A DNA stretch of 64,000 nucleotides, taken from NCBI GenBank assembly GCA_903925975.1, contig CAIYHG010000093.1, positions 1 through 64,000 on the forward strand. The letters are read 5' to 3'. This document shows, piece by piece, positions 1 through 64,000 of the stretch (positions are counted from its first letter, which is position 1; each line of letters starts with the position of its first letter). The notes under the pieces were generated by a model. The model saw nothing but the letters and a program-made list of their open reading frames with translations. It was not told the DNA's origin and did no database searches. Source of the stretch: an uncultured Acidobacteriia bacterium (GTDB taxonomy: Bacteria > Acidobacteriota > Terriglobia > Bryobacterales > Bryobacteraceae). A program made the position numbers and the translations under genes.

Positions 1-351
1 CCAACGGTAGCGACGCAAGGTAGCGCGGGCGCCTTTCTTCCTCTGCTCGCGGCGGCAACAAGAGACGATAGAGACTCCCAGGCGCGATTCGAACCGATCC
101 CCAATTCTGACGCAATCTGCCCGCCCGCTTACCAGCCTCATCACGCGCGAGCGCCGCGCCCCGCGGGAGGACGGCAGGGTTGGGATTTGAGGACGCCGGC
201 GATGGATAGCCGGGACAGGTACTCACAAGCGTGGCGAGCGCGAAAAGCCGCTTGCTGCCCCAGCCGAAGACAAGCGAATCGGCGGCTGATCGCGCGAATA
301 GCCGACTCCGGCGCCTCTCTGCCGCCGCCCGGGCGCGGCGGGCGTAAGTCC
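1..351. other. Intergenic leader without a recognisable gene
   Basis: No open frame here looks like a protein on either strand. A short stretch near 85-97 resembles a tRNA T-loop read on the minus strand, but no matching stem or acceptor arm can be built. The segment probably holds the upstream region of the fliW-csrA transcript; I see nothing else in it. Confidence 0.5.
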
Positions 352-379
352 TAAACTTTCCGGCCGCGACCGCCGATCT
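352..379 (+). promoter_or_regulatory. Candidate sigma-28 (FliA) promoter upstream of fliW
   Basis: TAAA at 352-355, a 16-base spacer and GCCGATCT at 372-379 match six of eight bases of the flagellar -10 element GCCGATAA. The spacing is identical to that of the better promoter upstream of flbD (7045-7072). The predicted transcript would start about 10 bases before the fliW start codon. The -10 mismatch makes this weaker than the other two flagellar promoters here. Confidence 0.45.
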
Positions 380-398
380 TCCGCACGGAGCGAATGTG

Positions 399-851
399 AT
401 GCCAATATTCGATACGGAGCGTTTTGGGCGTATCTCTTTTGAAGCGGAATCGGAAATCGAGTTTCCGGCAGGGTTGCCGGGTTTCGAGCGTCTCCGGCGT
501 TTCGTGGCGTTGACCCTGCCCGAAACGGAGCCGCTGATCTACCTCCAAAGCGTGGAGGAGCAGACGTGCCTTCTGACCGCGCCGGCCGGGGCGGTTGACC
601 CGGAATACCGGCTGTCGGCGGCCGCCGAGGATTTCGAAAGGATCGGGCTTCGGCCCCGCCGCGGCCCTGCCGCAAGCGACGGCGTCCTTTGCTTGTTCGT
701 GCTGTCGCTGCGCGAGCAGGGCGCTACCGCCAACCTGCTTGCGCCGATTCTGATCAACCCGCGCAACCGCAGGGGCGTGCAGGCGATCTCGCAGGAGGAA
801 TACTCGCACCAGCATGCGCTGGCGCCCTTAGAGGCCGCCGTATGCTCATGA
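399..851 (+). CDS. fliW: Flagellar assembly factor FliW
   Basis: FliW is a cytoplasmic protein that binds flagellin and antagonises CsrA, tying flagellin translation to its export. The 150-residue product has the family length and the N-terminal pattern of the family (FGRISF near residue 8, then FPAGLPGFERL). The ATG at 399 is preceded by GGAG at 387-390; a GTG at 396 is the alternative start. The end overlaps csrA by 10 bases, so the two are translationally coupled. The order fliW-csrA-flagellin is the arrangement of the partner-switching circuit studied in Bacillus. Confidence 0.9.
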   Translation: MPIFDTERFGRISFEAESEIEFPAGLPGFERLRRFVALTLPETEPLIYLQSVEEQTCLLTAPAGAVDPEYRLSAAAEDFERIGLRPRRGPAASDGVLCLFVLSLREQGATANLLAPILINPRNRRGVQAISQEEYSHQHALAPLEAAVCS

Positions 852-1273
852 TGTCGCGCCGCGAAGGGGAAAGCATTCTGGTCGGCGATGACGTTGAAAT
901 CGTGATCGCCCGGATTTCCGGCGCGCGCGTGAAGGTGGGGATTCGTGCGCCCCGGGAGACGCCGGTTATGGCGCGCGAAGCGCTGGTGGTGCGCGATGAA
1001 AACCGGGCGGCCGCAGCCGCCGCGCACGGCGGCCTCGTCGCACAACTTGTTTCGTCGTTGCGCGCTCCTCAAGTTTCGGCGCTCAGCTCCGATAAGGAAG
1101 CTGACCGGCAAGAAGCCGGAAATCGAAAACTGAAAGGAATTCAGTATGGCATTCTCGATCCAAACCAACGTCAACGCGCTTGTTGCGCAGGAAAACCTCA
1201 ACGTAAACAGCCAGTTTCAGAGCCAAACAATCCAGCGGCTCACCTCGGGCTACCGTATCAACCAGTCCGGTGA
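842..1273 (+). CDS. csrA: Carbon storage regulator CsrA with unusually long C-terminal frame
   Basis: CsrA is an RNA-binding dimer that blocks translation by binding GGA motifs near ribosome binding sites. Residues 1-62 align with the whole of a normal CsrA: MLMMSRREGESILVGDDV at the start, and the RNA-contacting arginine in VMAREA is R45, with one extra residue before it. Normal CsrA proteins have 60-80 residues. Here no in-frame stop occurs until 1273, giving 143 residues and a 128-base overlap with the flagellin gene in another frame. The extension is low-complexity and then arbitrary in composition. It may be a real extension, or a frameshift may have removed a stop: a neighbouring frame stops at 1131-1133, just before the flagellin start. 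Confidence 0.8.
   Translation: MLMMSRREGESILVGDDVEIVIARISGARVKVGIRAPRETPVMAREALVVRDENRAAAAAAHGGLVAQLVSSLRAPQVSALSSDKEADRQEAGNRKLKGIQYGILDPNQRQRACCAGKPQRKQPVSEPNNPAAHLGLPYQPVR
1069..1095 (+). promoter_or_regulatory. Sigma-28 (FliA) promoter of flagellin, inside the csrA frame
   Basis: TCAAGTTT at 1069-1076, an 11-base spacer and TCCGATAA at 1088-1095 are a near-consensus FliA promoter (consensus TAAAGTTT, N11, GCCGATAA). Initiation about seven bases downstream would give a flagellin leader of roughly 40 bases. The whole element lies in the open csrA frame, so flagellin can be transcribed on its own or by read-through from fliW-csrA. Confidence 0.8.
1094..1145 (+). promoter_or_regulatory. Flagellin mRNA leader with candidate CsrA-binding GGA motifs
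   Basis: The leader has three GGA motifs, at 1096-1098, 1118-1120 and 1136-1138. The last is the ribosome binding site AAAGGA, eight bases before the ATG. A five-base-pair hairpin (CCGGC at 1105-1109 with GCCGG at 1115-1119) presents the middle motif. This resembles the two-site CsrA control of hag in Bacillus. CsrA binding here is inferred from the motifs and from fliW-csrA next door. Confidence 0.45.
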
Positions 1274-2675
1274 CGACGCGGCGGGCCTGGCCATCGCGAA
1301 CAAGTTCCGCAGCGATACCGCCGAGCTCACTCAGGGCGTTCGCAACGCCAACGACGGCATTGCGCAGTTGCAGATCATCGACGGCGGCCTGAACAACATC
1401 AGCAAGATGCTCGACCGCATGAAGACGCTGGCGACGCAATCGGCGTCCTCCACGTACACGGGTGATCGCGGCACGCTGCAATCGGAATACAGCAAACTGA
1501 TTTCGGAAATCGACCGGCAGGCGAGTAACGTCGGGCTGGGCGGAGCATCGGGAACCGACCAGGGGCGCTTCGTGAAATCGCTGGGCGTCTATTTGGGCGG
1601 CGCCTCGCAGACGCAGGACAATGCCTCGGTGACTGTGGACCTTACCTCCGGGCGCGTGGATAGCGCCTCGCTGGGAATCTCCAGTACGAGCATTCAGGGC
1701 ACGATGCCGACCACCACGCTGGCCGCCGACGTCATCAATAAGAATGCCGCCAACGCCAAATTTCTGGAGAACACGAGCCAGAGCTTCACGATCGCCACGG
1801 CGGGGGTCGAAAAGACCTTCACAATCGACGGCGGATCCGACGGACTCACCAAAGACCAGTTCATCTCCGCCCTCAACGTACAGTTGAGCGGAAGCGGCGT
1901 TTCGGCTTCAGTAGACGCCACCTCCGGCAGCCTGAAACTGGCCAGTACGAACGGCTTTGTGTTCCAGGCCGTGAATGCGGGAACGGTTGCCGAAAACGCC
2001 GTAACGGCCGGGACATACCAGAAGAGCACGATAGTTTTCGACGGCGGCGTAGTGACGGACTACGATCCGGACTTGGCTGGCGGCGGCGCGGATTCCCGCG
2101 TGATGACAATCCGGGTGAATGGAACGGATCTCGCCGATACGGTCACCCTCGCCGGCGCGGCGCAGACGAAGGACCAGATCTTCACGTCGTTCAAGAACGC
2201 AGTGGCGGGAAGCGGCCTGGAAGTGATCCGGGTCGGGGACCACATGTACCTGCAGGGCGACAAGGCGTTTTCGGTAACCAATGTGTTCACCGACGACGGA
2301 GGAACGACCAGCGCCGGCGGACCCGCGAACCTGATGGCGAACGGGGCGCACGCCGGAGCGGGCACGGCGCCCGCCGCATCCGACGTGACCTCGGGCGCGA
2401 AGGACGCTCTGACGAAACTGGGCTTGGCGCTCGCCTCGCTCGGTACGGTGCAGGGCACGGTTGGAGCCGGCCAGAACATGCTGAACTATGCGGTGCGTCT
2501 GGCGCAATCGCAGATCTCCAACTTCTCAGCCGCCGAATCGCGCATCCGCGACGCCGATGTGGCGGCCGAAGCGGCGAATCTGACCAAGGCTCAGGTGTTG
2601 CAGCAGGCTTCGATGGCGGCGATGGCCCAGGCCAATTCCGCTCCACAGGCCGTGCTGGCGCTGCTGAGGGGCTAG
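1146..2675 (+). CDS. fliC: Flagellin
   Basis: This is the filament subunit, exported through the flagellar type III apparatus. Residues 1-140 form the conserved D0/D1 helices (INTNVNAL-like start, then RLTSGYRINQSGDDAAGLAI), and the last 70 residues form the C-terminal D1/D0 helices (SRIRDADVAAEAANLTKAQV, ending near SAPQAVLALLRG). Residues 150-430 are a Gly/Ala/Thr-rich variable surface region. The length of 509 residues is normal. The ribosome binding site is AAAGGA at 1133-1138. It is transcribed from the sigma-28 promoter at 1069 and followed by a strong terminator. Confidence 0.96.
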   Translation: MAFSIQTNVNALVAQENLNVNSQFQSQTIQRLTSGYRINQSGDDAAGLAIANKFRSDTAELTQGVRNANDGIAQLQIIDGGLNNISKMLDRMKTLATQSASSTYTGDRGTLQSEYSKLISEIDRQASNVGLGGASGTDQGRFVKSLGVYLGGASQTQDNASVTVDLTSGRVDSASLGISSTSIQGTMPTTTLAADVINKNAANAKFLENTSQSFTIATAGVEKTFTIDGGSDGLTKDQFISALNVQLSGSGVSASVDATSGSLKLASTNGFVFQAVNAGTVAENAVTAGTYQKSTIVFDGGVVTDYDPDLAGGGADSRVMTIRVNGTDLADTVTLAGAAQTKDQIFTSFKNAVAGSGLEVIRVGDHMYLQGDKAFSVTNVFTDDGGTTSAGGPANLMANGAHAGAGTAPAASDVTSGAKDALTKLGLALASLGTVQGTVGAGQNMLNYAVRLAQSQISNFSAAESRIRDADVAAEAANLTKAQVLQQASMAAMAQANSAPQAVLALLRG

Positions 2676-2741
2676 TTTAGGGGCGCGCCGGCGGCGCGTT
2701 CCGGGCGGCGGCGTGGAAGGCGCCGCCGGATAAACAGAAGC

Positions 2742-2772
2742 GGGGCGGGCTTAGGCCCGCCCCGAGGCTTTT
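2742..2772 (+). terminator. Rho-independent terminator after flagellin
   Basis: A perfect nine-base-pair GC stem (GGGGCGGGC at 2742-2750, GCCCGCCCC at 2755-2763) with loop TTAG is followed by GAGGCTTTT. It separates the abundant flagellin transcript from fliD. Confidence 0.75.
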
Positions 2773-2833
2773 CCCCGGCCGAAGAAAGGGGCGGGCCGAG
2801 TGGGGCATGCCTCCATTCGGCCCGGAGCTGCTT

Positions 2834-4171
2834 ATGTCGACTTCGAGCACGACTATCTTCAGCGGCAACAGCCGTTACGCGCAGGACTTTACGGCGGTAA
2901 TCAGCCGCGCGGTGGCGATCGCTTCTCTGCCGATCACGCAACTGAACAACGAGAAGACGAACCTCACCGCGCAGCAGGCCGAGTTGCAGACAATGAACTC
3001 AAGAGTGAGCGCGCTCGAGACCGCGATTCAAGGCGTGGAGAGCGCTCTCGGAGGCGCGTCGTTCGAAGCGGTTGTGTCGGACGATTCGAAACTCGCCGCT
3101 ACCGTATCCGATGGGGCGGCTGAAGGGGTTTACACCGTCGACGTCGTCGATCCCGGGGCGTATGCCTCCAGCATGACCAGCTCGAGTTGGGACTCTGCCT
3201 CGGGGACGCGCTCGTACGCTCTGAGTTTCGGCGGCGTGTCCTACGCGTTCTCGCCGCAGGATAATAGCGCCGCATCGATAGCTGCGGCCGTCAACGAGAA
3301 GTTCAGCGATAAAGTGAGAGCCGTTGTCGTGAACGCCGGCAGCGCGGCGAGTCCCGACTACCGGATTTCGCTTCAGGCGGTAAAGCTTGGCAACTACACT
3401 CCGGATCTGCTGGTGGACGAGGCGAGCAAGCAGAAACAACAGGTCGCCGGCGCCGAAGCGAGCTATATAGTGAATGGCTCGGGCGTGACGGTGCATAGCT
3501 CTTCCCGGAATATCACAATTGCGACGGGGCTCTCTGTAACGCTCAAGGCGAAGGACGATGGCAGCCCAGTCAGCATCACGCTGACTCGTTCCACGGGGGC
3601 GGTGGCCGACGCGCTTGCCACTTTTGTCACGGCATACAACGGACTAGTGGACGAACTGGACGCCCAGCACGGCTCAGACGCCGGCGCGCTCGCCGGAGCG
3701 ACCATCTTGGGCGATGTTTCCGACGCGGCGAGCGCCATAGCGACCTACGTTGGGAGCGGCGAGGGCATCCGGTGCCTGGCCGATCTGGGGCTGGAACTGG
3801 ATAGCGCCGGCAAGATGAATCTGAACGCGTACAAGCTGATGGCCGCTGATTTGACGGCATCTTCCGAGGTGACAGCCTTCCTTGGTTCGACGGCGAAGGG
3901 CGGCTTCTTGAAATGGGCCGCGGACCGCATCTCCGTTCTCCAGGATTCGGAAACGGGCCAGCTAGCGGCAGCCGAGGCAACGGTGGGAGCGCAGATAGCC
4001 GATGTGGCGTCGTCGATCTCCGATCAGCAGGCCCGCGTAGACGAGATTCAGAAGAATATGGAGGAGCAGATGGCCACTCTTGACGCTCTAATTGCGAGCC
4101 TGGAGCAGCAATACACCTACATTTCCGGCATGTTCACTTCCATGCGCGACGCGAGCAGCCAGTATGCCTGA
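2834..4171 (+). CDS. fliD: Flagellar hook-associated protein 2 (filament cap, FliD)
   Basis: FliD caps the growing filament and folds incoming flagellin. The 445-residue product has the FliD N-terminal coiled-coil region (residues about 10-100, with PITQLNNEKTNLTAQQAEL), a middle domain, and a C-terminal helical domain ending QQYTYISGMFTSMRDASSQY. I chose the ATG at 2834 because GGAG lies nine bases upstream; an ATG at 2807 would add nine residues. I see no sigma-28 promoter of its own, so expression may depend on read-through from fliC. The stop overlaps the next frame by eight bases. Confidence 0.92.
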   Translation: MSTSSTTIFSGNSRYAQDFTAVISRAVAIASLPITQLNNEKTNLTAQQAELQTMNSRVSALETAIQGVESALGGASFEAVVSDDSKLAATVSDGAAEGVYTVDVVDPGAYASSMTSSSWDSASGTRSYALSFGGVSYAFSPQDNSAASIAAAVNEKFSDKVRAVVVNAGSAASPDYRISLQAVKLGNYTPDLLVDEASKQKQQVAGAEASYIVNGSGVTVHSSSRNITIATGLSVTLKAKDDGSPVSITLTRSTGAVADALATFVTAYNGLVDELDAQHGSDAGALAGATILGDVSDAASAIATYVGSGEGIRCLADLGLELDSAGKMNLNAYKLMAADLTASSEVTAFLGSTAKGGFLKWAADRISVLQDSETGQLAAAEATVGAQIADVASSISDQQARVDEIQKNMEEQMATLDALIASLEQQYTYISGMFTSMRDASSQYA

Positions 4172-4457
4172 GGACAACGGCGCAAGGGCCGAGCGTATTC
4201 GGGAGGCGATCGTCTCGGAAGAGTACGGACTCGCGCTCCGGTTGTGGGAAGCCTGGGTATGTGAGCTACGGGCGACGCCGGTCGCCGAGGCTCGCGCCGG
4301 CGAGTTCGGCGAGGCCCAGGCGCTCATAGAATGGAGCCGGGGCGTGTTGGCGGGCGCGCGGGCGCGGCGCCGCGGGTCCATGGCGGCAGCGCGGGCCGCA
4401 GGCGCCTACGCGGGCGCCGGGCAACGTCGCGCCAGCGTAATACGCACCTGCGGGTGA
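4164..4457 (+). CDS. Small hypothetical protein in the fliS/fliT position
   Basis: This 97-residue frame starts inside the fliD stop region (ATG at 4164, fliD stop at 4169-4171), a coupling typical of flagellar chaperones. Residues 1-60 are acidic and likely helical (AERIREAIVSEEYGLALRLW); the last 35 are Ala/Arg/Gly-rich. I do not recognise the family. Position suggests a FliS- or FliT-like export chaperone, but there is no motif to support that, and the C-terminal half may be poorly conserved or not real. Confidence 0.5.
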   Translation: MPEDNGARAERIREAIVSEEYGLALRLWEAWVCELRATPVAEARAGEFGEAQALIEWSRGVLAGARARRRGSMAAARAAGAYAGAGQRRASVIRTCG

Positions 4458-5080
4458 AATGGCAGCGGGGTGCGTTACGGAGGGTCTGCCGGCACCCAGC
4501 CAGGGAAGCGGAATTAGGGACGTGCGCCGGAAACGGGCGTTGACGTCGGGGAGGATGCTCGTTCGTCTCCGAGAGCGGCGCGTGAACGCCCGACCGAGTG
4601 GGCAAGCGGGCAGACGCCATGCCGCCGCAAGGGCGGCTTCGGGAAGTCTGCCGCCATGGAGTAGCGAAGTTCCGCCGGCCCTACCGGCACGCCCAGGCTC
4701 AGTGGGGCGAGAGGGCGTTGGACCAGGCGCCTAGAGCAGGCCGCGCCAGCGGCGGCCATCGCCGTCCGGCTCTACCCACCGGGATTGCCGAGCGCGGAAT
4801 CCGGAGGGCCGGGCTGCTGGAGGAATGAATGCGGTAGGCCAGGACAGGCCCGCTGGGCCATCCCGCCACCATGCTATCCGCAAGGCTGCCGCGCCACGCC
4901 GGTTCCAGAGTACCTTCCAGGGGTCGATTGCCTCGCGGCTCGCGCGTAGCGGCGGGTCCACTCGTTGTCGCCCGCCGGGCGCTGGCCACGGTCATCCCAT
5001 CACCGGGGCGCTCGGCCTGTTCCCTGGCAGGCTTTTCGTTGCGCCTCAACGCGCGCTGAACCGGCCCGCGAAGGCGTCCT
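4458..5080. other. 623-base gap between convergent flagellar operons, no gene seen
   Basis: The segment is GC-rich and open in several frames on both strands, but none of the translations looks like a protein (Arg/Ala/Pro/Gly-rich, with no motif). It lies between the end of the fliD transcript and the end of the motA-motB transcript. Inverted arms ACGCACC (4442-4448) and GGTGCGT (4469-4475) span its left edge. No clear terminator, repeat or RNA gene is visible. It could be the remains of a lost gene such as fliS. Confidence 0.4.
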
Positions 5081-5893
5081 CTAATGGGCGCGAACATCCC
5101 CGGCGGTCCGGGCAGCGGCAGGGAAAGAGCCGCGCGGCTCCGTGCGGATCGCTTCCGCGGAGAGCAACACCACATCCACCCGGCGATTGTGCATGCGTCC
5201 GGCTTCGGCTGAATTGTCGTCAACCGGCGCATTCTCGGCATATCCGGCAACGGACATGCGTCCTGTGGGAATTCCGAGTTGCCGGCTGAAGAGTTCCAGC
5301 ATGGCGATGGCTCGCGCCGCGGAGAGTTCCCAATTGCTCCGGAATCGGGAATTATGAATCGGGATCGAATCCGTGTGCCCCTCCAACCGGAGCGGATTTG
5401 GAACCGCCCTTATCTCGGAAGCGATCCTGGCCAGTGTGGGGAGGCTCGCGATAGTGATCTGGTCGTCTCCGGAAGGGAAGAATGCGGCCTCGCGGAGGCT
5501 GATGACCAAGCCGCGCGGCTCAAGGGAAAGCTGGACCGTGCCTGCACGCAGTTCGGGCTGCAGCCCTCGTTCGAGCGCAGCCTTGGATTGAACCAGGTCG
5601 GCGGGGTGGACCGCCGCCGCGGGGTCCGGGGCGGGGGGAGTGTTTGCGGGCGAAACTACAGCTTTTTGGGGGGGCGTTCTGTCGCGCCCGAGAATCTCGG
5701 AGAGGGCCGTGCTCATGGGGCCATGCGCGAGCGCCTGCCGGACAGACTCGGAGACTTCTCTGGCTTTGCCTCTATCCGTTTGCGTCGAGGCGAACATTAC
5801 GACGAAGAACGCGAACAAGAGCGTGATGAAATCGGCGTAGGATACCAGCCAGCGATCGTGATTTTGGTGCGTGGGGGGCGTGCGCCGTCTCAA
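5081..5893 (-). CDS. motB: Flagellar stator protein MotB
   Basis: MotB anchors the stator to peptidoglycan and forms the proton or sodium channel with MotA. The 270-residue protein has one N-terminal transmembrane helix with the channel aspartate in SYADFITLLFAFFVVMFA (about residues 18-36), a Pro/Ala linker, and a C-terminal OmpA-like peptidoglycan-binding domain (LEGHTDSIPIHN, then SNWELSAARA and MHNRRVDVVLL). Its start overlaps the motA stop by four bases (ATGA), so the two are coupled. It is the last gene of the flbD-motA-motB operon. Confidence 0.93.
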   Translation of the reverse strand: MRRRTPPTHQNHDRWLVSYADFITLLFAFFVVMFASTQTDRGKAREVSESVRQALAHGPMSTALSEILGRDRTPPQKAVVSPANTPPAPDPAAAVHPADLVQSKAALERGLQPELRAGTVQLSLEPRGLVISLREAAFFPSGDDQITIASLPTLARIASEIRAVPNPLRLEGHTDSIPIHNSRFRSNWELSAARAIAMLELFSRQLGIPTGRMSVAGYAENAPVDDNSAEAGRMHNRRVDVVLLSAEAIRTEPRGSFPAAARTAGDVRAH

Positions 5894-6777
5894 TTCCGGC
5901 CTCCGGCCGCCGCCGAAATGCCGGAGACGGCGGGTGGACGGGGCGCCCGGGCCGCACTAGCCGGAACGCCCGATCCGGCGCTCTCGTAGGGTTCCAGTTT
6001 GAGCCGGATCAGAATGGGATTCAGCCCCTCGACGATCCCTTCCACGCCCAGAAGGGTCATTTCCATCAACAGCGTCTGTTGTTTCATGCGGGCCCGCAGC
6101 TTGTTCGCCGCGGGCAGAAACAGAATGTTGGCTGAACCGACTCCGTAGACCGTGGCAACGAACGCCACGGCGATGCCGTGGCCCACGGCTTGGATGTTCT
6201 CCAGGTCCTTCATTACCTGGATCAGGCCCATAACCGCTCCGATAATGCCGATGGTGGGCGCATAGCCGCCCGCGGTTTCCCAGACCTTGGCCTCCTCCTC
6301 GGCAGCCTGCTCGCGGAGGGCCATATCGTTCTCCATAATTCTGCGGATCGCCTCCATGTCCGTACCGTCCACAACCAGGCGCAGGGCCTTGCCGAGGAAG
6401 GGATCGGGCGTGTCCTCCGCGTCGGTTTCGAGGCTGAGCAGGCCGTTCCGGCGGGCTTTGACGGCGTAGCGGACGAAGTGGTCCGAAACAGCGCCGAAAG
6501 AGAGCTTCCGCTCGAGAAAGACGTACTTGGCGCCACGCGCCGCGCGGCGGATTACGGGAAACGGCGTAGTGACGAGCACGGCTCCGAAGGTGCCGCCGAG
6601 GACGATGAAGGCGGCCGTGACCTGGACCACATCCTGAAGTTTGCCCCGTTCCAGCAACAACCCTCCGAGGATGCCTGCCAGAGCCAGCGCGAGGCCCGCC
6701 AGAGTAGAGAAATCAATTTGCGTTTCGGCGGCTGCGGCGGGCGATTGCGTCCCGCGGCGCCTCAGGATTTCGGGCAT
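5890..6777 (-). CDS. motA: Flagellar motor protein MotA
   Basis: MotA is the inner-membrane stator partner of MotB. The 295-residue protein has four membrane helices: two near the N-terminus (LAGLALALAGILGGLLLE, then VTAAFIVLGGTFGAVLVT) and two after the cytoplasmic loop (GYAPTIGIIGAVMGLIQVM, then GIAVAFVATVYGVGSANILF). The loop carries the charged residues that contact the rotor. The C-terminus has a Pro/Ala-rich tail of about 35 residues. It lies four bases downstream of flbD and overlaps motB. Confidence 0.94.
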   Translation of the reverse strand: MPEILRRRGTQSPAAAAETQIDFSTLAGLALALAGILGGLLLERGKLQDVVQVTAAFIVLGGTFGAVLVTTPFPVIRRAARGAKYVFLERKLSFGAVSDHFVRYAVKARRNGLLSLETDAEDTPDPFLGKALRLVVDGTDMEAIRRIMENDMALREQAAEEEAKVWETAGGYAPTIGIIGAVMGLIQVMKDLENIQAVGHGIAVAFVATVYGVGSANILFLPAANKLRARMKQQTLLMEMTLLGVEGIVEGLNPILIRLKLEPYESAGSGVPASAARAPRPPAVSGISAAAGGRN

Positions 6778-6781
6778 GGAT

Positions 6782-7027
6782 CTAGCGGCCTCCGGCCCCG
6801 TTCCACTGGGGGCGGGGCTCCGCGTCGAGTGCCGCCGGTTGCGCCGTGGCCATTATCCTGCTCCGAAACTCGACAATACGGTCCACGATTTCGCCCTCCC
6901 GTTCGCGCACGCGGACGATGTGGCCGGTGACCAAGGTCAGCACCGTGTCGGGGGCGGCGTCCATGTGTTCGATTAGATCGGAGTTGAGAAAGAAAGGCGC
7001 CCCGTTTAGCCTCGTGAGCCGGATCAT
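6782..7027 (-). CDS. flbD: Flagellar FlbD/SwrD-family protein
   Basis: This 81-residue protein matches the small FlbD family: MIRLTRLNGAPFFLNSDLIE, then TVLTLVTGHIVRVRE and IVDRIVEFR. Members sit beside motA-motB; the Bacillus member SwrD increases flagellar power. The last 20 residues are a variable tail. GGGAGGG lies just upstream of the ATG. As first gene of the motA-motB operon, it is driven by the sigma-28 promoter at 7045-7072. Confidence 0.88.
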   Translation of the reverse strand: MIRLTRLNGAPFFLNSDLIEHMDAAPDTVLTLVTGHIVRVREREGEIVDRIVEFRSRIMATAQPAALDAEPRPQWNGAGGR

Positions 7028-7044
7028 CGGACCCTCCCGTTCCC

Positions 7045-7072
7045 TTATCGGCTTGGCGCCTACGCGGCTTTA
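7045..7072 (-). promoter_or_regulatory. Sigma-28 (FliA) promoter of flbD-motA-motB
   Basis: Read on the minus strand, TAAA (7072-7069), a 16-base spacer and a perfect GCCGATAA (7052-7045) form a flagellar promoter 18 bases before the flbD start codon. The -35 element overlaps the stop codon of the upstream GGDEF-like gene, so the two transcription units are tightly packed but separable. Confidence 0.75.
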
Positions 7073-8107
7073 GGCGCGGGCGGGGGATAGAGCGGCCGTT
7101 TCGAAGCGTGGGGCCACTGGCCCGAAGAAGTCGCCGATCCGTTCGAGCGTCCTATCGGGTTCGTCCTCCAGGCGGCGGTCCACCACTGCGACCGTAGCTT
7201 GGACGGCCGAGCGGACGTTACCGTTTTCCCCGGCGCAGACGTAGAAGCCCGATAGCGTTTCCGCGATGCGCTTCGCCAGAGCCATGGCTTCGGGGCGCGT
7301 CAGGGTCAGCTTGGCCACGAAGAGCTCCGAATCCCAACGCGCCAGCACGGCGTCGGGCGGAAGGCTTGACCGCAGGCGCTTGGCTACGCTAGCGGCCAAT
7401 TCGAGCGACGTGGCGTCGCCAAACGTCCGGGTGGCCGCATCCACGCCGGCCGCGCGCAGAAGAAGAAGCGAATAGTTCTCCGGCCCCGCGGCGCGGATGC
7501 AAGCGGCGAATTCTTCCCGGGTAAGCAGGGAACTCATACTCTCTGCCAGCGCGGCGCGCTCCAGGGCGTCGATGCGATTGTGGAGCATGCGGATTTCCAC
7601 CTGGAACTGGGAGATGGTGAGCCGGTGCTGCTTCCGCATGTCCTCGACTGTTTGTTCCACGCCATCCGCTGTTTCGAGGATCACGGTCCGTATCAGGGCC
7701 GATTCCGTGGACGAGGCCACATCCCTCAAACGATTCAATCCGCCGCGCAGCCGCGCTTCGTTTTCGCCTTCCCCCTGGGCCAGGCTTTCCACTATTTCTT
7801 CGAGCGCGCGAACGGAACTGGATAGCTCCTCCTTGATGTTGGCGATGTATTTGCCGGCTTTATTCCGGTAATCCCGCAACAGCTCCCGCAGGGCTCCCTG
7901 GCTAGCCTGCAGTGGGGCTAACTCGCCGCCCGCGGCGGAGCGCGCCAGCGCCTCCAAATCACGGCGGTAGGGCGCGGTGATGCCTTCCTCAAGGTCGATG
8001 GCGTAGCGGGCCGCGTCCCGGACGGCAGTTACGTAGCAATCGAGCGTGATCTGCCGCAGCCGGTGCGCGCGTTCCAGTTCTGCGAGCGAGTCGCGAATCG
8101 ATATCAT
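7070..8107 (-). CDS. Degenerate GGDEF-domain protein with N-terminal coiled coil
   Basis: The 345-residue protein has a long helical, probably coiled-coil region (residues about 1-190, Glu/Arg/Leu-rich) followed by a domain with the layout of a GGDEF diguanylate cyclase: SLLTREEFAACI, then ENYSLLLLRAAG, and VLARWDSELFVAKL in place of the signature. The signature loop reads DSELF instead of GGDEF, so cyclase activity is unlikely. No transmembrane helix is seen. Its place upstream of flbD-motAB suggests a regulatory or scaffold role in motility; that is inference. Confidence 0.7.
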   Translation of the reverse strand: MISIRDSLAELERAHRLRQITLDCYVTAVRDAARYAIDLEEGITAPYRRDLEALARSAAGGELAPLQASQGALRELLRDYRNKAGKYIANIKEELSSSVRALEEIVESLAQGEGENEARLRGGLNRLRDVASSTESALIRTVILETADGVEQTVEDMRKQHRLTISQFQVEIRMLHNRIDALERAALAESMSSLLTREEFAACIRAAGPENYSLLLLRAAGVDAATRTFGDATSLELAASVAKRLRSSLPPDAVLARWDSELFVAKLTLTRPEAMALAKRIAETLSGFYVCAGENGNVRSAVQATVAVVDRRLEDEPDRTLERIGDFFGPVAPRFETAALSPARA

Positions 8108-8238
8108 TCTTGCACTCCGTCGGACAACATATCGGCGTGAGCGCAGGTTTTCAGCAGAGATTATTCGTTTGACGCAGTAGAAAGTTCACGGGCGCGAGAG
8201 GTGGTGGCACGGGAGCGGAAATCGGATCACAATAGGTT

Positions 8239-8430
8239 GTGGCTCACGATCCGAAGCTAAGGCGAAAAGTGGTGCACCACTGCCCTGCCTGTGGCGACAA
8301 TACCGAGATCTACCGCGAGGAACCCCGGTTTGGGGATGCGCTCCTGTGGCTCTTCCGCCGCTTCCCCTATCGCTGTCGAAAATGCGATCGGCGGTTTTAC
8401 GACCGGTCAGCGTCGGGGAATCACGATTAG
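8239..8430 (+). CDS. Small zinc-ribbon protein
   Basis: This 63-residue basic protein starts at GTG and has two CxxC pairs, CPAC at residues 15-18 and CRKC at 46-49, the usual arrangement of a zinc ribbon. Between them lies an aromatic/Arg-rich segment (ALLWLFRRFPYR). I recognise no named family. It ends 49 bases before lexA on the same strand. Confidence 0.55.
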   Translation: MAHDPKLRRKVVHHCPACGDNTEIYREEPRFGDALLWLFRRFPYRCRKCDRRFYDRSASGNHD

Positions 8431-8479
8431 CGCTTGATTTTCTCTTTTTGTTCTCCCACAATGAAGAGCAGAGGCTGGA

Positions 8480-9103
8480 ATGGCGCTTACCAGGCGGCAG
8501 AAGCAGGTGCTCGACTTCATCGCCCAGTTTGGGGACGATAACGGGTACTGCCCGAGCTACGACGAGATCGCACGCGGGTTGAACCTCGCTTCCTTGGCCA
8601 CGGTCCACAAGCACATCGCGGCGTTGACGTCCAAGAACTACCTGAAGCGCGGATTCAACCAGAGCCGCTCGCTCGAACTGGCGCCGAAATACGTGCAGGA
8701 GCAGCGCCGCTCGAAACGCGCCGCTCTGGAGATCCCTCTTGCAGGCCGGATTGCAGCCGGCGCCCCGGTGGAGGGGCTGGAACGGCGCGAAACGCTCAAT
8801 CTGGGCGATTTCACTGCCGACGGGAACGCCTTCGCGCTCGAAGTGCGTGGCGATTCCATGATTGAAGACTGCATCTGCGACGGCGACATGGCGATCCTGT
8901 CGCCGGTTACCGAAGTGCGTGATGGGGATATCGTAGCCGCACTGCTTTCGGGTTCCGATACCACGCTGAAGCGGATCTACCGGGAGCCGGGAGATATGAT
9001 CCGCTTGCAGCCGGCGAATTCGGGGATGTCTCCGATCAGGGTTCGTGCGAGCGACGTGCGGGTTCAGGGACGTCTGCTTGCGGTTCTACGCAGGTACCGG
9101 TAG
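8480..9103 (+). CDS. lexA: SOS response repressor LexA
   Basis: LexA represses DNA-repair genes and cleaves itself when RecA filaments form. The 207-residue protein has an N-terminal winged helix (LTRRQKQVLDFI, then GYCPSYDEIA and SLATVHKHI) and a C-terminal S24 peptidase domain. The cleavage bond is A93-G94 in GRIAAGAP, and the catalytic residues are S126 (RGDSMIED) and K164 (TTLKRIYRE). I could not identify a confident LexA operator upstream. Confidence 0.95.
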   Translation: MALTRRQKQVLDFIAQFGDDNGYCPSYDEIARGLNLASLATVHKHIAALTSKNYLKRGFNQSRSLELAPKYVQEQRRSKRAALEIPLAGRIAAGAPVEGLERRETLNLGDFTADGNAFALEVRGDSMIEDCICDGDMAILSPVTEVRDGDIVAALLSGSDTTLKRIYREPGDMIRLQPANSGMSPIRVRASDVRVQGRLLAVLRRYR

Positions 9104-9109
9104 AGCCGG

Positions 9110-9382
9110 TCAGGCGGAAGCGGCGATTTGGCGGCTGCGGAGTTCGCTTTCGGCGCGAAGCCAGTCCTCTTCAGGGCATCCCGCGGCGAAGCCGCGTTTC
9201 TCCCAATAGTGGTATGCCAACCGGGCGATCTCCTCGGGAACTGGTTCCGAAGAGACGGTCCGCGGCTGCGCCGCCTTTATTTCGGCGCCGGGCGCGTTTA
9301 CGCGCCGGTGGGCGCTTCGCTTGGGCGCAAGACTTGCTCCGGATGCCAAATTGCCGCTATCGGCAGTGCGTTTTCTAGCCAT
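9110..9382 (-). CDS. DUF2934-domain protein
   Basis: The C-terminal 40 residues (EEIARLAYHYWEKRGF, then CPEEDWLRAESELR) match DUF2934, a short helical domain of unknown function common in acidobacteria and proteobacteria. The first 45 residues are basic, Ala/Arg-rich and probably disordered. It is convergent with lexA, with six bases between the stops. No function can be assigned. Confidence 0.7.
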   Translation of the reverse strand: MARKRTADSGNLASGASLAPKRSAHRRVNAPGAEIKAAQPRTVSSEPVPEEIARLAYHYWEKRGFAAGCPEEDWLRAESELRSRQIAASA

Positions 9383-9727
9383 ATTTCTGAGTGCTTCCTC
9401 TCTGGTGATAGGTCTATTTTAGCGCGCGTCCGGGAGGCAGCCGATTGAAACTACTTATAGAGGGGATCGAAAAAGTACGATAACGGCCTCCGGCGCCTTT
9501 GCGCCAGCCCGAGCCCGCAGAGCATTATCCCGGGGTTAAACTCGCTGGCGACCACGCCGATCAACCAGGCATAGATGGGAACCACGCCCGGAACGGGCCG
9601 CGGCCAAAGAGTCCGCGCGGGATACGGGCAGCCAACGGAAAGCGCCGGGAGCAGGGCCGTCTGGTTGACTGGTCTTCTTCCTGATGCTAGCCTGTTCTTC
9701 TAAATCTCTCATCCTTAAGTTAATCGC
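9383..9727. other. Intergenic region upstream of the atp operon
   Basis: No protein-like frame is seen. It should hold the start of the divergent DUF2934 transcript and the atp promoter. The best candidate is TTGACT at 9665-9670 with TAGCCT at 9688-9693, which is weak. There is little Shine-Dalgarno sequence before the first atp gene. Confidence 0.35.
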
Positions 9728-10177
9728 ATGGAAGCCACGCTACACGCGCTGGGTGGAATACTGCTAAGGGCGGTGCCGACATTCCTGTTGGTGCTTTTGC
9801 TCAACTTCTATCTGAAGAGCGTTTTCTTCAAGCCCCTTCAAAAGATTTTCGACGAGCGCTACCGCGTCACCGAAGGCGCCCGCAAGCTCGCCGAACAAAG
9901 CATGGAACGCGCGGCGGCCAAGGCGGCGGAGTATGAGGCAGCCATGCGCGCGGCCAGGGCCGAGGTGTATAAGGGGCAGGAACAAGCGCACGCGGCGCAG
10001 CAGGAGCGGCGCGCCGCCGAGCTGACGGCGGCCAGGCAGCGGGCCGAGGCCATGGTGAAGCAGGCCAAGGCGGAACTGGCGGCGGACGCCGAAGCGGCCA
10101 AGGGCGCCCTCGGGCGCGATGCCGAACTCCTTGCGGTGCGTATTGCCGAGGCTCTTCTGCGCCGGAGCGCGGCATGA
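9728..10177 (+). CDS. ATP synthase F0 subunit b-type (first copy)
   Basis: This 149-residue peripheral-stalk subunit has one N-terminal membrane helix (AVPTFLLVLLLNFYLKSVFF, residues about 15-34) followed by a long Ala/Glu/Arg-rich coiled coil. The FFKPLQKIFDERYR stretch after the helix is typical of b subunits. It overlaps the next gene, also b-type, by four bases, so this operon encodes a b/b' pair. Which of the two is b' is uncertain. Confidence 0.85.
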   Translation: MEATLHALGGILLRAVPTFLLVLLLNFYLKSVFFKPLQKIFDERYRVTEGARKLAEQSMERAAAKAAEYEAAMRAARAEVYKGQEQAHAAQQERRAAELTAARQRAEAMVKQAKAELAADAEAAKGALGRDAELLAVRIAEALLRRSAA

Positions 10178-10782
10178 GACTGCTTCCATCGGTAATTCTG
10201 ATCGCCGGCCTGGCCGTGGCGGTTCCGGCGGGCTTCGCCCAGGAATCGAAACCAGCCGAAGGCGCGGCGCCGGCGGAGAAACACGAAGGCGGTTCGGGCG
10301 GCGAAGAGGGCGGGATGACGGGCTGGAAGTGGGCCAACTTCCTAGTGCTCGCCGGCGGATTGGGCTATCTGGCCAAGAAGAACGGCGGGGCGTTCTTCGA
10401 CTCCCGGTTGAAGCAGATCGGCAAGGATATCGAGAGCGCGTCGGCGCTTCGGGAGGAAGCCGAGGCTAGGGCGGCGGAAATCGACCGGCGCATGGCCCGT
10501 CTCGATGCGGACATCAAGGCTCTGCGAGAGGAAGCGCGGCAGGAAGCCGAGGCGGAAAAGCAGAGCGTCGCTCATCAGACCGAAAGCGAGATGCAGAAGA
10601 TCCAGGCGCACGCGGAGCAGGAGATTGCCGCCGCGGCCAAGGCGGCCCGCATGGAATTGCAGCGCTACTCGGCGCACCTGGCGGTGGATCTGGCGAAGCG
10701 GAAGATCGAGGCGCGCATGACTCCGGAGACGCAGGAGGCGCTGGTGGAAGGCTTCGAACGCGATCTGGGAGGCCCGGCTTAG
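10174..10782 (+). CDS. atpF: ATP synthase F0 subunit b-type (second copy) with signal-peptide-like N-terminus
   Basis: The 202-residue protein has a hydrophobic N-terminus resembling a cleavable signal (LLPSVILIAGLAVAVPAGFA), a Gly/Glu-rich linker, a second hydrophobic stretch (WANFLVLAGGLGYLA, about residues 53-67) and a long charged coiled coil. Ordinary b subunits have about 160 residues and a single N-terminal anchor. The extra N-terminal segment suggests two membrane passages or a processed leader. The next gene, atpH, begins 19 bases downstream. Confidence 0.85.
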   Translation: MRLLPSVILIAGLAVAVPAGFAQESKPAEGAAPAEKHEGGSGGEEGGMTGWKWANFLVLAGGLGYLAKKNGGAFFDSRLKQIGKDIESASALREEAEARAAEIDRRMARLDADIKALREEARQEAEAEKQSVAHQTESEMQKIQAHAEQEIAAAAKAARMELQRYSAHLAVDLAKRKIEARMTPETQEALVEGFERDLGGPA

Positions 10783-10801
10783 CCGGCGCGGACTTGCTGA
10801 C

Positions 10802-11359
10802 ATGACACTCTCCTCGGTAGTAAAGCGATACGCCGACGCTCTGGCCGACGTGGTGACCCAACCCGGCTCAGCGCTGAGCGCGCAGGATGCCGTGGCGGAA
10901 TTGCGGGCCTTCAACGCCACGATGCAGGACTCGAAGGGCCTGCGCGAAGCGCTGGCCACTCCCGCGGTGCCGAACAGCCGCAAGAAGGCCGTGGTGGAGC
11001 GGGTAGGCAAGGCGTTGGGCATTTCGCGGATTACGCGCAACTTCCTGTTTGTGCTGGTGGATCACAGGCGGATGGAGTTGCTCGACGAAGTGGTGCAGAG
11101 CCTCGAAATCAGCGTGGACGAGCGGCTGGGTTTCGCGCGCGCCGACGTATCGGCGCCGCGGGAATTGAACGACGCGCGGCGCGCCTCTCTCAACGCGCGG
11201 CTGGAGCGGCTTACGGGCAAACGCATCCGCATGAAGATCGCCGTGGACCAATCGCTGATCGGCGGCGTGGTGGCGAGAATCGGGTCCACCGTTTACGACG
11301 GTTCGGTACGCGGGCAACTGGAATCGCTGGAGCGCCGTCTGGGCGCGGAAGGCAACTAG
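10802..11359 (+). CDS. atpH: ATP synthase F1 subunit delta
   Basis: Delta links the F1 head to the b stalk. The 185-residue length and the pattern of an N-terminal helical domain ([13 protein letters not shown]) with a C-terminal signature near residues 140-165 ([20 protein letters not shown]) match the OSCP/delta family. It begins 19 bases after the second b subunit and ends ten bases before atpA, with GGAAG in the gap acting as the atpA ribosome binding site. Confidence 0.93.
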
Positions 11360-11369
11360 GAAGAGATCT

Positions 11370-15247
<3,878 letters not shown>

Positions 15248-15249
15248 CA

Positions 15250-15654
15250 ATGGCGGAATCGATCGAACTCGAAGTGGCGACGCCCGAGCGCGAACTGGTG
15301 CGCGAGCAGGTGGAGTCGGCGCAGATCCCGGCGAAGGAAGGCTACCTCGGGATTCTGCCCGGCCATGCGCCGCTAGTGGGGCAACTGGGCGCGGGATGCC
15401 TGAGCTATAAGGCCGCAGGCCGCAACCGGTCTCTGGCTGTGGCGGGTGGCTTCATAGAAGTGCTGCCTGACCGTGTCCGCGTGCTCGCCGACGTCGCCGA
15501 ACGCGCCGAGGAGATCGACGTACCGAGGGCCCAGGTCGCGCTGAAGCGTGCCACGGACCTGATGGCCGACCCCAACTCCGGCGTTGACCCCGCCGAAATC
15601 AAAGCCGCGGTGGATCGCGCTAACGCGCGCATCGCGGCCGCCGAGCAACGGTAG
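15250..15654 (+). CDS. atpC: ATP synthase F1 subunit epsilon
   Basis: Epsilon sits on gamma and modulates ATPase activity. The 134-residue protein has the N-terminal beta-sandwich (ELEVATPERELVREQVES, then IPAKEGYLGILPGHAPL) and a C-terminal helical hairpin rich in Ala/Glu/Arg. It ends the atp cluster. No atpB (a) or atpE (c) gene lies before or after the seven genes, so the proton channel must be encoded elsewhere. Confidence 0.93.
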   Translation: MAESIELEVATPERELVREQVESAQIPAKEGYLGILPGHAPLVGQLGAGCLSYKAAGRNRSLAVAGGFIEVLPDRVRVLADVAERAEEIDVPRAQVALKRATDLMADPNSGVDPAEIKAAVDRANARIAAAEQR

Positions 15655-15862
15655 CGGCGGCGCGGCGGGCCGGCGCGCTCAAATCGCTTGCGCCGTTCTT
15701 GCGCGGGCTGTTCATGGAGCGTCCTCGTAAGCGCGCGGGTGGTGTTTAAGAACACCCTTCATGCTGCGAAATGAAGTGGGGGTTTGCGGCTTTCAAACCC
15801 AGGGCAGGCCAGGAGGCCTACCCCACTGCAACCTATCTTCGGCGCAGTTCTGCCTGCGGTGC

Positions 15863-15893
15863 TACAATCATTCTGACTAGACTAGTCAGAATG
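15863..15893 (+). promoter_or_regulatory. Promoter -10 and palindromic operator of the toxin-antitoxin operon
   Basis: TACAAT at 15863-15868 is a good -10 element. It abuts a perfect palindrome with 12-base arms and a one-base centre: CATTCTGACTAG at 15869-15880 and CTAGTCAGAATG at 15882-15893. The palindrome covers the expected transcription start and touches the ribosome binding site GGAGG (15893-15897). This is the usual place for autoregulation by a Phd/YefM-type antitoxin. No good -35 is seen. Confidence 0.7.
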
Positions 15894-15902
15894 GAGGCCC
15901 GC

Positions 15903-16220
15903 ATGAGCACGAAACAGGGCCGGCCTTCCCGCCGGAAAATAGATCCGGAGCATCCGGCAGTCCAGAAGGAATGGCAACTTCAAGAGGCTAAGGCGCGCTT
16001 CAGTGAAGTGTTTCGCATGGCTCGCGAGCGCGGTCCGCAACGCGTAACCAAGCACGGCAGAACGGCCGTAGTGGTGCTTCCGGCCGAGGAGTATGAACGC
16101 CTCTTCCGTTCTAAGGCGCACCAGGGAAGCCTCGCGCAATTCTTCGCCAATTCACCGCTCGCTGGTTCGGGTATCCAACTGGATCGGCAGCGCGATTTCG
16201 GAAGGGCGATTGACTTGTGA
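15903..16220 (+). CDS. Type II antitoxin, Phd/YefM family
   Basis: The antitoxin neutralises the PIN toxin encoded next and represses the operon. The 105-residue protein has the Phd/YefM DNA-binding fold signature: LQEAKARFSEVFRMARERGP, then QRVTKHGRTAVVVLPAEEYERL (about residues 24-65). The C-terminal 35 residues are the likely toxin-binding tail. I chose the ATG at 15903 because GGAGG lies five bases upstream; the ATG at 15891 lies inside the operator palindrome. It overlaps the toxin by four bases (GTGA). Confidence 0.85.
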   Translation: MSTKQGRPSRRKIDPEHPAVQKEWQLQEAKARFSEVFRMARERGPQRVTKHGRTAVVVLPAEEYERLFRSKAHQGSLAQFFANSPLAGSGIQLDRQRDFGRAIDL

Positions 16221-16639
16221 GCGGCTTCCTGCTGGATACCAACGTCATTTCCGAACTGGTCAAACCCAAACCCGATGAGGGCGTGCTTCGCTGGATCGAG
16301 GAAACGGATGAATCGCTTCTATTCCTAAGCGTGCTCGCACTTGGCGAAATCAGGAATGGAATCGAGCGTCTGCGCGCGGGCCGGCGCAGGTGGCAATTGG
16401 AATCGTGGCTCCAGACGGATCTCCGCTCACGCTTTCAGGATCGAATTTTGCCGATTCACGAAGCCATCGCGGATCGATGGGGCGCCATTTCGGCTGCCGC
16501 CGCGGCCAAAGGCAAGCCGGTACCGGTTATCGACGGCCTCCTCGCGGCAACGGCATTGCACCATAACCTGACGCTCGTTACCAGAAACGGCTCGGATGTC
16601 GCCGGAACCGGTGTTCCGACAGTAAATCCCTGGACGTAA
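16217..16639 (+). CDS. Type II toxin, PIN-domain ribonuclease (VapC/FitB-like)
   Basis: PIN toxins cut RNA using a metal held by clustered acidic residues. The 140-residue protein has D7 (FLLDTNVISEL), E44 (LGEIRNGIERL), D106 (VIDGLLAATA) and D127, the expected set. VIDGLLAATALHHNLTLVTRN is the typical third motif, here from residue 104. The start is GTG at 16217, overlapping the antitoxin stop. The pair sits between atpC and an unrelated minus-strand gene, as mobile toxin-antitoxin modules often do. Confidence 0.88.
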   Translation: MSGFLLDTNVISELVKPKPDEGVLRWIEETDESLLFLSVLALGEIRNGIERLRAGRRRWQLESWLQTDLRSRFQDRILPIHEAIADRWGAISAAAAAKGKPVPVIDGLLAATALHHNLTLVTRNGSDVAGTGVPTVNPWT

Positions 16640-16698
16640 GAGCCGCCCGATCTTCGCCTGGATCACTCACTAAAAAGCCGGGTCGAAGCACAGGCGGC

Positions 16699-17751
16699 TT
16701 ACGGGTGCGTGAACTCGTTGGCGTGCGGAATCAGGTCGAAGTAGACTCGCTCAGAGAGATTCGTAGACCAGTGGCCCGTCGCCTGCGCTACGGCGTATGC
16801 GGCCAGGAAGATTGCGGCTACTCCGGCGGCGAAGGCCCAGGCTGGGGCGGCCTTGCGTTTGGGGCCACTCATTAGGAGCGCGCCCGCTGCGGGACATTCC
16901 GCGACGCACTGGAGGCAGCCAGTGCACTCGGCCGACCGGATGGTTACCAGGCGATCCACGGGTAGAGCCGACGGACACGCTTTGGCGCATTTGGAGCAAT
17001 CGATGCAGAGATCGGGATCGCGGCGGATGCGTAGCGGGCTTGCGAGCGAGAGAATCCCCATCAGCGCGCCGTAAGGGCATAGATAGCGGCACCAGAAGTT
17101 CTGAACCAGCAGAGAGGCGGCCACCAGCAGGACCATCACGGCCAGCCCCGTGGCCCCCAGATAGCGGAAGAAGTTGAGCATCTTCACGTCGGCCACGATG
17201 CCGTACGGGCCGTCCAGAAACGCGCGGATGGCAACTGCGGACATCGATGCCACGGCGTAAAGAAACAGGCCCATCAGCAGGTACTTCAGGCTGCGCAACG
17301 CGAGATCTAGGCCGCGCGGCAGCCGGAAGGTGCGTTTGAAGATCCGCTCGCCGGCCCGCCAGAGGTATTCGGAGATCGTCCCGACCGGGCAAAGCCAGCC
17401 GCAGAAGCTCTTGCGAAAAACCCACGACATCCCCACGAATGCGAGCAGGAGAAACAGCCCGGCCGCGTGCATCCGGGGAAGTTCGCCGGTGGCCAGGAAG
17501 GCTTTCAAATTCATGAGGGAGGCTATGGGCAGCCAGCCCTCGATGCCTGCCGGGCGGCTGGCCGGAACGCCGCGGCCGCCGGTTTCGTAGTAGCGGACGA
17601 ACAGATAGAATTGGGCGGCGATCCAGACGTTCAGCGCCAGAAATGCCAGTTGAAAGGTGCGCCGCAGGGCCTGGGATCTGTCCGGGGGCGCACGCCGAAC
17701 CAGCTTCTTCTTGTGGGGGGCGCTATGTTCGGGCGGTGCGGCGGCAACCAT
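16699..17751 (-). CDS. Membrane-bound 4Fe-4S polyferredoxin, NapH/CcoG-like
   Basis: The 350-residue protein has about five membrane helices, two cysteine pairs at membrane edges (SFCGWLCPVGT and FWCRYLCPYGA), and two classical 4Fe-4S motifs (CIDCSKCAKACP and CTGCLQCVAECP). This matches NapH, CcoG and YccM-type proteins that pass electrons between quinols and periplasmic or assembly partners. The ATG at 17751 has GGAG six bases upstream; a TTG at 17769 is less likely. Its electron partner cannot be named from the context. Confidence 0.82.
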   Translation of the reverse strand: MVAAAPPEHSAPHKKKLVRRAPPDRSQALRRTFQLAFLALNVWIAAQFYLFVRYYETGGRGVPASRPAGIEGWLPIASLMNLKAFLATGELPRMHAAGLFLLLAFVGMSWVFRKSFCGWLCPVGTISEYLWRAGERIFKRTFRLPRGLDLALRSLKYLLMGLFLYAVASMSAVAIRAFLDGPYGIVADVKMLNFFRYLGATGLAVMVLLVAASLLVQNFWCRYLCPYGALMGILSLASPLRIRRDPDLCIDCSKCAKACPSALPVDRLVTIRSAECTGCLQCVAECPAAGALLMSGPKRKAAPAWAFAAGVAAIFLAAYAVAQATGHWSTNLSERVYFDLIPHANEFTHP

Positions 17752-17806
17752 GGGGCACTCCGACTCCAAGGCTATCCCGTTGAGGCGGCGAAGGCAGTGA
17801 CCGGGG

Positions 17807-18478
17807 TCACACGGCTTTGGGCGACAGGCTCTTGCGCCATGCCGAATAGAGCTGCTCGCGCTCCCAGGCGCTCAGGGGGGTAGGGTCGGGCGCGGGCTCG
17901 TCTTCCAGGCAGTGGTTGTTCACGTAGCAATCCAACTTCTGCCGGAGGGCGGCGCGGCCCCGGTGCAGCCTGGTCTTGACGACGTCCGCGCTCACATCGA
18001 GTATCTGGGCCGTCTCCTCGGTGGAAAGCTCCTCAAGGTCGCGCAACAGCACCACGGAGCGATAGAGGGGCGGCAGCTCGGCGATGGCGCGGTCGAGCAC
18101 GGCGCGCAGTTCCGAGGTCAGGTAGCTGCGGTCGGGCGGTGGCTCGTCTCCGGAGACTTCCGTGCCGGGCGGCATGTCGTCTATTGACAGTTCCTGGGCG
18201 GGAGCGAAGACGCTCTTCCGGCGCTGCATGAGGCACGCATTCTTGGCGATGCGGAAGATCCACGAACGAACGCGCTCCGGCTCGCGTAAGCTTCCGAAGT
18301 GCTCGAAAGCATTGAAGAGGGCTTCCTGCGCCACTTCCTCGGCGTCTTCCGGGCGGCCGCACATGAGCCAGCTATAGTGGAAGACCTTCGAACGGAAATG
18401 CTCCACGAAGCGCTCGAAAGCCTGCGGCTCCCCGGCCAGCACGGCCCGCGCCAGATTTGTCTCGTCGTGCCTGTCCAC
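17807..18478 (-). CDS. RNA polymerase ECF-type sigma factor
   Basis: The 223-residue protein has region 2 (residues 25-85: EDAEEVAQEALFNAFEHF, then RSWIFRIAKNACL) and region 4 (residues 133-180: LPPLYRSVVLLRDLEELS, then VVKTRLHRGRAALRQKL). A C-terminal tail of about 40 residues with two cysteines follows. The start is GTG. It lies 55 bases upstream of the ferredoxin gene on the same strand. No anti-sigma gene is adjacent. Confidence 0.9.
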   Translation of the reverse strand: MDRHDETNLARAVLAGEPQAFERFVEHFRSKVFHYSWLMCGRPEDAEEVAQEALFNAFEHFGSLREPERVRSWIFRIAKNACLMQRRKSVFAPAQELSIDDMPPGTEVSGDEPPPDRSYLTSELRAVLDRAIAELPPLYRSVVLLRDLEELSTEETAQILDVSADVVKTRLHRGRAALRQKLDCYVNNHCLEDEPAPDPTPLSAWEREQLYSAWRKSLSPKAV

Positions 18479-18514
18479 GCCCCGATTGTAGCTTGGGGCA
18501 TGCGTCCGGCGCCG

Positions 18515-18916
18515 CTAGGCTATCGCAGGCATGCGCACGACGGTCTCGATGGCCGGAGCGTTGAGCAGGGTGTTGTGCACCAGACAAGCTTTCACCGAAC
18601 GGAGCACGCCGGCTTCGTGGGCTGGGTCGAGGCCGGGGACCGTCACCTCGATGCGGAAGGACCCCAGACGCGCGGGATGGGCGGCCTTCTCGGCCGAAAC
18701 CGTCACCTCGACGCCATTCGCCGGGAGACCCCGCGTTATCAAATACTGCACTGCGTAGAACTCGGCGCACGTGCCGAGGGAGACCAGCAGGAACTCGGGC
18801 GGCGACATGCCGTCATCCTCCCCGCCATTGGCCGGGGGCTGGTCGCAGATCACGCGGTGGCTGCGCGTGGACGCTTCAAACCGCATATTATCAAGCCGTT
18901 TAACCTTGATTTCCAT
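18515..18916 (-). CDS. OsmC-family peroxiredoxin-like protein
   Basis: OsmC/Ohr proteins reduce organic hydroperoxides with two cysteines. The 133-residue protein has C50 (VSLGTCAEFYAVQYL) and C111 (VKACLVHNTLL) at the expected positions, and a GGEDDGMSPPEFLL loop before the first. It looks closer to the OsmC/YhfA branch than to Ohr. It is upstream of the ECF sigma gene on the same strand, 36 bases apart, so a shared oxidative-stress role is possible but unproven. Confidence 0.85.
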   Translation of the reverse strand: MEIKVKRLDNMRFEASTRSHRVICDQPPANGGEDDGMSPPEFLLVSLGTCAEFYAVQYLITRGLPANGVEVTVSAEKAAHPARLGSFRIEVTVPGLDPAHEAGVLRSVKACLVHNTLLNAPAIETVVRMPAIA

Positions 18917-18991
18917 ATCCGAAACCTAAGATGCAGGATGCCTGCCGGTGGTGACTCGCGATTCCGCACAAACGTCGCGGGAAGGGGCTCC

Positions 18992-19021
18992 TTGACATAA
19001 CGAAGCGCCGTAATTTATTCT
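18992..19021 (+). promoter_or_regulatory. Sigma-70-type promoter upstream of the RsbW-like gene
   Basis: TTGACA at 18992-18997, an 18-base spacer and TATTCT at 19016-19021 form a good vegetative promoter. Its predicted start near 19028 leaves a leader of about 30 bases to the ATG at 19057, and argues against the TTG at 19033. Confidence 0.6.
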
Positions 19022-19056
19022 GACCATTCGACTTGGCTACATTCTTGGGTCCCTTT

Positions 19057-19497
19057 ATGGGTGAAAATACGCGCGGCGCGCCGGGTTTTGTCGAGCGCCT
19101 TCTCGATTCCAGCCTGGAAAGCGTCGACAGCGCGGAAGAACTGGCCGTGGGCGCGGCCGAGCGGGCGGGCTTCGACGACGACGACCTGATGAAGATCGGC
19201 ATGGCAGTTCGCGAGTCCATGGTGAATGCCGTGGTCCACGGTAATCGTTATAACGTCAACAAGAAAGTCCACTTTGCCGTGGACGAGCGCCCCGATCGGA
19301 TTACCGTAAGAATTGCGGACGAAGGCGAGGGGTTCGACTACAAGAGCGTTCCCGACCCTCTCGCTCCCGAAAATATATTGCGTACATCCGGAAGGGGCAT
19401 CTTCCTCATCAATTCTTTTATGGATGAGTTTCAGATCCGGCGCCTGGATCCGGCGGGCACGGAAGTAACATTGGTTAAGTATATTGGGTCTAAATAG
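19057..19497 (+). CDS. Anti-sigma regulatory kinase, RsbW/SpoIIAB-like
   Basis: This 146-residue protein is a GHKL-fold ATPase: N-box VRESMVNAVVHGNRYN, G1 box ADEGEGFDYKSV, and GRGIFLINSFMDE. Such kinases bind a sigma factor or other target and phosphorylate a STAS antagonist, which is encoded by the next gene. The sigma partner is not evident here. The start at 19057 is chosen from the promoter position; TTG at 19033 would add eight residues. Confidence 0.85.
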   Translation: MGENTRGAPGFVERLLDSSLESVDSAEELAVGAAERAGFDDDDLMKIGMAVRESMVNAVVHGNRYNVNKKVHFAVDERPDRITVRIADEGEGFDYKSVPDPLAPENILRTSGRGIFLINSFMDEFQIRRLDPAGTEVTLVKYIGSK

Positions 19498-19530
19498 GTA
19501 CGGCGGATTTCAGCCAGGAGGCATAGATCA

Positions 19531-19875
19531 GTGAGCGTAAAGTTGAATTCTCGGCAAGTAGGCGACGTGAGCGTTTTGGATGTGGCCGGGCGCATCACCC
19601 TGGGCGAGGGGTCTAGCGCCCTGCGGGATACCCTGCGTGAAATGGTGAAGAAGGGGCAGAAGAAGGTCCTGCTCAACCTGGGAGAGGTTTCTTATATCGA
19701 CAGCTCAGGGATCGGCGAGCTGGTCTCCGGCTTCACCACCGTAACCAACAGCGGGGGGCAGTTGAAGCTCCTCAACCTGACCAAGCGCGTCCAGGACCTG
19801 TTGCAGATTACCAAGCTCTACACCGTTTTCGATATTCACGACAGCGAAGCGAGCGCCATCAGGAGCTTCGAGTAG
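19531..19875 (+). CDS. Anti-sigma factor antagonist (STAS domain, RsbV-like)
   Basis: The 114-residue single STAS domain has the phosphorylation loop SYIDSSGIGELV, with S58 the likely acceptor. It should be the substrate of the upstream RsbW-like kinase, releasing that kinase's target when unphosphorylated. The start is GTG with AGGAGG upstream. It lies 33 bases after the kinase gene and is followed by a strong terminator. Confidence 0.9.
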   Translation: MSVKLNSRQVGDVSVLDVAGRITLGEGSSALRDTLREMVKKGQKKVLLNLGEVSYIDSSGIGELVSGFTTVTNSGGQLKLLNLTKRVQDLLQITKLYTVFDIHDSEASAIRSFE

Positions 19876-19883
19876 GTTTACCT

Positions 19884-19914
19884 GCGGCCCGCCCTCGAGC
19901 GGGCCGCTTCATTT
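19884..19914 (+). terminator. Rho-independent terminator after the STAS gene
   Basis: A perfect nine-base-pair stem (GCGGCCCGC at 19884-19892, GCGGGCCGC at 19899-19907) with loop CCTCGA is followed by TTCATTT. It lies between the convergent STAS and thiS genes. Confidence 0.7.
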
Positions 19915-19940
19915 CCCGCCGGCGGAGAGCTGCGTGCCGC

Positions 19941-20147
19941 CTATCCCCCACCGACGAACTGTACGATTTCCACCTGCGCTCCGGCCTCTAAGACCGTTTC
20001 CTGCCACCGCGGTTGCTTCACGATAACGCGATCGAGTTCGACGGCGACGCGGGCCGGGTCAAGCCGAAGGTCCTTCAGCAGCCCCAGGACGGTTTGGCCG
20101 TCGGGCACGGCTGTGGCTTCGCCATTGACGGTGATGCGGATAGACAT
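19941..20147 (-). CDS. thiS: Sulfur carrier protein ThiS
   Basis: ThiS carries sulfur as a C-terminal thiocarboxylate for the thiazole of thiamine. The 68-residue protein has the ubiquitin-like pattern (ITVNGEATAVPDGQTVLGLL, then VAVELDRVIV) and ends GGG, providing the required terminal Gly-Gly. I chose the ATG at 20147; an in-frame TTG at 20183 would add a poly-Lys stretch not seen in the family. No other thiamine gene is adjacent. Confidence 0.85.
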   Translation of the reverse strand: MSIRITVNGEATAVPDGQTVLGLLKDLRLDPARVAVELDRVIVKQPRWQETVLEAGAQVEIVQFVGGG

Positions 20148-20150
20148 TGG

Positions 20151-20180
20151 TTGACAACCCTTTTTTTTAACCATTATAGT
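20151..20180 (+). promoter_or_regulatory. Sigma-70-type promoter of the nuo operon
   Basis: A perfect TTGACA at 20151-20156, an 18-base spacer containing eight consecutive T, and TATAGT at 20175-20180 give a strong vegetative promoter about 30 bases before nuoA. On the opposite strand the same segment contains TATAAT, which may serve thiS, so the two starts overlap divergently. Confidence 0.75.
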
Positions 20181-20209
20181 CAAAGGGGAGCTGTCGTCCG
20201 GGGAAAAGC

Positions 20210-20605
20210 ATGCCTAAGTCATACACAGAGTTGTATTTCCCGGTTTTATTGCAGGCATTGATCGCGATGGGTCTAGCGGCGGGGCTGCTCATTGCGTCTT
20301 ACCTGCTGGGGAAACGCGTGCGCAACCGCGTCAAGGACATGCCGTACGAATCCGGCATCGTCCCAACTGGCAACGCGCGCGAACGCTTCAGCGTGAAATT
20401 CTACTTAGTGGGCATGTTGTTCATCCTTTTCGATGTGGAAGCAATATTCCTTTACCCTTGGGTGGTGGTATACCGCGAACTCAAAATGTTCGCGTTCGTC
20501 GAAATGTTGATATTTGTCGTTCTGATACTTTCCGGCTTCTTTTACATCTGGAAAAAAGGCGCTCTGGATTGGTCCGAATCGGCCCATAGGGCCCGGAAAC
20601 GCTAA
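20210..20605 (+). CDS. nuoA: NADH-quinone oxidoreductase subunit A
   Basis: NuoA is a small membrane subunit at the junction of the two complex I arms. The 131-residue protein has three membrane helices and the family loop MPYESGIVPTGNARERFSVK, followed by FYLVGMLFILFDVEAIFLYPW with the conserved acidic residues. It opens a twelve-gene operon. In most operons nuoB follows; here nuoC starts 15 bases after nuoA. Confidence 0.95.
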   Translation: MPKSYTELYFPVLLQALIAMGLAAGLLIASYLLGKRVRNRVKDMPYESGIVPTGNARERFSVKFYLVGMLFILFDVEAIFLYPWVVVYRELKMFAFVEMLIFVVLILSGFFYIWKKGALDWSESAHRARKR

Positions 20606-20620
20606 GCTAAACAGATCAAC

Positions 20621-21094
20621 ATGCTACCTGAAAACCTGCGAGACAGCGCCGTCGCGGCGGCCGTCGATGTGTATGATGCGGACGCGCTGACGGGCGGCAG
20701 GCTGGATCGCGGCGAACTCACGCTTGAGATCGCGCCGGAAAAAATCGCGCCGGTCTGCGCCTTTCTGAAGAACGATTGGAAGTTCACGCGGCTGAGCACG
20801 GTCACCGCGGTGGACCGCTACCCCTCCGAACCGCGATTCGAGGTGGTTTATCACCTGCATTCCATCGACAGGAACGAGCGTCTGCGCCTGAAGTGCCGTC
20901 TGGGCGGCGATGCGCCGGAGATTTCGAGCGTTACTCCGGTGTGGCGCTCGGCGGATTGGTACGAGCGCGAAGGCTTCGACCTGTTTGGGATTCGATTTAC
21001 GGGGCATCCCGATTTGCGGCGCATCATGATGCCCGAAGATTGGGAAGGCCATCCGCTGCGGAAAGATTATCCCGTCACGGGGCCAAGGGTTTAG
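20621..21094 (+). CDS. nuoC: NADH-quinone oxidoreductase subunit C
   Basis: NuoC (30 kDa subunit) is part of the connecting Q module. The 157-residue protein carries the family signature [20 protein letters not shown] and, near the C-terminus, [20 protein letters not shown] followed by [13 protein letters not shown]. It is separate from nuoD, as in most bacteria outside the enterobacteria. It directly follows nuoA with no nuoB between. Confidence 0.95.
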
Positions 21095-21096
21095 GT

Positions 21097-22320
21097 ATGA
21101 GCGACTCCCTCGTTCCAGGAATCACGGTATTAGAAGACGAGCAGGCGGATACCGGCGCCCGGCGCATGCTGCTGAACATGGGGCCGCAGCACCCCTCCAC
21201 GCACGGAGTGCTGCGCCTGGCCGTGGAACTGGATGGCGAGATCATTACCAAATGCCGTCCCGATATCGGCTATCTGCACACCGGAATCGAAAAGGAATTC
21301 GAGGTCAAGACCTACGCGCAGGCGGTCACGCTGACCGACCGCGTGGATTACCTGGCGCCGCTCTCGAACAACCTGGGCTACGCTCTGGCGGTGGAGAAGT
21401 TGCTGGGCCTCGAGATTCCGCCCAAGGCGCAGTGGATGCGCGTGATGCTGGTGGAACTCACCCGTCTGAACAGCCACCTGGTATGGCTGGGAACGCACGC
21501 GCTCGATATCGGTGCGATGTCCGTGTTCATGTATTGCTTCCGGGAACGCGAGGAGATTCTGAAGCTCTTCGAGATGTTCTCGGGGCAGCGGATGATGACC
21601 AGCTACATCCGGCCGGGAGGGCTGGCGCTCGAACCGCCTCGCGGCTGGGCGCAGCGCGTCAAGACGTGCATCGACGCCTTCCCCTCCAGGGTGGATGAGT
21701 ACGAGGACCTGCTCACCAAGAACAGTATCTGGATGGGACGAACCAAGGGCGTAGGCTTCATTTCCGTGGAAGATATGCTCGATCTGGGCGTGACGGGGCC
21801 GATGCTGCGCGCGGCCGGTTTGAAGACCGACGCGCGGAAGGACGAGCCCTACAGCAGCTACGAGAAGTTCGATTTCGAGGTTCCCACCCGCACCGAAGGC
21901 GACGTGTACGCGCGTTACCAGGTGAGGCTGGAGGAAATGCGGCAGAGCGTCCGGATTGTCACGCAGGCGATCGAGGGAATGCCCCCCGGGCCCTGGAAGG
22001 CGGCGGACCAGCACGTGGTTCTGCCCGACCGCGAGCGGATGAAGACGCAGATGGAAGCGCTCATCTATCATTTCAAACTGGTAACCGAGGGGTTCCGCGT
22101 GCCTGAGGGCGAAGTCTACCAGGTAATCGAATCGCCGCGCGGGGAACTCGGGTTTTACATTGTGAGCGACGGCTCCTCCAGCCCGTATCGAGTGCATATG
22201 AGGACGCCCAGCTTCGGGAACCTTCAGGCGGTTCCCAGGATGGTCGAGGGAGCGCTGATCGCGGATATGATCGCCTCTATCGGCAGTATGGATTTTGTTC
22301 TGGGCGATACGGATCGCTAG
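21097..22320 (+). CDS. nuoD: NADH-quinone oxidoreductase subunit D
   Basis: NuoD (49 kDa subunit) forms the quinone-binding cavity with NuoB. The 407-residue protein has NMGPQHPSTHGVLRLAVELD near the N-terminus, PDIGYLHTGIEKEFE, and the C-terminal signature ADMIASIGSMDFVLGDTDR. The open frame extends upstream to 20776 but that part overlaps nuoC in another frame. The ATG at 21097 has AGG before it and gives the family length. Confidence 0.97.
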   Translation: MSDSLVPGITVLEDEQADTGARRMLLNMGPQHPSTHGVLRLAVELDGEIITKCRPDIGYLHTGIEKEFEVKTYAQAVTLTDRVDYLAPLSNNLGYALAVEKLLGLEIPPKAQWMRVMLVELTRLNSHLVWLGTHALDIGAMSVFMYCFREREEILKLFEMFSGQRMMTSYIRPGGLALEPPRGWAQRVKTCIDAFPSRVDEYEDLLTKNSIWMGRTKGVGFISVEDMLDLGVTGPMLRAAGLKTDARKDEPYSSYEKFDFEVPTRTEGDVYARYQVRLEEMRQSVRIVTQAIEGMPPGPWKAADQHVVLPDRERMKTQMEALIYHFKLVTEGFRVPEGEVYQVIESPRGELGFYIVSDGSSSPYRVHMRTPSFGNLQAVPRMVEGALIADMIASIGSMDFVLGDTDR

Positions 22321-22334
22321 CAATCCGCACGAAC

Positions 22335-22817
22335 ATGACCTTCTCACCTGAACTGGAAGCGAGATTCGAGAAGTTACTGACGAGCTACCCGCCGGGACGG
22401 CAGCGGTCGGCCTTGATTCCGATGCTGCTCTACGCGCAGGACGAGGTGGGCTCGGTAAGCGATGAGGTGATCGACGAGGTCGCCCGGCGCATCGGCGTGA
22501 CGCCTTTGCAGGTGAACGAGGTGCTCTCCTACTACACGATGCTCCATCGCAAGCCGATGGGGAAATACCACGTTCAGGTCTGCACGAATATCAGTTGCCT
22601 GCTGAACGGCGGCGACAAGTTGTGGGAGCACGTCTGCAAGCGGCTGGACCTGGGGAATAAAGAGGTCACCGAAGACGGGCAGATCTCGATTGAAGAAGTG
22701 GAGTGCATGGGGGCGTGTTCCTGGGCGCCGGCCATACAGGTGAACTACGATTTCCATCACTTCGTGACGCCCGAAAAGTTGGACGAGATTCTGGACGGCT
22801 TGAGGAAGAAGCAATAA
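22335..22817 (+). CDS. nuoE: NADH-quinone oxidoreductase subunit E
   Basis: NuoE (24 kDa subunit) holds the N1a [2Fe-2S] cluster in a thioredoxin-like fold. The 160-residue protein has the four ligands C83, C88 (VCTNISC), C124 and C128 (CMGAC). The N-terminal helical region (LIPMLLYAQDEVG) is typical. It ends three bases before nuoF. Confidence 0.96.
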   Translation: MTFSPELEARFEKLLTSYPPGRQRSALIPMLLYAQDEVGSVSDEVIDEVARRIGVTPLQVNEVLSYYTMLHRKPMGKYHVQVCTNISCLLNGGDKLWEHVCKRLDLGNKEVTEDGQISIEEVECMGACSWAPAIQVNYDFHHFVTPEKLDEILDGLRKKQ

Positions 22818-22820
22818 GGC

Positions 22821-24134
22821 ATGCTGTACAACGAACCAAGCCCGCTTGAGACCAGGGTGCTGACGCGCCGGTTCGGAATTCCGAACGCGGCTTCGATCGA
22901 CGTCTACCTGGCTACCGAGGGATACCAGGCGTTTCTCAAAGCCGCGCGGATGAAGCCGGAAGAAATCATCGAGGAAGTCAAGATCTCTAACCTGCGCGGA
23001 CGCGGCGGCGCGGGGTTCCCGACAGGCATGAAGTGGAGCTTTGTGCCGCGGAGTTCGCCGAAGCCGAAGTACATTGTGGTCAACGGCGACGAAGGCGAGC
23101 CAGGCACGTGCAAGGATCGGGTGCTGATAGAGAACGACCCGCATCAGTTGATCGAGGGCGTGCTGATTGCGGGGCTCGCCGTGGACGCGCATGCCGGCTA
23201 CGTCTACATTCGCGGCGAGTACCGCTACCTGATTGAGGCGCTGGAAAAGGCGATCGGCGAAGCGTACGCCAAGGGTTGGCTCGGCAAGAACATTCAGGGC
23301 ACGGGCTTCGATTTCGATCTGTACGCCCATACTGGCGCGGGGTCCTACGAATGCGGCGAGGAATCGGCGCTGCTCGAATCGCTCGAAGGCAAGCGTGGCG
23401 TGCCGCGCATCCGCCCGCCGTTTCCGGCGGTGGTGGGGGCGTTCCAGTGCCCCACGGTGCTCAATAACGTAGAAACGTACTGCGCCGTGCCGGCCATCCT
23501 CCGCGATGGCGGCGCAGCGTTTGCGGCGTTGGGCCTGCCCAAGGCGGGCGGCACCAAGATGACGTGCCTCAGCGGGCACGTCAACAAGCCCGGGGTTTAC
23601 GAGTTACCGCTGGGCTTCCCCGTGATGAAGATGATCAACGAGGTGGGCGGCGGCATACGGGGAGGCCGCAAGCTCAAGGCCATGATCCCGGGCGGATCGT
23701 CGTGTCCGGTTCTGACCGCGGCCGAGTGCGAAGGCGCGACGATGGATTACGATTCCATGGCCGGGCGCAAGACGATGCTTGGTTCGGGCGGCGTAATCAT
23801 CCTGGACGACCAAACCTGCATGGTGAAAGCCGCCATGCGCCTGATGCGCTTCTACTCCCACGAGAGCTGCGGGTGGTGCATCCCCTGCCGTGAGGGCACC
23901 ACGTGGCTGCGCAAGATTCTGGTCCGCTTCCACGAGGGCGGCGGGACGCGCACGGATATCGATCTTATCGGGGATATCGCAAAGAATATGCTGGGGCGGA
24001 CGTTCTGTCCGCTGGGGGATGCGGCGGCCATGCCGACGATTGCCTTTGTCGAAAAATTCCGCGAGGAATTCGAGGATCACTTGAATGGCAAGCCGTGCCC
24101 ATACGAGAACGCGACGCATCTGGTAACGGCGTGA
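22821..24134 (+). CDS. nuoF: NADH-quinone oxidoreductase subunit F
   Basis: NuoF (51 kDa subunit) binds NADH, FMN and cluster N3. The 437-residue protein has the nucleotide-binding stretch LRGRGGAGFPTGMKW, the FMN signature GAGSYECGEESALLESLEG, and the [4Fe-4S] ligands ESCGWCIPCREG plus the later cysteine in GRTFCPLGD. Length is normal for the family. Confidence 0.97.
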   Translation: MLYNEPSPLETRVLTRRFGIPNAASIDVYLATEGYQAFLKAARMKPEEIIEEVKISNLRGRGGAGFPTGMKWSFVPRSSPKPKYIVVNGDEGEPGTCKDRVLIENDPHQLIEGVLIAGLAVDAHAGYVYIRGEYRYLIEALEKAIGEAYAKGWLGKNIQGTGFDFDLYAHTGAGSYECGEESALLESLEGKRGVPRIRPPFPAVVGAFQCPTVLNNVETYCAVPAILRDGGAAFAALGLPKAGGTKMTCLSGHVNKPGVYELPLGFPVMKMINEVGGGIRGGRKLKAMIPGGSSCPVLTAAECEGATMDYDSMAGRKTMLGSGGVIILDDQTCMVKAAMRLMRFYSHESCGWCIPCREGTTWLRKILVRFHEGGGTRTDIDLIGDIAKNMLGRTFCPLGDAAAMPTIAFVEKFREEFEDHLNGKPCPYENATHLVTA

Positions 24135-24162
24135 CGGGCGTTCCCGGAGGAATTAGTTTGTA

Positions 24163-26373
24163 ATGGCCGATCTGGTAAATCTGACAATCGATGGCAAGGC
24201 GGTGCAGGCCGCGCCCGGCACGCTGGTGATCGACGCTGCCAAGACGGTGGGCGTCGAAATTCCGGCGTTCTGCTACTACGAAGGCCTGTCACTCCAGGCG
24301 GCTTGCCGCATGTGCCTGGTGGAAGTCGAGAAGATGCCCAAGCTGATGACGGCTTGCACGCTTCCGGTGGCCGAGGGCATGGTGGTGCGCACTGAAACGC
24401 CGCAGGTGGCGGCGGCGCGGAAGTACATGCTGGAGTTCCTGCTGACGAATCATCCGCTCGATTGCCCGGTGTGCGACAAGGGCGGTGAATGCGAGCTGCA
24501 GGATATGACCTTCCGTTACGGTATCGGCGAGAGCCGCTTCACCGACGAGAAGGCGCATACGCCCGAGAAGCAGTTTTCGCCGGTCGTCTTTTACGACGCT
24601 CCGCGCTGCATCCTGTGCTATCGCTGCGTCCGCATCTGCAACGAGGGCCTGGGCGTGGGCGCCCTCGGAGTGATCAATCGCGGCGTGGTTTCGGAAATCG
24701 CGCCCAACAAAGGCGACCACCTCGAATGTGACGAGTGCGGCGCCTGCATCGATATTTGCCCCGTGGGCGCGCTGACGAGCGGAATCTATCGCTACAAGAC
24801 GCGGCCCTGGGAAATGACTCACGTGGGCACGGTGTGCACGCATTGCGCCGATGGCTGCAAGACGACGCTGGGTACGCGCAACGACCGCATTCTTCGCGGC
24901 AACAACCGCGACAGTTCGGGCGTGAGCGACGGGTTCCTGTGCATCAAGGGACGCTACGCGTTCGATTTCTACGACCACCCGGAACGCCTGACAACTCCGC
25001 TGGCGCGCAAGAACGGCAAACTCGAAGAGGTTTCATGGGCCGAGGCCCTCGAAATCACGGCCCGCAAGTTCCGCGAGAACTTGGATGCGCGCGGCGCGTT
25101 CGGAGTGATCGGCTCGAATCATACGACGAACGAGGAGAACTACTACCTCCAGAAATTCGCGCGCCAGGTTCTAGGAACGAATCACATCGACCACCACCGT
25201 ACCGGCGACGTTGTAGCGCTCTTCGACGCGCTTGGCGAAGGCGGCTCGGCCGGTCGGGAAAAGCTGGCAACCGTCGCAGACCTGTACAAGCTCAAAGCAG
25301 TTTTGATTCTAGGGGCGGACCTGGCGCTGGAACATCCTCTGCTGTCGTTCCAGGTGCGCGCGAATTACCGTCATCATCGGGCGCACATCTACGCCGTTAC
25401 GCCGGGATCGGTTCGCGAGGACAAGTACTCGGCGATGAGCATCCGCGTGGGCGCCCCCGCCGGGTCGGCTGGGTCAGGCCCGCGCTGGGAGCCGGTGAGT
25501 GGGTCCGGAAGCGCTGATGGCGATCCCTCGGGCTTCTACCATCCACGCAACGCCGAGGTTTCAACGGCGGACTATTTCGCGGCGCTCGAACACCTGCGCG
25601 ACAAGCTCAAGGCCGAGCCGGAACTCGTCATCCTGTTTGACGATTCGTTCCAGGGGAACGACGTTCGCCGCCTAGTCGAATTCGGCAACTCCTTGGGGAT
25701 TCCGGTCCGGTGGGTTTGCCTGGTCGATTACTCCAACTCGCGCGGCGCCCTGGATATGGGGATTGCGCCGGAACTGCTGCCGGGATATGAGCCCTCGGGG
25801 CAGCCGGGCATGAGGCTGCACGAGATGCTTGCGGCTCCGCTCGGCGCGCTCTGGGTTGTGGGCGCGAATCCGTATGAGCCCGCGCCCGGCGGAACGTCTC
25901 CGGAACGCCGAGCCGGGTTCCTGGTTGTTCAGGATATGTTCCTGACCGAGACGGCGCGGCTGGCCGACGTGGTGCTGCCCGCGGCTTCGTCCTACGAGAA
26001 GAACGGCACGTTCACGAACGTGACGGGCGAGTTGCAGAGGCTGAAGCGGGCCGTGAACGTGATGGGGACCAAGCCGGATCTGGAGATCATCGGCTTTATC
26101 GCGCGCGAAATGGGCGCGGCGGCTGCGCTCGGTCCGTGGGCGCCGGATGCCGTTTTCGAAGAGATTCGCAAGAATGTGCGCGGGTACGATGTGCCCGCCC
26201 CGGTGATCGCGAGCGGCGGAGCGGCGCAAACCGCGCCTCTGAACGGCCGCATTGCGGTTGAGGCGGCGCCCGGGCTGGTGCGCTCCGAGCATAATGGGTT
26301 GTTCGCGTCCGGAACCCTCGGGCGATACTCTAGAGTACTGAATTCAGTGCTGGAAAGCCGTGTGGGCCGCTAA
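24163..26373 (+). CDS. nuoG: NADH-quinone oxidoreductase subunit G
   Basis: NuoG is the large iron-sulfur subunit of the NADH arm. The 736-residue protein has the N1b [2Fe-2S] ligands (FCYYEGL, CRMCLVEV, TACTLPV), the His/Cys N4-N5 region (HPLDCPVCDKGGECELQD), two 4Fe-4S motifs (CILCYRCVRICN and CDECGACIDICP), and CTHCADGC with a later cysteine, matching the extra N7 cluster found in some bacteria. A molybdopterin-oxidoreductase-like domain without cofactor role follows. A Gly/Ser-rich insert lies near residues 432-452. GGAGG precedes the start. Confidence 0.95.
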   Translation: MADLVNLTIDGKAVQAAPGTLVIDAAKTVGVEIPAFCYYEGLSLQAACRMCLVEVEKMPKLMTACTLPVAEGMVVRTETPQVAAARKYMLEFLLTNHPLDCPVCDKGGECELQDMTFRYGIGESRFTDEKAHTPEKQFSPVVFYDAPRCILCYRCVRICNEGLGVGALGVINRGVVSEIAPNKGDHLECDECGACIDICPVGALTSGIYRYKTRPWEMTHVGTVCTHCADGCKTTLGTRNDRILRGNNRDSSGVSDGFLCIKGRYAFDFYDHPERLTTPLARKNGKLEEVSWAEALEITARKFRENLDARGAFGVIGSNHTTNEENYYLQKFARQVLGTNHIDHHRTGDVVALFDALGEGGSAGREKLATVADLYKLKAVLILGADLALEHPLLSFQVRANYRHHRAHIYAVTPGSVREDKYSAMSIRVGAPAGSAGSGPRWEPVSGSGSADGDPSGFYHPRNAEVSTADYFAALEHLRDKLKAEPELVILFDDSFQGNDVRRLVEFGNSLGIPVRWVCLVDYSNSRGALDMGIAPELLPGYEPSGQPGMRLHEMLAAPLGALWVVGANPYEPAPGGTSPERRAGFLVVQDMFLTETARLADVVLPAASSYEKNGTFTNVTGELQRLKRAVNVMGTKPDLEIIGFIAREMGAAAALGPWAPDAVFEEIRKNVRGYDVPAPVIASGGAAQTAPLNGRIAVEAAPGLVRSEHNGLFASGTLGRYSRVLNSVLESRVGR

Positions 26374-26376
26374 GCT

Positions 26377-27558
26377 ATGGACTCGTTCCTCTTGATCAGC
26401 GTAGTGAAAGCCGCGGTGGTGTTCGCAGTACTGATGACGACGTTGGCGTACCTGCAGTGGGTGGAGCGCAAGGTGATCGCGCACATACAGGTGCGTCCCG
26501 GTCCGTACCGCGTAGGCCCGCACGGGCTGCTTCAGCCGCTGGCGGACGTGATCAAACTTCTCACCAAGGAGGATCTGATACCTCCCTACGTGAACAAGCC
26601 GCTGTATCTTCTGGCGCCGTTCCTGGCCATCACCATGGCGCTGCTTTCTATATCGGTGATTCCCTTCGGGCCAACGATTGAAATTGGCGGCGTGCGCACG
26701 TGGATGCAACTGACGGACCTGAATATCGGCGTGCTGTTCGTGCTGGCCGTCTCGTCGATGGGCGTGTACGGGATCGTGCTGGCCGGTTGGGCTTCCAACA
26801 ATAAGTACTCGCTGATCGGCGGTTTACGCAGTACCGCGCAGATGATCAGTTATGAGCTGCCGCTTTCGCTGGCGATCGCCTCGCCGCTGCTGATTTCTAA
26901 CACACTGAGTCTGCGCGAACTGGTGGAGAGGCAGGCGGGAGGGATTTGGAGCTGGAACGTGTTCCACGGGCCTTTTCCGCAGGTCTTCTCGTTTATTATT
27001 TTCCTGATTGCGGCGTTCGCCGAAACGAACCGCGTGCCGTTCGACCTTCCCGAGGCCGAGAACGAACTGGTGGCCGGCTTCCACACGGAGTACAGCAGCA
27101 TGAAGTTCGCCTCGTTCTTCATGGCCGAGTACGCCAACATGATTACGGTGAGTTGCATGGCGACGCTGCTGTTTCTGGGCGGCTGGGTGGCGCCATGGCC
27201 GGCGCGGTACGGGTCGAGCTTAGTGCCGGTCGCGATATTTGCGATGGCGGGCCTGGTGGCCCTGTATCACGGCAGCCGGCCGGCGCGGCGGCGCGACAGG
27301 TATTCGCTTCCCGCGTTCGGAATTCTGTTCCTGATTGCGGCCGCCGTATTCCTGCTCCCCATCGTGCAGGCCTGGCTGCTGCCGCTGTTTTGGTTTTGCG
27401 CGAAAACGGGCGCGATTCTCTTCGCCTTCATGTGGGTGCGCGGGACGCTGCCGCGGTTCCGCTACGACCAACTGATGGGCTTCACCTGGAAGTTCCTGTT
27501 CCCGGCCGCGATGCTGAATCTGCTCGTGACCGGCTTTCTTGTGGCTTGGGTTTCCTGA
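26377..27558 (+). CDS. nuoH: NADH-quinone oxidoreductase subunit H
   Basis: NuoH is the membrane subunit facing the quinone chamber. The 393-residue protein has the family signatures MTTLAYLQWVERKVIAHIQ near the start and FAETNRVPFDLPEAENELVA in the middle, with at least eight membrane helices. It is somewhat longer than the usual 325-350 because of an Arg-rich loop and an extra hydrophobic segment near residues 300-335. nuoJ follows after one base; nuoI, normally next, is absent. Confidence 0.95.
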   Translation: MDSFLLISVVKAAVVFAVLMTTLAYLQWVERKVIAHIQVRPGPYRVGPHGLLQPLADVIKLLTKEDLIPPYVNKPLYLLAPFLAITMALLSISVIPFGPTIEIGGVRTWMQLTDLNIGVLFVLAVSSMGVYGIVLAGWASNNKYSLIGGLRSTAQMISYELPLSLAIASPLLISNTLSLRELVERQAGGIWSWNVFHGPFPQVFSFIIFLIAAFAETNRVPFDLPEAENELVAGFHTEYSSMKFASFFMAEYANMITVSCMATLLFLGGWVAPWPARYGSSLVPVAIFAMAGLVALYHGSRPARRRDRYSLPAFGILFLIAAAVFLLPIVQAWLLPLFWFCAKTGAILFAFMWVRGTLPRFRYDQLMGFTWKFLFPAAMLNLLVTGFLVAWVS

Positions 27559-27559
27559 T

Positions 27560-28060
27560 ATGGACGTCATCCTTTTCCTGGTCTTCGCGATCCTGGCAGT
27601 GGCGTGCGCCATCAACGTGGTGGTGCAAACGCACCCGATTTCGAGCGCCCTCTCGCTGGTCGGCGTGATGTGTTCGCTCGCCGTGCTCTACCTTCTGCTC
27701 GGCGCCGAGTTTATCGCCGCCGCGCAGGTGATCGTGTATGCCGGCGCCATCATGGTGCTGTTCGTATTCGTGATCATGCTGCTGAATGCCGGCGCCGAGG
27801 TCCGCAAGGGGCGCTCGGTGATGGCGCAGACGCTGGGAGCGCCGCTGCTGGTTGCGCTGCTCGGGCTGATGGCGTATTTCGTCCAGCGGCTCTTCCCGCG
27901 AGGGGATTCGGTGCGCTTCGGTGGGTTCACCGGCGGCAGCGCGCTCGACATTGGCCGCGCGCTGTTCACTACATACCTGTTGCCGTTCGAGGTGACTTCG
28001 ATTCTGATTCTGATTGCGATTATCGGCGCCGTTGTCCTGGCGCGCAAGGAGTTGGAATAG
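27560..28060 (+). CDS. nuoJ: NADH-quinone oxidoreductase subunit J
   Basis: NuoJ is a five-helix membrane subunit. The 166-residue protein has the conserved stretch GAEFIAAAQVIVYAGAIMVL in helix 3, followed by FVFVIMLLN. The start at ATG 27560 gives a typical N-terminus (MDVILFLVFAILAVAC). It sits one base after the nuoH stop and two bases before nuoK. Confidence 0.94.
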   Translation: MDVILFLVFAILAVACAINVVVQTHPISSALSLVGVMCSLAVLYLLLGAEFIAAAQVIVYAGAIMVLFVFVIMLLNAGAEVRKGRSVMAQTLGAPLLVALLGLMAYFVQRLFPRGDSVRFGGFTGGSALDIGRALFTTYLLPFEVTSILILIAIIGAVVLARKELE

Positions 28061-28062
28061 CC

Positions 28063-28371
28063 ATGAACGCAGTTCCAATTTCGTGGTTTCTCACGCTCAG
28101 CGCCGTTCTGTTTGTGCTGGGCGTCGCCGGGTTCGTGTTCCGGCGCAATATCATCACGGTGTTCATGTCGATCGAGTTGATGCTCAACGCGGTGAACCTG
28201 AGCTTCGTGACGTTTTCGTATCAGCTTAAGAAGGTAGATGGCCACCTCTTCACTTTCTTCGTGATGGTGGTGGCCGCGGCCGAAGCCGCCGTGGGTCTGG
28301 CAATCATTCTGACGGTGTTCAAGAACCGGTCCTCCTTGAATATCGACGATGTTGACACGATGAAGGACTAA
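28063..28371 (+). CDS. nuoK: NADH-quinone oxidoreductase subunit K
   Basis: NuoK is a three-helix membrane subunit with two buried glutamates. The 102-residue protein has the first in FMSIELMLNAVNL and the second in VVAAAEAAVGLAIIL, as in the family. The frame is open upstream to 27604, but that part overlaps nuoJ; the ATG at 28063 gives the standard length. It is followed by nuoL after ten bases. Confidence 0.94.
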   Translation: MNAVPISWFLTLSAVLFVLGVAGFVFRRNIITVFMSIELMLNAVNLSFVTFSYQLKKVDGHLFTFFVMVVAAAEAAVGLAIILTVFKNRSSLNIDDVDTMKD

Positions 28372-28381
28372 AGCCACCCCC

Positions 28382-30216
28382 ATGCAACTCTGGCTCATAC
28401 CCATATTTCCGCTGGCCGGGTTTCTGATCAACGGCCTTTTCGGGCGGCGCCTGTCGAAGAGCGTAGTGAGCGCCGTGGCGGTTGGCAGCGTGGCGCTCTC
28501 GTTTGCGTGGGCGCTCAAGATCCTGATCGGGCTGGGCGATCTCAACCACGCTTACACCGAACACTACTTCACCTGGATTCAGAGCGGCTCCCTGACGATC
28601 AACTGCGATTTCGCGGTGGACCGGCTTACGGCGGTCATGCTGATGGTGGTTACCGGCATCGGCTCGCTGATCCACATCTACTCCATCGGGTACATGGCGC
28701 ACGAGGGCGGGTATTACAGGTTCTTCTCGTATCTCAACCTGTTCATGTTCTTCATGCTGACGCTGGTGCTGGCGGCCAATTATCTGGTGCTGTTCGTGGG
28801 GTGGGAGGGCGTGGGCCTGTGCAGCTACCTGCTGATCGGGTTCTATTTCGATAAGAAGTTCGCCACCGACGCCGGGAACAAGGCGTTCATCGTGAACCGC
28901 ATCGGCGATTTTGGATTCTCGCTGGCGATCTTCTACATCGTCAAGCACTTCGGTTCGCTCGATTTCGGCACGGTGTTCGGGCAGGCGGCAGGCAAGCCGG
29001 AATCGGCGCTGACGATTATCGGTCTGCTGCTGATGGTGGGCGCCTGCGGCAAGTCCGCGCAGTTGCCGCTGTATGTGTGGCTGCCTGACGCAATGGCGGG
29101 TCCCACTCCCGTTTCGGCGCTCATCCACGCCGCCACCATGGTCACGGCCGGCGTCTACATGACGGCGCGTTCCTGGCCCATCTACACGCACGCTCCCGGG
29201 GCGATGGAAGTCATCGCCGTGATCGGCATTGCCACCGCGTTCTTCGCGGCCACTATCGGCCTGGCGCAGAACGATATCAAGAAGGTGTTCGCCTACTCCA
29301 CGGTTTCGCAGTTGGGCTACATGTTTGTAGGCGTGGGCTGCGGGGCGTTTTCGGCCGGCATCTATCACCTGATGACGCACGCGTTCTTCAAGGCGCTGTT
29401 ATTTCTCGGCTCGGGCAGCGTAATCCACGCGCTCTCGGGCGAACAAGACATGCGCAACATGGGCGGCTTGCGGAAGAAGATTCGCTGGACCTTTCTGACG
29501 ATGATGTGCGCGGCCGTCGCCATCGCTGGCGTGCCGCCGTTTGCCGGGTTCTTCAGCAAAGACGCAATACTTCTGGCGGCGTACCAACATGCGCCGTGGA
29601 TGTACTGGCTGGGGACAATCACGGCCGGCATCACGGCGTTCTACGTATTTCGCGCGATGTTCCTGACCTTCTTCGGAAAGTACAGGGGGCAAGCGCACCC
29701 GCACGAGTCCCCTGCGGTAATGATCGCGCCGCTGGCCGTGCTCGCGGTGTTGTCCCTCGCAGGCGGATTCCTCTTCAAAATCCCAACTTACCTGGGAACG
29801 GTGTTCCCCGCGATGGAGGAGGCCGAAGACCCCATTCTGATGGCGATCTCGACCTTCGCCGGCCTCTTCGGCATCTTCCTCGCGTGGCTCATGTACGTGG
29901 CCAAGCCAGGCATGGCGGATGCGTTTGCGGGAAGCGTAAAGGGACTCTACACACTCGTGTACAACAAGTACTTCGTGGATGAGATCTATGACGCGGCGGT
30001 GATCACTCCGCTAGTAGAGGGCTCAAGGGCCGTGCTCTGGAAGGGCGTGGACGCGGGCGCCATTGACGGCGCCGTGAACGGCATCGGCGCGCGCGCGCAG
30101 GATGTGGGCGGGGTGTTGCGCCTGCTGCAATCGGGCAACATCAGAAGCTATGCCACCTGGGTGCTATTCGGGTCGGTGCTGGTGATCGTAGCCATGGGGA
30201 TCGCGGGAGGAATGCG

Positions 30217-30220
<4 letters not shown>
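28382..30220 (+). CDS. nuoL: NADH-quinone oxidoreductase subunit L
   Basis: NuoL is the distal antiporter-like proton-pumping subunit. The 612-residue protein has the typical core: VLFVGWEGVGLCSYLLIGFY, then SAQLPLYVWLPDAMAGPTPV, ALIHAATMVTAGVYM and KKVFAYSTVSQLGYMF. The C-terminal part includes the long lateral helix region and a final membrane anchor. It overlaps nuoM by four bases (ATGA). Confidence 0.96.
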
Positions 30221-31750
<1,530 letters not shown>

Positions 31751-31761
<11 letters not shown>

Positions 31762-33217
31762 CCTGATGCCTTCCGGCTTGGACATGATCCGGTTCCTTCC
31801 GGAGACGCTGCTCGCGGTGGCAGGCACGCTCATTATGGTGCTCTCCGCCTTGCTGCGGCGCGGATCGAATGCATTCGGGAATATAAGCATTGCCGCATTG
31901 GCCGGCGCGCTTGCCGCTGCCTTTTACGCCAATGGGATGCAGGGACCGGCATTCGGCGGCATGCTGATGGTGGATGGGTTCGCAACCTTCTTCCGCGCTC
32001 TCGTCATCACGGTGGGAATCCTGACCGTGCTCGCCTCGTATCGCTATCTGCAGCGTCAGGAAGCGGAAGCGGGTGAATTCCACGCGCTGCTGTTGTTCTC
32101 GATTGCCGGGCAGTGCCTGATGGCTTCGGCTAATGACCTGATCATGATCTTCATCGGCCTGGAGATCTCGTCGATTGCGAGCTACGTCCTGGCCGGCTAT
32201 TTCCGCGACGATAAACGCTCTAGCGAAGCGGCGCTGAAGTATTTCCTGCTGGGCTCTTTCGCCACGGCGTTCTTTCTTTACGGCGTGGCGCTGGTCTACG
32301 GCGCTACGGGGACCATCAACCTGATCTCGATACGGGCGGCTGTTGCAGGGCAAGGCGGCGCCGCAGCCTCGCCGGTATTCCTGGGCGTAGCCGCCGCACT
32401 GATGTTCGTCGGATTGGGGTTCAAGGTATCGGCCGCACCGTTCCAGGTCTGGGCTCCGGACGTGTACCAAGGGGCTCCGGCGCCGGTTACCGGGTTCCTA
32501 TCCACTGGCCCGAAAGCGGCCGCGTTCGCCGTGTTCCTGCGCGTCTTCCTGGTGGGCTTTGAGCCCGCCGGCAACAACTGGGAGCCGTTGGTGTGGTTCG
32601 CCGCGCTGCTTTCGATGACCATCGGCAATTTCGCCGCGCTGCCGCAATCGAACATCAAGCGCATGCTCGCGTATAGCTCGATTGCGCACGCAGGCTACGT
32701 GCTGGTGGCCCTCACGGCGCGTTCCGATTCGGGCGTTGCGGCCGCGATGTTCTATCTAGCCGCATATGCCTTCATGAACCTGGGCGCGTTCGTGGTTGTG
32801 GGGCATCTGGCGGGCAAGGGCGAGCGGTATCAGAACGTCGAGGATTTTGCCGGGCTGGGGCAGACGCAGCCGGCCACGGCGGCGATGCTCACCATCTTCC
32901 TGCTTTCGCTGATCGGGGTGCCGCTCACCGGCGGGTTCTTCGGAAAGTTCTATATCTTCAAAGCCGCCCTCGATTCGCATCTGGTCTGGCTGACGGTGCT
33001 CGGCCTTCTCAATAGCGCGGTAGCGGCGTATTATTACCTGCGCGTTCTGGTGATGATGTATTTCCGGGAACCTGGCGCCGCCGCGAACGAAGCCGAGCCG
33101 CTGACGGCCGGAACTGGCGCCGCGCTGGTATTGCCGGCGGCCGCCACGCTATTCCTGGGCATCTTCCCGAGTTGGGTGCTTGGATTTATCGAGAAATCGT
33201 CGAGTCTGTTGAAGTAA
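31751..33217 (+). CDS. nuoN: NADH-quinone oxidoreductase subunit N
   Basis: NuoN is the third antiporter-like pump subunit. The 488-residue protein has MIFIGLEISSIASYVLAGYF, KVSAAPFQVWAPDVYQGAPA and IKRMLAYSSIAHAGYVLVAL. I use the ATG at 31751, which gives a normal N-terminus (MPVNLMPSGLDMIRFLPE); the open frame begins earlier inside nuoM. It closes the operon, five bases before a convergent gene. Confidence 0.95.
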
Positions 33218-33222
33218 CCGCG

Positions 33223-34830
33223 CTACTTGCCCAATAGAGAGTTCGCCTTGGCGCGGTCGGCTGCCGCTCCCTTTGCGTCGTGCGCGGCCTCGCGCGCTGC
33301 GGCGCGGTTCGTGTAGGCGTTCATGTACTCGGAGTCGAGCCGGATGGCCTGGGTGTAATCGGCGATCGCCTGCGGGTAACGCTTCAGCGCGGAGTAGGCA
33401 AAGCCCCGGGCATTGTAGAACGCGGCGGCCCCAGGATTCAGGCTGATCGCCGCGGTCAACTCGCGGATTGCGTCTTCGGGTCTGTCTTCCTGAATAGCCT
33501 TGCGCCCCATCTGGTACCGTTGCTCCGCGGTGGGGGCGGGCGCCGGCGCCTTCGCGGCAGCCAGGGCGGCCTCCTCCTTCGCGCGCTTCTCCGCCGCCTG
33601 CCGGTCGATCGCGGCTTGCGCTTCCGCCGCCAGATCGCGCGCCCGGGTGTCCGTTGGATCGAACTTGCGCGCGCGCTGCAGGTCGTCCAGAGCGTCTTCA
33701 TACCGGCCCAAGCGCACGTATGCGGCGCCTCTCGCTACCCATGCGGACACCACGAGGGGAGCGCGCGCGATCACAGCGCCGGCATCTATCGTGGCGTCCT
33801 GGTATTGCCCAAGCCGGATCTTGGTTTCGGCGCGGGCGACGTAAGCTTCCGTGCTTTTCGGATCGATAGCCAGCGCCTGCGTCTGATCATTCAGCGCCTC
33901 GTCATATCGTTCCAGGCGCGAGTACAAGGCGGCGCGGGCGAGATAGAGACGCGGGTCGCGGGGCTCGCGGCGGATTGCTTCCGAGTAGTCGGAGACGGCG
34001 CCCACGGAATCCCCCAGGCGCTCGCGCACCGGGCCCAGCATGCGGCGGGCGCGGCTATCGCCGGGGTTCTGCCGCAACGCGGAGTCCAGGTCCGATAGCG
34101 CACTCCGGTAATCGCCCATTTGTGAATACGCCAGGGAGCGTTCCACGTAGACCTGCGCGTCATCCGGCGCGAGGCTGAGGGCGCGGTCGAAATCGGGCAT
34201 CGCTTCCGTCCCGCGGCCAAGCGAAGCCAAGGCTATCCCACGGCCCAGAAATGCGGGTTCGTGCGCGGGGCCAAGGCGGATGGCTTCGCTGAAATCCGCC
34301 AGCGCATTCTCATACTGTGCGATTTCGAGATACGCGCGTCCCCTGCCGGCGTAGGTTTCGGGACGTTCCAGCTTCATGGCGATGGCGGTGCCGTAATCGC
34401 GAATGGCGCGCACGGGTTCCTCAATGGAGGCATAGAACCAGGCGCGCGCTGCGTAAGATTCCGCCTCGCCGGGCCGAAGGGCGATTGCTTGCTCGAAATC
34501 GCGCAGGGCGTTGTCGCGTTCCCCGTGCGCGAAGTAGTCGCGGCCGCGGGCGCGCAGGGCTTCGGTGTTCGACGCATCGGCTGCCAGCGCCTGCGTGTAA
34601 GCCGCTAATGCGCCCGGGATATCGCCGGCGCGATCGGCCGCGTAGCCGCGTTCCAGCGCGGCGCGCGCCTTTCCGGCATCGGCCGCAAATGCTGGGAACG
34701 CGAGCGATGAAGCGAGGAGAGATAGCGCCCAAAACCGGAGAACAAAACGCACGGAGCAGGGAAGGCGGCCAAGGCGTTCGGGGTGCGTCAAACGGGGCTC
34801 CCCAGCGTGGTGCGCGGCTCCCAAAGACAT
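33223..34830 (-). CDS. Exported tetratricopeptide-repeat protein
   Basis: The roughly 535-residue protein has a signal-like segment (VLRFWALSLLASSLAFPAFA, about residues 29-48) followed by about 12 TPR units with the usual spacing of 34 residues (for example YENALADFSEAIRLGP, YDEALNDQTQALAIDP, YEDALDDLQRARKFDP). An Ala/Glu/Lys-rich linker (about residues 405-440) separates the last repeats, which include YPQAIADYTQAIRLDS. It is probably a periplasmic scaffold. I chose the ATG at 34830; a GTG at 34854 is possible. Confidence 0.8.
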   Translation of the reverse strand: MSLGAAHHAGEPRLTHPERLGRLPCSVRFVLRFWALSLLASSLAFPAFAADAGKARAALERGYAADRAGDIPGALAAYTQALAADASNTEALRARGRDYFAHGERDNALRDFEQAIALRPGEAESYAARAWFYASIEEPVRAIRDYGTAIAMKLERPETYAGRGRAYLEIAQYENALADFSEAIRLGPAHEPAFLGRGIALASLGRGTEAMPDFDRALSLAPDDAQVYVERSLAYSQMGDYRSALSDLDSALRQNPGDSRARRMLGPVRERLGDSVGAVSDYSEAIRREPRDPRLYLARAALYSRLERYDEALNDQTQALAIDPKSTEAYVARAETKIRLGQYQDATIDAGAVIARAPLVVSAWVARGAAYVRLGRYEDALDDLQRARKFDPTDTRARDLAAEAQAAIDRQAAEKRAKEEAALAAAKAPAPAPTAEQRYQMGRKAIQEDRPEDAIRELTAAISLNPGAAAFYNARGFAYSALKRYPQAIADYTQAIRLDSEYMNAYTNRAAAREAAHDAKGAAADRAKANSLLGK

Positions 34831-34876
34831 CGTAGTCACCGATCTAGTGTACACTCGGAATGTAGTTCAAATTTCT

Positions 34877-35026
34877 TTCCGCTGATGTAGGGAAGCTGGT
34901 GAGAATCCAGCGCGGCCCCGCCACTGTAAGCGCGGAGACCCGGCCGAAGTAAGCCACTGTTCCGTTAAGGGATGGGAAGGCAGGCACGGTTCGAAGATGC
35001 GCAAGTCAGGAGACCGGTCAGCGGAA
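34877..35026 (+). promoter_or_regulatory. Cobalamin (adenosylcobalamin-type) riboswitch
   Basis: The closing stem pairs TTCCGCTGA (34877-34885) perfectly with TCAGCGGAA (35018-35026). Between them are the class hallmarks: GGGAAGCTGGTGAGAATCC near 34890, the GCGGCCCCGCCACTGTAA segment near 34912, the B12-box-like AAGCCACTG near 34950, and AAGTCAGGAGACC near 35003. It lies 35 bases before the TonB receptor start, and the next two genes are cobalamin-related, so it should shut down B12 uptake when the vitamin is plentiful. Confidence 0.93.
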
Positions 35027-35061
35027 TCAGTACAATTCGGCTCTCGTGGGAGGAGCCAGGA

Positions 35062-37236
35062 ATGCATAGACGATTTCTTCACGGCATACTGCCGTTTCTT
35101 TTCGGCCTTTCCGCCGCTGCTGCCGCCGCAATCCAAGGGACGGTTCTCGATCCGTCCGGAGCCCCTATAGATGGCGCGCAGGTCTCCATTGTTTCGCCGG
35201 TCGGCGTAATCCGCAGTTTCGCGGCGCCGGCCGGGGCATTTGAATGCGATTTGCCCGATGGCGCAAGGCTGGTAATCAGCGCGCCGGGTTTCGCGCCGCG
35301 CTCGATACTGGCCGTAGAAGCTGCGCCCGTTCTCACAATCCGGTTGGATATTGCGCCCCGGGTGGAATCGGTCCGTGTTGCCGGATCGGCTATTGACGTA
35401 TCTCCGAGCGAGCAGGGATCGAGCGTCACGGTGATCACACCGATGGAAATCCGCGAACGGAACCAGGGGCAGGCGGTGGATCTGTTGCGCACCACGCCGG
35501 GTATCGCGGTTGCCGCGACTGGCCCGGTGGGCGGCATGGTGGGCATGTACATCCGCGGCGGCGATCCCAAATACAACCTGGTCACGATTGACGGCGTGCC
35601 GGTGAACGCTTTCGGCGGCAATTTCGATTTCTCATACATCCCGAGCGAATCGCTGGAGCGCGTCGAAGTGGTCCGCGGGCCGCAATCGGCCACCTACGGC
35701 TCCTATGCCAATAGCGGCGTGGTCAATTTCGTGACGCGCGAGCCCGCGTCGCCGGCCAGCATGGACGTTGTGGCCGAAGGCGGCTCGCACGCCGAGCGGC
35801 GGTTCGCCGTTTCGGGCGGCGGATTTATCGCTGGCTTCGGGGTCTCCGGCTCCGCGTCACAACTCAATACGGATGGTCCGGTGGCGAATAGCGATTACCG
35901 CAACCAGGGGGTCTCGCTGAAGCTGACACGGCGCTTCGCGCGGCAATCGATCATGGGGCAGGGCAGCTTCAACTCGAACGAGAATGGCGTCCCGGGCCCG
36001 TGGGGCTCTGACCCGATGCGCCTCTACCCGGGGCTCGATGCCATCAGCCGGAATAAGAACAATTTCGCGGAGTACATGGCGCGCTACCAGGCGGATATCG
36101 GCGCGCGCGTTCGCCAGGAGATTTCGGCGGCCTTCTTCCGCAACAATAACGGCTTCGTCAGCGCCTGGCCGTTCAGCGTCAATAAAGATCTCCGGGCGCA
36201 AGCCGACTCCCGCACGATCCTCAGCCTGACGCCCGGCGATACCGCATCCGTCGGCTTTTCCGCGGGCACGGAACAAATCCGGAACTCCTACATCACGGAC
36301 GCGAGCTTCCAGATGTTCCCGATTCGCCGCCGCGATTTGGCCGTCTACGGGGAGAATCATTATCAGTGGCGCGGCCGCTTGTATCTTAACGTGGGCGTGC
36401 GCGCAGAGTTCCTGACGACGAGCGCGATCCCGGCCGACGGCTATATGCGCCCCGCGCTCGCGGCGAAGACCATCACCAGCGTGAACCCCAAGATCGCGGC
36501 GGCCTACGTTTGGGGCTTGACGCGTTTTCACGGTTCCTTTGGGACCGGAATGCGGCCGCCAGAAGGGTTCGTGCTGGGGTCTACGAACAACCCCGCGCTC
36601 AAGCCCGAGCGAACGCGCAGCTTCGACGCCGGCGTGGAGCGAACCTTCTTCCGCAACTGGCTGTCGCTTGATGGGACGTGTTTCCAGAACCGGTTCTACG
36701 ATCTGATTGTGTTCCTGAATGGCGCGCAAACGGCCTTGAGCCGTTTCCAATCGGACAATCTGGCCAACTCGCGAACGCGCGGAGCGGAAGTTTCCGCCCG
36801 GCTGCGGCCGGCGCGATGGGTGTTCGTCGAAGGCTCGTACACCTACCTGGACACGGAGATTCTGTCCTTGGACGGAAGCTCGGGCGTCGCGCAGAAGCCC
36901 TACAGCGCGGGCCAGCAACTGGCGCGCCGTCCGAAGCACTCCGGCTCTCTTGCGGCCACGTTCCGCCGCGGGCGCGCCACCGCGGATATTACGGGCGAGT
37001 TCCGCGGCTCGACGCTCGATATAGAACCGAACTGGGGCGCCTCTTACGGCTTCTTCCGAAACCCGGGCTTCGTCGATGCGGGCGTGAACCTGAATTACGC
37101 TGTGGGAAGAGGCGTTACGCTTTATGGGAATCTTCGTAACGCGCTCAACCGGCGCTACGAGGAAATATTTGGATTTCCTTCGCCGCTCTTGAACTTCGCG
37201 GCGGGGGTGAAATGGACGATCGCTTCTGCGAGGTGA
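35062..37236 (+). CDS. TonB-dependent outer-membrane receptor, probably for cobalamin (BtuB-like)
   Basis: The 724-residue protein has a signal peptide (residues 1-23), a carboxypeptidase-regulatory-like beta-sandwich (about 25-105: IQGTVLDPSGAPIDGAQVSI), a plug domain (about 118-235: GQAVDLLRTTPGIAV, then MYIRGGDPKYNLVTIDGVPV and LERVEVVRGPQSATYGS), and a 22-strand barrel ending LLNFAAGVKWTIA. The substrate is inferred from the riboswitch and the adjacent adenosyltransferase. GGAGGAG precedes the ATG at 35062. The N-terminal sandwich, absent from enteric BtuB, is common in acidobacterial receptors. Confidence 0.88.
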   Translation: MHRRFLHGILPFLFGLSAAAAAAIQGTVLDPSGAPIDGAQVSIVSPVGVIRSFAAPAGAFECDLPDGARLVISAPGFAPRSILAVEAAPVLTIRLDIAPRVESVRVAGSAIDVSPSEQGSSVTVITPMEIRERNQGQAVDLLRTTPGIAVAATGPVGGMVGMYIRGGDPKYNLVTIDGVPVNAFGGNFDFSYIPSESLERVEVVRGPQSATYGSYANSGVVNFVTREPASPASMDVVAEGGSHAERRFAVSGGGFIAGFGVSGSASQLNTDGPVANSDYRNQGVSLKLTRRFARQSIMGQGSFNSNENGVPGPWGSDPMRLYPGLDAISRNKNNFAEYMARYQADIGARVRQEISAAFFRNNNGFVSAWPFSVNKDLRAQADSRTILSLTPGDTASVGFSAGTEQIRNSYITDASFQMFPIRRRDLAVYGENHYQWRGRLYLNVGVRAEFLTTSAIPADGYMRPALAAKTITSVNPKIAAAYVWGLTRFHGSFGTGMRPPEGFVLGSTNNPALKPERTRSFDAGVERTFFRNWLSLDGTCFQNRFYDLIVFLNGAQTALSRFQSDNLANSRTRGAEVSARLRPARWVFVEGSYTYLDTEILSLDGSSGVAQKPYSAGQQLARRPKHSGSLAATFRRGRATADITGEFRGSTLDIEPNWGASYGFFRNPGFVDAGVNLNYAVGRGVTLYGNLRNALNRRYEEIFGFPSPLLNFAAGVKWTIASAR

Positions 37237-37240
37237 CGCG

Positions 37241-37876
37241 ATGGGCCAGAGCGAATTCGACGAACCCCGGCTGGCTATCAACCGGGTGTATACAAGGCAA
37301 GGCGACGAGGGGCAAACCAGCCTCGCCGGCGGGCAGCGCGTCCCCAAAGACGGGCCGCGGATTGCGGCATACGGCGAGGTGGACGAACTGAACGCCTTTG
37401 TGGGCGTGGCGCGGTGCTCGCTGGAGGAAGCCGGCGGGCAGCGGCCGGAATTGGCGCCGCTGAGCGCGATTCTGCTTCGAGTGCAGCACGAACTGTTTAA
37501 CCTCGGCTCTATTCTGGCCACGCTGCCTCCGGACGTTTACCCCAAGCAGGCGCGCATCACGACGGCGGATGTGGACCGCTTGGAAGCCGAGATGGATAAG
37601 TTCAACGCGGGTCTTCCGGAGTTGCGCTCGTTTGTGCTGCCCGGCGGCTGCCGCGTCAACGCGGATTTACACGTTTGCCGGACCGTCTGCCGGCGGGCGG
37701 AACGGGCCTGTGTGGGCCTGGCGCGTGTGGAAAGCGTTCCGCCCGAAGTCATTCAATATCTGAACCGGCTCGGCGACGCTCTGTTCGTTTGGAGCCGCTG
37801 GGCCAGCCGTGCGGCCGGAGCGAGCGAAGTTTTGTGGGAACCCAACCAGCCGGCTTTGGGTTGGGGTGGTAGATAA
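37241..37876 (+). CDS. Cob(I)alamin adenosyltransferase, PduO type
   Basis: The enzyme transfers adenosyl from ATP to reduced corrinoid, making coenzyme B12. The 211-residue protein has the ATP-binding N-terminus (RVYTRQGDEGQTSLAGGQRV), AAYGEVDELNAFVGVARC, and the helix with CRRAERACVGLARVE and LNRLGDALFVWSRWA. It lies four bases after the receptor gene, so import and activation of B12 are co-transcribed under the riboswitch. Confidence 0.93.
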   Translation: MGQSEFDEPRLAINRVYTRQGDEGQTSLAGGQRVPKDGPRIAAYGEVDELNAFVGVARCSLEEAGGQRPELAPLSAILLRVQHELFNLGSILATLPPDVYPKQARITTADVDRLEAEMDKFNAGLPELRSFVLPGGCRVNADLHVCRTVCRRAERACVGLARVESVPPEVIQYLNRLGDALFVWSRWASRAAGASEVLWEPNQPALGWGGR

Positions 37877-37899
37877 TCATAGATTAAGGAGAAATACTA

Positions 37900-38433
37900 A
37901 TGCTGAGGAATATGCGGCCGCTGGGTCCGGGCCTAACTGTTATGGGAGCTCTGGCCCGCCTCATTCCGCACGTGCCGAATTTTACTCCGGTCGGCGGTTT
38001 GAGCCTGTTTGCCGGAGCGCACTTGCGGGGATGGAAAGCCTACCTGCTGCCGCTCGCTCTGATGGCGGCCACGGACCCGCTGGTGGGCGGGTACTCTTTC
38101 GCCACGCCGTTCATTTACGCCAGTTTGCTGATCAATGTGTGGCTGGGTTCGCGTTTGCTGCGTAACTCCGCCGGGCCGATGCGGATTGGCGGCGCCGCCG
38201 CAATCGGCAGCCTGCAGTTCTTCGTGATCACCAATTTCGGCGTATGGCTTAAGTTCCCGCAGACTTACATGCACACGTCCGCCGGACTGGCCGCGTGCTA
38301 CACGGCCGCGATTCCGTTCTACGGGCGCATGCTTGCTGCGGATGTGCTGTATTCGGCCGCACTGTTCGGTCTGCACGCCTGGTTGAGCCGCCGTCTGCCG
38401 GCTTCTCAGGCCGCCGCGGGCCAACTGGCATAG
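37900..38433 (+). CDS. DUF6580-family membrane protein, candidate corrinoid transporter
   Basis: The 177-residue protein has about five membrane helices and the pattern of the DUF6580 putative transport family: ARLIPHVPNFTPVGGLSLFA near the start, FFVITNFGVWLKFPQTYMHT in the middle, and GLAACYTAAIPFYGRMLAAD. Its only cysteine is C133. AAGGAG precedes the ATG and a terminator follows, so it closes the riboswitch operon. No btuC, btuD or btuF is present in the window, which makes an inner-membrane transport role for this protein plausible. The function is inference. Confidence 0.75.
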   Translation: MLRNMRPLGPGLTVMGALARLIPHVPNFTPVGGLSLFAGAHLRGWKAYLLPLALMAATDPLVGGYSFATPFIYASLLINVWLGSRLLRNSAGPMRIGGAAAIGSLQFFVITNFGVWLKFPQTYMHTSAGLAACYTAAIPFYGRMLAADVLYSAALFGLHAWLSRRLPASQAAAGQLA

Positions 38434-38452
38434 GCCGCACTTGATTTTTGAT

Positions 38453-38480
38453 AAGGGGCCGGCGGCGGGCCGGCCCCTTT
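38453..38480 (+). terminator. Rho-independent terminator of the cobalamin operon
   Basis: An 11-base-pair stem (AAGGGGCCGGC at 38453-38463, GCCGGCCCCTT at 38469-38479) with a five-base loop is followed by a short T run. It ends the riboswitch operon just before the next promoter. Confidence 0.7.
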
Positions 38481-38502
38481 ACCGCGCTATGATGAGCTTG
38501 AC

Positions 38503-39447
38503 ATGGCGTTGATCGCCGTTTCGGGCCATCCGGGATGCCGTTTCGAGGAAGTTGCGCGGCTCACTGCTCATGGGCTGGGGTTCGAGCTATTCACCCAGGC
38601 CCAGCTCCAGGCGCTGGCCGCGGAGGAATTCGGCGGCCCGCCTCCCGACAAAGCTTACTCCAGCCTGGTAACGTCCGTTCTGGCCAAGCTCGCTACGGAA
38701 TATCACCTTGTCTACTGCGGTCTCGGGGGTGAAGTGCAGGCGCGGCATTTCCCGGGGCTGTTGCGGGTTCACGTCGTAGCTCCGGAAAGCGTGCGCGTGG
38801 GCAACCTGATGATCGATAAGCAGCTTGACCGGTTATCGGCGCGCGCCGCCCTCCTGGAGTTGGAGGCCGCCGAACGGGCGGAGCGCAGCGCGAAGCTTGG
38901 AAAGAGCCGCGCTACGGCCGAATTGTTCGACTTGGTGCTCAGCGCCGAGTCGCTCGGTTCCGAGCAGATGGTGGATTTGATTGCCCTCGCGGCAAAATCT
39001 TCGGGGCTGCGCGACCGCGGGTTGCTCTCCCATGCGGCCGAGGCGCAGTTGCAATTTCAGATGCGTCTCAAGCTGGCGCGCTTCGGCGTTGCTCCGCCGG
39101 CGAAGGTCACGCTGCGAAGCAAACAGTTCGCGCACGGAAGCGAAGAAACCTTCGCCAACCTTCTCGATTTCTACCGCATCGCCTGGGAGTACGAGCCCCG
39201 AACCTTTCCGATTCAGCACGACGGCGACGGCAATGTGGTGGAATCTTTCGCCCCGGATTTCTACCTGCCCGAGTTGGACCTCTACGTGGAATTGACCACT
39301 ATGAAACAGTCCCTGGTCACTCGCAAGAACCGCAAGGTGCGGCTGCTGCGAGAGTTGTACCCGCAAGTGAACATCCAGGTGTTCTATCAGAAGGATTTTG
39401 AGAATCTGATCTTCAAGTACGGCCTTGCCGGCGGAGGGCGGGCATGA
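38503..39447 (+). CDS. Fusion of cytidylate-kinase-like and PD-(D/E)XK-like domains, upstream of hpt
   Basis: The 314-residue protein has an N-terminal part (about 1-185) like the cytidylate-kinase-like family (ALIAVSGHPGCRFEEVARLT, then FELFTQAQLQALAAEE), but its loop lacks the GK[ST] of a true P-loop. The C-terminal part (about 205-310) looks like a PD-(D/E)XK nuclease-type fold: EETFANLLDFYRIAWEYEPR, APDFYLPELDLYVELTTMKQ and NRKVRLLRELYPQVNIQVFY. The DF...E-x-T and preceding E fit the motif I, II and III pattern. It overlaps hpt by four bases (ATGA). The biological role is unknown to me. Confidence 0.7.
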   Translation: MALIAVSGHPGCRFEEVARLTAHGLGFELFTQAQLQALAAEEFGGPPPDKAYSSLVTSVLAKLATEYHLVYCGLGGEVQARHFPGLLRVHVVAPESVRVGNLMIDKQLDRLSARAALLELEAAERAERSAKLGKSRATAELFDLVLSAESLGSEQMVDLIALAAKSSGLRDRGLLSHAAEAQLQFQMRLKLARFGVAPPAKVTLRSKQFAHGSEETFANLLDFYRIAWEYEPRTFPIQHDGDGNVVESFAPDFYLPELDLYVELTTMKQSLVTRKNRKVRLLRELYPQVNIQVFYQKDFENLIFKYGLAGGGRA

Positions 39448-39989
39448 ACCATGCCGCGGTTCCGGAGTTGGAGCGAGTCCTCTTCAGCGAGGAACAGATC
39501 GAGAGCCGCATCCGCGAGCTTGCCGCCGAGATTGACCGCGATTACCAGGGGCGCCCGCTGAAGCTGATCGGCGTGCTCAAGGGGTCGGTTTTCTTCTTGA
39601 CCGCGCTGGCCCGCCACATCGAAACGCCGCTGAAGATCGATTTTCTGGGGATCTCCAGCTTTTCCGATAAGAGCGGGTCCCCCGGCGTGGTGCGCATCGC
39701 GAAAGACCTGGACGAGAGCATAGAGGGCGAGGACGTCCTGCTGGTGGAAGATATTGTGGATACCGGCTTTACGCTGCGCTATCTCTTGCAGAACCTGGCC
39801 GGCCGGGCGCCGAATTCGCTTTCCGTGTGTACTTTCCTTGACCGGCGGTCGCGGCGCATCGTGCAGACGCCTATCAAGTACCGCTGCTTCGAAATTCCCG
39901 ACCGTTTCGTCGTCGGCTTCGGGCTCGACTACCAGCAGCTTTACCGGAACCTAGGCTACGTCGCGGTACTGAAGCCAGAGCGCTCCTGA
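39444..39989 (+). CDS. hpt: Hypoxanthine phosphoribosyltransferase
   Basis: The enzyme salvages hypoxanthine and guanine with PRPP. The 181-residue protein has the PRPP-binding signature VLLVEDIVDTGFTLRYLL, the flexible-loop region FLGISSFSDKSGSPGVVRI, and the C-terminal purine-contact region ERNLGYV-like YRNLGYVAVLK after VGFGLDYQQ. Length is normal. It is translationally coupled to the upstream fusion gene, which suggests linked functions in nucleotide metabolism or RNA/DNA processing. Confidence 0.95.
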   Translation: MNHAAVPELERVLFSEEQIESRIRELAAEIDRDYQGRPLKLIGVLKGSVFFLTALARHIETPLKIDFLGISSFSDKSGSPGVVRIAKDLDESIEGEDVLLVEDIVDTGFTLRYLLQNLAGRAPNSLSVCTFLDRRSRRIVQTPIKYRCFEIPDRFVVGFGLDYQQLYRNLGYVAVLKPERS

Positions 39990-40089
39990 TTCGGCGCCGG
40001 AGAACGGCGCGCCTGGCAGCGGCCCCAGCGAGTTCGCGGGCCGCATCCCTGATATACTGGGAGTTCCCCTAACAGGAGTTATTTCAACA

Positions 40090-42036
40090 ATGTTTGATCT
40101 TTTCCGTAGCCGAGACAAAGCCGTGCGCATTCTGCTGGGCGGCATCCTGGTCGTGGTGTCGTTTTCGATGCTCACATACCTGATCCCGAGCTACAATTCG
40201 GGCGCCGCGGATGCGGGCGATCAGGTGGTTGCGGATATCGGCAAGGGACAGTTGACGCTCCCCGAGGTCCAGCAGGCGATTCAGCAGACCGTTCGCGGCA
40301 GCCAAATCCCGCCTTCGGTACTGCCGAATTACATCCCGCAGATGGTCGATGAACTCATCATGCAGCGCGCCTTGGCGTTTCAGGCCGAGACCCTGGGATT
40401 CCAAGTCACCGACGCCGAGATGACGAAAGTGATCTCCGAGATGATTCCGGGCTTGTTTCCGGATGGGAAGTTCGTCGGGACCGAAGCGTATTCCGCTTTC
40501 CTGGCACAGCAGAACCTCAGCATTACCGAGTTTGAAACCAACCTCCGGCGGCAGATGCTCATCTCCCGGCTGCGGGATATCGCCCTCCAGGGCATCATCA
40601 TCACGCCGGCGGAAATCGAACAGGCGTACCGGCGGAAGAACGAGCAGATCAAGGTGGAGTGGGTCAAGCTGACGGCGGATCAGTATCGCGGCGAATCCCA
40701 GCCCACGGCGGAGGAAGTGCAGGCGTATTTCAAGGCAAATACCGCGCGCTATCAATCGGCTGAAAAGCGGAACCTGGCCGTGCTGCTTGCCGACCCTGCG
40801 AAGATCGAGCAGACGTTGACGCCGGCGGACGCCGATCTGCAGCGCCTTTACAACGACGGTAAAGAGGCCTTCCGCACTCCCGAGCGCGTCAAGGTCCGGC
40901 ATATTCTGTTGAAGACCAGCGACAAGCCGGCGTCGGAAGACCCCAAGATAAGAGCCAAGGCCGAAGATCTGTTGAAGCAGATTCGCGGCGGGGCGAATTT
41001 TGCCGACTTAGCCAAGAAGTTCTCCGAGGACGCCACGTCGGCCAACAACGCCAAGAGCCCCGGCGAACTGCCGGATTGGATCACCCGCGGCCAGACCGTG
41101 CCGGAGTTCGAGAAGGTGGCGTTCACGCTCAAGCCCACGCAAACCAGCGATGTGGTGAAGACGCAATACGGCTATCACATTATTCAGGTGCTGGCGCACG
41201 AAGATGCCCGCCTCCGGCCGTTTGACGAAGCGAAGGCCGATTTGACGGCCCAGTGGAAGAAGCAGCGCGTGAACGACTTGATGCAGACCATCAGCGATCA
41301 AGCGCAGGCAGCGCTGCAGAAGGACCCCTCGAACCCGGATAAGGTTGCGGCCCAATTCAACGTCCAGGTCCTGCGGGTCAATGATTTTCAGGCGGGCCAG
41401 CCGCTGCCGGACGTCGGCATGAGCCCGGACTTCGGCCAGGCCGTCGGGTCGCTGAAACAGGGAGAGGTTTCGCAGCCCGTGGCCTTCAACGACAATAAGA
41501 TAGCTATTGCGGTAGTGACCGGTGTAACTCCGGCCCGCCCATCGACTCTGGCCGAGGTGGAAGGGAGCGTTCGCGAGACCCTGGTTGCCAACCGCAGCGC
41601 CGCCGCGCTTCAGAAGCACGTGCAGGAGCTTGCGGATGCCGGCAAGAAATTCGGAAACCTGGCCCAGGCCGCCAAGTCCATGGGCCTGCAGAGCAAGGTT
41701 TCGGCGGAAGTGAACCGCGCTGGCTCGGTGGAGGGGCTTGGGCCCGCGAGCTATCTCGATCAAGCATTCACTAAGCCGGACGGAAGCATTGTTGGGCCGG
41801 TGAATCTGCCGGACGGAGCCGCCGTGGCGCAGGTGACTCAGCATATCGCGGCCGATATGATCAAGCTCGGGGAGCAGATCACGGCGATTCGCGACGAACT
41901 AAAGCGCCAGAAAGAAAGCGACCGCTATACGTTGTTTTCCGAGGGCGTGCGACAGACGCTTACCGGCCAGGGCAAAATCAAAGTTCACGCGCCGGTGCTT
42001 CAGCGCCTTATCGCCAGCTTCAAGTCGAATAGCTAA
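40090..42036 (+). CDS. ppiD: Membrane-anchored periplasmic peptidyl-prolyl isomerase, PpiD-like
   Basis: PpiD-type chaperones help fold exported proteins. The 648-residue protein has a short cytoplasmic N-terminus and one membrane helix (ILLGGILVVVSFSMLTYLI, residues 15-33), a SurA-type N-terminal chaperone domain (about 45-260), a parvulin domain (about 270-380: VKVRHILLKTSD, FADLAKKFSED, TQYGYHIIQVL), and a second chaperone-like C-terminal part. TATACT at 40053-40058 is a likely -10, with AGGAG before the start. Confidence 0.9.
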   Translation: MFDLFRSRDKAVRILLGGILVVVSFSMLTYLIPSYNSGAADAGDQVVADIGKGQLTLPEVQQAIQQTVRGSQIPPSVLPNYIPQMVDELIMQRALAFQAETLGFQVTDAEMTKVISEMIPGLFPDGKFVGTEAYSAFLAQQNLSITEFETNLRRQMLISRLRDIALQGIIITPAEIEQAYRRKNEQIKVEWVKLTADQYRGESQPTAEEVQAYFKANTARYQSAEKRNLAVLLADPAKIEQTLTPADADLQRLYNDGKEAFRTPERVKVRHILLKTSDKPASEDPKIRAKAEDLLKQIRGGANFADLAKKFSEDATSANNAKSPGELPDWITRGQTVPEFEKVAFTLKPTQTSDVVKTQYGYHIIQVLAHEDARLRPFDEAKADLTAQWKKQRVNDLMQTISDQAQAALQKDPSNPDKVAAQFNVQVLRVNDFQAGQPLPDVGMSPDFGQAVGSLKQGEVSQPVAFNDNKIAIAVVTGVTPARPSTLAEVEGSVRETLVANRSAAALQKHVQELADAGKKFGNLAQAAKSMGLQSKVSAEVNRAGSVEGLGPASYLDQAFTKPDGSIVGPVNLPDGAAVAQVTQHIAADMIKLGEQITAIRDELKRQKESDRYTLFSEGVRQTLTGQGKIKVHAPVLQRLIASFKSNS

Positions 42037-42041
42037 AGCGG

Positions 42042-42707
42042 ATGCCGCAGGCCATCCTGGAGTTTCTCCGGTCGCTGACGGACCCGGAACGGCTGATTGC
42101 CGTTCTGAGTACGTTGCTTTCCGGATGGCTGGGCTACGCAGCTCTGTTTGCCGTAGTTTATTCGGAGACGGGCCTCATGGTCGGTTTCTTCCTGCCGGGC
42201 GATTCACTGCTCTTCACGGTGGGCGTGGTGGCCGGAGCGGGTCACCTCGATATGGTTACGGTGAACGTCACCCTGATGGCCGCGGCTATTCTGGGCGATT
42301 CTACCGGGTTCTTCCTGGGGCGCAAGACCGGCCCGCGCATTTTCAGCCGGCCTGATTCCCGCCTATTCAAGCGCGAGTACGTGGTTCGCACCAGAAAGTT
42401 CTACGAACGCTACGGCGGCAAGACGATCGTGTACGCGCGTTTCGTGCCCATCGTCCGTACGTTCGCCGCGTTCATCGCCGGCGTAATGGGGATGCCCTAC
42501 CTGCGGTTTCTGCCTTATAGCGTCTGCGGCGGCATCGGCTGGATCTTTAGCATGACGATGCTGGGACACTACCTCGGCAGCGTCCCGTTCATCAGACAGA
42601 ACTTCGATAAGGTCATCCTGGCAATCATTTTCATTTCGCTGCTGCCTACCGTGATCGAAGTGCTGCATGCCCGCAGGGCTCCGAAGCCGGAAAGCGCGGG
42701 GAAGTAG
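42042..42707 (+). CDS. DedA-family membrane protein
   Basis: DedA (VTT-domain) proteins include lipid flippases for undecaprenyl phosphate or phosphatidylethanolamine. The 221-residue protein has the family motifs ETGLMVGFFLPGDSLLFTVG, GDSTGFFLGRKTGPRIF and, in the second half, KTIVYARFVPIVRTFAAFIA with the conserved arginines. Length is normal. It follows ppiD by five bases, so a shared envelope role is likely. The substrate cannot be told from sequence. Confidence 0.9.
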   Translation: MPQAILEFLRSLTDPERLIAVLSTLLSGWLGYAALFAVVYSETGLMVGFFLPGDSLLFTVGVVAGAGHLDMVTVNVTLMAAAILGDSTGFFLGRKTGPRIFSRPDSRLFKREYVVRTRKFYERYGGKTIVYARFVPIVRTFAAFIAGVMGMPYLRFLPYSVCGGIGWIFSMTMLGHYLGSVPFIRQNFDKVILAIIFISLLPTVIEVLHARRAPKPESAGK

Positions 42708-42722
42708 CTCCGCGCCCGCGTT

Positions 42723-43337
42723 TCACTTCGACATTCCCACGAGCCCCGCTGCGTACAGGCGATCATCCACCCGCGTGAGCCGCCGAACGGTGGAGGCGTC
42801 AAGCAAGGCACGGTGGGGAATCTCGCAGAGGTGATTTGGGATCGTCCAGACGTCCTCCTCGTCAGTCATCCAACCGAGCCGGTCGAAGCGGCTGAGATTC
42901 ACCGGCCGGGAATATCGCCTGAGGGTCTTCTCCCTGCGGTGATTGTAGTAGTGCTCGAAGTAGGACATCACGAGTTCGCGCAGGTTACGGTAGACCGGCT
43001 CGCGGAATCGCAGACCCGAGTAGTTCGATTTCGCCACGGCTCCCCAATGGGAGCCGGCGCGGAAGATGGCGAGCACGTGATCGTCGTCGCGCGTCGCTTC
43101 CAGATCGAGCAGCAGGGGCGGGTGGCCGAGCATGCGGAGGGCAGCGGCGCCGAAGAGGGCGCCCTCCATGCAATGGGCCGTCAGGTCGCGCATCACGCGG
43201 CGGGGCGAGCGGCACGTATCCCCATCGGGTTCCTTGTTGTAGGCAAGCTCGCAATCCAGGAAGCGCTGGATCTTCTCGGGTGAACTCAGGCGCCGGAATA
43301 GCGCGCGTTCCGCGGGTGTGAAGCCGTAGTCGGGCAT
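42723..43337 (-). CDS. Conserved hypothetical protein, possibly transglutaminase-like
   Basis: The 204-residue soluble protein contains TAHCMEGALFGAAALRMLGH (about residues 53-72) followed by LLLDLEATRDDDHVLAIFR (about 75-93). A cysteine at a helix start, then a histidine in a strand, is the layout of transglutaminase/papain-like folds, with AKSNYSGLRFREP further on. The alignment is by eye only and no named family is certain. It is convergent with dedA. Confidence 0.5.
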   Translation of the reverse strand: MPDYGFTPAERALFRRLSSPEKIQRFLDCELAYNKEPDGDTCRSPRRVMRDLTAHCMEGALFGAAALRMLGHPPLLLDLEATRDDDHVLAIFRAGSHWGAVAKSNYSGLRFREPVYRNLRELVMSYFEHYYNHRREKTLRRYSRPVNLSRFDRLGWMTDEEDVWTIPNHLCEIPHRALLDASTVRRLTRVDDRLYAAGLVGMSK

Positions 43338-43373
43338 GGAAAACTTAGCGTAGCGTAAACCGGCCGGCCCGGA

Positions 43374-44306
43374 TCAGTGGGAGTGCTCGGGGTGCTCCAT
43401 GCTGACGGGGATGGCGCACCCATTTTCCGAAATCCGGCAGCCAACGTGTTCGAACTGCACGGTGGTGTGGCCAATGTGAAAACGCTCTTCCAGCATGTGG
43501 TTGAGGCCGCGCAGAATGCGATCGCTTGCCGATGGCGGAACGTCGTTGATGAGGACGTGGCAACTGAGCGCGTGAGCGCTCGATCCGAGACTCCAGATGT
43601 GCAGATCATGCACGTCCAACACGCCGTCCACCGAGCGCATGGCCTCAGTCACATCGTTCAACCGCAGCCCCCGCGGGAGCCCTTCGAGCAGAATGTTGAG
43701 CGATTCGCGGACGATGTCCAGCGCCGTCCACACGATCAGGCCGCCGATGAGCGCCGAGAGGATCGGGTCCACCACATTCCAGCCCGTCTGGCGGATTATG
43801 ATAGCCCCGGCGATGATGCCGACCGAGCCCAGCGCGTCGCCGAGCATGTGGACGAAGGCGCTGCGGACGTTGATATCGCGGTGGCGCGCACTCCGCAGGG
43901 CCCACATGATCCCGCCGTTCAGCAGCAGGCCAAGCCCTGCCATGGCCAGCATGATGGTTTCATTGACCGGCTCGGGGCGGCGCAACCGCAGGGCGCTTTC
44001 GTAAAAGATCCAGGCGGAGAGCGCCAGCAACGTCAGCGCGTTGACGAATGCCGACAAGACGCCGGCGCGATGGTAGCCATAAGTCTTGCTTTCGTCGGCG
44101 GGTTTGGACTGCAAGTAAAACGCGATCCACGCCAGCAACAGGGCCAGAGCGTCGGTAAAATTATGGCCGGCGTCAGAAAGCAGCGCCAGGGAATGCGCTT
44201 GGATGCCAGCGGCGGTCTCGATGGCGACAAAGGCGAACGTGGCCACCAGAGACCACCGCAAAGCCGTGCCGGTCCCGCCCCCGTTCTGATGCGTGTGCGT
44301 ATGCAC
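43374..44306 (-). CDS. Cation diffusion facilitator (CzcD/ZitB-like metal exporter)
   Basis: CDF proteins export Zn2+, Co2+ or Cd2+ against protons. The 310-residue protein has a His-rich N-terminus (MHTHTHQNG), six membrane helices with the metal-site motifs SDAGHNFTDALAL (helix 2) and HMLGDALGSVG (helix 5), and a C-terminal cytoplasmic domain (VLDVHDLHIWSLGSSAHALS). The H-x3-D pattern in both helices fits zinc-type members. It starts at GTG with GGAAG upstream. It ends in a His-rich tail. Confidence 0.92.
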   Translation of the reverse strand: MHTHTHQNGGGTGTALRWSLVATFAFVAIETAAGIQAHSLALLSDAGHNFTDALALLLAWIAFYLQSKPADESKTYGYHRAGVLSAFVNALTLLALSAWIFYESALRLRRPEPVNETIMLAMAGLGLLLNGGIMWALRSARHRDINVRSAFVHMLGDALGSVGIIAGAIIIRQTGWNVVDPILSALIGGLIVWTALDIVRESLNILLEGLPRGLRLNDVTEAMRSVDGVLDVHDLHIWSLGSSAHALSCHVLINDVPPSASDRILRGLNHMLEERFHIGHTTVQFEHVGCRISENGCAIPVSMEHPEHSH

Positions 44307-44390
44307 GTATCTTCCAGTGTACCCGCTCGGGCGGGGCCGGAATCGGAGCGAGGAAAGCCTGTTAACCTGGACTTTCGCAAGGGGAATGTC

Positions 44391-46487
44391 GTGGCGAATC
44401 GTACTCTATTGAAATCGATCGTCTGCCTCGGTATGGCCGCGATGGCTGCTTCCGCCGAGGAAGGCAAGTGGACGCCGCAGCAGGTTCTGCAACTAGACCA
44501 GGCATGGCTCAAGAAGCAGGGATTGGAACTGCCGGTCTCGCGCCTCTGGGATCCGGCGCGCGGAACCGGGTTGCTCTCGGGAACGGTAAGCCTTTCTTCG
44601 GGATGCTCGGCGGGTTTCGTTTCCGCCAACGGCCTCATCCTGACCAATCATCACTGCCTGTTTGGCCTTATTCAGGAACACAGCCGCCCCGACCGCGACT
44701 TGATTACGAACGGCTTTCTGGCGCGCACTCCCGAGGAAGAATTACGCGGGACCACGATGCGCGTCGCCATTCCCCGGAAGTTCACGGACGTCACCCGTGA
44801 GATGACCGGCGCGGCGCCGGCCGGAGCCGACGATCTGGCCCGCTCGCGCGCCATCGAAACGCGGCAGAAGGCGCTGGTCGCCGCCTGCGAGAAATCGCCG
44901 GGAATCAGGTGCAGCGTGGCGGCATTCGACGGCGGCTTGCAGTACACGCTGATCGAGACCTTGGAACTCACGGACGTGAGGTTGGTGTACGCGCCCCCGC
45001 GCGCGGTCGGCGAATTTGGCGGCGAGGAAGATAACTTCCGCTGGCCGCGCCACGTAGGCGATTTCGCCATGGCGCGCGCCTATCTGGACGGAAAGCCGTA
45101 CCATCCCGAGTTCTACTTCCCGGTATCGCAGGCCGGCGTCAAGCCCGGCGACTTCGTTATGGTGCTGGGCTATCCCGGGCGCACGATGCGTTCGCTCACG
45201 GCGGACGAAATGGCCGACCAGCGCGACTATGTCTTCGGGCTCAGGGAGCAATTGTACGGCGAGTGGATACAGGCGCTTGAAGAAGCCGCGAAATCCAGCC
45301 GCGAAGGCGAAATTACGGTGGCGGCCACGCTCAAGAGCCTGCTCAATTCCCATACGAATGCCCAGGGACAGCTCGCAGGATTGCAGCGCGGGCGCATCAT
45401 CGAGAAGCAGAAGGCCGCGGACGAAGCCGTGCTGGCCTGGGCGGCGCAGAAACCCGCCTATGCCGCTGGCGTGGCTGCCAAGCGCGAACTCGACCAGTTG
45501 GCCGCCCGGCGACGCCAGACCGCCACGAGGGATTTTCTGCTTCAGGCTGCCTCGTCGGGCGCGGTGGCACTGAAGGACGCGATCATCCTGGTGCGGCTGG
45601 CGGGCGAGCGCGCCAAGCCCGATGCGGAGCGCGAGCCCAACTACATGCAGCGCGAATGGGAGCGTATCAAGGCGGGCCTTGAAAGGGACCAGAAGAGCTT
45701 CTTCCGGCCCGCGGACGAGGCCGTGTTGGTGCGCTATGTTCAGCGGGCGCTGCAACTCGAAGCCCCCGGCCGCATCGAAGCCGTGGAGCGCGCATTCCGC
45801 GGGCAGGACCCGGGGCGGAACGTGCGTGCGCTCTACGAGGGGACGAAGGTCACCGATCTCGAACAGCGGATGCGGATGTTTGGGGAAAGCGCCGATCAAC
45901 TGCGCGCCCGCAAGGACCCGCTGCTCGATTTCGCCTTCGCTCTCGATCCGGAGTTGCGCGCATGGCAGACCGCGGCGCGGGTGCAGGATGCGGCCGCTGC
46001 CAGGCTGCGGCCCGAGTGGCGCAAACTGGTGATCGCTCACGCGGGCCAGCCCGTCGCGCCGGATGCCAATTCCACGCTGCGCGTCAGTTTCGCCCATGTG
46101 GCCGGCTACGCGCCCAGAGATGGCGTGTTCTATACGCCGCAGACCACGCTTGCCGGCATGATCGAGAAGAATACGGGTGTGGAGCCGTTCGCCGCGCCGG
46201 CGCAGTTGCTTGAAGCCGCGAAGACGGTGGACGCCTCCAAGATCCCGCTCGATTTTCTATCGAATGCCGATACCACGGGCGGCAATTCCGGCAGCCCCGT
46301 GGTGAACGGGCGAGGTGAATTGGTGGGGCTCAACTTCGACCGCGTGTGGGAGAACGTGGCCAACGACTTCGGCTATAACCCCGAGATCGCAAGGAATATC
46401 AGCGTTGACGTACGATTTCTGCGATGGCTTCTGGAATTGAACCGCGCGGATAACGTTCTGAACGAACTCGGGCCGCGGAAACCGTAA
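44391..46487 (+). CDS. S46-family dipeptidyl-peptidase (DPP7/DPP11-like)
   Basis: S46 enzymes release dipeptides from peptide N-termini in the periplasm. The 698-residue protein has a signal peptide (SIVCLGMAAMAASA), the chymotrypsin-like triad His in TNHHC (about 87-88), Asp in RHVGDFAMA (D224) and Ser in GGNSGSPV (S633), plus the long helical insert. An arginine lies 18 residues after the Ser (R651), the spacing that gives DPP11 its Asp/Glu preference; DPP7 has Gly there. The start is GTG at 44391 with AGGGGA upstream. The frame is open far upstream, but that part lies opposite the CDF gene. Confidence 0.9.
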   Translation: MANRTLLKSIVCLGMAAMAASAEEGKWTPQQVLQLDQAWLKKQGLELPVSRLWDPARGTGLLSGTVSLSSGCSAGFVSANGLILTNHHCLFGLIQEHSRPDRDLITNGFLARTPEEELRGTTMRVAIPRKFTDVTREMTGAAPAGADDLARSRAIETRQKALVAACEKSPGIRCSVAAFDGGLQYTLIETLELTDVRLVYAPPRAVGEFGGEEDNFRWPRHVGDFAMARAYLDGKPYHPEFYFPVSQAGVKPGDFVMVLGYPGRTMRSLTADEMADQRDYVFGLREQLYGEWIQALEEAAKSSREGEITVAATLKSLLNSHTNAQGQLAGLQRGRIIEKQKAADEAVLAWAAQKPAYAAGVAAKRELDQLAARRRQTATRDFLLQAASSGAVALKDAIILVRLAGERAKPDAEREPNYMQREWERIKAGLERDQKSFFRPADEAVLVRYVQRALQLEAPGRIEAVERAFRGQDPGRNVRALYEGTKVTDLEQRMRMFGESADQLRARKDPLLDFAFALDPELRAWQTAARVQDAAAARLRPEWRKLVIAHAGQPVAPDANSTLRVSFAHVAGYAPRDGVFYTPQTTLAGMIEKNTGVEPFAAPAQLLEAAKTVDASKIPLDFLSNADTTGGNSGSPVVNGRGELVGLNFDRVWENVANDFGYNPEIARNISVDVRFLRWLLELNRADNVLNELGPRKP

Positions 46488-46499
46488 CGGAAGCAACCT

Positions 46500-47516
46500 C
46501 TATATCAGCGCGTGGATGATCAGGAAGGTCAAGGCGGCAATAATCGCCGCGGCGGGAATGGTCATGACCCACGCCCACACGATATTGCCTGCCAGGCCCC
46601 AACGCACGGCTTTCATGCGCTGAATGCTGCCCACTCCGGCGATCGAACCCGCTATGACGTGGGTGGTCGAGACGGGCTGCTTCAGCCATGTTGCGAAGAG
46701 GATGGATATGGCTGCCGCCGCCTCCGCGCAGAAGCCGCCACGCGGTTTCAGTCGGGTCAGCCTGGTGCCCATGGTCCGGATGATTCTCCAGCCGCCGCTC
46801 ATCGTCCCAAGCGCAATTGCGGCATAGGCCGACAGCACCACCCACGTGGGAACATGAAAGTCCCGCTGGTATCCGGATGTCACCAGCACGCTGGTGATGA
46901 TCCCCATGGTCTTCTGCGCGTCATTAGTGCCGTGAGCAATGCTGTACAGGGCGGCGGAACCAAGCTGCAGCCGCCGGAAATGCGAATCCATTTTTGAGGG
47001 GCTGGACTTCCGGAACAGCCAGAAAATACCAACCATGAGCGAATACGCCAGAACCAGGCCCAATAGCGGGGCGAACACGATAAACGCCAGCGTCTTGGGC
47101 CACTGTCCCACTACAAGGCCCTTGAGCGCCTGGCTAGGGCCGAGTTGAAGACCCGCATGGGTCAGCGCGGCGCCCGCGTACCCGCCAATCAGAGCGTGGG
47201 AGGAACTGGTCGGCAGCCCGAGCCACCATGTAATCAGGTCCCAGACGATCGCGCCGATTACTCCAGCCAGGATTACGTACGGAGTTACGAGCGCGATGTT
47301 CACGAAGCCGCTGCCTACCGTGCTTGCCACGCCCGTGCCGAACATAAATGCCGCGGCGAAGTTGAAGAATGCGGCCCAAAGCACCGCCTGGAATGGCGTG
47401 AGGACGCGCGTCGCGACCACCGTCGCCACGGAGTTCGCCGCGTCGTGGAAGCCGTTGATGAAATCAAAGACCAGCGCGACGGAGATGATCAGAATTGCGA
47501 TAGTGAGCGGGGACAT
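46500..47516 (-). CDS. pit: Inorganic phosphate transporter, PiT family
   Basis: PiT carriers bring in phosphate or metal-phosphate with protons or sodium. The 338-residue protein has the two PiT signature repeats, FDFINGFHDAANSVATVVAT near the start and SIAHGTNDAQKTMGII in the second half, with about ten membrane helices. Length fits the short bacterial PiT branch. It is convergent with the S46 peptidase gene. No phoU gene is adjacent. Confidence 0.94.
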   Translation of the reverse strand: MSPLTIAILIISVALVFDFINGFHDAANSVATVVATRVLTPFQAVLWAAFFNFAAAFMFGTGVASTVGSGFVNIALVTPYVILAGVIGAIVWDLITWWLGLPTSSSHALIGGYAGAALTHAGLQLGPSQALKGLVVGQWPKTLAFIVFAPLLGLVLAYSLMVGIFWLFRKSSPSKMDSHFRRLQLGSAALYSIAHGTNDAQKTMGIITSVLVTSGYQRDFHVPTWVVLSAYAAIALGTMSGGWRIIRTMGTRLTRLKPRGGFCAEAAAAISILFATWLKQPVSTTHVIAGSIAGVGSIQRMKAVRWGLAGNIVWAWVMTIPAAAIIAALTFLIIHALI

Positions 47517-47726
47517 GTGATGTAACGTGCGCTACGCCAGCGGCGCCGGAACCAAGCATCCATAATACCCCACAGCGCGGAACTACCCCACCCGCGTTGC
47601 GTCGAGCGGCGGATTGGCTAAGCGGCGTGGTCCCCGTTAGACGTGGCGCCGATCTTCAGCGGCCGGGCCTTCCGTTACCATCCTCCGGGTTGGGACCCGG
47701 CCGGCCGTGCTAAATTGATGATTCCG

Positions 47727-48650
47727 ATGCGAAACGTATTGATTATTGGCTCCGGCTGCGCGGGCAACACGGCCGCCATATACACGGCGCGCGCCAATCT
47801 GAAACCCCTGGTGGTCAGCGGCCACGACGCGGGCGGCCAGCTCTCGCTGACTACGCTGGTTGAGAACTTCCCCGGTTTCCCCGAGGGGATTAACGGCCCC
47901 ACGCTGGTCGAAAACATTAAACAACAGGCGCAGAACTTCGGCGCCGAGTATCTGCACGGCGCCGTGCTGGACGCCGATTTCTCCGCGCGCCCATTCCGCC
48001 TCAACGTGGAAGGCGAGTGGATTGAGACGCGCACGGTGATCATCGCCTCCGGCGCTTCGGCCCGATGGTTGGGGCTGCCTTCCGAGCAGAAACTTATCGG
48101 GCACGGAGTCAGTTCCTGCGCCACTTGCGACGGCTTCTTCTATCGCGGGAAGAAGATCATGGTGATCGGCGGCGGCGATTCGGCCATGGAAGAAGCTCAT
48201 TTCCTGACTCGCTTCGGCAGCGAGGTCACGCTGGTGCACCGGCGGGAAGAGTTCCGCGCTTCGAAGATCGTGCTTGACCGCGCGCGGCAGAATCCGAAGA
48301 TCAAGTTCCTGCTGAACACGGTAGTCGAAGAAGTCAAGGATGTAGAGAAGAATCTGGTAACCGGCGTACGGCTGCGTGACGTGAAGACCGGCAAGGTATG
48401 GGAGCAGGACGTGGACGGTTTCTTCCTGGCTATCGGCCACATCCCGAACACAGCCGTGTTCCGCGGCCAGATCGAGACCGATCCCGACGGCTACATCGTT
48501 TCGCAAGGTGGAGCGCGTACGAACATTTCGGGCGTGTTCCATGCCGGCGATGTTCAGGACCGCGTGTACCGGCAGGCGATCACCGCCGCGGGCGCGGGCT
48601 GTATGGCTGCGATTGAAGTGGAACGCTACCTTGAAGCGGAGGGACACTAG
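47727..48650 (+). CDS. trxB: Thioredoxin reductase
   Basis: The flavoenzyme reduces thioredoxin with NADPH. The 307-residue protein has the FAD motif IIGSGCAGNTAAIYTARANL, the redox pair C131-C134 (SCATCDGFF), the NADPH motif MVIGGGDSAMEEAHFL and the C-terminal FAD contact FHAGDVQDRVYRQAITAAG. A cysteine replaces the usual proline in GSGPAG. I chose ATG 47727; ATG 47718 is an alternative. TAAATT at 47711-47716 may be the -10, giving a very short leader. It is co-directional with ridA, two bases away. Confidence 0.92.
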   Translation: MRNVLIIGSGCAGNTAAIYTARANLKPLVVSGHDAGGQLSLTTLVENFPGFPEGINGPTLVENIKQQAQNFGAEYLHGAVLDADFSARPFRLNVEGEWIETRTVIIASGASARWLGLPSEQKLIGHGVSSCATCDGFFYRGKKIMVIGGGDSAMEEAHFLTRFGSEVTLVHRREEFRASKIVLDRARQNPKIKFLLNTVVEEVKDVEKNLVTGVRLRDVKTGKVWEQDVDGFFLAIGHIPNTAVFRGQIETDPDGYIVSQGGARTNISGVFHAGDVQDRVYRQAITAAGAGCMAAIEVERYLEAEGH

Positions 48651-48652
48651 AC

Positions 48653-49036
48653 ATGATCGAGCGGCTTTCACCCCCCGGGACGCCGGCGCCTTGCGGGCCT
48701 TACTCTCCGGCGGTCCGCGCCGGTGATTTCATCTTTGTTTCCGGGCAGGTTCCGCTCAACCCCGCCACCCAGCAGGTTGTCTCGGGCGACATCCGGCAGG
48801 AAACGCGCCAGACCCTCGATAACCTCAAAGCCATCCTGGAGGGCTGTGGTGCCACGCTGGCCGATGTAGTGAAGTGCACCGTCTTCCTAGCCGAGAGCGG
48901 CGATTTCGCCGGCATGAACGAGGTTTACGCCGAGTACTTCGGTGACTCGAAACCGGCGCGCAGCACCGTGGTCTGCGGCTTCGCTCTCCCGAATATCAAA
49001 GTGGAGATGGACGCGATAGCCTACCGGCCGAAGTAA
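48653..49036 (+). CDS. ridA: RidA-family reactive intermediate deaminase
   Basis: RidA hydrolyses reactive enamine/imine products of amino-acid dehydratases. The 127-residue protein has GPYSPAVRAGDFIFVSGQVP near the N-terminus and the catalytic arginine R103 in SKPARSTVVCGF. Length is normal. It directly follows trxB, two bases apart, so they are probably co-transcribed. Confidence 0.93.
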   Translation: MIERLSPPGTPAPCGPYSPAVRAGDFIFVSGQVPLNPATQQVVSGDIRQETRQTLDNLKAILEGCGATLADVVKCTVFLAESGDFAGMNEVYAEYFGDSKPARSTVVCGFALPNIKVEMDAIAYRPK

Positions 49037-49043
49037 GAAAGAC

Positions 49044-49994
49044 TTAGCCCAGCCCCGGAACTCCGCCGAGGGTCTTGGCAAGCCGGACCGCGCGCAGAAT
49101 CGCCTGGGCCACAGCCTCGGCGGCCGCAACTCCGAGAGCGTTGATATCGGCAGCGACCTCGCCGGTCGCGAGCGCGAAGGTAATGTCCCCGTCGAACATC
49201 GTGTTGACCGGGTAAATCGTACGGGCCATGCCCAGGCTGGCGAATTGCGCCAGTTTGTTCGCCTGAACCTTCGTGAGCTTTGCGTTAGTGGCTACTACGG
49301 CCAGCGTGGTATTACCCGCGCCGCGTGCGCCCGGCGCGCCGTTCCGTTTCATCACCTCGACCGTATCGGCGAATTCCCGGCCATCGGGGGCCGTCCGGGC
49401 CCCGGCCACAATCTTGCCGGTGGCGGGGTCGCGTACGTCGCCCAACGCGTTCACTGCCACCAGACACGCGACCATGGCGCCTCCGGGCAACGTCACCGTG
49501 AAGGAGCCGATGCCGGATTTCATGGCCTGCTTCATCCCGAGTATCTTGCCCACGGTCGCGCCCGTACCGGCGCCCACGCAACCTTCCTTGACGGCGTCAT
49601 CCGTCGCAGCGGCCGCAGCTGCGTATCCCATGGCGGCGGTGGGCCGCACGTTGGCTTTGCCGATCGCGAGATCGTACAAAATCGCGGCGGGCGTCAGGGG
49701 CACCTTGGCTGCGCCCGTCTCGTATCCGAAGCCCTTGCTCTCCAGGTACCGGCGCACTCCCGACGTCGCCTCCAGACCGAAAGCGCTTCCGCCCGAGAGC
49801 AGGATGCCGTGCGTCTCCTGTGTGATGTGGCCGGGGTCGAGCGTGGCGATCTCCTCGGTCCCCGTGGCCGAGCCGCGGATGTCCACGCCTCCCACCGCGC
49901 CCTTCCCGCACAAAATGGCGGTGCAGCCGGTGATGGCCTCGAAGTCGGAAACGTGCCCGACAAGAATGCCCGTGATGTCTGTAAGTCCTTTCAT
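49044..49994 (-). CDS. P1-family (DmpA-type) aminopeptidase
   Basis: P1 peptidases self-process to expose an N-terminal Ser or Thr nucleophile. The 316-residue protein has the family N-terminus (DITGILVGHVSDFEAITGCT), LLSGGSAFGLEATSGV, and GAGNTTLAVVATNAKL with T229/T230 at the expected processing site; many members have Ser at this place. Length fits the shorter single-domain relatives of DmpA. The peptide substrate is unknown. It is convergent with trxB-ridA. Confidence 0.85.
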   Translation of the reverse strand: MKGLTDITGILVGHVSDFEAITGCTAILCGKGAVGGVDIRGSATGTEEIATLDPGHITQETHGILLSGGSAFGLEATSGVRRYLESKGFGYETGAAKVPLTPAAILYDLAIGKANVRPTAAMGYAAAAAATDDAVKEGCVGAGTGATVGKILGMKQAMKSGIGSFTVTLPGGAMVACLVAVNALGDVRDPATGKIVAGARTAPDGREFADTVEVMKRNGAPGARGAGNTTLAVVATNAKLTKVQANKLAQFASLGMARTIYPVNTMFDGDITFALATGEVAADINALGVAAAEAVAQAILRAVRLAKTLGGVPGLG

Positions 49995-50043
49995 CGCCTA
50001 ATTTATAGTTGTATGGTAGCATCGGTTTCAAGGACCGACCGTA

Positions 50044-50808
50044 TTGTTCGACTTGCTGAAGCAGCCAGTTCTCGCGGTTCAGGAGTTTCTTCTTCTTGCG
50101 GGCCGGGCGTTCCGAAACATCTTCCGCCACCCGCACTATGGGGACGACATAGCGCTCCAGATGGATACGATCGGGGTGGGCAGTCTCCCGATCGTCGTAC
50201 TCACCGGTTTCTTTAGCGGCGCCGTCATGGCGCTGCAAATGTCTCGCGCTCTGGCGATGTACGGGCAGGTGGGGCGCACCGGAACGGTAGTCTCGATCAC
50301 GCTGGTTCGCGAACTCGGCCCCGTCCTTACGGCCCTGATGGTCGCCGGCCGCAACTCTTCGGGTATCGCCAGCGAACTCGGCTCGATGAAAGTCACCGAG
50401 CAGATCGATGCCATGCGCGCTCTAGGCACCGACCCCGTCCAGAAGCTGGTGACGCCCCGGCTGTTGGCTACGGCGGCCATGCTCCCGGTTCTGACTGTGA
50501 TTGCGGATTTCGTTGGAATGGTGGGCGGCTGGCTGATTGCAGCGGCCTTCCTGGATCTAACCTCGCTGCAATACTGGAGCACGGCGTGGCGGGCGCTCGA
50601 ATGGAATGACGTGTCGCAGGGGCTCCTGAAACCGCTGGTATTCGCGGTGGTGGTCTCGCTGATCGGGTGTTTCTACGGGTTGCGCACTACGGGAGGGACG
50701 CAGGGCGTGGGCCGCTCCACGACGCAGGCCGTGGTGGCCTCGACCGTCCTGATCTTCATCCTGGATTTGCTGATCACCAAGATTTTCGTGAGCCAGGCGG
50801 GCGGATAA
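50044..50808 (+). CDS. mlaE: Phospholipid ABC transporter permease MlaE
   Basis: MlaE is the inner-membrane core of the Mla system that moves phospholipids across the envelope. The 254-residue protein has about six membrane helices and the family motif SSGIASELGSMKVTEQIDAM. It starts at TTG. The stop shares one base with the mlaF ATG (TAATG). The usual mlaB and mlaC genes are not in this cluster. Confidence 0.92.
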   Translation: MFDLLKQPVLAVQEFLLLAGRAFRNIFRHPHYGDDIALQMDTIGVGSLPIVVLTGFFSGAVMALQMSRALAMYGQVGRTGTVVSITLVRELGPVLTALMVAGRNSSGIASELGSMKVTEQIDAMRALGTDPVQKLVTPRLLATAAMLPVLTVIADFVGMVGGWLIAAAFLDLTSLQYWSTAWRALEWNDVSQGLLKPLVFAVVVSLIGCFYGLRTTGGTQGVGRSTTQAVVASTVLIFILDLLITKIFVSQAGG

Positions 50809-51635
50809 TGTCAGGCAGCGGCCATACGCCGGTAGTGCGCTTCGAAGATGTTACGGTGGAGTTCGACGACCAGCCGGTTCTCTCTGGCGTCAGCTTTGAG
50901 GCGCAGGAAAAGGAATCGCGGGTCATCTTTGGCGCCGCGGGCAGCGGCAAGACCGTGTTGCTCAAGACGGCGCTCGGGCTCATCAAGCCCTCCAAAGGGC
51001 GCGTGTTCGCCTTCGGCCGCGACCTTACGGCCATGCGCGAGCAGGAGCTTTTCGAAATCCGCAGCCGCATGGGGATGCTCTTCCAGGAAAGCGCATTGTT
51101 CGACTCGCTGACCATTGAAGAGAACGTGGCCTATCCGCTGCTGAACCAGAAGTCTATTCACTGCTCCGTGAAAGAGGCGCAAAGGCGCGTGCAGGAGGCG
51201 CTGGACTTCGTCGAACTGGGCGACACGCTGGAGAAGTTTCCCTCGGAACTATCGGGCGGTATGCGCCGCCGCGCCGCGATTGCCCGCGCCGTGGTAACCG
51301 CGCCTCCGCTGATCCTCTACGATTCGCCAACCGCGGGTCTCGACCCCATCACGGCTTACACGATCATGGCCCTGCTCATCAAGGAGCGCGACGCGGCCGG
51401 CACCACCACTCTCATGGTGACCCAGCGCTATCAGGATGGTCATCTGATGGCCAATTTCCGGTACAATTCGGAACAAGGGCGCTTGGAGCCCGCCCAGAAC
51501 GGCGCCGCGCGCGATTTGCGAACGACCTTCATGGTCCTGCGCGAGGGGCGTCTGGTCTTCGAAGGCAGGCAGGAAGAGCTTGAGCGATCGGACGATCCGT
51601 ACCTCTCGAAATTTGTGAAGAAGCGGGAAGAATAG
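50808..51635 (+). CDS. mlaF: Phospholipid ABC transporter ATP-binding protein MlaF
   Basis: MlaF powers the Mla transporter. The 275-residue protein has a Walker A variant GAAGSGKTVLLKT, the signature SGGMRRRAAIARAV, and Walker B LILYDSPTAGLDP. The segment SRMGMLFQESALFDSLTIEE is typical of this branch. A C-terminal extension (about 210-275) carries a Thr-rich loop after MVTQRYQDG. It is translated directly after mlaE and before mlaD. Confidence 0.93.
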   Translation: MSGSGHTPVVRFEDVTVEFDDQPVLSGVSFEAQEKESRVIFGAAGSGKTVLLKTALGLIKPSKGRVFAFGRDLTAMREQELFEIRSRMGMLFQESALFDSLTIEENVAYPLLNQKSIHCSVKEAQRRVQEALDFVELGDTLEKFPSELSGGMRRRAAIARAVVTAPPLILYDSPTAGLDPITAYTIMALLIKERDAAGTTTLMVTQRYQDGHLMANFRYNSEQGRLEPAQNGAARDLRTTFMVLREGRLVFEGRQEELERSDDPYLSKFVKKREE

Positions 51636-52709
51636 ATGCCGGAGCGGAGCAAAGTCAAATGGTCGCAGTTGAAGGTCGGCATGGTCGGCGCCGCCGCCTT
51701 TGCCATCCTGTTCCTTCTGGTGTTTCTGCTAACCGGCAGCAAGGGGCTCTTTCAGAAGAACGCGATGCTGCGCACCTACATGGATGATGCTTCGGGCCTG
51801 GCCGAAGGGACTCCGGTACGGCTGAACGGCATCACCGTGGGCTACCTGAATGCCCTGCGCCTGACCGGTTCGAGCGGTCCGAGGCGCTCGGTGGAATTCC
51901 AGATGCTGGTGCAGCAGAAGTTCCTGACGGATATTCCCGTGGATTCCATCGCCGGGATCAGCGCGGCGAACCTTCTGGGTGACAAGTTCATCAACATCAC
52001 CAAAGGTACGAGCCCGAAAACCGTGCTCCCAGGAGGGGAATTGGCCAGTCTGCAGGCGCAGGACATCCCCGAGTTGATGGCCCAAAGCGCCAACCTGCTC
52101 CAATCGTTCCAGACGATTGTCGGCCGCCTCGATAAAATGATCGCCGGCGTCGAAGAGGGTAAGGGAAACATAGGCAAGTTTCTGAAGGACGAAGAGCTAT
52201 ACACGCGGCTCAATAGCATTGCTTCCGAAGGGCAGAAACTGCTTTCGGACGTCCGCACCGGCGGAGGGACGCTCAGCAAGCTGATCTACGACGACTCGCT
52301 CTATCAGGAAATCCGCTCGCCGCTGCGGCGCATAGATGGCATGCTTGCCGACCTGCAAAACGGACAGGGCACGGCCGGCAAACTACTCAAGGACCCGGCT
52401 CTATTCGACGAAGCGCATCAGTCGCTCATCGAGATGCGGGGTTTGCTTGCCGATGTGAATGCCGGGAAGGGAACCGCGGGCAAGCTGCTGAAAGACGAGC
52501 AGCTTTATCAACGCATCAATGAATTGGCGGTCAAGCTCAACGGAACCATTGACAAGATCAATTCCGGCAGCGGCACGGTGGGCCAACTCATGGTGAACCC
52601 GGCGCTTTTCGAATCCCTCAACGGCGCCACGCGCGAGTTTCAATCGCTGGCGAAGGATATCCGGGCGAACCCCAAGAAGTTTCTCACCATCCGGTTGACC
52701 CTGTTTTGA
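51636..52709 (+). CDS. mlaD: MlaD-family MCE-domain protein with 34-residue repeats
   Basis: MlaD is the periplasmic substrate-binding ring subunit. The 357-residue protein has one membrane helix (residues 18-34: AFAILFLLVFLLTGSKG-like), an MCE domain (about 40-130: GLAEGTPVRLNGITVGYL, then GDKFINITKG), and a helical C-terminal half with five copies of a G-T-x-G-K-L-L-K-D-x-x-L-Y motif spaced exactly 34 residues apart. It starts at the base after the mlaF stop and overlaps the next gene by four bases. Confidence 0.92.
   Translation: MPERSKVKWSQLKVGMVGAAAFAILFLLVFLLTGSKGLFQKNAMLRTYMDDASGLAEGTPVRLNGITVGYLNALRLTGSSGPRRSVEFQMLVQQKFLTDIPVDSIAGISAANLLGDKFINITKGTSPKTVLPGGELASLQAQDIPELMAQSANLLQSFQTIVGRLDKMIAGVEEGKGNIGKFLKDEELYTRLNSIASEGQKLLSDVRTGGGTLSKLIYDDSLYQEIRSPLRRIDGMLADLQNGQGTAGKLLKDPALFDEAHQSLIEMRGLLADVNAGKGTAGKLLKDEQLYQRINELAVKLNGTIDKINSGSGTVGQLMVNPALFESLNGATREFQSLAKDIRANPKKFLTIRLTLF
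52164..52609 (+). repeat. Five in-frame repeats of 102 bases in mlaD
   Basis: The motif glycine codons start at 52164, 52266, 52368, 52470 and 52572, an exact 102-base period. Encoded motifs are GNIGKFLKDEELY, GTLSKLIYDDSLY, GTAGKLLKDPALF, GTAGKLLKDEQLY and GTVGQLMVNPALF. The DNA copies have diverged while the protein motif is kept, which suggests selection on structure. Confidence 0.85.
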
Positions 52710-53521
52710 AAACGCGAAAACAGCTGGTAATTAATGCCGACGATTTCGGCCTCGCGCCGGACGTCAATGCAGGCATTGTGGAGTGTCATGTCCGCGGAGT
52801 ACTGACTGCCGCAACGCTGATGGCAAACGGCGCGGCGTTCGAAGACGCCGTCCGGTTGGCGCGCCAAACCCCATCGCTCGATATCGGCGTACACCTGACG
52901 CTGATCGGCGGAACTTCACTCCTAACAGGGCGGTCTCTTCCGGTCACGGTAACCGATTTTCTGAGGGCATACGCGAGCGGCCGAACACGCATATACCAGG
53001 AGCTGCGCGCGCAAATCGAGCGGGTCCTCGAATCCGGGCTGCGCCCGAGCCATCTCGATACTCACAAACACACTCACTTGGCCCCACCCGTATTGAACGC
53101 AGTGGCCCGGCTCTCTCAGGAGTTCGGAATCCGCTGGGTGCGCCGCCCGTTCGATTTTCCCGTGAACGCAGCGCCCGTTCCGATCCTGAAGCGGCTCACC
53201 GGCCGCGCCTTGGGCGTGCTGCGAGGCCGTTTCCACCGGGTGCTCTCCGAGCATGGATGCAAGACCACGGATCACTTCGCTGGTTTTCAAATCACGGGCC
53301 GCTTCCAAACCGCCGAACTCGTAGCTTTGCTGGATGCGCTTCCGGATGGCAGCACGGAGCTGATGACGCACCCCGGCCGCTGCGGAGAACATCTCCGCGG
53401 AATGCGCACGCGCCTTAAGGAGAGCCGCGAGCGTGAACTCGAAGCGCTGCTTTCCGCCGAAGTGCGCGAAGCCCTGGAGCGCAACCGCATCCAGCTGGCG
53501 GCGTTCACGGATCTCGCGTAA
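52706..53521 (+). CDS. YdjC/ChbG/HpnK-family carbohydrate deacetylase
   Basis: These metal-dependent enzymes remove acetyl groups from sugars; HpnK members belong to hopanoid gene sets. The 271-residue protein has LVINADDFGLAPDVNAGIVE with the metal aspartates, DIGVHLTLIGG, LDTHKHTHLAP and ELMTHPGRCG. It starts at TTG overlapping the mlaD stop by four bases. The association with mla suggests an envelope-lipid or glycolipid substrate; I cannot separate HpnK from ChbG-like activity. Confidence 0.85.
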   Translation: MKTRKQLVINADDFGLAPDVNAGIVECHVRGVLTAATLMANGAAFEDAVRLARQTPSLDIGVHLTLIGGTSLLTGRSLPVTVTDFLRAYASGRTRIYQELRAQIERVLESGLRPSHLDTHKHTHLAPPVLNAVARLSQEFGIRWVRRPFDFPVNAAPVPILKRLTGRALGVLRGRFHRVLSEHGCKTTDHFAGFQITGRFQTAELVALLDALPDGSTELMTHPGRCGEHLRGMRTRLKESRERELEALLSAEVREALERNRIQLAAFTDLA

Positions 53522-53550
53522 CTCGATTCCGCGCCACTTATACTCAGAAT

Positions 53551-54372
53551 ATGCCCGGCATTCTTTATGTGGTCGCGACCCCCATCGGCAACCTCGAAGA
53601 CATCACCTACCGGGCCGTGAGAATACTGAAGGAAGCCGGCCTGATCGCCTGCGAAGATACGCGCCAAACGCGTAAGCTGCTGGATCGCTACGGCATTCAC
53701 ACTCCCACCATCAGCTACCACGAGCACAACGAGGCGGAGCGCGCCCCCGAGCTTGCCGCGCGCATGCTGGCCGGGGAGTCGATCGCGCTCGTTTCCGACG
53801 CGGGCGTGCCTCTGATCTCAGACCCCGGCTACCGGCTGGTAAGGGCCGCCATCGAGAACGAGATCCGGGTGGAGGCGATCCCCGGCCCGTCGGCGGCGCT
53901 TGCCGCGCTGGCCGCCTCCGGCCTGCCCACCGACGCCTTTCACTTCGCCGGCTTCCTGCCGCCTAAGACCGGTCAGCGCGTCAAGGCGCTGGAGGCGCTT
54001 GCGGAGGAACGCGCCACGCTCATCTTCTATGAAGCTCCGCACCGCCTACTGGATACTCTGGAGGCCATCGAGCAGACCCTTGGGCCGCGCCCCGTGGTGA
54101 TGGCGCGCGAACTGACCAAGATTCACGAAGAGATTCTCCGCGGAACCGCCGCCGAGGTGCGCGCGCAGTTGGCGGCGCGCGAAGCCATCAAAGGCGAGGT
54201 GACTCTGCTCGTCGGCAAGGCCGAGGCGCCCCCGCCCGACGACGGACCGGTGGAGGAAGCGGTGGAAGAGTTGATCCGCCAGGGGGCCGCCCGGATGGAT
54301 GCGATCAAGGCCGTGGCGCGCCGCCGCGGGCTCTCCAAGCGCGAGGTCTACGATCAATTGCTGGGGAAGTGA
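53551..54372 (+). CDS. rsmI: 16S rRNA (cytidine(1402)-2'-O)-methyltransferase RsmI
   Basis: RsmI methylates C1402 in the ribosomal decoding centre. The 273-residue protein has the SAM-binding tetrapyrrole-methylase fold signatures LYVVATPIGNLEDITYRAVR, CEDTRQTRKLLDRYGI, ALVSDAGVPLISDPGYRLV and PGPSAALAALAASGLP. Length is normal. A TATACT at 53539-53544 ends six bases before the ATG and no ribosome binding site is seen, so the transcript may be leaderless. Confidence 0.95.
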   Translation: MPGILYVVATPIGNLEDITYRAVRILKEAGLIACEDTRQTRKLLDRYGIHTPTISYHEHNEAERAPELAARMLAGESIALVSDAGVPLISDPGYRLVRAAIENEIRVEAIPGPSAALAALAASGLPTDAFHFAGFLPPKTGQRVKALEALAEERATLIFYEAPHRLLDTLEAIEQTLGPRPVVMARELTKIHEEILRGTAAEVRAQLAAREAIKGEVTLLVGKAEAPPPDDGPVEEAVEELIRQGAARMDAIKAVARRRGLSKREVYDQLLGK

Positions 54373-54405
54373 CCGCCCAAGCCGGGTTGGCGCGCAGCGC
54401 CCCGG

Positions 54406-54837
54406 CTACTTGCCCGAAGATCCGAAACCGCCCTCTCCACGGCGGGAATCGGCGAGTTCGCCCTCTTCCCACTCCACCGCTTCGTAGCGGCTTACGATCA
54501 TCTGCGCGATGCGGTCCCCGGCCTGTATGGTGTATGGTTCGCGCCCCAGGTTCAGCAGGATGACGCGGATCTCGCCGCGGTAACCCGGGTCGATTGTTCC
54601 GGGCGCATTGGGCATGGTAATCGCGTGCTTGAGGGCCAGCCCGCTGCGCGGCCGCACCTGCGCTTCGAATCCGGGCGGCAGCTCTATCGTGAGCCCCGTT
54701 GAAACCAGCCGGGGAGCGCCGGGTTCGAGCGTGGCGTTCTCGACGGAGCATAGGTCCATGCCGGCGTCTTCTTCGGGTCCGTGGGCGTAGCGCGGCAAGA
54801 TGGCCGCTGGGTGAATTCGTCGGATGCGGATGCGCAC
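54406..54837 (-). CDS. dut: dUTP diphosphatase
   Basis: The enzyme hydrolyses dUTP to dUMP. The 143-residue protein has all five dUTPase motifs: DAGMDL, RPRSGLALK, GTIDPGYRGEI, AGDRIAQMI and RGEGGFGSSG. I start at the GTG at 54837, which gives the family length and N-terminus; the open frame runs on upstream opposite thyX. It is divergent from thyX, with 33 bases between the start codons. Confidence 0.93.
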   Translation of the reverse strand: MRIRIRRIHPAAILPRYAHGPEEDAGMDLCSVENATLEPGAPRLVSTGLTIELPPGFEAQVRPRSGLALKHAITMPNAPGTIDPGYRGEIRVILLNLGREPYTIQAGDRIAQMIVSRYEAVEWEEGELADSRRGEGGFGSSGK

Positions 54838-54843
54838 CCAGCT

Positions 54844-54864
54844 ATCATAACTTCCAGCTATGAT
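54844..54864. promoter_or_regulatory. Divergent -10 elements between dut and thyX
   Basis: TATGAT on the minus strand (54849-54844) ends six bases before the dut GTG, and TATGAT on the plus strand (54859-54864) ends six bases before the thyX TTG. The two are mirror images around a nine-base centre. Transcription would start at or near each start codon. No good -35 is seen for either. Confidence 0.45.
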
Positions 54865-54870
54865 ATCGTC

Positions 54871-56301
54871 TTGACCCCGAACAAACGCGTACTCACGCTC
54901 GCCCCCATCCCGCCCGAGAAGATTGCCTACGCCCTGGCTCGTTACAGCCGTTCGCCCGATTCGATCCGGGAATCCATCGAGTGGGTGCGCAGCCACGATT
55001 CCAGGAAATTTCTGGAGAGTTTCTACTTCCAATACGGGCACGCGTCCATTGCCGACCTGGGTCACGCCGTCATCTGCTTCGAGGGCATCTCCGAACTGGC
55101 GGCTACGGAAATTGAACAGGAGCCCCTCTGGGACGGCCAGGCGAAATCGTCGCGGTACCAGGATTTCTCGCGCTCGGGCTTCATCATGCCGGGCGAACTC
55201 GAAGGCGAAAACGCCGCGCTGTACCGACAGACTGGCGAGGCCCTGCTGGCCACCTACGGCGAAGTTAGGGAACTGGCTCGGGCGCGCCTCAAAGAGAAGC
55301 TGCCTCGTCCGGCCGACATGGCAGCCGACGCGTACGAGCGCAACTTGGCCGCGCGCGCCTTCGACGTGGCCCGCTACCTGCTGTTCTGGGGCGTGCCCAC
55401 GAACGTCGGCCAGGTGGTCAGCATCCGGACGATCGAGAAGCAGATTCGGCGACTCAAGGCCTCGCCTTACGAGGAACTCCGCAGCCTCGGCGACGAATTG
55501 GCGCAGGCCTGCGCCGCGCCGCCCGAGTGCGTGTGGGACGCTTCGTGGGAAGCGGAGCCGATCGCCCCCACGCTGGCGCGCCATTCGGAGCCGGATGCGC
55601 ATGCAGCGCGTGCGCGTGCGGACCTGCGGCTCTGGGCGGAACAGAATCTTCCGCCAGCGGCGGGCGCGGGGTCCGTGTATGTGGATCTGATGCGGCCGTC
55701 GAACATCCCCGCCGAAATCGCCGCTACGCTGCTTTACCCGGTTACCAACAGGCCGTTCCGCGAACTGTATGACATCGCCTGCGCCTGGAGCCCGCGGCAG
55801 AGAGCCGAGGTTTTCGACGTCGCGCTGGCCTCACGCACCAGGAGGGACGAGATTCTAGCCGGCTTCCGCGGCGGGCTCTACTGCTATGACCTGGTGATTG
55901 ACGTGGGCGCCTACCGCGATCTGCAGCGTCACCGGCGGTGCCAGAAATACCGGCAGGAATACGCCGGAGGCCTGGGTTTCGAGACGCCCGAACTCGTTGA
56001 GGAGGCTGGAGCCAGGGAAATCTACAACCGCGCAATGAGCCACGCCTTCGAAACCATGCGCCGGCTTCCGTCGCCCGCGTGCCACTATCTGCTGCCGTTC
56101 GGCGCCCGTTCGCGGTTCCTCTTCAAGATGGATTTCGCCGAAGTGGAATACGTCTCCAAGCTTCGCAGCGGAGTGAAGGGGCATTTCAGCTACCGCCGCA
56201 TTGCCTGGGAGATGAAATGCAAGATGGAGGAATTGGAGCCGGAGCTGGGCCGTTTGATCGAGGCCACTCCGCCGTGGATTGAAGACCCTCTACGCCGCTG
56301 A
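54871..56301 (+). CDS. thyX: Double-length FAD-dependent thymidylate synthase-like protein (ThyX family)
   Basis: ThyX makes dTMP from dUMP with FAD, NADPH and methylene-folate; ordinary subunits have 210-250 residues. This 476-residue protein contains two related halves. The first has FYFQYGHASIADLGH and QAKSSRYQDFSRSG; the second has DLQRHRRCQKYRQEYAGG and KLRSGVKGHFSYRRIAWEM. The N-half keeps SxRY but has QEP where RHR should be; the C-half keeps RHR but lacks SxRY. Start chosen at TTG 54871, since GTG 54781 would overlap dut by 57 bases; the start is uncertain. Confidence 0.85.
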   Translation: MTPNKRVLTLAPIPPEKIAYALARYSRSPDSIRESIEWVRSHDSRKFLESFYFQYGHASIADLGHAVICFEGISELAATEIEQEPLWDGQAKSSRYQDFSRSGFIMPGELEGENAALYRQTGEALLATYGEVRELARARLKEKLPRPADMAADAYERNLAARAFDVARYLLFWGVPTNVGQVVSIRTIEKQIRRLKASPYEELRSLGDELAQACAAPPECVWDASWEAEPIAPTLARHSEPDAHAARARADLRLWAEQNLPPAAGAGSVYVDLMRPSNIPAEIAATLLYPVTNRPFRELYDIACAWSPRQRAEVFDVALASRTRRDEILAGFRGGLYCYDLVIDVGAYRDLQRHRRCQKYRQEYAGGLGFETPELVEEAGAREIYNRAMSHAFETMRRLPSPACHYLLPFGARSRFLFKMDFAEVEYVSKLRSGVKGHFSYRRIAWEMKCKMEELEPELGRLIEATPPWIEDPLRR

Positions 56302-56322
56302 CCTCGCCCGGGCGATTGCCTT

Positions 56323-57666
56323 CTAGCGCAGGTTGAACTTCTTCATCTTGTAGCGAAGCGTGTCGCGCGTGATGCGCAACAGGCGGGCCGCCTGAGTCTG
56401 GTTACCGTTGGTCTTTTCCAAAGCCCGCGTCAGGAGCGTGCGCTCGTTCTCCTCAAGCGAGAGGCCTTCCGCGGGAATGTCCACGGCGGCGGCCGCAACT
56501 GCCGGGCTCGAGCCGTCGGGCCGGGAAATAGCGATCGGCAGACTCTGGTATGTGATCAGGGACGAGTCCTCAAGGATCATGGCGCGCTCGATCGCGTTTC
56601 GCAATTCGCGAACGTTGCCGGGCCAATCGTGCGCCATCAGAAGCCTCAGCGCGGAGTCGCTGACGCCTTCGATGTTCCGCTTGAACTTGCGGTTGTAATG
56701 CTCGATGAAGAAGCGCGTCATCGGCAGGATGTCGTCCGTCCGGTCGCGCAGCGGCGGAATCAGGATCTGAATTACGTTCAGCCGGAAATAGAGATCCTGC
56801 CGGAAAGCGCCCTCTTTCACGGCTTCCCGCAGATTCTTGTTGGTCGCGGCCACCACGCGCAGATCCAGGTTGATATCTTTCAAGCCGCCGAGACGCCGGA
56901 AAGACTGGTCCTCCAGCACGCGCAATAGCTTCGCCTGAAGCATCAGCGGGATCTCGCCGATTTCGTCCAGGAAAAGAGTGCCCCTGTCCGCCAGTTCGAA
57001 GATGCCGCGCTTCTGGGCGCGCGCATCGGTGAAGGCACCCTTCTCGTAGCCGAATAGTTCGCTCTCCAGCAGCGTCTCCGGAATGGCAGCGCAGTTGATG
57101 GCGATGAAAGGCTCGGCCTGGCGCACGCTTTGGTAGTGCAGCGTCTTGGCTACCAGATCCTTGCCTGTGCCGTTCTCTCCCTCAAGGAGGATCGTCGTGG
57201 CCTCACTCGCCGCAACGCGCCGTACGAAATTCAAGACCTCCCGCATGCTGGAAGATTCGGCGATGACTTCCCGCTTCTGCGGCGCGGCCTCTTCGGTGAC
57301 GTCCTTGATCGTAGCCACCACGCCCGATAGCGCTCCGGCCGCGTCGAACATCTGGGTGGTCCTCATGATCACCAGGCGCTCCATGCCGTTTTCGGTGTGG
57401 AGGCGGACCGTGCAATGGGGAGCCGCCGGCGCTTGGTTCAAACCCACCAGGACGCCGCAACCCGGTTCGCAAGAGGCGCACTTGAACACTTCCTGGCAGT
57501 ATTTGCCCAGGAGTTCGTCCGACCCCATGCCGAACAGTTTCTCGGCCGCCCTGTTCACCCCCGTAATTCGGAATTCGGCGTCATACAAGACAAGGGCGTC
57601 CGAAAGCTGATCGAACACGGACTCCAGGACAGCGGTTTTCTGCCAGGTTGGGCTAAGTTTTGACAT
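56323..57666 (-). CDS. Sigma-54-dependent transcriptional activator with cysteine-rich PAS domain
   Basis: This is an NtrC-family enhancer-binding protein. The 447-residue protein has an N-terminal PAS domain (residues about 12-115) with C57, C63, C66 and C70 (YCQEVFKCASCEPGCG), an AAA+ domain with Walker A GENGTGKD, GESELF-like LLESELFGYEKGAFTDA and FLDEIGEIPL, and a Fis-type helix-turn-helix at the end (NQTQAARLLRITRDTLRYKM). No receiver domain is present. ATG 57666 is preferred because TATAAT at 57689-57684 lies just upstream of it, making TTG 57684 impossible. It faces the cytochrome cluster. Confidence 0.92.
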   Translation of the reverse strand: MSKLSPTWQKTAVLESVFDQLSDALVLYDAEFRITGVNRAAEKLFGMGSDELLGKYCQEVFKCASCEPGCGVLVGLNQAPAAPHCTVRLHTENGMERLVIMRTTQMFDAAGALSGVVATIKDVTEEAAPQKREVIAESSSMREVLNFVRRVAASEATTILLEGENGTGKDLVAKTLHYQSVRQAEPFIAINCAAIPETLLESELFGYEKGAFTDARAQKRGIFELADRGTLFLDEIGEIPLMLQAKLLRVLEDQSFRRLGGLKDINLDLRVVAATNKNLREAVKEGAFRQDLYFRLNVIQILIPPLRDRTDDILPMTRFFIEHYNRKFKRNIEGVSDSALRLLMAHDWPGNVRELRNAIERAMILEDSSLITYQSLPIAISRPDGSSPAVAAAAVDIPAEGLSLEENERTLLTRALEKTNGNQTQAARLLRITRDTLRYKMKKFNLR

Positions 57667-57683
57667 CAAAGCAGTTGTTCCCA

Positions 57684-57755
57684 ATTATACCAAGGCCTCT
57701 GGGGGAATTGGCCCAACCCCGGTGATTCCGGGGGGATTGCGCCCACCCTGGGCGC
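57684..57755. promoter_or_regulatory. Intergenic control region with two inverted repeats
   Basis: On the minus strand TATAAT (57689-57684) is the likely -10 of the sigma-54 activator. Two perfect inverted repeats follow: CCCCGG (57717-57722) with CCGGGG (57728-57733), and GCGCCCA (57739-57745) with TGGGCGC (57749-57755). They lie 40-80 bases upstream of the -24/-12 promoter at 57797, where enhancer sites for the activator would be expected. That assignment is inference. Confidence 0.45.
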
Positions 57756-57796
57756 CGCCAATCGCGGGAAGAGTCCCGAATCCCATGAGTTAGCCC

Positions 57797-57813
57797 TTGG
57801 CGATGGAATTGCT
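57797..57813 (+). promoter_or_regulatory. Sigma-54 (-24/-12) promoter of the cytochrome cluster
   Basis: TTGGC at 57797-57801 and TTGCT at 57809-57813 place GG (57799-57800) and GC (57811-57812) ten bases apart, as sigma-54 requires (consensus TTGGCAC, N5, TTGCT). Transcription from about 57824 would give a leader of roughly 12 bases containing GGAGG. A sigma-54 activator gene lies directly opposite, which supports the assignment. Confidence 0.72.
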
Positions 57814-57835
57814 CTTCTCGATGCCGGAGGCATTG

Positions 57836-58066
57836 ATGTTCTCGATAAAAATCGGAGTCCCGGCTGTCATTCTGCTGGGCGGATTCCTGATTTGCACGAC
57901 AGCTTCGTACGGCACCCAGGAATATACGAAACAGACCAAGAAGGCCTGCAAGTACTGCCACACGGAAAGTTTCCCGAAGGCCGGCACGGAAAAAGCCAAA
58001 GAGCTTACGCCCGCCGGGAAGTACTTCCAGGAGAAGAAGGCCCTGCCGCCCGAGGAAAAGAAGTAG
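57836..58066 (+). CDS. Small monoheme c-type cytochrome
   Basis: The 76-residue protein has an N-terminal signal or anchor (IGVPAVILLGGFLICTTASYG, about residues 5-25) and one heme-binding site CKYCH (about 38-42) in a Lys-rich C-terminal part. GGAGG at 57826-57830 is five bases before the ATG at 57836; earlier in-frame starts lie in the sigma-54 promoter. No methionine follows the heme site, so the second heme ligand is unclear. It is the first gene after the sigma-54 promoter and probably carries electrons for the multiheme proteins downstream. Confidence 0.8.
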   Translation: MFSIKIGVPAVILLGGFLICTTASYGTQEYTKQTKKACKYCHTESFPKAGTEKAKELTPAGKYFQEKKALPPEEKK

Positions 58067-58095
58067 AGCTTTTACCGGCGGGCCTGGATTCGACC

Positions 58096-58536
58096 ATGAT
58101 GCAGACGGTTCAGTTAGCCATTACCGATGCCGCTCTTCGAGCGGAGGTTCGGGAGGCTCTGTCCCGCACCTGCGCGTGGCGCCTGGAGGCGGTGGATCGG
58201 CCGGACCCGTCTCAGAATGGTGTCCTCGTTCTGGATGAGGCAGCCCTTGACGGGCTGCCTTTTACGTTAACCTACCCGGAGCGGGTGGTACTCATCGCGC
58301 GCCAGGAAACCAACGAAGTGATGTCGCGAGCCTGGGATGCGGGAATCGTCTCCGTGGTCTCGGTCGATGACCCCATCAATACCGTGCTGCTCGCCATTAT
58401 GGCTGCGGCACTGCGCGTCGCAAAATCCCATCATGCGGCCGCTCCGGGTGGCATTTCCCCCAGCACTGCGCCTGTTTCTGCGTCATTATCCCCAGAAATC
58501 CCACATTGCGATCCGAAACGTTGCAAAAATCAATAA
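58096..58536 (+). CDS. Receiver-like (degenerate REC) protein
   Basis: The 146-residue protein reads like a response-regulator receiver: a start AITDAALRAEVREALSRTCA, then VLVLDEAALDGL where the phospho-acceptor strand should be, PERVVLIARQETNEVMSRAW and GIVSVVSVDDPINTVLLAI. Several catalytic positions are missing or unclear, so it may not be phosphorylated. The C-terminal 40 residues are disordered in appearance. It lies 29 bases after the cytochrome gene. A link to the PAS-type activator, which has no receiver of its own, is possible. Confidence 0.5.
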   Translation: MMQTVQLAITDAALRAEVREALSRTCAWRLEAVDRPDPSQNGVLVLDEAALDGLPFTLTYPERVVLIARQETNEVMSRAWDAGIVSVVSVDDPINTVLLAIMAAALRVAKSHHAAAPGGISPSTAPVSASLSPEIPHCDPKRCKNQ

Positions 58537-58895
58537 TTTATCTAAATTGTTGTTGTGGAATTCGACGTGCAGTAGACCTCCACTTCGGGAGACTGCTGAG
58601 ATGGGCTCTTCAATAGAACAACCAGAGGTTATTCTCCTAAACCGCCCGTGCAGGGTATGGGCCGAGCGGACCCTCGCTGCCAGTTGTGGCTGGAGTTTAT
58701 CTCTCGTATCTGTAGTAGATCTCATCGCGGAAGATACAGCGAAGAAGGTGGGCCGGGCCGCGTTCGTTTTGTCCAAGACCGTAGATCTCGCGGGCACTAC
58801 CGTGCAATTTCGACCATAGGCGTCTGTAGAAATTTTCCTCTCGAACAGAGTCCGGCCGCGCCGCGTCCGCTTTACACTCAGGAGTAACGATCAAA
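58537..58895. other. Region upstream of the multiheme genes, one doubtful small frame
   Basis: This stretch is less GC-rich than its surroundings. A frame at 58601-58819 could encode 72 residues (starting MGSSIEQPEVILL) but shows no motif and a poor ribosome binding site. GG-N10-GC arrangements at 58557-58570 and 58792-58805 could be weak sigma-54 promoters; such matches also occur by chance. AGGAG precedes the next gene start. Confidence 0.35.
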
Positions 58896-60566
58896 ATGAA
58901 AGACAGGGCACTGACATCTCGGGGCGTCGCGGCCGGTTTCGCCCTGGCTATGGTTCTACTGGCGTCCCCGGCTGCAACCCTGCGGGCGGCGGGGGTGGAT
59001 TGCACTTCCTGCCACGACCAAGGGGCGAAGCTTGCCAAGAGCGCCCATTCCGCGCTGACTTGCGACACGTGCCACGAGAACTACGTCGCCGATAAGCACC
59101 CGGCCGGCATCACCAAGCCGGCCTGCGCCACGTGCCACGCGGATGTGGCGGGCGATTACGGCAATGGAGTGCACGGTCTGGCCCGGAAGCAGGGCAACGA
59201 AAGCGCCCCCGATTGCGGCGTTTGCCACGGAAGCGCGCACGAACTGCTCCCCACCGGCTCACAGGCTTTTCGCGGCGCTGTCCCCGATACCTGCGGAATG
59301 TGCCACGCCGAAGTGGCCGAACAGTATAGCGCCAGCGTTCACGGCAAGGCGGTGGCGCGCGGCGTAACGCAGGCCCCGATATGCACGTCTTGCCACGGCG
59401 AGCACAAGATCATCCGGCCGAGCAATTCCTCCTCGCCCGTGAACGCCGCACACATCCGGGAAACCTGCGGCAGTTGCCACGGCGACGTGCGCCTGACGAA
59501 GAAGTTCGGGCTCCCCACTGACCGGATCGTGAGTTTCGATTCGTCGTTCCACGGCCTGGCGTCGAAGGCCGGTTCGCAATCGGTGGCCAATTGCGCGAGT
59601 TGCCACGGCGTACACAATATCCTGCCCTCTTCGGATCCGAAATCCACCATCAACGCGAAGAATCTTCCGGCTACCTGCGGCAAGTGCCACTCGGGCGCAG
59701 GCACGCGGTTCGCCATCAGCCAGGTGCACGTGGCCGATGGCGCGGCCGGTGAGCCAGCGATCATTCGTCTCGTGCGCCAGTTCTACCTGCTGGTGATCCC
59801 GGTGACCATCGGGCTCATGCTGCTGCATCACGCCGGCGATTGGATGCGGAAGCTCATAGCGCTCCGCTTCCGCCCCCGCCGCCAGCCGCAGCAATCTCAC
59901 GCCAGCGGTGAGCTGAGCATGCTTTTCTGGGAACGTATCCAGCACGCAGTTCTGGCCATCGCGTTCCTGACGCTGGGATGGACGGGATTCGCGCTGAAGT
60001 ATCCCGACCAGTGGTGGGCCCGGCCGCTCCTCCTTCTGGAATCGAAGTACCCGATTCGGGGTATCATCCACCGGACCGCGGCTGGCGTATTCGTGGCCGC
60101 CGCAATCATGCATGTCGTTTCCCTCATCGCCAGCCGCAAGCTGCGGGAACATTGGATGCTCATGCTGCCCAAGATGAACGACCCGAGGGAAGCGCTTACC
60201 AACTTCGCCTACAACCTTGGCTTGGGCGACCGGCGGCCGCCGCGCTCGCATCACAGCTATGTCGAGAAAGCCGAATATTGGGCTCTGGTTTGGGGCACGA
60301 TAGTGATGGCCGGCACCGGCGGATTGCTGTGGGCCAACAACCTTGCGTTGAAATTCCTGCCGAAGATCTGGCTGGACGTGGCGACATCGGTGCACATGTA
60401 TGAAGCCACCCTGGCGGTGCTGGCCATCATTGTCTGGCACCTCTACTCGACCATCTTCGATCCCGACGTTTACCCCCTGAATACGTCGTTCTTAACCGGA
60501 AAGAGCGTGAAGAATGACGAGCACTCCGACCATCCGCCGCAAGGCTCCAAAGCCGCGGGAGACTAA
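58896..60566 (+). CDS. Nine-heme cytochrome c fused to a membrane cytochrome b561-like domain
   Basis: The 556-residue protein has a signal peptide (AAGFALAMVLLASPAATLRA), nine CxxCH sites between residues about 35 and 265 (CTSCH, CDTCH, CATCH, CGVCH, CGMCH, CTSCH, CGSCH, CASCH, CGKCH), then five membrane helices with paired histidines (LLHHAGDW, IQHAVLA, IIHRTAAG, IMHVVS, WHLYS) of a di-heme b-type domain. This layout fits a quinol-linked oxidoreductase passing electrons to the periplasm. Its stop shares one base with the next ATG. Confidence 0.88.
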   Translation: MKDRALTSRGVAAGFALAMVLLASPAATLRAAGVDCTSCHDQGAKLAKSAHSALTCDTCHENYVADKHPAGITKPACATCHADVAGDYGNGVHGLARKQGNESAPDCGVCHGSAHELLPTGSQAFRGAVPDTCGMCHAEVAEQYSASVHGKAVARGVTQAPICTSCHGEHKIIRPSNSSSPVNAAHIRETCGSCHGDVRLTKKFGLPTDRIVSFDSSFHGLASKAGSQSVANCASCHGVHNILPSSDPKSTINAKNLPATCGKCHSGAGTRFAISQVHVADGAAGEPAIIRLVRQFYLLVIPVTIGLMLLHHAGDWMRKLIALRFRPRRQPQQSHASGELSMLFWERIQHAVLAIAFLTLGWTGFALKYPDQWWARPLLLLESKYPIRGIIHRTAAGVFVAAAIMHVVSLIASRKLREHWMLMLPKMNDPREALTNFAYNLGLGDRRPPRSHHSYVEKAEYWALVWGTIVMAGTGGLLWANNLALKFLPKIWLDVATSVHMYEATLAVLAIIVWHLYSTIFDPDVYPLNTSFLTGKSVKNDEHSDHPPQGSKAAGD

Positions 60567-62032
60567 TGGGAAGGACCGACATTCCGAACATGCCCGAACA
60601 AAGCAGCAGGAATTGGTTATCTCCGATAATTCATCTTTCGAACAACTGGATCAGCCTTCTCGGCGTCGTACTGGTCACGACGTGTACTGTTTTCTGGCTT
60701 TTCCTTCTGCCTACCACGTTGCGGGGCGAGGTCCAGAACCCGTATATCGGCGCCCTCGCGTTCCTGGCGATTCCGGGCCCCTTCTTTCTGGGTCTGCTCC
60801 TGATTCCCGTGGGAATCATGATCAAACGCCGCCGTGAAGGCCGAACCGGAATACACCCCATCGACGCGGGCCTGACGTGGAGTAATCCGGAGGTTCGCCG
60901 CCTGGCGCAGTTCATCGGCGTGACCACGGTGCTCAACATTATCATCGCCAGCCAACTCAGCTACGGGGCCGTGAGCTACATGGAGTCGGTGACGTTCTGC
61001 GGGCGTACTTGCCATACCGTGATGCAGCCTGAGTACACGGCCTATCAGAACTCGCCGCACTCGAGGGTGGCTTGCGTCCAGTGCCATATAGGACCGGGCG
61101 CGGGCTGGTTTGTGCGCAGCAAGCTCTCCGGCGCGCGCCAGGTTCTGGCGGTAGCGTTCAACACTTATCCGCGACCCCTTCCGACGCCGATCCATAACTT
61201 GCGCCCGGCGAGGGAAACGTGCGAACAGTGTCACTGGCCGCAGAAGTACGGCGAAGACCGGCTTCGCGTAATCTCCAAGTTCGCGGATGACGAAGCCAAC
61301 ACCGCCAGCAAGACCGTGCTGCTGATGAAGATCGGCGGCGGCAACCACGGCATCGGAATCCACGGCACGCACCTCGGGCCGGGCGTCAGCATTCGGTACG
61401 GTCATGCCGACGAGGGGCGCCAGAACATCCCGTGGGTGCAGTACAACACGCCGGATGGCAAGTCCGTGGTCTACGCTACGCCCGATGCGAAACCGGATGG
61501 CGCCGGGCTCACCATGCGCGAGATGGATTGCATGGATTGCCATAACCGCCCATCGCATACGTACGAACTGCCCGAGCGCGCCGTGGATACCGCCATGGGT
61601 AACGGGTTAATCGCGAGTTCGCTTCCCTTCGTCAGAAAGAAGGCCGTGGAGATTCTCAAGGCGAACTACGCCACCCGCGACCTGGCCGCGCAGCGGATTC
61701 CCGAGGCGGTGGCGCAGTATTACCGGCAAACCTACCCGGCGGTTTGGTCCGCTCACCAGGCGGAAGTGACCGCCGCCGGCCGTCAGGTGCTCGCTATCTG
61801 GGAGCGGAACATCTTCCCGGATATGAACGTCACCTGGGGGAAATATCCGAACAATATCGGCCATAACGATTTTCCGGGCTGCTGGCGCTGCCACGACAGC
61901 AACCACGCCGCAAAGACCGGCGACGTGATCACGCAGGATTGCAGCGCCTGCCACAACATGCTCGCGACCGAAGAATCGAATCCCAAGGTCCTCACGGATC
62001 TCGGGATCACGCTGCCGCAAGCGACGAGATAG
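60566..62032 (+). CDS. NapC/NirT-related membrane multiheme cytochrome c
   Basis: The 488-residue protein has three N-terminal membrane helices (GVVLVTTCTVFWLFLLP, AFLAIPGPFFLGLLLIPVGI, FIGVTTVLNIIIASQL) and six probable heme sites: CGRTCH, CVQCH, CEQCH, CMDCH, CWRCH and CSACH. The first has three residues between the cysteines rather than two. NapC/NirT proteins oxidise menaquinol or ubiquinol and hand electrons to periplasmic partners. It is coupled to the nine-heme gene (TAATG) and ends the cluster. Confidence 0.87.
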   Translation: MGRTDIPNMPEQSSRNWLSPIIHLSNNWISLLGVVLVTTCTVFWLFLLPTTLRGEVQNPYIGALAFLAIPGPFFLGLLLIPVGIMIKRRREGRTGIHPIDAGLTWSNPEVRRLAQFIGVTTVLNIIIASQLSYGAVSYMESVTFCGRTCHTVMQPEYTAYQNSPHSRVACVQCHIGPGAGWFVRSKLSGARQVLAVAFNTYPRPLPTPIHNLRPARETCEQCHWPQKYGEDRLRVISKFADDEANTASKTVLLMKIGGGNHGIGIHGTHLGPGVSIRYGHADEGRQNIPWVQYNTPDGKSVVYATPDAKPDGAGLTMREMDCMDCHNRPSHTYELPERAVDTAMGNGLIASSLPFVRKKAVEILKANYATRDLAAQRIPEAVAQYYRQTYPAVWSAHQAEVTAAGRQVLAIWERNIFPDMNVTWGKYPNNIGHNDFPGCWRCHDSNHAAKTGDVITQDCSACHNMLATEESNPKVLTDLGITLPQATR

Positions 62033-62068
62033 CTGGGCCATCCGGCCGAAATCGAGCGGGCAGGGAAG

Positions 62069-62097
62069 GGCGCGGCGCCGCTAGCTGAGGCCGCGCC
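62069..62097. terminator. Hairpin between convergent genes, possible bidirectional terminator
   Basis: GGCGCGGC at 62069-62076 pairs with GCCGCGCC at 62090-62097 around a 13-base loop. It lies between the stops of the cytochrome gene and the convergent secreted-protein gene. No strong T run follows, so the assignment is tentative. Confidence 0.4.
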
Positions 62098-62105
62098 GCC
62101 CGTCG

Positions 62106-63347
62106 CTATTGTTTGATGGCCAGATACTGCTGGGCCGGTACATCCTGGCCCCATACGCTGGCTTCCACCAGGTAGTCTCCGTCGGCAAGCGCCGGCGTCA
62201 CCACGTTGAATTGATACAGGCCCGCGGCGACCAGCCCCGCGAAGGTCACCTGCACGGGCACGCCGCCTATGCGGATTGCCAGGTTGTTTCCCGCGGCCAG
62301 CGGGGCCGCCCCGGAGAACACGACGCCGGACGGCGCCGCGGGGTTGGTGGGCCCGAAACCGGTGCCGAACAGGAGCACGGTATCCCCGGGTTTCGGCGGG
62401 CGGCCGGCGATGCCGGAATCCGACAGGCCCGAAGGCGCGGCCACGGAGCCGTCGGCGTACGAGGCGGCGACGTAGCGCATGTTCAGGGGGCTGAAGCGGA
62501 ACAGGCCCGGCGCGGCAACCTTCAATTCCGCGGCGGCGGCGTCGCTTGTGCCCGCAGTCGTGGTGACGTCTACCGTGACGGGCCCCAGCGCCGCGTCGTC
62601 GGGAGCCTGCACGATGAGTTGGGTTGCGCTGACGTAGGCCAGCGGCGCATAGTTGCCGTTGATGCGCACCCTGACGCCCGCGAGCTCCGTGGGCAGCTTC
62701 CCATCCACAATTCCAGAGGAACGTGCCGGGCCGGCCGCGCCGTCTGGCGCGAGATTGCTACCTGCTATCGAAACCCACGCGCCGGAACTGATTCCCGGCG
62801 AGTTGCTGGCCGCGTTCACCACGCCCGCGGCGCTGATCGCCGGTTTCGCGGAAGCTTTGGTCAGCGTCACGCTGGCGGTATATACGTTGGTCTGCCGCGT
62901 TGTGTTCGCGGCAGCGCCGGCAAAGTAGACGGTGACGGAATCCGCGTCGGTGGGGGCGGTCCAATCCATCGTGTACGTGGTGGCGGAAACGGCGTGGTAT
63001 GCGTAGGCCCGGCCGCTCGACGTGGCGCTCGCGCCGGCGTTAGTGACCGCCGCCAGTTTCCCCGCGGTCGCCGTCAGCTGAAAACCCTTTCGATAACTGC
63101 TGTTCGGATCTGCGATGGTGACGGTCCAGCGCTGTGTCTCGCCGGGAGAAAAGGTGGTGGAACCGGGCAATGCGATCTTGACGCTCCCTCCGGAGGGGTT
63201 CAATGAGACGCTGTGGCACGAGGCGCACGGCGTACCCGTGCCGGGCTCCCCGGAATTGCCGAAAGGCACCCGCGAACCGGACGGGTAGGCAGACACAAGA
63301 CCTGCGCACGCGATGAGGACAGATACCGCCCAAAAGGGATTCCGCAC
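62106..63347 (-). CDS. Secreted protein with N-terminal heme-motif/Reeler-like domain and TIGR03437 C-terminal domain
   Basis: The 413-residue protein has a signal peptide (residues 1-20), a CASCH heme-type motif at residues 41-45, an immunoglobulin-like Reeler/choice-of-anchor domain (about 50-160: FSPGETQRWTVTIADPNSSY), and a C-terminal domain from about 165 (VVNAASNSPGISSGAWVSIA, then LPTELAGVRVRINGNYAPL, VTPALADGDYLVEA) matching the TIGR03437 family of Solibacter and relatives. Such proteins are surface-exposed or extracellular, and their function is unknown. It is convergent with the cytochrome cluster; the CxxCH motif hints at a role near it. Confidence 0.82.
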   Translation of the reverse strand: MRNPFWAVSVLIACAGLVSAYPSGSRVPFGNSGEPGTGTPCASCHSVSLNPSGGSVKIALPGSTTFSPGETQRWTVTIADPNSSYRKGFQLTATAGKLAAVTNAGASATSSGRAYAYHAVSATTYTMDWTAPTDADSVTVYFAGAAANTTRQTNVYTASVTLTKASAKPAISAAGVVNAASNSPGISSGAWVSIAGSNLAPDGAAGPARSSGIVDGKLPTELAGVRVRINGNYAPLAYVSATQLIVQAPDDAALGPVTVDVTTTAGTSDAAAAELKVAAPGLFRFSPLNMRYVAASYADGSVAAPSGLSDSGIAGRPPKPGDTVLLFGTGFGPTNPAAPSGVVFSGAAPLAAGNNLAIRIGGVPVQVTFAGLVAAGLYQFNVVTPALADGDYLVEASVWGQDVPAQQYLAIKQ

Positions 63348-63530
63348 TATGACTCCTTGTATTCACCGACGCCGCCGGATATCTCCGGGTTTCGGACCTG
63401 ATGCTTGTATTGCCCGTGCGGGCAAGAACGGATAGACTCCAGACTCATCTACGGGGGCGGGCGGCCGAACGGGCTTTTCCAAGGCCGCCGCGACGGTTTT
63501 TGAAGAACAACGTTATACTGATATCGGGGG

Positions 63531-63953
63531 ATGGGGCTGCTCAAGCCGCCAGCCTTGGGCCTTTGCGATATGCCACGCAGAACTAGAAGCGCGATGGAAC
63601 GGCGAAACGTGGTCCGTGGAATTGCGGGGAACGTAGCCCCGCCCGAGCGTCGTGTCGGCACGCCCAATCCGAACCTCGCGGTGATCAAGGTCGGTGGAAG
63701 GCCGGAGAAATGCCTGCTCAGCTCCAAGGAGCGGTCGTCGGCTATCTTTGCGCAGTTGGGTAAGGCGATGGCGAAGCCGGGGGTGGACCGCGCGCGGATC
63801 TTCGAGAGCGCTTCAGGCAAGCGCGTGTACGCCTATTCCGTCTTCGTGGAAGACCCCACCAAGTTGGTTCGGGAGGACGCTTCGGGGCGTAAGACGGTGG
63901 GCCGTCTGGTCGGCGGGCGTTTTCGCGCCACAAGCCACAATGGACACTCCTAG
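63531..63953 (+). CDS. Hypothetical basic protein
   Basis: The 140-residue frame is Arg/Lys-rich, with SSKERSSAIFAQLGKAMAKP and ASGKRVYAYSVFVEDPTKLV in the second half, which look like a small folded domain. I recognise no family. TATACT at 63514-63519 could be the -10. The ATG at 63531 is uncertain; ATG 63570 is also possible. It has no clear neighbours in the window, which ends 47 bases after its stop. Confidence 0.45.
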   Translation: MGLLKPPALGLCDMPRRTRSAMERRNVVRGIAGNVAPPERRVGTPNPNLAVIKVGGRPEKCLLSSKERSSAIFAQLGKAMAKPGVDRARIFESASGKRVYAYSVFVEDPTKLVREDASGRKTVGRLVGGRFRATSHNGHS

Positions 63954-64000
63954 TGGCATTGCGGACGCCTCCAAGTCTGAAGACACTGCTGAGTGAAGCC

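Follow-up and report, generated by a model that had tools for sequence, protein, structure and literature searches.

A tandem ThyX that is probably a flavin-dependent thymidylate synthase with its active site divided between two fused domains

The 64,000-nucleotide stretch of acidobacterial DNA that we analysed (the window) encodes a tandem (double-Thy1) ThyX of 476 residues (54871..56301, plus strand), which is very probably a flavin-dependent thymidylate synthase in which two fused ThyX domains divide one active site between them. The sharing of the site is supported by the partition of catalytic residues between the halves and by their fold, and genome content gives strong support to a function as thymidylate synthase. 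We infer that the protein binds FAD and dUMP, that it is catalytically active, and that it assembles as a dimer of fused chains.

The frame at 54871-56301 is unbroken on translation. The likely start codon, although not a certain one, is TTG at 54871, because a frame opening at the GTG at 54781 would cross dut on the opposite strand. The protein has two stretches matching Thy1 (PF02511; E 1.6e-24, 87.2 bits versus a Pfam gathering cut-off of 24.8), both of which, as described below, superpose on ThyX structures. The NCBIfam thyX equivalog TIGR02170 also matches both halves, at 28.3 bits, i.e. below its cut-off of 87.9, although L131 and L203, which are also tandem proteins, do pass. Alignments, along with a match to Mycobacterium tuberculosis ThyX, place the N-terminal Thy1 domain (N-half) at approximately residues 1-240 (54871..55590, plus strand); the C-terminal domain (C-half), similarly placed by alignments and a match to Thermotoga maritima ThyX, covers approximately residues 268-476 (55672..56301, plus strand).

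In contrast to classical ThyX, the tandem enzyme is one chain of two diverged domains, neither with the full RHR-x7-S-x-R-Y motif; that motif is absent from either half of the window protein. The N-half motif, QEPLWDGQAKSSRY (residues 83-96; 55117..55158, plus strand), when aligned without gaps to RHRIASYNELSGRY of T. maritima, has Q-E-P in place of R78-H79-R80, but keeps S88, R90 and Y91 as S93, R95 and Y96. The C-half motif, RHRRCQKYRQEYAG (residues 353-366; 55927..55968, plus strand), also in ungapped alignment with T. maritima, has RHR, but E, A and G at the positions of S88, R90 and Y91. The original prediction, i.e. that of a tandem ThyX with its motif divided between the halves, is thus exact with respect to both the translation and the alignment. 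Overall, the N-half keeps H57, S59, S93, R95, Y96, R168 and R186 (H53, T55, S88, R90, Y91, R147 and R165 in T. maritima, the numbering used below) and lacks RHR, and the C-half keeps R353, H354, R355 and R432 (R78, H79, R80 and R174) and lacks SxRY, H53, T55 and R147. When both halves are pooled, the catalytic residues are the same as those of classical ThyX.

When one genome from each species was scanned, 80 relatives were found, almost all of which belong to Bryobacterales (Acidobacteriota); 64 of the 80 were aligned with the window protein. Every one of the retained N-half and C-half residues listed above is invariant in 65/65 rows of this Bryobacterales alignment. We then considered 77 diverse tandem proteins, comprising those from Acidobacteriota loci (60 fetched, with genes read directly) and those carried by phages and plasmids of Actinomycetota, Bacillota and Bacteroidota. 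The split is seen in 77/77, with SxRY (or SxRF) in the N-half only and RHR (RHN in one case) in the C-half only. In the N-half, S88, R90 and R147 are each present in 77/77, the T55 position is Ser or Thr in 77/77, and the Y91 position is Tyr in 75 and Phe in two; RHR occurs in 0/77. In the C-half, R78, H79 and R174 are present in 77/77 and R80 in 76/77, SxRY occurs in 0/77, no His is found at the H53 position, and the T55 position is Arg in 67/77; the C-half positions from R80 to S88 were counted by ungapped anchoring, the automatic alignment having gaps there. The invariance in 65/65 rows and the presence of the split in 77/77 proteins imply that the complementary split in the window protein is not due to chance. 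Proteins that were read after the 77, from a second Paenibacillus plasmid, Bacillus licheniformis and Thermomicrobium roseum, also have the split, with both of those from Bacillales having RHN instead of RHR. The H53 position is Asp in 13/77 N-halves. One tandem subgroup (L167-L171, L184-L186, L193, L194 and L196) has GDDS in place of GH-x-S in its N-half, i.e. a natural Asp at H53, and may be compared with the structure of the engineered T. maritima H53D variant (PDB 4kar).

These data bear on the proposal that one half is catalytic with replacement residues (e.g. the N-half, using other FAD-binding groups) and that the other is a structural or regulatory relic. The N-half does keep the catalytic Ser, Arg and Tyr together with R147, and an arginine near R174 is kept in some N-halves (43/77). 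However, conservation is no less strict for RHR and R174 of the C-half than for SxRY of the N-half (77/77 or 76/77), which is unlike a relic, and we consider this proposal very unlikely.

The observed partition can be compared with published assignments of ThyX residues to subunits. In one ThyX site, RHR and R199 (R174 in T. maritima) come from subunit A, S71 (T55) and R190 (R165) from subunit B, and S105 (S88), R107 (R90) and the lid residue Y108 (Y91) from subunit C (PMC6514825); the correspondence of M. tuberculosis to T. maritima numbering was matched here from aligned sequences. In an independent assignment, Ser88 lies on a different monomer from Gln75 and Arg182 (PMC3498832), and H53 sits on a third monomer (PMC11940539). 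In the tandem proteins, R78, H79, R80 and R174 (role A) are in the C-half, and H53, T55, S88, R90 and Y91 (roles B and C) are in the N-half. R165 fits the partition in the window protein and in Bryobacterales but not in the wider tandem family, where Arg is present at this position in the N-half of 41/77 and in the C-half of 31/77. Further departures from the partition are the arginine near R174 in 43/77 N-halves and the Asp at H53 in 13/77. The reading of a shared site is supported because each strictly conserved catalytic residue survives in the half predicted by its published role (PMC6514825).

In the classical site, the RHR motif of subunit A contacts the FAD phosphates and flavin, and its R174 dUMP; subunit B supplies T55 (S71) and, probably, H53 close to FAD; and subunit C supplies S88, R90 and Y91, the last of which is a lid over dUMP. 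Following an ancient duplication and fusion, the C-half may have kept role A and the N-half roles B and C, with residues that were no longer needed being lost from each. Since a classical ThyX site takes its residues from three subunits, two fused chains would be expected to assemble into a pseudo-tetramer with two sites, versus four in the classical enzyme. Such a pseudo-222 tetramer would have two complete sites, each with RHR from a C-half and the remainder from N-halves, and two dead ones. The arrangement is coherent when subunit A and subunit D, the latter contributing nothing to the site, are taken as being related by the true two-fold axis, with B and C both being N-halves; all sites centred on a C-half would then be complete and those centred on an N-half would miss all three residue sets. 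The original prediction was of a pseudo-dimer that could share one working site or, alternatively, of another flavin-dependent function; the published subunit roles support the sharing, but not the assignment of one site to one chain. It may be, although we regard this as a tentative and rather unlikely proposal, that a large ancient branch of ThyX is obligately asymmetric, with two of four sites permanently closed, and that the dead pockets, which have conserved residues of their own (such as the Arg found at the T55 position of most C-halves), have gained a role, e.g. in binding a regulatory nucleotide or a reducing cofactor.

Structural comparisons are consistent with both halves having the fold of the classical homotetrameric ThyX/FDTS enzymes, such as T. 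maritima TM0449 and M. tuberculosis ThyX. An AlphaFold2 model of the single chain without ligand, made with the 65-row alignment, has a pLDDT of 85.9 and a pTM of 0.87, with low confidence for segment 56-63 on the substrate side. In this model, superposition of N-half residues 4-241 on M. tuberculosis ThyX gives Z 9.9 (167 residues at 2.9 A), and that of C-half residues 268-470 on T. maritima ThyX gives Z 8.6 (142 residues at 3.0 A); both are well above the value of approximately Z 4.7 for the top unrelated rows in the comparison. A failure of the halves to superpose on ThyX had been named in advance as counting against the original prediction; both modelled halves superpose on solved ThyX chains. 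The N-half also matches, at Z 9.1, the divergent Thy1 fold of the atypical Corynebacterium glutamicum ThyX (PDB 3fnn, 3ge9), which differs in being single-domain and in that its organism reportedly depends on ThyA, whereas the tandem genomes are without ThyA. Foldseek by itself, given the entire chain, reached no better than E ~2e-3, probably owing to the presence of two domains in one chain, and a PDB sequence search with the whole window protein found no ThyX, whereas the fold comparison did.

The dut gene, identified by its frame and sequence, encodes a dUTPase, which makes dUMP; it lies divergently approximately 30 bp from thyX (54406..54840, minus strand). A dut-like gene adjoins the tandem gene in the same divergent arrangement in 77/80 Bryobacterales loci, so the pairing of the two genes noted at the outset is a conserved one. 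In the phage Tunturi_5, which has an acidobacterial host, the tandem gene follows that for a dCMP deaminase and is near that for a dUTPase, and a Euzebya plasmid has a dCTP deaminase gene in the vicinity of its tandem gene. dUTPase, dCMP deaminase and dCTP deaminase make dUMP or its precursor dUTP. The 30 bp gap between dut and thyX (54841-54870) contains the arms TATCAT and ATGATA, approximately 11 bp apart, and is a possible shared operator.

Thy1 was found in 113 of the 149 Acidobacteriota genomes searched. The 77 genomes with tandem ThyX, counted by two Thy1 matches (with approximately 57 fetched genes read as single frames), have no ThyA and one FolA; the 33 with single ThyX have no ThyA and eight FolA; three have partial Thy1 genes. 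Of the 36 without Thy1, 31 have both ThyA and FolA (for ThyA in 0/77 versus 31/36 genomes, Fisher p 7e-23). Tandem ThyX and ThyA are thus mutually exclusive across the 149 genomes of the phylum and, as with classical ThyX, the tandem enzyme replaces ThyA and mostly FolA in genome content. Mechanistically, dUMP would be methylated with methylene-THF through FAD; since THF would be regenerated by the composite ThyX, both ThyA and FolA would be unneeded.

At the level of the order, 36/40 relatives carry the tandem gene, and FolA above cut-off is absent from all. In at least 21 of these 36, all 21 being near-complete and one of them the single-contig genome G026, neither a significant ThyA nor a thymidine kinase was found. 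Without ThyA and thymidine salvage another source of dTMP is needed, and no candidate for this other than the tandem protein was found; the latter is therefore probably the dTMP source of these organisms. The original prediction had called for a search for a separate thyA or normal thyX; in the window genome (86% complete), neither ThyA nor single-domain ThyX was found. This genome does encode thymidine kinase, and salvage is therefore possible there.

Some further observations concern individual genomes. The window assembly has a second tandem ThyX (L001; G000:C68, 470-1906, minus strand), 64% identical to the first, on a 3.4 kb contig; its nearest relative among the loci compared is only approximately 70% identical, and it could be a paralogue or come from a contaminant contig. 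One genome of the same genus has, in addition to its tandem gene, an ordinary single-domain ThyX (L085; G001:C641, 1426-1950, minus strand), on a contig stretch that ends early. The weak ThyA-family matches of some genomes (E 1e-6 to 1e-25) were left out of the ThyA counts, since they cover the profile only in part and the one that was examined is a methanogen-type thymidylate synthase-like protein fused to a pterin-binding domain. Locus L093 (697-2202, plus strand) of the near-complete Bryobacterales-family genome G022 encodes a protein in which a domain resembling the thymidylate synthase of methanogens (TIGR03283, with a score below cut-off) is joined to a pterin-binding DUF4346 domain; this genome is without ThyX, ordinary ThyA and thymidine kinase. 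Genomes G074, G115, G140, G148 and G180 have partial ThyA-like matches and are without ThyX or full ThyA.

The genome content also bears on the substrate. As a flavin-dependent uracil-type methylase, the tandem protein could use a different substrate (e.g. UMP, as with PolB) or make another C5 derivative, with dTMP coming from elsewhere. As reported for PolB, enzymes with the Thy1 fold can change substrate (PMC5003785), PDB 4p5a/4p5b are among the structural matches, and the low TIGR02170 score reflects strong divergence. However, the mutual exclusivity with ThyA across the phylum, the many tandem-bearing relatives without recognised ThyA or thymidine kinase, the adjoining dut, and the dUTPase and dCMP deaminase genes nearby in phage make such a role very unlikely. 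That the protein is catalytically dead, with a regulatory or nucleotide-sensing role, as the lack of a complete motif in either half might suggest, is the least credible proposal, given the conservation of all parts of one full site over deep divergence and the replacement of ThyA and FolA in genome content.

Restriction of the tandem gene to Bryobacterales was considered and rejected, since the search of 149 genomes finds it across the phylum. A viral contig scan with the Bryobacterales alignment found no relative; tblastn against annotated phages did find tandem relatives. The window protein (residues 17-457) matches the PHROGs family phrog_36506, that of the thymidylate synthase of Microcystis phage Ma-LMM01 (E 3e-30, ~27% identity), which is likewise tandem, of equal length and with the same split; it differs in being a phage gene and has no annotation beyond thymidylate synthase. 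A tree was built from 28 N-halves and 28 C-halves together with 12 single-domain ThyX; one of its branches sets off all the N-halves (support 30) and another all the C-halves (support 87). Two independent fusions are disfavoured by this grouping of N-halves with N-halves and C-halves with C-halves, albeit with modest support. The simplest reading of the sequences, which we favour but which is not proven, is a single ancient duplication and fusion followed by spread as a unit, including to phages and plasmids. A single-domain ThyX of another acidobacterium (L148; G126:C1:4377340-4379590, 168-2087, minus strand) has an apparent intein of approximately 400 residues with an HNH-like centre, which lies directly behind its RHR-type motif (here KHR) and ahead of SxRY.

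There is a parallel in the herpesvirus monomeric dUTPase, which is unrelated to ThyX in fold and reaction, but in which a multi-subunit enzyme has been duplicated and fused, with the active-site motifs split between the halves. Within the open-licence literature we found no paper describing a tandem or double-domain ThyX or a split site. RefSeq names the tandem proteins FAD-dependent thymidylate synthase; the composite-site tandem ThyX is thus a widespread ThyX variant that is already annotated as thymidylate synthase. A genome survey reported ThyX in 6/6 and ThyA in 0/6 Acidobacteria (PMC5954106), probably counting genes of the tandem kind as ThyX.

ThyX is an antibiotic target, and studies of its three-subunit site have relied for the most part on mutagenesis and crystallography. 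The tandem ThyX provides an evolutionary experiment in which the contributions of the subunits have been sorted onto two different domains; it permits single-site mutants that are impossible in a homotetramer and can tell how many sites the enzyme requires. Genome surveys that count ThyX mix two architectures, and the tandem enzyme points to the source of thymidylate for much of a major soil phylum.
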